In this document: piece by piece, positions 1-20,639 of the stretch
Position numbering within the stretch: position 1 is the first letter of the stretch
Layout: each line of letters opens with the position of its first letter
DNA from: a virus
Virus record (IMG/VR): IMGVR_UViG_3300035698_014942
Coordinates: 1 to 20,639 of that record
Length of the DNA stretch: 20,639 nt
Strand: one strand, 5' to 3'
Translations under genes and position numbers: made by a program
The notes under the pieces: model-generated
What the model was told of the DNA's origin: nothing
Seen by the model: the letters and a program-made list of their open reading frames with translations, nothing else
Databases searched by the model: none

Positions 1-355
1 ACACGATTTTGTGTCACAACCCGCATGTTTTGATAGTGTATTAGCTATTGCCTCTATAGATGATAAGAAAAATAGTAGTACATTTTCTAATTACGGTAAG
101 GAAGTTGATTATTGTGCTGGTGGAACTAGTTTATACTCAACATATTTAAGAAACGGATATGCAATATTATCCGGAACAAGTATGGCTACACCTATAATTG
201 CTGGGGTTGTATCTTTAATTATGAGTGATCTTAAACAGTTTAATGATTTACTTGATCGTTCTGAGGTCTTAGAAAAACTTGATAAAATAGCATTTGATAT
301 TGGCCCTACTGGAATTGATGAATATTTTGGAAAAGGCATTCCAATATTTAAATGA
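1..355 (+). CDS. Subtilisin-like serine protease, C-terminal part (5' end outside window)
   Basis: The frame is open from the left edge to the TGA at 353-355, so only about the last 117 residues are present. They show the end of a subtilase (peptidase S8) catalytic domain. SGTSMATPIIAG (near positions 172-210) is the canonical block around the catalytic Ser. It is preceded by FSNYG and a Gly-rich turn, and followed by a terminal YFGKGIPIF stretch like the usual 'yGxGxvna' end of the domain. The Asp and His of the triad would lie outside the window. A GTG at 11 is unlikely to be the start, because the homology to the family begins before it. Subtilases are uncommon in phages, and the role (processing of phage proteins, or action on host or surface proteins) cannot be told from here. 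The next gene starts 111 bases downstream behind its own promoter. Confidence 0.9.
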   Translation, partial: HDFVSQPACFDSVLAIASIDDKKNSSTFSNYGKEVDYCAGGTSLYSTYLRNGYAILSGTSMATPIIAGVVSLIMSDLKQFNDLLDRSEVLEKLDKIAFDIGPTGIDEYFGKGIPIFK

Positions 356-363
356 AAATAGTT

Positions 364-392
364 GTTAACTTTTTGGTTATTTTTGTTATAAT
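364..392 (+). promoter_or_regulatory. Sigma70-type extended -10 promoter for the NAD salvage genes
   Basis: TGTTATAAT (384-392) is a perfect extended -10 (TGnTATAAT). A GTTAAC box (364-369) lies 17 bases upstream of the TATAAT. The same arrangement, with the same GTTAAC box and same spacing, recurs at 2791-2819, which supports both. The expected transcript start is near 399, giving a leader of about 65 bases before the ATG at 466. A host sigma70-type polymerase would be expected to read it, so early expression is inferred. Confidence 0.75.
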
Positions 393-425
393 CTAGATAG
401 CTTTTAATTAAGTATTTTAAACAAA

Positions 426-447
426 GCTAATCGCGTAACGCGATAGC
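426..447 (+). promoter_or_regulatory. GC-rich hairpin in the leader of the NAD salvage mRNA
   Basis: ATCGCG-TAA-CGCGAT forms a perfect 6-bp stem with a 3-base loop. It is extended by GCT/AGC across a single bulged A. It is the most GC-rich spot in an AT-rich leader and ends five bases before the Shine-Dalgarno AAGGAG (453-458). There is no U-tract after it, so it is not an intrinsic terminator. It could stabilise the 5' end or modulate ribosome access; which of these is not shown by the sequence. Confidence 0.6.
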
Positions 448-465
448 AGAAAAAGGAGTTAGAAT

Positions 466-1395
466 ATGGAAGACTTTGATGTTGGTGTTGTTATCGGTAG
501 ATTTCAAGTCCCTAATCTTCATACAGGGCACAAGAAAATTCTTGATGAAGTTCTAAAAAACCACAAGAAAGTTCTTATTTTTGTTGGTGTTTCTTCTGCC
601 AAAAATACCCGTTGTAATCCTCTGGATTATATTACTCGAGTTCGAATGCTTGGACAAACATATCCAGAAGCAGTGGTTTTACAAATTCATGATGGGCCAT
701 GTGATGCAAGTTGGTCACGAGAGTTAGATCTTCGAATACGGGAAGTATGTCCAACTGAAACCATCCTTTTATATGGAAGTCGCGACGGGTTTATTCCAAA
801 ATATTCTGGAGAGTTTCATACTATGGAGCTTCCGGCTGGTAAAGCTATGTCAGGTTCTGAAGTTAGAGCCTTAGCTTCTAAGGAAGTAATAAATTCTTCA
901 GAGTTTAGGCATGGAGTAATTTACGCTTCGTATAACAAATATCCTATTTCTTTTACAACAGTAGATGCAGCTATCATTAACAAGGATAAGAAACAAGTAC
1001 TTTTGGCAAGAAAAAAGCACGAAACGCAGTGGCGCTTTGTTGGTGGATTTGTTGATATTAACAAAGATGTTACTTTAGAAAATGCTGTTAAACGAGAAGT
1101 TGCAGAAGAGACTGGTTCGTTGGGTGTTGGTGAACCATTGTATATTGGAAGTACGAGAATTGACGATTGGCGATATAAAAATGAAGTAGATGGTATTATA
1201 ACTACATTTTTTTATATTCCTTATATTTTTGGACTGCCAAAAGCTTGTGATGATATTAACGAACTTCAGTGGTTTTCTTTTTCAAGTCTGTTTGAAGATT
1301 CTCTTGGGATTGAAAGAATTATGGTTAAGGCACATCATGTTTTAGGGCAACAACTTAAAAAGTATTTACAGAAAGGGAACAATAATGAAAACTAA
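466..1395 (+). CDS. nadM: Bifunctional NMN adenylyltransferase / Nudix hydrolase
   Basis: A two-domain protein of 309 residues. The N-terminal half is a nucleotidyltransferase of the NMN adenylyltransferase family: VIGRFQVPNLHTGH (residues 9-22) is the ATP-binding GRFQP..HxGH region, and SGSEVRAL (129-136) resembles the second nucleotide-binding motif. This domain makes NAD from NMN and ATP. The C-terminal half (from about residue 160) is a Nudix domain, with GGFVD at 193-197 and REVAEETG at 210-217. Such domains hydrolyse ADP-ribose or related dinucleotides. The same fusion is known from Synechocystis and from phage KVP40. The start at 466 is fixed by AAGGAG seven bases upstream. The stop overlaps the start of the nicotinamide phosphoribosyltransferase gene by 11 bases, so the two are translationally linked and form one pathway. 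The family is clear; the preferred Nudix substrate is not. Confidence 0.93.
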   Translation: MEDFDVGVVIGRFQVPNLHTGHKKILDEVLKNHKKVLIFVGVSSAKNTRCNPLDYITRVRMLGQTYPEAVVLQIHDGPCDASWSRELDLRIREVCPTETILLYGSRDGFIPKYSGEFHTMELPAGKAMSGSEVRALASKEVINSSEFRHGVIYASYNKYPISFTTVDAAIINKDKKQVLLARKKHETQWRFVGGFVDINKDVTLENAVKREVAEETGSLGVGEPLYIGSTRIDDWRYKNEVDGIITTFFYIPYIFGLPKACDDINELQWFSFSSLFEDSLGIERIMVKAHHVLGQQLKKYLQKGNNNEN

Positions 1396-2785
1396 TTTTA
1401 TATTACAAACTGATAGTTATAAATGCAGTCATTGGCGCTGTTACCCACCAAAAATGACTAATATGTATTCTTACTTTGAAAGTCGTGTTGGAGCAAAATT
1501 TAAAGATACTTGTTTCTTTGGTTTGCAGTATTTTATTAAAGAATACTTTGAAGGTCAAGTAGTAACAGAAGATAAGATTCAAGAAGCTAAAAAGTTTATA
1601 GATGTACACATTGGCCCTGGAATTTTTAATGAAGAAGGTTGGAGATATATTCTTGAAAAATATGATGGTATGTTGCCTGTTAAAATCATGGCTGTTCCAG
1701 AAGGTACACCAGTTCCTGAAAGTAATGTACTAATGACTATTGAGAATTTAGATCCTAGATGTTATTGGTTAACAAATTATCTTGAAACTCTTTTAGTTCA
1801 GGTGTGGTATCCGAGCACTATTGCCACGCTTTCGAGAGAGAGCAAGAAAAACATTTTAAATGCTTTAAAGGTGTCTGGTACTCCTTCTTTAGTTGATTTT
1901 AAACTACATGATTTTGGTTATAGGGGTGTATCGAGCCATGAGAGTGCAAGTTTAGGGACTGCTGCTCATTTAATAAACTTTAAAGGAACTGATACAATTG
2001 CAGGTATCTTAATGGCACAAGAGTATTATAATACAAAAGACATGGTTGGTCTTAGTATTCCTGCATCGGAACACAGTACAATTACAAGTTGGGGAAAGGA
2101 TCATGAAGCAGACGCAATGGCAAATATGTTGGAGCAATATACAACTGGGTTAGTCGCATGTGTGTCTGATTCGTGGGATATTATGAATGCTTGTAAAAAT
2201 ATATGGGGAAAAGAATTAAAGGATAAGGTTCTTGCTAGGGACGGTGTTTTAGTAGTTAGACCGGATTCTGGTGATCCTGTTCAGACTGTATGTCAAGTAA
2301 TTGGTTTACTTGGTGATTCATTTGGATTTCATACCAACGATAAAGGTTATAAGGTTTTAAACGATAAGGTTAGGGTGATTCAGGGTGATGGAATTAACTT
2401 TGAAATGATTCCTGAAATTTTAAACGCAATGAAAGCTAATAACTTTTCGGCTGATAATATTACTTTTGGATCTGGTGGTGGTTTGTTACAACAGGTAAAT
2501 CGAGATACGCAACGTTTTGCATTTAAATGCAGTTCTGTAATTGTAGATGGCCAACGAAGAGATGTTTTTAAATGTCCAGTTACAGATCCAACTAAGAATT
2601 CAAAGAAAGGTAGACTTGCTTTAGTAAACGTAGATAATGAATATAGAACAGTTCCAGAGTATTGTTGTTCTGAGGGTCTTCATGGAAAAGAAAACTATAA
2701 AAATCTACTTGAAGTTGTATTTGAAAATGGTAAACTTGTTCGTGATATGACTTTTGAACAGGTTCGAAACAATGCAAATATATGA
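1385..2785 (+). CDS. nadV: Nicotinamide phosphoribosyltransferase
   Basis: This 466-residue protein, the usual length for NAMPT/NadV, joins nicotinamide to phosphoribosyl pyrophosphate to give NMN, the first step of two-step NAD salvage. Family motifs run through it: YSYFESR (28-34), HDFGYRGVSS (175-184), NFKGTDT (198-204), SIPASEHSTITSWG (224-237, with the His that is phosphorylated in human NAMPT), DSWDIMNAC (262-270), VVRPDSGDP (290-298), GDGI (334-337), FGSGGGLLQ (361-369) and RFAFKCS. The ATG lies inside the last codons of the upstream gene, after a GGGAAC-type ribosome site. With its neighbour it completes nicotinamide to NMN to NAD without the bacterial deamidation route. It ends just before a second promoter of the same type. 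No key residue appears to be lost. Confidence 0.97.
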   Translation: MKTNFILQTDSYKCSHWRCYPPKMTNMYSYFESRVGAKFKDTCFFGLQYFIKEYFEGQVVTEDKIQEAKKFIDVHIGPGIFNEEGWRYILEKYDGMLPVKIMAVPEGTPVPESNVLMTIENLDPRCYWLTNYLETLLVQVWYPSTIATLSRESKKNILNALKVSGTPSLVDFKLHDFGYRGVSSHESASLGTAAHLINFKGTDTIAGILMAQEYYNTKDMVGLSIPASEHSTITSWGKDHEADAMANMLEQYTTGLVACVSDSWDIMNACKNIWGKELKDKVLARDGVLVVRPDSGDPVQTVCQVIGLLGDSFGFHTNDKGYKVLNDKVRVIQGDGINFEMIPEILNAMKANNFSADNITFGSGGGLLQQVNRDTQRFAFKCSSVIVDGQRRDVFKCPVTDPTKNSKKGRLALVNVDNEYRTVPEYCCSEGLHGKENYKNLLEVVFENGKLVRDMTFEQVRNNANI

Positions 2786-2790
2786 AAGTG

Positions 2791-2819
2791 GTTAACTTTC
2801 TGTTTATTTTTGTTATACT
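2791..2819 (+). promoter_or_regulatory. Second copy of the GTTAAC / extended -10 promoter
   Basis: GTTAAC (2791-2796), a 17-base T-rich spacer, and TGTTATACT (2811-2819). Both the boxes and most of the spacer match the promoter at 364-392. It lies six bases after the nadV stop and would restart transcription for the small basic gene and the LpxR-like gene. A weaker possible second promoter follows at 2852-2879: TTGGCG, 16 bases, then TATAAA preceded by TG. Confidence 0.7.
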
Positions 2820-2922
2820 ATTATTTAAATGAAAAGAAAATATAAAGCAATTTGGCGAACTATATTAAATTGTTATAAAATAACAAAGAAATATAAAAAC
2901 AGAAACAGAAAAGGTGTTTGAT

Positions 2923-3129
2923 ATGCCAGAATATTATAATAAAGAAGTTAAATCAATTCCTACTAAAGAATATAAATCAACTTCTACTAAAGAACGTAAA
3001 TCAGCTCCTATTAAAGAATATAAACAAACACGAAATGGTAAAGGTGATAAACCGAGAAAAGGTGCTAATTTGTTAAAGTTTCGAAAAAATTTTGATCAGA
3101 TAAACTGGAAATCAAAAAAGATTAAATGA
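2923..3129 (+). CDS. Small basic protein with tandem 8-residue repeats
   Basis: A 68-residue, Lys/Arg-rich protein. The ATG at 2923 is preferred over the in-frame GTG at 2914 because AAAAGG ends eight bases before it. The N-terminal half is built of imperfect 8-residue repeats (KEVKSIPT, KEYKSTST, KERKSAPI, KEYKQTRN) that follow the codon frame, so the DNA is also repeated in 24-base steps (about 2944-3040). The C-terminal half, with GKGDKPRKG, LLKFRKNFDQINW and a basic tail, resembles the end of small phage proteins with a 'GKGDKPR...F..NYD.I' pattern whose function I do not know. Its TGA overlaps the ATG of the next gene (ATGA), so the outer-membrane protein is probably translated by coupling to it. 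A nucleic-acid or membrane-surface role is possible but unproven. Confidence 0.65.
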   Translation: MPEYYNKEVKSIPTKEYKSTSTKERKSAPIKEYKQTRNGKGDKPRKGANLLKFRKNFDQINWKSKKIK

Positions 3130-4028
3130 AAAGATGTTTTTGTGTGAGGTATTTATTAATAATTTTATTACTTTTTGTTACACAAGCTGTATATCCTGGA
3201 ACAATTTCTTTATATGAAGAAAATGATTTTCTTGGAAAAGATGCGACTGGATCATCTACGGATGGGTATTATACTCAAGGGTTTCAAATTAAATATGAAG
3301 ATGATGCTGATTGGGGAATTAAGTTAGCTCAACAAATTTATACACCAGAAAATAAAGACGACCCGAATCCGCAGTACAATGATCGTCCGTATGCGGGTTG
3401 GTTGCATGGAGAATTTTTTAAAAAGACATATAAAGAAAATTACGAAAATTATTATGAATTAGGTATTGGTATAGTGGGTCCAGCCTCATTAGCAGAAGAA
3501 ACACAAACAGGTTTTCATAAATTAATGCATATGGAGCCTCCGATGGGTTGGGAGTGGCAACTTAATAACGAGCCTACTTTACAATTAGCATATTATAGGA
3601 CATATTCAATATTTGTAAATAACTATATAGAATTTCGACCATATGGCGGGGCTAACTTTGGAAATGCTTTGGTAAACGTCGAATTGGGAAACATAATTCG
3701 AGTAGGGTATAATATACCTAAAAATTTTGATCCGGTTATAAGGTTGCTTCAAACTGATAAAACCTTTTGGGATAATGTATATGCTTATGGTTTTATTGGT
3801 GGTAAAGTATATGCTGTTGCTAGAAATATATTTTTAGATGGAAATACATTTAGTCATAATGTTGTTACTGTAGATAAAGAAAATATTGTTGGGGATGGAC
3901 TTTTGGGGTTGTGTTTTGGAATATACGGATTTGAGGCAACAATGACTCATGTAGAAAGAACAAAGGAATTTACCACTCAGAGTAGGGATGAACGATTTGA
4001 TTCTTTACAAATAGGTTATACTTTTTAA
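3126..4028 (+). CDS. LpxR-family lipid A 3'-O-deacylase-like outer-membrane protein
   Basis: A 300-residue protein. It has a clear signal peptide: Lys/Arg at the start, a hydrophobic core YLLIILLLFV at 9-18, and probable cleavage near residue 25. The mature protein follows the LpxR (DUF2219) pattern. It has EENDF at 31-35 (Asn33, Asp34), TDGYYTQGF at 45-53 (Thr50), QQIYTPE then NDRPYAGWL at 85-93, and a GIGIVGP stretch before His131 and GWEWQLNNEP. Asn, Asp, Thr and His at these places match the catalytic residues described for Salmonella LpxR. The protein ends in an aromatic residue (LQIGYTF), the usual signal for outer-membrane barrel assembly. LpxR enzymes remove the 3' acyl chains of lipid A at the cell surface. 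A phage copy could remodel host LPS during infection, for example against superinfection or in lysis; that is inference. The start is coupled (ATGA) to the upstream gene and lacks its own strong ribosome site. Confidence 0.85.
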   Translation: MKRCFCVRYLLIILLLFVTQAVYPGTISLYEENDFLGKDATGSSTDGYYTQGFQIKYEDDADWGIKLAQQIYTPENKDDPNPQYNDRPYAGWLHGEFFKKTYKENYENYYELGIGIVGPASLAEETQTGFHKLMHMEPPMGWEWQLNNEPTLQLAYYRTYSIFVNNYIEFRPYGGANFGNALVNVELGNIIRVGYNIPKNFDPVIRLLQTDKTFWDNVYAYGFIGGKVYAVARNIFLDGNTFSHNVVTVDKENIVGDGLLGLCFGIYGFEATMTHVERTKEFTTQSRDERFDSLQIGYTF

Positions 4029-4037
4029 GTAAATGAA

Positions 4038-4640
4038 TTAGAGTTGTTTTGGTAGAGTTATTGCAATTGGTTGTGGGGCTGGTTGACTAGTTAAAACCTC
4101 TTCTTTTGGTTCTGTAATATTTATAACTCTTTGTTCCTTAATCAATTTTTGTTCTATATCGTCTACAGATTCTACGGTTACATCAGTAGTAATACTTTTT
4201 TTTGATTTTTCTTTGTTATTTAATATTTCTTTAAAGATTTCCTCACGAGTGCTTACAATGTTAATTTGGGTATTACCAGAGTTTATATTAGATACACCTT
4301 TAATTTCTTTGGTTAAGTTTTGCTTCTTATTTTGAATATTTAATTTACTTAAGATTTCGAGGGTTCCATTGGTCGATTTTATCATAGAAGCATAGGCTTC
4401 AATCTCATTTGGGTCAATTGTTTGAGAAACGGCGTTTTTTAGGTCTGTAATAGTCTCAACACCGTCTTGGACGATTTGTTGTGCATTCTTAAGCACAAAA
4501 TCGTTTAGATTGTCGTCAGTAAGGTTAGATGCTGGTTGAACAGAGATCGCCTGTTTTTGAGCTGGAATCGGCATGTTTAATGAAGGCTTAGGGCGTTCTA
4601 GTTTGATATCTTGGATTATCTTTTCAAGTTCTTCATCCAT
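4038..4640 (-). CDS. Probable small terminase subunit (gp16-like)
   Basis: A 200-residue acidic, helical protein read leftward, with AAAGG eight bases before the ATG. The centre reads PNEIEAYASMIKSTNGTLEIL, then a basic stretch, then NTQINIVSTREEIFKEIL. This follows the order seen in T4 gp16, where a helix with 'hMEVFSTLMgqMttTNREIL' is followed by a linker and 'MNIQNATVFmGSPTELMDEI'. Small terminase subunits form a ring that recognises DNA for packaging. The upstream motif TTAAATACTTAAAAAG marks it as late, which fits packaging. The flanks (Pro/Gln-rich N terminus, Pro-rich C terminus) are not diagnostic. Its stop lies nine bases from the stop of the convergent LpxR-like gene. No large terminase gene is visible in the window, so the identity rests on motif order and late control only. 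Confidence 0.45.
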   Translation of the reverse strand: MDEELEKIIQDIKLERPKPSLNMPIPAQKQAISVQPASNLTDDNLNDFVLKNAQQIVQDGVETITDLKNAVSQTIDPNEIEAYASMIKSTNGTLEILSKLNIQNKKQNLTKEIKGVSNINSGNTQINIVSTREEIFKEILNNKEKSKKSITTDVTVESVDDIEQKLIKEQRVINITEPKEEVLTSQPAPQPIAITLPKQL

Positions 4641-4667
4641 AGTTAGTACCTTTCAATAAAAAGTGTA

Positions 4668-4685
4668 TCTTTTTAAGTATTTAAT
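4668..4685 (-). promoter_or_regulatory. Late-type promoter for the gp16-like gene
   Basis: On the minus strand this reads ATTAAATACTTAAAAAGA, a member of the repeated late motif also found at 11619-11636, 12171-12183, 12675-12692 and, on the plus strand, 12706-12721. It lies about 30-45 bases before the ATG at 4640, the placement expected of a T4-like late promoter (TATAAATA). It is the least conserved of the five, with TTAAATA in place of (G/A)TAAATA. Confidence 0.6.
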
Positions 4686-4703
4686 ACAAAAACCTCAACA
4701 ATT

Positions 4704-4712
4704 TGTTATAAT
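4704..4712 (+). promoter_or_regulatory. Extended -10 promoter for the small-gene cluster
   Basis: TGTTATAAT is identical to the -10 region at 384-392 and is followed about 40 bases later by the first small gene. There is no clear -35 box; TTAATA at 4681-4686 is 20 bases away. The extended TG element would have to compensate. It is divergent from the late promoter at 4668-4685, so early-type and late-type transcription leave this intergenic spot in opposite directions. Confidence 0.55.
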
Positions 4713-4753
4713 ATTACTATTATTAAATCTTTTTAATGAAAGGAACGAATTTT

Positions 4754-5068
4754 ATGGATATTATTAAAGAAACACCTGAAAAATACTTAAAAATGAATAT
4801 AGATTTTACTAAACCAGAGCGTGAGATGCTATTAAATTATGCAAAAGAGCATATTATTAATGATGATGAGGCATTAATTAATTATAGTTTTATTAAGTTA
4901 TTACAGAGACATATTGAGGATGTAAAAGCTAATATTATTAAATTAAAGGAACTTAAAAATGAAAGGAAAGTGGAAAAAAGAGTTGGACGGAAAGCAAAAG
5001 TGGAAAAAAATGCCAAAAATAAGAAAAACATGGGGAGAAGTAGATCCGGTAACTCAAGTAATGCCTAA
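4754..5068 (+). CDS. Hypothetical small protein, 104 residues
   Basis: The ATG at 4754 is chosen over the in-frame ATG at 4736 because AGGA (4741-4744) lies nine bases before it. The first 70 residues look like a normal soluble helical protein (DFTKPEREMLLNYAKEHI, then INYSFIKLLQRHIEDVKANI). The last 35 or so are a Lys/Arg/Asn/Ser-rich tail that lies entirely over the start of the next gene in another frame. That tail may be real, or the stop of the gene may have been lost by an indel near 4950-4960. I do not recognise the family. Confidence 0.5.
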   Translation: MDIIKETPEKYLKMNIDFTKPEREMLLNYAKEHIINDDEALINYSFIKLLQRHIEDVKANIIKLKELKNERKVEKRVGRKAKVEKNAKNKKNMGRSRSGNSSNA

Positions 5069-5159
5069 TAAAAAGAAATATGATAGAAGGAGAGAAAAAC
5101 AAGAATTTAAACAGAGTTTTAAAGAATATCTAGAAGGAGTTGAAGACAATGAGTGTTAA
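4959..5159 (+). CDS. Small basic phage protein with WGxVxPVTxV motif
   Basis: A 66-residue protein starting at an ATG preceded by AAAGGAA about eight bases upstream. The core, TWGEVDPVTQVMPNKKKYDR then REKQ, matches a pattern I know from short phage proteins ('WG..nPvTrv...Kk.Ydr.k.k') of unknown function. It overlaps the upstream gene by 110 bases in another frame. Its last 11 bases overlap the start of the next gene, whose AAGGAG lies inside its 3' end. The short, strongly basic make-up is typical of early phage genes that act on host machinery, but nothing in the sequence names a target. Confidence 0.65.
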   Translation: MKGKWKKELDGKQKWKKMPKIRKTWGEVDPVTQVMPNKKKYDRRREKQEFKQSFKEYLEGVEDNEC

Positions 5160-5322
5160 AGTAACTGTAGAAAATTATGGTACATATCAAATTGACGATG
5201 CTAATATTCCGGAGATTCTTCGGTGGTTAACAAATATACAGGCTGTTCAGATTAAAGAAAGCAATATTGTTAAAGAAGTTAAGAACCACGAATTTACTGG
5301 TAGAGAACTTGTTAATGGTTAA
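5149..5322 (+). CDS. Hypothetical 57-residue protein whose 3' end is tandemly repeated
   Basis: The start ATG at 5149 has AAGGAG (5134-5139) nine bases upstream and beats the in-frame TTG at 5140. The protein begins with a beta-rich part (VKVTVENYGTYQI) and a short helix (PEILRWLTNIQAV), and ends KEVKNHEFTGRELVNG. It is unrecognised. The last 16 codons belong to the first unit of a 49-bp tandem repeat. Because 49 is not a multiple of three, the next unit enters out of frame and the gene stops at TAA 5320-5322, at the second unit's beginning. The two later units would encode nearly the same peptide (KEVKNHEFTGRELIN) in their own frames. Confidence 0.6.
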   Translation: MSVKVTVENYGTYQIDDANIPEILRWLTNIQAVQIKESNIVKEVKNHEFTGRELVNG

Positions 5323-5415
5323 AGAAGTTAAGAACCATGAATTTACCGGTAGGGAACTTATTAATGTTTAAAGAAGTTAAGAACCATGAATTTACCGGTA
5401 GGGAACTTATTAATG
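5269..5415 (+). repeat. Three tandem 49-bp direct repeats
   Basis: Units at 5269-5317, 5318-5366 and 5367-5415. Units 2 and 3 are identical except for the first base or two. Unit 1 differs from them at a handful of positions: CAC/CAT, ACT/ACC and AGA/AGG, all silent in the gene frame, plus GTT/ATT (Val/Ile). There are no spacers between units, so this is not a CRISPR array. The silent pattern suggests that the sequence behind units 2 and 3 was once under protein-level selection. Confidence 0.97.
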
Positions 5416-5678
5416 TTTGTTTAGGTTGTTAACTACCTAACTATTAAAGATGTTGAGGTTCCCTTGCAGTAAAAACTATGAAAAATGGACGTGCGTTATA
5501 TACGATTATTATGTAAAGTTGTGTTATAAAGAAAGGTTATAATACTTTAATTAGTTCACTTAGACGATCAATAAATTAGAACACCCTATGGTTGCTCATG
5601 GGCTAATAACCAAAGATATTAGAGTAGGGAAAATTTGGTGACGAATCGGAAATCCAAAATTAAAGTATAGTTTTTAAA
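5416..5678 (+). other. Gene-free, hairpin-rich stretch before the RlaP-type gene
   Basis: No convincing gene is seen here. Several inverted repeats are. TTAGGT/ACCTAA (5421-5440, 8-base loop). GTTC (5554-5557) with GAAC (5579-5582). CCCTA (5584-5588) with TAGGG (5625-5629), enclosing CTAATA/TATTAG (5603-5608 with 5617-5622). AATTTGG with CCAAAATT (about 5632-5661). GGTT (5590-5593) can pair with AACC (5608-5611), which falls at the edge of the CTAATA hairpin loop, so a pseudoknot or two alternative folds are possible. The stretch could be the structured leader of the next gene or a separate RNA. It does not fold as a tRNA by eye, and I recognise no riboswitch class. Confidence 0.45.
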
Positions 5679-6800
5679 ATGAATATAGATATTCTAAGAA
5701 AAAGTAATCAAATTATTTTTGAGGCTATTGTTGGTTCTCATGCATATGGTCTTAACACTCCTGAATCTGATATTGATATACGGGGGTTGTATAAAGTTCC
5801 CTTAAGACAACGGCTATCCATTATTCCTTATCAGTATGAAGTTGGAGACGATAAACAAGATATTAAATTTTATGAATTAAAGAAGTTTATTGATTTAGCA
5901 AGGGACTGTAATCCTAATATTATAGATATATTGTTTTCTGAACCATCTAATATTACTTGTTGTACTTCAGATATGCAACAGTTACTAGATTATAAAAACT
6001 TATTTATTTCTAAAAAAGCTTATTGGACTTTTTCTGGATATGCTTTTGCTCAAATTAAAAAATGTAAAGGGCAAAATAAATGGGTGCATAATCCTCAACC
6101 AAAAGATCCACCGAGTAAAGAAGATTTTTGTTGGGTTATTCCTTTAAGTTCTTTATTTGTAAATAGAATAGACCTATTTAAAGGTTTTCGTATGGAAAAA
6201 ATGCCAGCTAGACCTATTCCGTTAAATAGTATAATTAAATCGGGGGTATTAAGTGAGTTAAAGGATTATAACTGTGCGGGATTAGAACATGTTTCTAATG
6301 TTTACCGATTATATTATTATGGAAATCAAGCAAAGGGTGTTTTTCGTAATGGAATGTTAGTATGTGAGAGTATACCTATTGATGATGAGTGGAATAATTT
6401 TATTGGTTTATTAATTTATAACCAACATGAATATGAAAAAGCTCTTAATGAGTGGAAGCAATATTGGGAGTGGATAAAAAACAGAAATCCGAATAGATGG
6501 ATTGCTCAAGAAAAACAGGAAATAGATTATGATACAAAAAATATGCAGCACTGTTTACGACTGTTGTTAAGTGGGGAATCAATTTTAAAAAATGGATATC
6601 CTATTATTAGGTTTGAAGGTGAACAGCAGAAATTCCTTCGTGATATTCGTAATGGAAAATATCTGTATGATGATATAATGAAAATGGTTGATGAAAAAAT
6701 GAAAACATTAGAACAATTATATCAAACTTCATCTATAAATCATGGTGTAGATATTAATAAAATTGATGATTTATATTATAGTATTATTAAGGGGGGATAA
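5679..6800 (+). CDS. RlaP-type predicted nucleotidyltransferase (DNA polymerase beta superfamily)
   Basis: A 373-residue protein. GSHAYG (19-24) followed by TPESDIDIRG (27-36) is the GS...DxD signature of polymerase-beta-type nucleotidyltransferases, with metal-binding Asp31 and Asp33. A third Asp is likely Asp61, in DIKFYELKKFI. The following helices (NPNIIDILF, GYAFAQIKK) match the PF10127 / RlaP family, proposed to add nucleotides in RNA repair and often found with RNA ligases. The substrate is unknown; tRNA or other broken RNA is plausible given the two phage tRNAs nearby. No good Shine-Dalgarno precedes the ATG, so initiation may depend on the unusual leader. Its TAA overlaps the next ATG by one base (TAATG). 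Confidence 0.85.
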   Translation: MNIDILRKSNQIIFEAIVGSHAYGLNTPESDIDIRGLYKVPLRQRLSIIPYQYEVGDDKQDIKFYELKKFIDLARDCNPNIIDILFSEPSNITCCTSDMQQLLDYKNLFISKKAYWTFSGYAFAQIKKCKGQNKWVHNPQPKDPPSKEDFCWVIPLSSLFVNRIDLFKGFRMEKMPARPIPLNSIIKSGVLSELKDYNCAGLEHVSNVYRLYYYGNQAKGVFRNGMLVCESIPIDDEWNNFIGLLIYNQHEYEKALNEWKQYWEWIKNRNPNRWIAQEKQEIDYDTKNMQHCLRLLLSGESILKNGYPIIRFEGEQQKFLRDIRNGKYLYDDIMKMVDEKMKTLEQLYQTSSINHGVDINKIDDLYYSIIKGG

Positions 6801-7126
6801 TGAGAAAGTTAACGGCAGAACATAAAAGAAAGATGGTTGAAGGAAGAACTAAAGCAACACAAACTAAAAAAACAAAAAAAGAAGTATTTATAGATGCAAA
6901 AAGAAAGAATTTTTTAAAACAAATTGAAGAGGATGCACCTGGAAGTAAGCCTTTATTTTTTAAGGCTTGGAAAGGTTCACTTCGAGCGGCTGTAAATGCT
7001 CATTGTTTAGAATGTACGTGGTTTGATAAAGAGCATATACATAATTGTACTTCTACAATATGCCCTCTTTGGTCTGTTCGTCCTTATCAAAGATTGAAGG
7101 GAAAGAAACACGACGACACTAAATAG
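6800..7126 (+). CDS. Small Cys-rich, probably zinc-binding phage protein
   Basis: A 108-residue protein whose ATG overlaps the previous stop by one base, with GGGGGG as ribosome site just upstream. The N terminus is Lys/Arg-rich and helical (residues 1-45). The C-terminal half carries NAHCLECTW, then NCTSTICPLWSVRPY. The C-x2-C plus C-x4-C pattern ending in CPLW..RPY recurs in many phage hypothetical proteins and suggests one bound zinc ion. The function is unknown; the basic tail and zinc site would fit nucleic-acid binding. It is probably co-translated with the nucleotidyltransferase before it. A tRNA gene begins 14 bases after its stop. Confidence 0.7.
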   Translation: MRKLTAEHKRKMVEGRTKATQTKKTKKEVFIDAKRKNFLKQIEEDAPGSKPLFFKAWKGSLRAAVNAHCLECTWFDKEHIHNCTSTICPLWSVRPYQRLKGKKHDDTK

Positions 7127-7140
7127 TAAATTTTAATTAT

Positions 7141-7216
7141 GCGTGTGTAGTTCAGTTGGTAGAATAGGTGGTTTCCAACCATTCGGTCGTCGGTTCGAGT
7201 CCGACCACACGCTCCA
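7141..7216 (+). tRNA. tRNA-Gly (anticodon TCC)
   Basis: A full cloverleaf. The acceptor GCGTGTG (7141-7147) pairs perfectly with CACACGC (7206-7212). There is a D-arm with GTTGGTA, an anticodon stem GGTGG/CCATT with loop TTTCCAA giving anticodon TCC (reads GGA), and a T-arm with GTTCGAGTC. CCA is encoded at 7214-7216. GGA codons are common in the neighbouring genes, so the tRNA probably supports their translation. It sits in the same direction as, and 15 bases before, the clamp-loader start. Confidence 0.97.
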
Positions 7217-7231
7217 TAGAAAGAAAAACAA

Positions 7232-7879
7232 ATGACAGATTTTAATTCGCTTCTCGTAGAAAAATACAGACCAAAAACTCTTTCTGAAATTGTATTGTCG
7301 AAGCCCAATCGAGATTATTTTGAAAACATTGCAAATCTTAAAGAAATTCCACATTTATTACTGGTAGGTCAACAGGGAATTGGGAAAACATCGATTGCAA
7401 AGATCATAGTTAATGAATTATTAAATTGTCAATACCTTTATATTAATGCTTCTGATGAAAGTGGTATTGACACTATAAGAAATAAGGTTACTAATTTCGT
7501 TCAAACTAAGGCTATTGATGGTAAGTTAAAAGTTGTTTTATTAGACGAATGTTTAGATGAAAATGAAATTGTTTGGATATATCGAGATGGACAAAAACAA
7601 ACAGTAAAAATTAAAGATTTAGATGAAAAAAATGATTTAGTATTATCATTTAATTTTAAGAAAAATCAAGTTGAATGGGTTCCTTTTTTCTTATTATATA
7701 AAGGTTATAGTGACAATTTATATGAAATTGAATTTGAAAATAATGAAAAAATTATTTGTACTGATGACCATAAATGGTATATAAAAAATCAAAATGGAAA
7801 AATAATTAAAATGAAACTCAAAGATATTATGAAAAACGGAATAACATCAATTATTTCTATAAAAAAGAATGGAATCTGA
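7232..7879 (+). CDS. Clamp loader ATPase (gp44-like), N-extein fused to N-terminal intein half
   Basis: A 215-residue product. Residues 1-106 are the start of an AAA+ clamp-loader ATPase: VEKYRPKTLSEIV near the N terminus, Walker A GQQGIGKT (46-53), and Walker B VVLLDE (101-106). Residue 107 is Cys and begins an intein: CLDENEIV is block A, and IICTDDHKW is block B with the T-x2-H motif (intein Thr71, His74). The frame stops at 7877-7879, after 109 intein residues. Without splicing, the protein is cut in the middle of the Walker B DExD signature and would be useless as an ATPase. The other half is at 8200-8955. The start at 7232 follows the tRNA by 15 bases with a weak AGAAAG site. Confidence 0.92.
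   Translation: MTDFNSLLVEKYRPKTLSEIVLSKPNRDYFENIANLKEIPHLLLVGQQGIGKTSIAKIIVNELLNCQYLYINASDESGIDTIRNKVTNFVQTKAIDGKLKVVLLDECLDENEIVWIYRDGQKQTVKIKDLDEKNDLVLSFNFKKNQVEWVPFFLLYKGYSDNLYEIEFENNEKIICTDDHKWYIKNQNGKIIKMKLKDIMKNGITSIISIKKNGI
7550..7876 (+). other. N-terminal half of a split intein (IntN)
   Basis: 109 codons from Cys1 to the last sense codon before the TGA. It has block A (CLDENEIV), a middle part with LVLSFNFKKNQVEWVP, and block B (TDDH at intein 71-74). The length and the order of segments resemble the N halves of known natural split inteins such as NrdJ-1 (about 105 residues). With the C half at 8200-8322 it sums to 150 residues, the size of a mini-intein without an endonuclease domain. 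Confidence 0.8.
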
Positions 7880-8207
7880 CTGAATAATGATATAATCATA
7901 ATTTAGGAATTAAAAAATTTCAAAAATATTGTAAAGAATGTGCTAAAAAATTTGTTTGGTTACATCATAAGCGCCCACCGGAATTGTGTCAAAAATTGTC
8001 TAATATTCTAAATGAACGAAAAAATACTAAAAAAGCAAAAGAAATTTATAAGAGGGTTGGTAAATTAAATTCAAGTGGATAAACGAAAAAAATATATTAA
8101 AATTTTTAAACGTTGATCTCTTAAAAAGCAATTCTGAATATTATAAACAGTTTCAAAAATTAGAAAAAGGAATAAAATATATTCAAAAGGAAGAAATTAA
8201 TGATTTG
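7880..8207 (+). pseudogene. Remnant of a gene, perhaps a homing endonuclease, between the intein halves
   Basis: Two protein-like stretches in different frames fill the gap. 7891-8082 reads HNLGIKKFQKYCKECAKKF, followed by a Lys-rich helical part. 8064-8207 reads KWINEKNILKFLNVDLL, followed by a Lys/Glu-rich helix. The first has no usable start codon and has TAA and TGA just upstream; one indel between 8064 and 8079 would join the two. The Cys pair YCKEC recalls the zinc modules attached to homing endonucleases, but no catalytic motif is readable. Homing endonuclease genes are known to sit between the halves of fractured, split-intein genes, so a decayed copy is the natural reading. An unrelated small gene, or sequencing indels in A-runs, cannot be excluded. 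Confidence 0.45.
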
Positions 8208-8322
8208 TGAATTAAAAATTAAAAATATAAGAAAATTAAATATAAAACGAAAAATATATGATTTACACGTTTTAGGTAATCATAATTTTTTTATTGGAAA
8301 AAATAAAATATTAACGTCGAAT
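8200..8322 (+). other. C-terminal half of a split intein (IntC)
   Basis: 41 codons ending in Asn (8320-8322), followed by the +1 Cys of the extein (8323-8325). The HNFF of block F and the short leading peptide after the ATG look like the C halves of natural split inteins (gp41-1, NrdJ-1). The penultimate residue is Ser, which in other inteins tends to slow Asn cyclisation but does not always stop splicing. Confidence 0.8.
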
Positions 8323-8955
8323 TGTGATGGTATTACATCAATGGCTCAAGGTGCTCTTAGAAATTTAATGGAAGAGTATGCCTCTAATTGTCGATTTATT
8401 TTAACTGGTAATTATAGAAACAAAATTATAGATCCAATTAAATCACGTTGTCAAATGTTTGATCTGACACCAACTATCGAAGATTGTTTTGCTAGGTGTG
8501 TGCAAATTATTAAGCAGGAAAATATTAGAGTTGAAAATGGGCAAAAAGAACGCCTTTCAAATTTAATAAAGTCTGATTATCCAGATCTTCGTAAGATAAT
8601 TAATGATATTCAAAAATATACTATTAATAGTGTATTAAATATACCAGAAAAATTGAATGTTGTTTCGTCGTTTGTTGATAAACTGCTTGACAAAGTTGTT
8701 AATAACGCTAACATATATGAAGTAAGAAAATATGTTATTGAAAATGAAATGCTCTTTTCAAATGATTATCATGGATTATTGAAAGAGTTGTTTGAATCAA
8801 TATATAATAGAGAGTCATTATCAGTGGAAAGCAAAAAAAGGATGTTGTTAGAAGTCGCAAAGAGTATGTACGAACACCAATTTGTGTTAGACAAAGAAAT
8901 TAATTGTTATGCTTGTTTAATTAAATTATTTGAAAGAAAGATATATAAGAATTAA
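8200..8955 (+). CDS. Clamp loader ATPase (gp44-like), C-terminal intein half fused to C-extein
   Basis: A 251-residue product with its own start: ATG at 8200, eight bases after AAGGA. Residues 1-41 are the C-terminal intein half. IYDLHVLGNHNFFI is block F, and ILTSN ends block G with the terminal Asn. The extein resumes at Cys42 with CDGITSMAQGALRNLMEEY, which directly continues the Walker B DE of the other half to give DECD. Sensor 1 (FILTGNY) and the SRC arginine-finger motif (IKSRCQMF) follow, then the helical lid and collar. The C-extein has 210 residues; added to the 106 of the N-extein it makes 316, against 319 in T4 gp44. The residue before the terminal Asn is Ser instead of the usual His. 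The stop lies 22 bases before the thyX start. Confidence 0.92.
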   Translation: MICELKIKNIRKLNIKRKIYDLHVLGNHNFFIGKNKILTSNCDGITSMAQGALRNLMEEYASNCRFILTGNYRNKIIDPIKSRCQMFDLTPTIEDCFARCVQIIKQENIRVENGQKERLSNLIKSDYPDLRKIINDIQKYTINSVLNIPEKLNVVSSFVDKLLDKVVNNANIYEVRKYVIENEMLFSNDYHGLLKELFESIYNRESLSVESKKRMLLEVAKSMYEHQFVLDKEINCYACLIKLFERKIYKN

Positions 8956-8977
8956 AAAAAATAAAGAGAAAGAAAAT

Positions 8978-9667
8978 ATGAGATTAATTAAACCTAGTAT
9001 TGTTATAGAATCAGAACTTCCTCAAGAAAATGATATTTTAAAGTTTATTGAAAAGATAGGAAGAGTGTGTTATAAATCAGAAGATAAAATAACCAAAGAA
9101 TCATCTATTAAATTTATTGAAAATATTTTAAAACGAGGTCATGAAAGTGTTATCGAACATTATAATATCTCAGTTAGATTTATTTGTGATCGTGGAGTTT
9201 CACATGAAATGGTTAGACATAGGCTTTTTTCATTTAGTCAAGAAAGTACTAGGTACGTAAATTATAAAAATAAAGAAATGGAGTTTATTCTTCCTCCTTG
9301 GGTAAATGAAATTCCAGTTGGAGAATATATATGGAGGGTAAATAATCATGGTAATTATATACTGTCCAGATCTCCTAAAGAATATACAGCAAAAGTTCCA
9401 ATTCAAGTTGTTTGGTTAAATTCATTATTAAGCTCTGAAAAGGATTATGATAATTTAATTGACTCCGGTTGGAAGCCACAAGAAGCTAGATCAGTATTGC
9501 CTAATGCTTTAAAGACAGAAATAATAATGACTGGTAATATTAGAGAGTGGAGACATGTTTTAAAGTTAAGAACTGGTAAAGCCGCTCATCCACAAATAAG
9601 AGAAGTGATGAATATGGTTTTAAAAGAATTTAAAGAAAAGGTTCCGGTGTTGTTTAATAACATTTAA
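8978..9667 (+). CDS. thyX: Flavin-dependent thymidylate synthase ThyX
   Basis: A 229-residue protein carrying the ThyX signature RHRx7S exactly: RHRLFSFSQES at residues 80-90. It is followed by TRYVNY and a conserved C-terminal part with EWRHVLKLRT and AHPQIREVMN. ThyX makes dTMP from dUMP using FAD, NADPH and methylenetetrahydrofolate, so it supplies thymidine for AT-rich phage DNA. The frame is open back to 8930, but the ATG at 8978 follows an AGAGAAAG site and avoids overlap with the clamp-loader gene. The need for reduced nicotinamide cofactor links it loosely to the NAD salvage genes upstream. No residue of the signature is missing. Confidence 0.95.
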   Translation: MRLIKPSIVIESELPQENDILKFIEKIGRVCYKSEDKITKESSIKFIENILKRGHESVIEHYNISVRFICDRGVSHEMVRHRLFSFSQESTRYVNYKNKEMEFILPPWVNEIPVGEYIWRVNNHGNYILSRSPKEYTAKVPIQVVWLNSLLSSEKDYDNLIDSGWKPQEARSVLPNALKTEIIMTGNIREWRHVLKLRTGKAAHPQIREVMNMVLKEFKEKVPVLFNNI

Positions 9668-9678
9668 GGAGAAGTTAA

Positions 9679-10125
9679 ATGAAAAAATATAGATGTAATT
9701 TAGTTAAAGTTACTTCTTGTGAAATAGAAAACTTCTTAGTAGATTGTTATTTAGATCCAGAAATGGATTCTTCTTATTTTGAGTGGCCTATAAAAAACGA
9801 GTCGAAATGTCAATTAGTCGTGGGGTGTAAAGATAAAGTGTGGCCGGAAATCGTTGATGGGCTTTTGCATGAATTGGGTGAATCGCTTTTATATAATTTG
9901 AGGTTGGCCTATCATAATGATAATGCAGTTGATGTTGGTTCAGCCGGACGAACTTTTATATTAAATCATGATGAATTTAGTGAAATAATAACAAAACTTT
10001 CTAGTGTTTTTTGTGCCTTAGAAAAATATTATCTTAAGGAATTTAGAAAACAAAAAAATAAGGAAAGAAATGAAAAAAATAGAATTTTATCTAAAGAAAC
10101 ATTTGCTCGAAAATATCGGAAATAA
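9679..10125 (+). CDS. Hypothetical phage protein with HELGE motif
   Basis: A 148-residue soluble protein behind a good AAGGAG. The middle reads GLLHELGESLLYNL (His64, Glu65, Glu68), and RTFILNHDEF (His97) follows. A His-Glu pair in a helix with a second His further on is a layout that could hold a metal, as in small phage families of unknown function. It is not the HExxH of classical zinc proteases, so no peptidase activity is claimed. The C terminus is strongly basic (KQKNKERNEKNR). It overlaps the next frame by 56 bases if that one starts at 10070. Confidence 0.7.
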   Translation: MKKYRCNLVKVTSCEIENFLVDCYLDPEMDSSYFEWPIKNESKCQLVVGCKDKVWPEIVDGLLHELGESLLYNLRLAYHNDNAVDVGSAGRTFILNHDEFSEIITKLSSVFCALEKYYLKEFRKQKNKERNEKNRILSKETFARKYRK

Positions 10126-10384
10126 TGTAATAATGAATAAATGTCCATATTTTTGGGTATATTGTCAAATTGTTCTTTTAGGAACGCAAATTCCATTGGT
10201 TGCGATGGGGAGTTTTTGTAGTTTGATAATGGCTTTTCTTATAACTATATTTATCTTATTAACATATAGGCATATTAAGGACCAATCAGATATCTTTTGG
10301 GTATCAATAAAAAAACAAGATGATTATTGGAAAGCTGTGCGAAACATTGACGTTAGAGTAACACCTAAAAATAAAGACTTATAA
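10070..10384 (+). CDS. Small membrane protein with two predicted transmembrane segments
   Basis: A 104-residue protein if started at 10070, where AAGGAAAG lies just upstream, or 83 residues if started at the in-frame ATG 10133, which nearly removes the overlap with the previous gene. Two hydrophobic stretches follow each other: FWVYCQIVLLGTQIPLVAMG and CSLIMAFLITIFILLTY. A polar, charged C-terminal tail comes after them. There is no signal for a known family. The gene lies between soluble proteins of unknown role and ends directly against the next ATG, so it is part of the same transcript. A membrane-associated early function such as exclusion is possible but not shown. Confidence 0.6.
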   Translation: MKKIEFYLKKHLLENIGNNVIMNKCPYFWVYCQIVLLGTQIPLVAMGSFCSLIMAFLITIFILLTYRHIKDQSDIFWVSIKKQDDYWKAVRNIDVRVTPKNKDL

Positions 10385-10750
10385 ATGAGTCATAAATTTT
10401 ATGAATTAGGATATAGAAAAGAACGAAAGCAATGGATTAAATTTATGTATGAACCTGCTGATGATGGTAAACTTATTGCTCGACATCATTTTTTGTGTAC
10501 AACACTAAAAATTTTATTAAAAAATAAAATTATAAAAGAACAAACTTATAGAACTCGTATGGATCTTGTTTGTGTATATGAGTTAAAAAGACTAAAAAGG
10601 AAATTAAATGGTGTTTATAAATATTCTGAAATATCAATTGAACATGTTATGTTGGGATTCATGCAGGGGTTTTTAAAAGATGATATGTTAAGTCTTAATA
10701 AGTTTCAAGAGCTTTTAAAGGAAAATCCTGAATATTTAATGTATGTTTAA
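10385..10750 (+). CDS. Hypothetical protein, 121 residues
   Basis: The ATG follows the previous TAA without a gap, so translation is probably by re-initiation; the ribosome site is weak. The protein is basic and helical, with LCTTLKILLKNKIIKEQTYR in the middle and HVMLGFMQGFLKDDML near the end. I do not recognise a family or motif. It closes the rightward cluster that began with thyX and is followed 12 bases later by tRNA-Thr. Confidence 0.65.
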   Translation: MSHKFYELGYRKERKQWIKFMYEPADDGKLIARHHFLCTTLKILLKNKIIKEQTYRTRMDLVCVYELKRLKRKLNGVYKYSEISIEHVMLGFMQGFLKDDMLSLNKFQELLKENPEYLMYV

Positions 10751-10762
10751 AGAAAGGTAGTC

Positions 10763-10838
10763 GCCAGTTTAGCTCAGTTGGCAGAGCAGGGGTTTTGTAA
10801 ACCTCAGGTCGTTGGTTCAAGTCCGACAACTGGCTCCA
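10763..10838 (+). tRNA. tRNA-Thr (anticodon TGT)
   Basis: The acceptor GCCAGTT (10763-10769) pairs perfectly with AACTGGC (10828-10834). D-arm GCTC/GAGC with AGTTGGCA. Anticodon stem GGGGT/ACCTC with loop TTTGTAA, anticodon TGT (reads ACA). T-arm GTTGG/CCGAC with TTCAAGT. CCA is encoded at 10836-10838. The very next base is the end of the stop codon of the convergent leftward gene, so the tRNA and that gene share no spacer. Confidence 0.97.
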
Positions 10839-11597
10839 TTATTTTGCTTCAGGTTTTAACAGTTTATCTTTATTTAAACCATCGTTTATATACACTTCAG
10901 CAATAACCTGAGCAGGACTAACAGACTCTTTGCTTTTAGGCTGGTCTTGTAATACAGGTTTTTCGAGATCTTTGTGAATTTGTTCTGTGTATATGTTATC
11001 CATGTCTTGAATTGGATCAATCGATTCTTTCATTTCTTTAGCTTTTTTCATTGCCGGAAGATGCCCACCACTAATTTTAGTATCATTATATGAAGGACTA
11101 TTAGCTAATTTAGTGTTTGATTTAGGGTTAGGATCTGATTTAAGTTTGGTATCCACTTGTGAGCGCTGATATTTATGACTTGGACGAACTTCATTATCAG
11201 GAGTAACACGACGTTGAGAATCTGGGATCGGAGGAAGACCATTGCCGATTTCAACTACGTCTAAAACGTCTATGGGGACTGTAAAAATATTATAGAAACT
11301 GCCAGCCCCCCCTGCATATTCTTCATATATGTCTGCGAAGTGTCGTGTAGGCGATTCTAGACCGCCAACCTGTCCACTGTTAGCCGGTCTGTCTGCCTTA
11401 ATTGTACTAATTCGGATATTATTTTTACTATTTGCTAATCCTTGTAGCATTTCCATAAATCTTGTTGGTTTGTCTTTAAAGTCAGGACATTTCATAAAGT
11501 CTTTACGGAGCTTAACAACATCACCCTGAAGAAATCCTGAGCTAGTATTTCTTGTGATGGTATTTTCAACTAATGTTTTAAATTTACTAGTAGCCAT
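10839..11597 (-). CDS. Late protein of unknown function, probably virion-associated
   Basis: A 252-residue protein read leftward, with GGAG ten bases before the ATG and a strong late promoter motif 22-40 bases upstream. The first 130 residues look folded: FKTLVENTI, then SGFLQGDVVKLRKDFMKCPDF, and a FYNIFTVPIDVLDVVEIGNG stretch ending in PIPDSQ. The remaining half is low-complexity and polar (Lys, Asp, Ser, Pro, Asn). Similar small proteins with a 'GfL.GD.VklrkD.mk...f' start occur in T4-like marine phages as presumed structural proteins, from memory and not verified. Late control and position beside lysis and baseplate genes support a virion role. The stop abuts the tRNA-Thr gene. Confidence 0.75.
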   Translation of the reverse strand: MATSKFKTLVENTITRNTSSGFLQGDVVKLRKDFMKCPDFKDKPTRFMEMLQGLANSKNNIRISTIKADRPANSGQVGGLESPTRHFADIYEEYAGGAGSFYNIFTVPIDVLDVVEIGNGLPPIPDSQRRVTPDNEVRPSHKYQRSQVDTKLKSDPNPKSNTKLANSPSYNDTKISGGHLPAMKKAKEMKESIDPIQDMDNIYTEQIHKDLEKPVLQDQPKSKESVSPAQVIAEVYINDGLNKDKLLKPEAK

Positions 11598-11618
11598 AAT
11601 ATTTCTCCAATTATTAAT

Positions 11619-11636
11619 CTTTTTAAATATTTATCC
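11619..11636 (-). promoter_or_regulatory. Late-type promoter for the 252-residue late protein
   Basis: On the minus strand this reads GGATAAATATTTAAAAAG. ATAAATA matches seven of the eight bases of the T4 late consensus TATAAATA. It lies 22-40 bases before the ATG at 11597. Confidence 0.75.
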
Positions 11637-11647
11637 TTTATTATGAT

Positions 11648-11845
11648 TTAAATAGTAATTTTGTTACTTTTTTCCAAATTTTCTTCCCACCATAATGGTT
11701 GAAGATTTTGATATCTACAGCACATATATTGTTCACTTTCATCTACAATATAATTGTTAAAAAAATCTATTATCTTACGGTTACAGATGGTCTGAATATG
11801 AATCCAGACATAGGTAAGGCTATTTAATCCTAGAAACCCAACCAT
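11648..11845 (-). pseudogene. Remnant resembling the C terminus of an HNH endonuclease
   Basis: A 65-codon frame read leftward. Its end, CCRYQNLQPLWWEENLEKSNK, resembles the C-terminal 'cf.y.NLQPLW..eNl.Ks.k' of free-standing HNH endonucleases of phages. The upstream half (GFLGLNSLTYVWIHIQ) does not carry the HNH residues, lies over two hairpins (11836-11860 and 11790-11809), and has no ribosome site before its ATG. The likeliest reading is the tail of an HNH gene whose front was lost by recombination or deletion. It lies between the terminator and the promoter of the next late gene. Confidence 0.4.
11790..11809 (-). repeat. Inverted repeat (8-bp hairpin)
   Basis: On the minus strand GTCTGGAT pairs with ATTCAGAC (one G-U pair) around the 4-base loop TCAT. 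It lies 26 bases downstream (leftward) of a second hairpin, within the HNH-like remnant. Confidence 0.6.
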
Positions 11846-11860
11846 CTTTAGTGGTTGGGT
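11836..11860 (-). repeat. Strong inverted repeat, terminator-like or mobile-element end
   Basis: ACCCAACCA (11836-11844) pairs perfectly with TGGTTGGGT (11852-11860) around a 7-base loop. On the minus strand it is followed by TTTCTAGG, a poor U-tract. The hairpin is more GC-rich than its surroundings. It resembles hairpins found at the ends of IS200/IS605-type elements, but no transposase gene is present, so that reading is speculative. Confidence 0.6.
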
Positions 11861-11879
11861 AGTTCATCTTAAGGCAGCA

Positions 11880-11911
11880 AAAAAGCCCCAGATTTTAGTC
11901 TGAGGCTTTTT
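11880..11911 (-). terminator. Bidirectional intrinsic terminator
   Basis: AAAAAGCC (11880-11887) pairs with GGCTTTTT (11904-11911). The stem continues with CAGA/TCTG after one mismatch and closes on a TTTTAG loop. A run of T follows the stem on either strand. It begins 14 bases beyond the stop of the leftward membrane-protein gene and would end that late transcript. Confidence 0.85.
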
Positions 11912-11924
11912 CAAGAGGCGGCTG

Positions 11925-12140
11925 TTACTTACCAACTGCAATAATTGCGGGTCTTCCATCGTCTTTCTGAACCATGCGGAATATTACTGTTAAAATATTA
12001 ATGGCTACACCTAAGTAAACAGCTGTTTGACCAGTTACTTCAGGGGTTATACCAAAAACACCTGCTACGGCTATTAAAACACCCAAAACGTTAGCATACA
12101 TAATCTTACTGGTGAAAAGTCCTTTCCAATCAATACTCAT
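11925..12140 (-). CDS. Small holin-like membrane protein
   Basis: A 71-residue protein with AAGGAG nine bases before the ATG and its own late-type promoter. After a short N terminus (MSIDWKGLFTSK) come two hydrophobic segments: MYANVLGVLIAVAGVFGI, and AVYLGVAINILTVIFRMV after a short PEVTGQ turn. The tail is charged (QKDDGRP). Size, two membrane spans, late control and a neighbour of similar type fit a holin or other lysis membrane protein. No endolysin gene is visible in the window to confirm a lysis cassette. It could also be a virion or superinfection protein of the membrane. Confidence 0.7.
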   Translation of the reverse strand: MSIDWKGLFTSKIMYANVLGVLIAVAGVFGITPEVTGQTAVYLGVAINILTVIFRMVQKDDGRPAIIAVGK

Positions 12141-12170
12141 AATTTATCTCCTTTGTTGGTTTTTGTTCTT

Positions 12171-12183
12171 TTAAGTATTTACC
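12171..12183 (-). promoter_or_regulatory. Late-type promoter overlapping the end of the upstream gene
   Basis: On the minus strand this reads GGTAAATACTTAA. The last codons of the upstream gene (GTA AAT ACT TAA, for Val-Asn-Thr-stop) are the promoter motif itself. It lies 31-43 bases before the ATG at 12140. Confidence 0.7.
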
Positions 12184-12662
12184 TTTTCGATAATGGTTTC
12201 TTTAACTTCTATGACTGGTTTTGCTTGTTTATCAGGTATTTTTGATATTAAAAATAAGGCTATTTTAATTAACAATTCATTACTTCCACTGGTTACATAT
12301 AAGAATATTCCAAGTAATATTGCCCATTCTGGTGTAAAAATGTTAATATTTGAACCATATCCAATAGCTTGCATGACTAAATTAAATAAACAACCAGCAA
12401 TAATAGCCCCTCCAGATATCATTGAGAGCGGATAAAGCCAACGTGGTGCGGAAGCACTGGTTAACATCTTCTCTCTTAACCATAATTCAGCCTGTTTAAG
12501 GTTAAAATCTAATTGATTAACTGCCATTTCATATTGTTGACGCAATTCGGCTAGTTTAGTTTCATCGGGATGTCCACGACCAATTAAATCAATAATTCCC
12601 GTTCCAAGGCTTTTAACTAGATCTATACCAGCAGAAACAGCTGTAATTATACCAATGTCCAT
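12171..12662 (-). CDS. Membrane protein, possible holin of the three-span type
   Basis: A 163-residue protein with AAGGAAGG before the ATG and a late-type promoter 13-30 bases upstream. It begins with a weakly hydrophobic stretch (IITAVSAGIDLVKSLGTGII), then an amphipathic helix (ELRQQYEMAVNQLDFNLKQA) and SAPRWLYPLSM. Two strong membrane spans follow: GGAIIAGCLFNLVMQAIGY, and WAILLGIFLYVTSG with LLIKIALFLI after it. The tail is charged (VIEVKETIIEKVNT). The helix, then a Pro-Arg/Trp turn, then spans arrangement is like the three-span holins of gene-transfer agents and phages, but the match is only in layout. Together with the 71-residue protein it would form a lysis membrane pair. Confidence 0.7.
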   Translation of the reverse strand: MDIGIITAVSAGIDLVKSLGTGIIDLIGRGHPDETKLAELRQQYEMAVNQLDFNLKQAELWLREKMLTSASAPRWLYPLSMISGGAIIAGCLFNLVMQAIGYGSNINIFTPEWAILLGIFLYVTSGSNELLIKIALFLISKIPDKQAKPVIEVKETIIEKVNT

Positions 12663-12674
12663 AATAATTTCCTT

Positions 12675-12692
12675 CCTTTTTAAGTATTTACC
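12675..12692 (-). promoter_or_regulatory. Late-type promoter, leftward half of a divergent pair
   Basis: On the minus strand this reads GGTAAATACTTAAAAAGG, 13-30 bases before the ATG at 12662. The AAAAAGGAAGG that follows also supplies the ribosome site, so the transcript leader must be very short. Confidence 0.75.
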
Positions 12693-12705
12693 TTCAGTCC
12701 AGATA

Positions 12706-12721
12706 GATAAATATTTAAAAA
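12706..12721 (+). promoter_or_regulatory. Late-type promoter of the baseplate operon, rightward half of a divergent pair
   Basis: GATAAATATTTAAAAA lies 22-37 bases before the ATG at 12743 and is 13 bases from the leftward promoter. It is the only promoter seen for the whole rightward structural operon, which runs off the window. Confidence 0.75.
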
Positions 12722-12742
12722 TACAAGATTGTAAGGTAAAAT

Positions 12743-13207
12743 ATGGGATCTTTGAATTTCGTACAGTATAAAAACGCTCAAACTAATGAATTAGGTCATT
12801 ATTATACAGATCTTCATCTCGATTTTACAGATCATGTTATTGTAAATGCAGATGGAACAACTGGAAGAGATATAGACATTGATGTGGATGATGGGGCTAT
12901 AGCTAATTCAATAATTAATATAATGTTAACCCATCCTGGTGAACGTTTTTTGGTTCCCACGTTTGGTTGTAATTTATATGAGTATTTGTTTGAGTCAGTA
13001 AGTACGATTATAGCTAAACAAATTGGTGAACGAATTAAAAACGCTATTGAAGATTTTGAACCTAGAGTTACAGTAAATAATGTATTGGTTTATGCAGTTA
13101 CGGATACTCAGGAATACGTAATTGATTTATCAATAGGTGTTCCATATCTTAGTAGGAATTTTAGTTTAGTTCAAAAACTTAAGACTCTTGATCAGCATAG
13201 CTTTTAA
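12743..13207 (+). CDS. Baseplate wedge protein, gp25-like
   Basis: A 154-residue protein (T4 gp25 has 132) with the GPW/gp25 family pattern. An N-terminal TDLHLDF is followed, after an acidic insert, by DGAIANSIINIMLTHPGERF and PTFGCNLYEYLFE. After these come the helix IAKQIGERIKNAIEDFEPRV and a beta-rich end. gp25-type proteins form part of the baseplate wedge and share a fold with the lysozyme-like component of type VI secretion (TssE). It is first in the late structural operon, with a GTAAGG ribosome site. The following gene starts 17 bases after its stop. Confidence 0.9.
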   Translation: MGSLNFVQYKNAQTNELGHYYTDLHLDFTDHVIVNADGTTGRDIDIDVDDGAIANSIINIMLTHPGERFLVPTFGCNLYEYLFESVSTIIAKQIGERIKNAIEDFEPRVTVNNVLVYAVTDTQEYVIDLSIGVPYLSRNFSLVQKLKTLDQHSF

Positions 13208-13223
13208 TTAAAAGGATATTATT

Positions 13224-15044
13224 ATGGCAATCGACACTCCAATTAAAAATGACAATTATCTTTCAATAAGCTCTTTGACACTTAAGCAATTTATTAAAGA
13301 TAAAATGAATCAGGCTGGAGTGTTTAAGGACGCAAATTATGAGGGGTCTAATATTTCTGCATTTATTGATGTATTTTGCTACACAATTGATGAACTTTTA
13401 TATTATTTAAATAAAACTTCATCTGAGACAACTTGGGGTGATGCTTCTGTTTATGAGAATGTAAACCGTCTATCAAAATTGTTAGGATATTCTCCAATAG
13501 GTAAGCAAACTTCGATCTTACCATTTGTTATGGCGGGTTCATCATCGTTATCAATTGGCTTATATACGATTCCGAAATATAGTTTCATAACATTGGGGAA
13601 TGCAACTTACTCGTTTAATGAGAATATTACATTTTCAAAAACTATTAATGGTGACGAAACATTTACAGACTTATCGAATAATAAATTGTTTTATGAAGGC
13701 AAATATATTGAGTATCCATTATATACGGCTATCGGTCAAGATTTCGAAATACTATATTTAACTCCAGGAGAAAATGTTAAAATTGACCACTTTAATGTTG
13801 ATGTTTATGTTGAACAAAACGGTGTGTGGTCTCAATGGGATCGAACGCCTTCATTATACTTAAATACGGCAACGGATAAGGTTTTTGAAATTCGATTTAA
13901 TGAAAATAAAAATTATGAGATTAAGTTTGGTGATAATATCAATGGAGTAAAGTTAAATGCTAGTGACTCTGTTGCTATTTATTACTTGCGGTCCGACGGA
14001 TCAGGCACAGAAGTTGGTGTAGGAGCTTTACAAGGACAATCGTTAACAAAGTATAGCACTCCACAATTTAATACTATTTTTAATGCAATTATTGAACCTG
14101 AGACGAATTTACTATCAGATAGTTTATATAATACATTAACATTTGATAATACACGAATTTCAACTTATTTTTCAAATGAAGAGTCTGTTGATGATATTAA
14201 TGTTAATGCACCCAAAACATTTAGAAGTCAGTATAGATTAGTAACGCAAAGTGACTATGAAACATATATTAAGACTAATTTTTCTAATATGATACACGAC
14301 TTAAAGGTGTTTAATAATTGGGACTATATTAGTAATATAATGAAGTACTATTATGATTTAGGAATTGCAAGCCCTTCAAATGCTGCTAATATACTTTATA
14401 ATCAGGTGCAATATTCTGATGCCTGTAACTTTAATAATGTATATATTGTTGCTGTACCAACTAAAACCACTTTAGGGGTTACAGAATTGGTATATCTTTC
14501 TCCTGCTCAGAAAGAGTTAATAATGAATACAATTTTTGATCAAAAGACTTTAACGTCTGAACTTCTTATTATTGATCCGGTATATATGACGGTTGGGTTG
14601 TGTATTGAAAACTCAGACGTTACTGGGGCCTCAATTGAAGATGGTATAGGAAAAACAGAATTAGCTATTGTTAAAGATGAGTATAGTCGAAGAGATAATA
14701 ATGCTATTAAAAATGATATTAATAATATTGTTGTTGATTACTTTTTAAGAACAGATTGTTCTTTAGGACAAACAATTGATATTGATGTCATGACCGCCCG
14801 TATATTGAGTGTAGTCGGAGTAAAAACTTTTTATACAAGACGAACTGATAATAATAATATAAAATATGAAGGATTATCATTTGTGTTATGGAATAGTATA
14901 TATGCTTCTTTAGATAAAAAAATAATTTCGGCTAATGTAAATCTTAAGAATTTTCAGTTTCCGTTCTTATATAATCCTTTAACGTTTCTAAATCAAGTTA
15001 GTGTAATAAGTAATATAACAATTTACGAAAATATTGAATACTAA
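13224..15044 (+). CDS. Baseplate wedge protein, gp6-like
   Basis: A 606-residue protein (T4 gp6 has 660) with AAAGGA eight to ten bases before the ATG. The N terminus shows the gp6/J-like pattern. LTLKQFIKDKM and NYEGSNISAFIDVFCYTIDE are followed by ASVYENVNRLSKLLGYSPIG, the usual 'd.eGSN...liDvlaY...' and 'n....aklLGY.p' order. The C-terminal third (KTFRSQYRLVTQSDYETYI, and later VDYFLRTDCSLGQTIDI) also follows baseplate J-type proteins. In T4, gp6 dimers bracket the wedges to close the baseplate ring. The neighbouring gp25-like gene supports the assignment. Its stop is three bases before the next ATG. Confidence 0.85.
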   Translation: MAIDTPIKNDNYLSISSLTLKQFIKDKMNQAGVFKDANYEGSNISAFIDVFCYTIDELLYYLNKTSSETTWGDASVYENVNRLSKLLGYSPIGKQTSILPFVMAGSSSLSIGLYTIPKYSFITLGNATYSFNENITFSKTINGDETFTDLSNNKLFYEGKYIEYPLYTAIGQDFEILYLTPGENVKIDHFNVDVYVEQNGVWSQWDRTPSLYLNTATDKVFEIRFNENKNYEIKFGDNINGVKLNASDSVAIYYLRSDGSGTEVGVGALQGQSLTKYSTPQFNTIFNAIIEPETNLLSDSLYNTLTFDNTRISTYFSNEESVDDINVNAPKTFRSQYRLVTQSDYETYIKTNFSNMIHDLKVFNNWDYISNIMKYYYDLGIASPSNAANILYNQVQYSDACNFNNVYIVAVPTKTTLGVTELVYLSPAQKELIMNTIFDQKTLTSELLIIDPVYMTVGLCIENSDVTGASIEDGIGKTELAIVKDEYSRRDNNAIKNDINNIVVDYFLRTDCSLGQTIDIDVMTARILSVVGVKTFYTRRTDNNNIKYEGLSFVLWNSIYASLDKKIISANVNLKNFQFPFLYNPLTFLNQVSVISNITIYENIEY

Positions 15045-15047
15045 TAC

Positions 15048-18000
15048 ATGAATACTGTTCTTAAATTTGGATCAAGACCACCGCCAGCGGAAGAAACCTT
15101 TGCAAGTCCTCTTCCGTTTATAATTTATTTGTCTGCTGGTGATGCAGATTATTTGTCTCGTGTACCTGAATATGACGATTATGAAGCATCTATGCCTGGA
15201 CATCTAATTAACCTTTATTCAAAGAACTCAAATTCAAGCCCCTGGCAAGAAACTCGAAATCGCTGGTCTGTTCTGGTTCCGCAGTGGCATTTTACGGATT
15301 TATCAGGTAACAAAATCAATTATTTAACAACGTCAGATACTCCGGTTTATGATACAAGTAGTAATTTTATTGGTGTAACTGGTTTTGGACAATTTTACTA
15401 TGTAGATGATACGGCAACCACTCAAGATCAATATGTTTTATTAATAGCTACGTTAATGACTTCCGCATATGAGTTGTCTGCTGATAACGCTAAACAGTAT
15501 GAACCTTCTTATGCTAATTCTCGGGCTGTTGCTTTTATGGATTATACAATCAATGCTCAGACTCCAGCAATATTAAAAATAACTCGAAACTCTTTAAGTG
15601 GGGAAGATGGGTATATAACATCCCCAAAATGGGTAGATACACACGCAAGACATATTATAACTGTTCATGGAAATTTGTTTGATGATGCGGTATGTACCGA
15701 TTCTTATTATGCTAATTTAACTCCATTAATTTTTAGTTACCCAGAAACAAATACTATTGGACTTAAATATCCAGTTGAAAGATATGTCTGGCCTTTAGAT
15801 GGTAATTCATATATTCCAGTAACTCATACTTCTACCCAAACTTGGATACCAACTTCAGTAACGTTTACTGCGGAGAACCAATATGAAATTAGTCAACGAG
15901 GATTTGTTATTTCAGATGTTATTCCAGACTCAAACGTTGATGACATTCCATTTTCAGTTGCTCAAGATGCAGTAAGCTCAATTGCTGGAACGGATCAAGC
16001 AAAATATATGAATTATATTGGTGGATCTGTCCCAGTAACAATATCATTTTCAGCAGACCAGATGGACTATACAGTTTCATCGTGGAAGTGGGATTTTAAT
16101 TTTAACTCTACGACGGATGGCAGTTCAGCTTATGAATATATTTCTCATACCTTTAGTGATTATATTACTGCTTCTGATACTTATAGTATAAGTGTTACTG
16201 GTTGGCCTTCTGCTGGAGCAGGCACAAGTTCATTATTGGTTTCGTGTTTTGACTTATCTTTTTATACAGATTTAACAGGGTATGGTGCCCGACTTGTAGC
16301 AGCAGTATCAGCTGAATATGAATTGGTGTGGAGAGATACACCATTTGTATGGGTGTCAAATCCAAACAACAAAACAATTAATCGAATTTATTATCCAGGA
16401 TATACATTGGAATCTTATCCGTTGTTTCCACCGAGTTTATCTTCTTCTCCGTTATCAGCTATATCATTTACTTTAATACCTTCTGCTGAAGTGTCAATAT
16501 ATGATACACCTTATATAGGGGATGATGGATCGTGGAAGGATTATTATTCTGGTATCATGGATCTAAGTGGTTTTGGTGGTATATTTGGAATCGCGGTTAA
16601 TAAATGTTATGATGTATGGGCAGTAGACCCAGAACAAGATTATTTACTTAAATTTAAAGTTGATGGGACTGTAGTATCAAAAACTAGAATTGAACCTTCT
16701 GGGTGTAGTCCAATGGGAATAGCATTAGATAGTGAAAGTAATTTTTGGGTCACTTTACATGGTGCAGTTTCAACAATAAAGTTTGATTATAATGGAAACT
16801 TTTTAAATGTTGTAGCTGTTCCTTCAGACTATGTGGCCTCAGAAGATATTACAGATGATATTAAATATCGTCCAGTGGGCGTGGATACAGATACGACTAA
16901 TAACATTTGGGTAGCCTATGAGAACTATCCAGGAAGTTCATTAATTAAATATGATACAAATGGAGTTCAATTGTTGTCTTGTATGTTACCTTTATGCGCT
17001 CAACCACAAGATGTAATAGTAGATCCTATTAGACAAGCCTGTTGGGTAACAAATTCATATGAAATGATATCCTCAGTTGATGCTTGGGATTATTGGCGCA
17101 ATGATTTAGTTCTTCCAGGTACAATTCAGTTATGGAGTTCTGGTGGTTCATTGCTAAGTTCATTTGGTGGATTTGATCATCCTGATTATATTACTTTAGA
17201 TAGAAATTTAGGGGTGTGGTTTACATATGGGTATCATAGTATAGGACACATTACGTCTGGTGGATCTATAACAACTTATATAGTTTCAGCTACAGAATTT
17301 GCATCTTATTTAAGTGGAGATTTTTATTCTGATTTCTCTACTTTTCCAATGGAGTATAACGAAACATTAGGTGGTATTGCTTGCGATGCAAAAAATAGAA
17401 TATGGATTATTAATTCATTAGAAAATAGGGTGTATGTTGTGTCTGCTGATACAATAACTTATGAACAAAGTGCATATACATCATTTAAAATTAGGCCGGA
17501 TAACAATTTGGCTTTCTTTAATGAATCACATGTATCTGAAAGTAATGAATGGTTTAAATCTGCTCAAGCATTTGGAGATTGGACTGGTTATAGATGGTTA
17601 CAAAAATACTATCCATACTATCCGCATACAACAACTTATTCTTATATATCAGGCATGAGTAATGAGTTTTTAGTTAAAAGATTTGCCGATGAATATGATA
17701 TAAGAAAACAAAATGATAGTTGGAGCCCTATCACAACATATCAAGATTATATGCTACCACAGCACTTAAAGGATAATCCTCAGATTTTTAACTTGTATTT
17801 AAATGCTATGGCCGGTAATGCAAGTTTATCTGCTGATTCTATACTAAGACATTCATATGAAAAAATTGCTAATTTTATGCCGAATCATTTGGATATTGAT
17901 GCTTGTGAAGTAGCTCAGTTATATGCAGTTTCAAAGGAATTAAATGTTCCTATTGACGATTATAATTTTAGTTTTCCATCGTCTATTAGAGCTTATATGA

Positions 18001-18434
18001 ATTTGTTTTCAATTACTCATAATAAACTTTGGGGTGCTCGTTGTAACTGTAATCAAAATATAGATCCAAATAAAAAAGCGGAATGTCCATGGTGTGGGCA
18101 TAATCATACAAATATTGGAAACTTTTTAACAGCTGAGTTGGTTGGTGGTGAGTATTTTATTCAAAAAGATAAATCAAATAATGTATATGAGTTGAGTTCA
18201 ATACCGATGGGTACAACATTTTCACAAGTTCAAAACGATTCTTATTTGTATTTTGATTATATACCTACAGTATGCGGTGAACAGGTAGAAGGTGTAATTA
18301 ATTGGGAATCAGATTATACGACTTTAGATGAGTCCGTTTCATCAATAGAATCTTGGTATGGAGACGCAGGAACAGTTGAAGAAATTTTAAACCATGATTT
18401 ACGTCTAAATATTTTTGGTGGGTTAAGTTATTAA
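15048..18434 (+). CDS. Large baseplate/tail protein with PKD-like and beta-propeller domains
   Basis: A 1128-residue protein starting three bases after the gp6-like stop, with no clear ribosome site of its own. The first 270 residues are beta-rich and unrecognised. About 325-385 resembles a PKD domain (WKWDFNF, then YISHTFSDY and YSISVTGW). About 505-805 has five or six repeats of a 'GIA.D....N.WV' type (GIFGIAVNKCYDVWAV, PMGIALDSESNFWVT, PVGVDTDTTNNIWVA, PQDVIVDPIRQACWV, LGGIACDAKNRIWII), as in NHL or Vgb-like beta-propellers. The C-terminal 250 residues are mostly helical and carry RCNCNQ and CPWCGHNH (Cys999, 1001, 1013, 1016), a likely zinc site. By size and position it could stand where T4 has gp7 (1032 residues), but sequence similarity to gp7 is not evident. 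Propeller and PKD parts could bind carbohydrate or other tail parts. Confidence 0.8.
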   Translation: MNTVLKFGSRPPPAEETFASPLPFIIYLSAGDADYLSRVPEYDDYEASMPGHLINLYSKNSNSSPWQETRNRWSVLVPQWHFTDLSGNKINYLTTSDTPVYDTSSNFIGVTGFGQFYYVDDTATTQDQYVLLIATLMTSAYELSADNAKQYEPSYANSRAVAFMDYTINAQTPAILKITRNSLSGEDGYITSPKWVDTHARHIITVHGNLFDDAVCTDSYYANLTPLIFSYPETNTIGLKYPVERYVWPLDGNSYIPVTHTSTQTWIPTSVTFTAENQYEISQRGFVISDVIPDSNVDDIPFSVAQDAVSSIAGTDQAKYMNYIGGSVPVTISFSADQMDYTVSSWKWDFNFNSTTDGSSAYEYISHTFSDYITASDTYSISVTGWPSAGAGTSSLLVSCFDLSFYTDLTGYGARLVAAVSAEYELVWRDTPFVWVSNPNNKTINRIYYPGYTLESYPLFPPSLSSSPLSAISFTLIPSAEVSIYDTPYIGDDGSWKDYYSGIMDLSGFGGIFGIAVNKCYDVWAVDPEQDYLLKFKVDGTVVSKTRIEPSGCSPMGIALDSESNFWVTLHGAVSTIKFDYNGNFLNVVAVPSDYVASEDITDDIKYRPVGVDTDTTNNIWVAYENYPGSSLIKYDTNGVQLLSCMLPLCAQPQDVIVDPIRQACWVTNSYEMISSVDAWDYWRNDLVLPGTIQLWSSGGSLLSSFGGFDHPDYITLDRNLGVWFTYGYHSIGHITSGGSITTYIVSATEFASYLSGDFYSDFSTFPMEYNETLGGIACDAKNRIWIINSLENRVYVVSADTITYEQSAYTSFKIRPDNNLAFFNESHVSESNEWFKSAQAFGDWTGYRWLQKYYPYYPHTTTYSYISGMSNEFLVKRFADEYDIRKQNDSWSPITTYQDYMLPQHLKDNPQIFNLYLNAMAGNASLSADSILRHSYEKIANFMPNHLDIDACEVAQLYAVSKELNVPIDDYNFSFPSSIRAYMNLFSITHNKLWGARCNCNQNIDPNKKAECPWCGHNHTNIGNFLTAELVGGEYFIQKDKSNNVYELSSIPMGTTFSQVQNDSYLYFDYIPTVCGEQVEGVINWESDYTTLDESVSSIESWYGDAGTVEEILNHDLRLNIFGGLSY

Positions 18435-18446
18435 AGAAGAATAAAT

Positions 18447-20639
18447 ATGAGTAGCACAATTTCCAGATTTACAAATCCGCAAGACAATACAGTTGAATAT
18501 ACATCTAGGGAAGATTATATTGATAGTGTTATAGCTGGTATTTCGGCTGAAAATATTCCAGGCGATGCCGTTAACCCGTACTCTTATGCTGCTTGGAGAA
18601 AAAGACATATTAATTTGAGTCCAGCAATTGAATATCAACAATATTTACAATACCTAAATGACTGGTATAATAACAATTACTCAACCGTATTAGCCGCTAA
18701 TAAACTCCGCTCAGATTATATTAATTTATTGAAAGAACTAAATATCAGATTTCATATTAGTGAAACTTCATCAAAGGGTTGGACGGAAGAAATAGATTTT
18801 GATAATGATATGGATATTGATGAAGCTATTCCTGTTTTTTCTCAAAAACTTAAAGAGATTTGTATATATTTAGTTAGTAAACGAGAAGCTATTAAACGTG
18901 CAAAGTTAAAGTATAATATGGCGGGATCAAATAACGCCATTGAAAAATTGTTTTACGAATACTTACTAAAAGCATTTACTCAACGGGAATATACTTTGAA
19001 TGTTCCTGACAGTACGGCATGGAATACTTTTCCAGAATTATCAGCTGTTAATAGTAACTTTTCTATTAATATTGAAGAGCTATACGATGATACTTCGTAT
19101 TTTGATCACAGTCCTTCTATGCCAGTTTCAACTTATTTTGATGTAAGCGGAATAGATAACATTGCATTCTATGAAGGAACATTAGGAATTCCACAATCAG
19201 CGTTTGAATGGATGTTTGGAACTGGAACAAATAGTCTTTGTTCGGACAACCCATTATTGTGGACAATTATGGATACGCTATGCGCTTATGGTGTATCTGG
19301 TGAAGGTGTTTTACCAACTTCAGCGTTCGATTTAGATAGCATGACGTTGATTGATAATATTAGAATTAATTTAGCGGAAAAATATTTAGGAGAGAATCAA
19401 TACATTCTTTCCGGTGGATACTTTAAACTATGGTCAAAAGAATTCCAGTACCCTCTTGACAGTCAGAATAATTGGTTTTATTGGCCTAGTGGGGAAACAC
19501 TAGAGGAATCTAAAGTATATCCATATACAACTATTGATTCTATATATCTATCTGCAACAAATCTTATTTCAAACGGTGCTGTTGGTTCAGATGATTATAA
19601 AACTTCTGATAGAATTTTTGTAACAACTAATGATGGAATTACCGGAGCTTGGCTTAAAAAGTCAACAGAAAAAACCGCATCACAAACAATGTCTTGTTAT
19701 TTGATGAAAGATACAAAGACAAGTTTTAAGTTTCCATTTCCTGGTATAGGATTATCGGGAGAAGGGTTACAGTGGACAGGCCCACAAATTTCCAATTTAT
19801 TTGAAAACACAGTTTACTTACCTGAGGATTTAAATAATACATTAAAGACCGCTTATTGGGCAAATACTGAAGTGGTTTCCGCTATTGATCCATTATATAT
19901 TCAAAATACAAATTTAATTTACTGTAGTGCATATCCGGCAACTGGCTATGATGCTGCTGATAAGATGACTGTAAGAATTACACCAAATTTAGACAGTATT
20001 CATGATTCATCTCCAGGTTCTGTATATACTGGTGATGTCAGGGAATTTTGGTTTTATAAAATGCAGCAAACAGATATTCCTATTAAAACCAACCAAAATT
20101 ATATATACTGGCCATTGGGACGATATGAAACAGATAAAACAATTAGTTATAATTTAACTTCTAGCTTTTGTAACACTGTAGCTGTTTCTGATTTAGAAGT
20201 TCCTCAAGGAAGAGCTGGATATGGTTTATTTGATTCAGATATTATTTATAAACTGGATGGTTTTAATGGAAATGCTGTTGAATGTGCGTTTCTTTCTGGC
20301 CATACGCTTACAAATTATCAAGGCACAACTTATACGGCAAATACTACGGGCATTATTCAACCAAGTCTTTCAATGTTGTGTTTACCAGGAGAACCCTCAA
20401 CATTCTTTTGGACAGATCCGGTTTCAGCCTTAAGCAGTGCTGATTTTAAGATTAAACATTATGAACACCAAATTGATTGTCCATATGCTAAACTTCTATA
20501 TGAAAATAAATTAGTTTCTTTATATGAAGAACGTCCAGTACAAGGAACTAGTAATACAAACTATAGCCAATGGAAATCGTGTAATTGTGGGGCCGTTTTG
20601 TACTCTCCATTAGGACATGTTGGAAGATACTTTGATGAT
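18447..20639 (+). CDS. Large tail/baseplate protein, 5' part (runs off the window)
   Basis: An open frame of 731 codons without a stop up to the right edge, starting at an ATG 12 bases after the previous stop; the ribosome site is weak (AAAGAAGA). The N-terminal 190 residues are helical (YAAWRKRHINLSPAIEYQQY, LRSDYINLLKELNIRFH, IKRAKLKYNMAGSNNAIEKL). The rest is beta-rich with many Trp/Tyr and no repeat that I recognise. Near the edge it has CPYAKLLYE, and then WKSCNCGAVLYSPLGH, a CxC-type motif that recalls the RCNC...CPWC site of the upstream protein. It is the fourth gene of the structural operon and probably encodes a wedge or tail-fibre-network component. No T4 counterpart can be named from what is visible. 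Confidence 0.8.
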   Translation, partial: MSSTISRFTNPQDNTVEYTSREDYIDSVIAGISAENIPGDAVNPYSYAAWRKRHINLSPAIEYQQYLQYLNDWYNNNYSTVLAANKLRSDYINLLKELNIRFHISETSSKGWTEEIDFDNDMDIDEAIPVFSQKLKEICIYLVSKREAIKRAKLKYNMAGSNNAIEKLFYEYLLKAFTQREYTLNVPDSTAWNTFPELSAVNSNFSINIEELYDDTSYFDHSPSMPVSTYFDVSGIDNIAFYEGTLGIPQSAFEWMFGTGTNSLCSDNPLLWTIMDTLCAYGVSGEGVLPTSAFDLDSMTLIDNIRINLAEKYLGENQYILSGGYFKLWSKEFQYPLDSQNNWFYWPSGETLEESKVYPYTTIDSIYLSATNLISNGAVGSDDYKTSDRIFVTTNDGITGAWLKKSTEKTASQTMSCYLMKDTKTSFKFPFPGIGLSGEGLQWTGPQISNLFENTVYLPEDLNNTLKTAYWANTEVVSAIDPLYIQNTNLIYCSAYPATGYDAADKMTVRITPNLDSIHDSSPGSVYTGDVREFWFYKMQQTDIPIKTNQNYIYWPLGRYETDKTISYNLTSSFCNTVAVSDLEVPQGRAGYGLFDSDIIYKLDGFNGNAVECAFLSGHTLTNYQGTTYTANTTGIIQPSLSMLCLPGEPSTFFWTDPVSALSSADFKIKHYEHQIDCPYAKLLYENKLVSLYEERPVQGTSNTNYSQWKSCNCGAVLYSPLGHVGRYFDD

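Follow-up and report, generated by a model that had tools for sequence, protein, structure and literature searches.

A T4-like phage fragment encodes a predicted LpxR-family lipid A deacylase that may remodel the host outer membrane

We analysed a stretch of 20,639 nt, here called the window, from an IMG/VR virus record (IMGVR_UViG_3300035698_014942). It is a 20.6-kb fragment whose gene content is that of a T4-like phage. The main features are given below; L048 and L132 are uncultured phage contigs with which the window is compared.

364..392, + strand: second copy of the 29-bp promoter-like element, preceding the NAD-salvage operon
466..1395, + strand: adenylyltransferase-Nudix protein, NMNAT/Nudix-like (PF00293, PF01467; NCBIfam PRK05379 below cut-off)
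1385..2785, + strand: nicotinamide/nicotinate phosphoribosyltransferase (PF04095, PF18127; phrog_448, E 1e-163)
2791..2819, + strand: 29-bp promoter-like element GTTAACTTTCTGTTTATTTTTGTTATACT, preceding the 71-aa/lpxR pair
2914..3129, + strand: 71-aa Lys-rich ORF (likelier start at ATG 2923), its stop overlapping the lpxR start
3126..4028, + strand: lpxR-like gene, 300 aa, ATG to TAA, with a leader of about residues 1-24
4038..4640, - strand: convergent phage gene with a homologue in the L132 contig and a late-type motif (4670-4683) before it
4670-4683 (-), 11620-11633 (-), 12677-12690 (-) and 12708-12721 (+): sites of the motif TAAATAYTTAAAAA
11925..12140, - strand: 71-aa two-TM protein, weakly holin-like, 42% identical to the TM protein directly before the L048 LpxR
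12171..12662, - strand: 163-aa TM protein, 24% identity with L048:1293-1724, late-type motif upstream
12743..15044, + strand: baseplate gp25-like (PF04965) and gp6-like genes, which mark the phage lineage

The lpxR-like gene is an intact frame of 300 codons with a GC content of 32.8% vs 31.6% for the window, and the next phage gene lies 9 bp downstream. The start codon shares an ATGA with the stop of the upstream 71-aa ORF, which makes translational coupling of the two probable. The 71-aa ORF contains a 24-bp repeat in 3.5 copies and had no family match in Pfam and PHROGs. For the lpxR product, the sole Pfam family is PF09982 (LpxR), at 231.5 bits vs a cut-off of 26 (E 1.6e-68), and the alignment is full-length, covering profile positions 5-323 of 323. 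The first-pass annotation had proposed an LpxR-like deacylase with Asn33-Asp34, Thr50, His131, the string DRPYAGWL and a terminal Phe. We found each of these in place, with DRPYAGWL at residues 86-93 and F300 as the last residue, and the observation as a whole was borne out by the frame, the residue positions and the Pfam match.

Mutation of N9, D10, S34 or H122 abolishes activity in Yersinia LpxR (PMC3486919), and the published site also includes Q118 and E128 (PMC6863877). All six residues align with the window protein: N9, D10, T34 (S34) and H122 correspond to N33, D34, T50 and H131, Q118 to Q127, and E128 to E137. Among 88 aligned homologues, N33 and D34 are present in 87 (the remaining one has a gap), Q127 and H131 in every one, and Thr or Ser at the T50 position in 87. 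Simulations of LpxR place K67 in contact with Kdo (PMC6260217); the equivalent in the window is K77, at a position that is mostly Ile in cellular relatives. R68, another Kdo contact, and D11 are both replaced in the window protein (D78 and F35), and R68 is likewise not conserved among the cellular LpxRs of the 88-homologue alignment. The residue equivalent to position 31, where Asp in Yersinia LpxR excludes aminoarabinose-lipid A, is Gly47 in the window and Gly also in Salmonella.

A structure model was made with an input of 56 sequences, the window protein and those of fetched loci (pLDDT 88.8, pTM 0.85). It has 12 strands, a hydrophobic N-terminal helix at residues 4-19, and a helix at 123-133, after strand 5 and before strand 6, as the L3 helix of the LpxR fold. 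By sequence, the solved structure that matches best is Salmonella LpxR (3fid_A, E 3.7e-9); the 56-sequence profile found it at E 2e-29, and it is also the top Foldseek match of the model in the PDB (E 4e-25, TM 0.80). VIA-align placed model residues 25-300 on residues 1-296 of the 3fid chain, with N33 matched to N9 (Z 32.3, rmsd 2.2, 268 residues); residue 25 is where the model begins to match the mature Salmonella protein. The next-best fold was an autotransporter barrel at Z 17.6. Superposition on Salmonella LpxR had been suggested in the first-pass annotation as a check; it gives the LpxR fold, and since 3fid is the best match, an unrelated barrel family is not. The viral structure library had no LpxR fold among its matches.

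The window protein is like Salmonella Typhimurium LpxR in its 12-stranded barrel, in the helix that bears the catalytic His, and in the match to N9, D10, T34, Q118, H122, E128 and K67. It is unlike it in having 22-25% identity, in the two replacements at D11 and R68, and in being a T4-like phage gene and not a chromosomal one. Sequence homology, fold and active-site residues all support the LpxR assignment, and we consider the protein to be a member of the family that is probably active, as predicted from these features.

The phage setting is supported by the virus record, by the gp25/gp6-type genes and by collinear phage contigs. The 59.7-kb L132 contig, from the same T4-like lineage as the window, has counterparts of at least seven window genes, and contigs L007-L010 have fewer. 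The gp6-like wedge protein is 38-53% identical to proteins of four phage contigs, 47% to that of L132, and has a weak, distant match to T4-like phages. The fragment also carries a T4 gp44-like clamp loader, ThyX, RlaP and two tRNAs. No integrase was seen in the 20.6 kb, which would suit the lytic phage proposed earlier, but the fragment is short and a virulent lifestyle is only suggested by it. Searches of phage records with the holin-like window proteins gave no hit.

An intein divides the clamp-loader ATPase into two ORFs (7232-7879 and 8200-8955, + strand), both of which match PF14890. The first ends in the N-terminal part of the intein and the second starts with the C-terminal part, and the stop-free frame between them (7891-8082) resembles a fragment of an HNH-type gene. 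Beside the clamp loader of L132 there is likewise a short sequence that resembles an intein end (54260-54553), together with an ORF of HNH-like type (54516-55364).

We next consider how lpxR may be expressed. The 29-bp pattern GTTAACTTTNTGNTTATTTTTGTTATAMT, which contains TTAACT and an extended TATAAT/TATACT-type box, occurs exactly twice in the window and not once in 100 shuffles. The motif TAAATAYTTAAAAA has four exact copies vs 0.04 expected, lying 28-43 bases before gp25, the 163-aa TM protein, and genes of 252 aa and 200 aa. A copy with one mismatch precedes the 71-aa TM protein, and similar sites are present in the L132 contig too; no copy lies upstream of lpxR. We infer that the 29-bp element is early-type and TAAATAYTTAAAAA late-type. 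The claim of an early-type operon fits with this, as the 29-bp element is common to the NAD-salvage operon and the 71-aa/lpxR pair. Of the claim that lpxR stands behind sigma70-type promoters and no late motif, the shared element and the lack of TAAATAYTTAAAAA speak for it, but a generic sigma70 scan of the window found 30 sites vs 28.9 expected, which is chance. We also tried the T4 motif TATAAATA as a signal and rejected it, as its frequency in the window is not above chance. In L132, a sigma70-like box (TTGATT-16-TATAAT, read by eye) lies directly upstream of the LpxR gene.

LpxR in phages is already known, as it is annotated in phage 434, and what is new here is the carrier and the clade. 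The lambdoid phage and prophage proteins (phage 434, phrog_2309) have the Pfam family in common with the window protein and are likewise phage-carried, but they are about 25% identical to it and form a separate branch. The phage 434 gene lies on the strand opposite the late genes and next to Q, which fits a moron (lysogenic conversion) and not a transcript of the NAD-salvage type. A preprint reports that LpxR adjoins Q in E. coli prophages (PMC13192938). Many near-identical copies of the phage 434 type exist in IMG/VR contigs; a first alignment scan of viral contigs gave 37 near-identical loci, all of this type, and these were set aside. LpxR-family genes also occur on E. coli plasmids, and several of those matches look truncated.

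Scans for close relatives with the window protein alone gave no match in viral or genome contigs. Patterns derived from alignments did locate relatives, as did a DNA pattern for DRPYAG, which gave L132. Three other uncultured phage contigs encode LpxR: L048 and L049, at 44-47% identity to the window protein (47% for L048 and 45% for L049), and L132, at about 28%. The window, L048 and L049 proteins form one clade (SH-aLRT 100) with a stem of 1.4-1.5 changes per site, and in the tree this clade stands apart from every cellular LpxR seen. All residues essential for activity are kept in its three members, and so is K77. Between the L048 and L049 genes pN is 0.17 and pS 0.83 (saturated), which points to strong purifying selection. 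The L132 gene (L155:9625-10587) lies at another genomic site than the window's, beside a GNAT acetyltransferase gene. A separate acquisition of it is suggestive, but a single clade of the four phage proteins was not rejected (p-AU 0.447).

Cellular LpxRs of Verrucomicrobiota, Bdellovibrionota, Acidobacteriota and Proteobacteria have END, DRPYAG, GIVGPAS..Q...H and GW..Q in common with the window protein, and in the alignment they are at most 39% identical to it. A profile search of 387 Verrucomicrobiota and 290 Bdellovibrionota genomes found no close cellular relative, with scores of at most 181 bits. L048 and L049 score 590-622 bits with the same profile, but both were members of it. With no close cellular relative among these genomes, neither group stands out as the donor.

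L048 and L049 have head genes that are Mu-like or unrelated and a GC content of 48-52%, and unlike in the window their LpxR gene is within the head-gene block. The genes directly before it in L048 encode TM proteins of 143 aa and 66 aa, the shorter of which weakly matches a holin (phrog_297, E 0.003). In L049 the preceding gene is for a two-TM protein, and LpxR stands between the portal and protease genes. A 310-aa gene precedes the membrane-protein genes in both contigs; for the L048 copy we obtained no identity from Pfam, PHROGs, or PDB sequence or structure (model pLDDT 48). Both L048 membrane proteins have homologues in the window, 8 kb from lpxR and with late-type motifs. Patatin-like lipases (PF01734) lie in or near prophage-like regions of two Verrucomicrobiota genomes (L167:9948-10832, - strand, and L169:7801-8625, + strand), in each case near a homologue of the 310-aa protein. 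The L167 genome is LpxC-positive, and at its locus the portal, 310-aa and protease genes are kept, with the patatin-like lipase present and LpxR absent.

Taken together, we think it likely that the gene is a phage LpxR that remodels the host outer membrane during infection. The protein would be exported by Sec and BAM, fold as a 12-stranded outer-membrane barrel and hydrolyse the 3'-acyloxyacyl chain from lipid A, with Ca2+ held by Asn33, Asp34 and Thr50 and water activated by His131. If active, it would leave infected cells with less acylated lipid A. The phage would probably gain from a remodelled outer membrane, which may block superinfection or re-adsorption, or may be weakened for release.

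For the purpose of such remodelling, one tentative answer is exclusion, as put forward in the first-pass annotation: an early change of lipid A would hinder adsorption or injection by sibling phages and rivals, or reduce re-adsorption to debris. It is favored by the early-type element that lpxR has in common with the NAD-salvage operon, by the missing late motif, and by the sigma70-like box before the L132 LpxR. Exclusion through genes that alter the cell surface is a known strategy, but phages that use LPS mostly bind its sugar parts and not the acyl chains. The L048 and L049 genes also count against it, as early exclusion is not expected from a gene inside a head-gene block. Our literature search found no paper linking LpxR to exclusion.

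The position of LpxR beside membrane-protein genes in the head block of L048 and L049 makes a role in lysis, by weakening of the outer membrane, a live rival. The enzyme may replace or help spanins, or drive vesiculation, which we regard as possible but doubtful. Deacylated lipid A packs less tightly. The deacylase PagL raises vesiculation in Salmonella (PMC4958258). The weak holin match in L048, the window homologues of both membrane proteins and the two patatin-like lipases near the 310-aa homologues also fit with it. However, 8 kb separate the window lpxR from the membrane genes, the early-type element stands before lpxR, the neighboring 310-aa protein is poorly modelled, a TM-coiled-coil protein in the L049 contig makes spanins possible there, and Salmonella tolerates its own LpxR. 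The more specific proposal that virulent phages use the phage-specific clade as an enzymatic outer-membrane release step, in place of or beside spanins, seems rather unlikely to us. What weight remains beyond exclusion and release goes to other outer-membrane remodelling or to loss of function.

It is unlikely that the protein is a barrel without lipid A catalysis, serving as an outer-membrane blocker or hydrolysing another lipid. The differing R68 and D11 equivalents and the long stem of the phage clade would allow for it, and an inactive Yersinia LpxR still acts as a protein (PMC3486919), but every residue essential for activity is kept in the three clade members, along with K77, and cellular LpxRs do not conserve R68 either. 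That a bacterial gene was joined to a phage contig by artefact is very improbable: the fragment stands alone and matched nothing in the phage collection at the nucleotide level, but the GC content, the ATGA overlap, the shared promoter element, the phage gene 9 bp downstream and the three further phage contigs with LpxR all argue against it.

Lipid A editing has been studied as a means of bacterial immune evasion and antibiotic resistance. The presence of the LpxR clade in at least two unrelated phage types, together with L132, suggests that phages gain from altered lipid A acylation, and from these genes phages appear to edit the host outer membrane during infection. The phage lpxR genes would be a new pool of predicted lipid A deacylases. 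If the release reading is true, they would represent a lipid-hydrolysing route through the Gram-negative envelope.

There are two further observations on the fragment. Three 49-bp tandem repeats (95% match) at 5270-5418 span the end of a 60-aa ORF (5140-5322), and may represent duplication of gene ends or an array with a regulatory function. A large protein from the baseplate region (15048-18434, + strand) has a beta-propeller that resembles the virginiamycin B lyase family, though weakly and at a score below the cut-off (E 2e-6).

What the first reader, a model, noticed from the sequence alone, without database searches (positions are those of the whole stretch)
7232..8955. Clamp-loader gene broken at Walker B by a probable split intein
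Two separate frames encode the two halves of a gp44-like ATPase. The first ends in an intein N half (Cys1, block A, TxxH) and then a stop. The second starts at its own ATG, behind a good Shine-Dalgarno, with an intein C half (HNFF, ILTSN) followed by a +1 Cys. The break falls exactly between DE and CD of the DECD box. The joined exteins make 316 residues, against 319 in T4 gp44. The replication clamp loader would exist only after protein trans-splicing. Split inteins in fractured phage-type genes are known (gp41, NrdJ, IMPDH types), and inteins occur in archaeal RFC, but I know of no split intein in a gp44 gene.
Basis: partly seen in the sequence, partly recalled or inferred. Interest (0 to 1): 0.9.

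Follow-up and report, generated by a model that had tools for sequence, protein, structure and literature searches.

The report
Phage clamp loader with split intein
A phage gene for an essential DNA-copying protein is cut into two genes whose products almost certainly find each other and splice into one protein; it is a worn-down member of a widespread, previously mobile family of such elements that, as far as I could search, has not been described in this gene.

Summary
Window 7232-7879 and 8200-8955 are two genes for the halves of one gp44-type clamp loader, cut inside Walker B (LLDE|CDG). They carry a 109-aa intein N part and a 41-aa intein C part; joined exteins make 316 aa. It is not a sequencing accident or a recently broken cis intein. 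IMG/VR holds about 50 further distinct inteins at the same site, most split the same way, with a free-standing endonuclease gene between the halves (the 'fractured gene' arrangement). In the window that endonuclease is dead: only its middle and tail remain (7891-8082, 8064-8210). The C-half start still overlaps the old endonuclease stop in the ancestral phase. Relatives show the element was mobile: 94-95% identical flanks with and without it, and younger synonymous divergence in insert than exteins. Function is inferred: Cys1, TxxH, terminal Asn and +1 Cys are kept; +1 is Cys in 50/50 intein-bearing alleles but variable in intein-free ones; 13 relatives' records (18-242 kb) hold no second gp44. 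Splicing is untested, and the window is a 20.6-kb fragment. I found no report of an intein in gp44, but the founding 2009 paper could not be read.

The parts
7232..7879 (+). gp44-N gene: N-extein plus intein N part (215 aa) and stop
   Evidence: phrog_168 E 2e-33 and Intein_splicing E 6.5e-9
7232..7549 (+). N-extein, clamp loader residues 1-106: Walker A GQQGIGKT and Walker B up to LLDE
7550..7876 (+). intein N part (109 aa): Cys1 block A CLDENEIV, block B IICTDDH
7891..8082 (+). dead fragment of the free-standing endonuclease gene, equivalent to profile positions 96-152; no start codon
   Evidence: hmmsearch E 3e-9
8064..8210 (+). dead fragment, tail of the endonuclease gene (profile 285-322), in another frame; the catalytic core (153-284) is deleted between the two fragments
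   Evidence: hmmsearch E 1e-10; tblastn 35 bits
8187..8191 (+). Shine-Dalgarno-like AAGGA before the C-half start
   Evidence: sequence
8200..8955 (+). gp44-C gene: intein C part plus C-extein (251 aa) and stop; its start overlaps the relic endonuclease stop by 11 nt in the ancestral phase
8200..8322 (+). intein C part (41 aa): block F IYDLHVLGNHNFF, block G ILTSN, with Ser in place of the usual penultimate His
8323..8952 (+). C-extein, clamp loader residues 107-316, starting with the +1 Cys (CDG); Gp44_lid domain
   Evidence: Gp44_lid E 3e-11, phrog_168 E 8e-39

Best explanation
The phage's gp44-type clamp loader is made as two proteins from two neighbouring genes. The 109-aa intein N part on the first and the 41-aa intein C part on the second associate, fold into one HINT-type intein domain, and splice in trans by the ordinary class 1 route: acyl shift at Cys1, transfer to Cys+1, cyclisation of the terminal Asn, shift to a peptide bond. 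This joins LLDE to CDG, rebuilds Walker B, and releases a 316-aa gp44. The element entered the gene as a mobile unit: intein N half, free-standing homing endonuclease gene, intein C half. In this lineage the endonuclease has since decayed, so the split intein is now stuck: it no longer homes, but cannot be lost except by exact deletion because the gene needs splicing. Shown by computation: the anatomy, the family, the endonuclease relic, the mobility of relatives. Inferred: the splicing reaction, and the need for it.
For: Both halves are strong members of an intein family. IntN matches the NrdJ-1 split intein in the PDB (E 2e-4 alone, 8e-6 as a profile). A relative's fused version (L065) is predicted at pLDDT 95 and matches NpuDnaB, NpuDnaE, NrdJ-1 and gp41-1 inteins. 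The same site carries about 50 further distinct inteins, most split and with an intact endonuclease ORF between the halves. The endonuclease relic is in the window at E 3e-9 and 1e-10, with the ancestral overlap phase. All 50 intein-bearing alleles parsed have Cys+1, against 8 of 24 and 0 of 16 distinct intein-free alleles in two neighbouring clades. Thirteen relatives' records of 18-242 kb hold only the split gp44. Intein halves of relatives evolve under purifying selection, dN/dS 0.08-0.26. Mobility: L051 and L168 have 94-95% identical flanks with and without a 1341-bp insert; dS is 0.54-0.74 in exteins against 0.09-0.22 in the insert of L051 and L056.
Against: No splicing was measured. The penultimate residue is Ser, not His; however 7 other loci at the site have Ser, most of them with an endonuclease, and the NpuDnaE intein also ends in ...SN. 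The window is a 20.6-kb fragment, so a second gp44 elsewhere in this phage cannot be excluded. No second assembly of this exact locus was found. The window's intein is about 50% identical to its nearest relatives, so selection could not be measured in this lineage itself.
Confidence: 0.9

Rival explanations
1. It is an ordinary cis intein, or an ordinary gene, whose frame is broken by sequencing or assembly errors.
For: One contig only, and the region is very AT-rich (about 20% GC). Six related loci carry a cis mini-intein at this site.
Against: About 44 other loci are split in the same place. The C half has its own start and Shine-Dalgarno, and overlaps the endonuclease stop in the same phase as 17 of 20 relatives. 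Every cis relative lacks an endonuclease, whereas here endonuclease residue sits between the halves. The other long ORFs of the window are intact.
Confidence: 0.03
2. The two halves are made but no longer splice in this lineage; the locus is dying, or the phage uses another clamp loader.
For: The endonuclease is dead, the penultimate His is Ser, and the fragment does not show the whole genome.
Against: Exteins and both intein halves stay open with all core residues kept while the endonuclease lost most of its length. 13 relatives' records have no second gp44. Ser at this position recurs in loci with an endonuclease.
Confidence: 0.06
3. The two proteins work as a non-covalent two-piece clamp loader without splicing, as in the two-gene NrdA of Aeromonas phage Aeh1, which keeps function without a self-splicing intron.
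For: Genes in pieces that retain function without splicing are known in T4-like phages (PMC3653736).
Against: The cut lies inside Walker B, and the ends carry complete intein motifs that such a two-piece protein would not need. +1 Cys is invariant only in intein-bearing alleles.
Confidence: 0.02

Closest known systems
Fractured genes with split inteins and free-standing endonucleases (Dassa et al. 2009; gp41-1, NrdJ-1, IMPDH-1, NrdA types)
   Same: Phage replication or nucleotide gene cut into two genes, each ending in an intein half, with a free-standing endonuclease gene between the halves in the relatives
   Different: Host gene is gp44, cut at Walker B, and in the window the endonuclease has decayed. 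Whether gp44 is among their 26 loci (my recollection of the abstract) could not be checked.
Split PolB intein with HNH endonuclease in jumbo phage MIJ3 (PMC6892783)
   Same: Split intein with an endonuclease ORF between the two genes of a phage replication protein
   Different: Other host gene and another endonuclease family (HNH)
NpuDnaE split intein
   Same: Natural split intein in a replication gene; intein ends in Ser-Asn; similar fold
   Different: Halves lie far apart in a bacterial chromosome (own knowledge); no endonuclease relic between them
Inteins in archaeal RFC small subunits (listed in PMC5874633)
   Same: Inteins in a clamp loader ATPase
   Different: Archaeal hosts; insertion sites were not compared here

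Membership tests
Class 1 inteins | Cys/Ser1, block B TxxH, C-terminal Asn, Cys/Ser/Thr +1 | tested here: met
   C at 7550, CTDDH...LTSN and +1 C
Class 1 inteins | penultimate His in block G (usual, not strictly defining) | tested here: not met
   Ser in the window, as in 7 other loci, and 2 with Gly, of 50. The NpuDnaE C part also ends in SN, so this residue is usual rather than defining.
Class 1 inteins | HINT fold | tested here: met
   Pfam Intein_splicing E 6.5e-9 for the window's N part; fold tested on the fused relative L065, pLDDT 95, 65 PDB hits at E <= 0.001 headed by inteins
Split inteins | N and C parts on separate translation products, with complete complementary motifs | tested here: met
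Split inteins | trans-splicing activity | not testable with these tools
   needs co-expression and mass spectrometry
Fractured-gene arrangement | free-standing endonuclease gene between the two half-genes | tested here: met
   present in most relatives; only a dead relic in the window
Dassa 2009 endonuclease family | membership of the endonucleases in the family described there | not tested
   paper not held; here they match phrog_15427 'endonuclease' (E about 1e-18 to 1e-20) and share FRSSWE..YE..DF..YEIKP
gp44 clamp loader large subunit | RFC-type AAA+ ATPase with Walker A and B and Gp44 lid | tested here: met
   phrog_168, AAA, Gp44_lid; about 50% identity to intact gp44s; fused relative folds onto T4 and Pyrococcus clamp loaders

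The most novel reading that the evidence does not exclude
At this gp44 site the mobile form of the intein is the split one. Every locus with an endonuclease is split and every cis intein is endonuclease-free. Cis inteins arose repeatedly from split ones, when deletion of the endonuclease happened to join the two halves in frame. The window is a snapshot of the road from split and mobile to endonuclease-dead. That runs opposite to the usual picture of split inteins as broken cis inteins.
Probability: 0.6. Interest if true: 0.72.

Novelty: new member of a known kind. Interest (0 to 1): 0.6.

Why it matters
It adds the sliding-clamp loader, at its ATPase active site, to the phage replication genes that depend on protein trans-splicing, with about 50 natural inteins at one site to compare. 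The family holds all stages side by side: empty site, split with intact endonuclease, split with dead endonuclease, split without, and fused cis. The life cycle of a split intein, and whether split and cis forms interconvert, can therefore be read from sequence and tested at the bench. The pairs are also a source of new, possibly orthogonal, split inteins for protein engineering.

Tried and rejected
First two queries used a wrong frame. A second assembly of the same locus was sought with two exact 30-mers; none found. Isolated phages (INPHARED): gp44 matches in 2541 records, and all 40 sampled across the ranking are single uninterrupted pieces; intein N part weakly in 4 records only, best 32%. 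The endonuclease alignment has no PDB match and only sub-threshold Pfam matches. One alignment row was out of frame and was corrected. MAFFT misplaced the short intein C parts in one large alignment (A6), so that alignment was not used for structure. The extein-tree test that intein-bearing alleles are not one clade (AU p 3.5e-6) was sampled around the window, so it was backed by a second scan around L051. Rejected: chance, frameshift artefact, two-piece enzyme without splicing.

Full report
WHAT IS THERE. The first gene (7232-7879) encodes the first 106 residues of a gp44-type clamp loader up to ...VVLLDE, then a 109-residue intein N part starting with Cys1, then a stop. The second gene (8200-8955) starts with ATG behind AAGGA, encodes a 41-residue intein C part ending ...HNFFIGKNKILTSN, then the remaining 210 residues starting CDG. 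Joined exteins are 316 aa. The two proteins match the same clamp loader family at adjoining profile positions (phrog_168, 9-109 and 108-307), and 36 IMG/VR loci encode relatives (46-57% identity for nearly all), most in single matches spanning about residues 1-310. The N part reaches Pfam's cut-off for Intein_splicing; the C part is a partial match to the end of the same model. Against profiles made from relatives only, the two halves score 126 and 64 bits; the best of 1000 shuffles score 11 and 8, and no other segment of the window matches.

IT BELONGS TO A FAMILY. A search with the intein N part found four loci, and alignment searches many more. All but a few weak matches in other genes are gp44 genes cut at the identical point, LDE|C...N|CD. 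After removing duplicates, 52 distinct loci including the window remain at this site: 45 split, 6 cis, 1 cut off by the end of its record (L162, which sits in another gene, is left out). Among the split ones most have an endonuclease ORF of about 270-370 aa between the halves. It matches phrog_15427 'endonuclease' and carries FRSSWE...YE...DF...YEIKP. One related locus lies at the end of a contig binned as Nitrosarchaeum. Isolated phages have no close match.

THE GAP IS A DEAD ENDONUCLEASE. A profile of relatives' endonucleases finds two pieces in the window: 7891-8082 (profile positions 96-152, E 3e-9) and 8064-8210 (285-322, E 1e-10), in different frames. The first ~95 positions and positions 153-284, which hold the catalytic motifs, are missing, and no start codon remains. 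The C-half start at 8200 overlaps the relic stop at 8210 in the same phase (+1) as in 17 of 20 relatives. The two-gene layout is therefore inherited, not a recent break. Another remnant is seen in L063 and probably L116; L055, L064 and L131 are split with no endonuclease.

IT WAS MOBILE. L051 (with element) and L168 (without) have 94-95% identical flanks over 1.5 and 1.0 kb, with a 1341-bp insert at the site; their exteins are 97% identical. Between L051 and L056 synonymous divergence is 0.54-0.74 in the exteins but 0.09-0.22 in intein and endonuclease, so the insert is younger than its host genes. In the extein tree the window sits among intein-free clamp loaders, whereas its intein groups with the Ser-penultimate inteins, some of which live in distant exteins such as L043, L096, L106 and L123. 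Support for the deeper branches is moderate.

DOES IT SPLICE? Not tested, but selection says relatives do. All 50 intein-bearing alleles parsed have Cys at +1; intein-free alleles have Cys, Ala, Thr, Val, Phe or Ser in the window's clade (Cys in 8 of 24) and only Ser or Ala in L051's clade (0 of 16 Cys). The parser looked for N followed by C, but found such a junction in every locus, and an earlier, looser parse agreed wherever it located the true junction. dN/dS of intein halves in relatives is 0.08-0.26. Thirteen records of 18-242 kb carry only the split gp44, so if gp44 is needed the halves must be joined. Ser as penultimate residue occurs in 8 of 50 loci and Gly in 2; the NpuDnaE intein also ends in SN. 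The fused relative L065 is predicted with high confidence (pLDDT 95, pTM 0.87) as an intein, with NpuDnaB, NpuDnaE, NrdJ-1 and gp41-1 among its PDB matches, and its full precursor has the clamp loader fold.

SPLIT AND CIS. No locus at this site has both a cis intein and an endonuclease. On the intein tree cis and split states change at least five times, and four cis inteins are sisters of split ones on strongly supported branches (L047/L048, L057/L122, L065/L066-L069, L108/L095). L047 and L048 are 97% identical up to the point where the endonuclease gene is absent from L047 and the halves are joined in frame; the Met that starts the C half in split loci is kept as an internal residue in L047, L057 and L065. 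In L065 the linker codons align with DNA that lies before the C-half start in L069, inside the end of the endonuclease gene. L131 and L152 are 99% identical except that L131 lacks the endonuclease between copies of a short repeat and remains split. The direction split to cis is inferred from these traces; the tree is unrooted and modestly supported.

KNOWN OR NEW. The arrangement is the published fractured-gene kind (Dassa et al. 2009, cited in PMC3653736 and PMC7090010), also reported for PolB in phage MIJ3 (PMC6892783). Archaeal RFC inteins are listed in PMC5874633. I found no paper on an intein in phage gp44, but the 2009 paper is not held and the library covers only open licences. Hence 'new member of a known kind', with the decay and re-fusion series as the part a specialist would find most useful.

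Noticed in passing
L057 3163-5201; L063 3917-5102; L067 2305-3301; also L116, L129, L146: gp44 genes with a second intein in Walker A (GTGK|C...HN|T), split in L057 and L063 at least, with its own nuclease-like ORF in L057 (3443-4468). Some gp44 genes are thus cut at two sites.
   Followed up: partly
L079 6257-8554: A further, cis and large intein in the C-extein after RFILT (C VTGDTK ... SHN|CNYP), in a gp44 that is also split at Walker B.
   Followed up: no
L047, L057, L065, L108, L135, L139: Cis mini-inteins at the same site, all without endonuclease, some with a split sister at 97% DNA identity; probably re-fused split inteins.
   Followed up: partly
window 3126-4028: Strong match to LpxR, outer-membrane lipid A deacylase family (Pfam E 1.6e-68), in a phage contig; could alter the host surface.
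   Followed up: no
window 466-2785: Pair of NAD salvage genes: nucleotidyltransferase-Nudix protein and nicotinamide phosphoribosyltransferase.
   Followed up: no
window 7141-7216 and 10763-10838: tRNA-Gly(TCC) directly upstream of gp44-N, and tRNA-Thr(TGT).
   Followed up: no
L088 253-2309: The same split gp44 with endonuclease at the end of a contig binned as Nitrosarchaeum (JAHFUM010000010.1); either an archaeal virus or a misbinned phage.
   Followed up: no
L092 2105-3590 (Klebsiella phage KP13-7): A hypothetical protein near nrdA_1 with a weak match to this intein N part (32%), annotated as separate ORFs; possibly a split intein in a ribonucleotide reductase.
   Followed up: no
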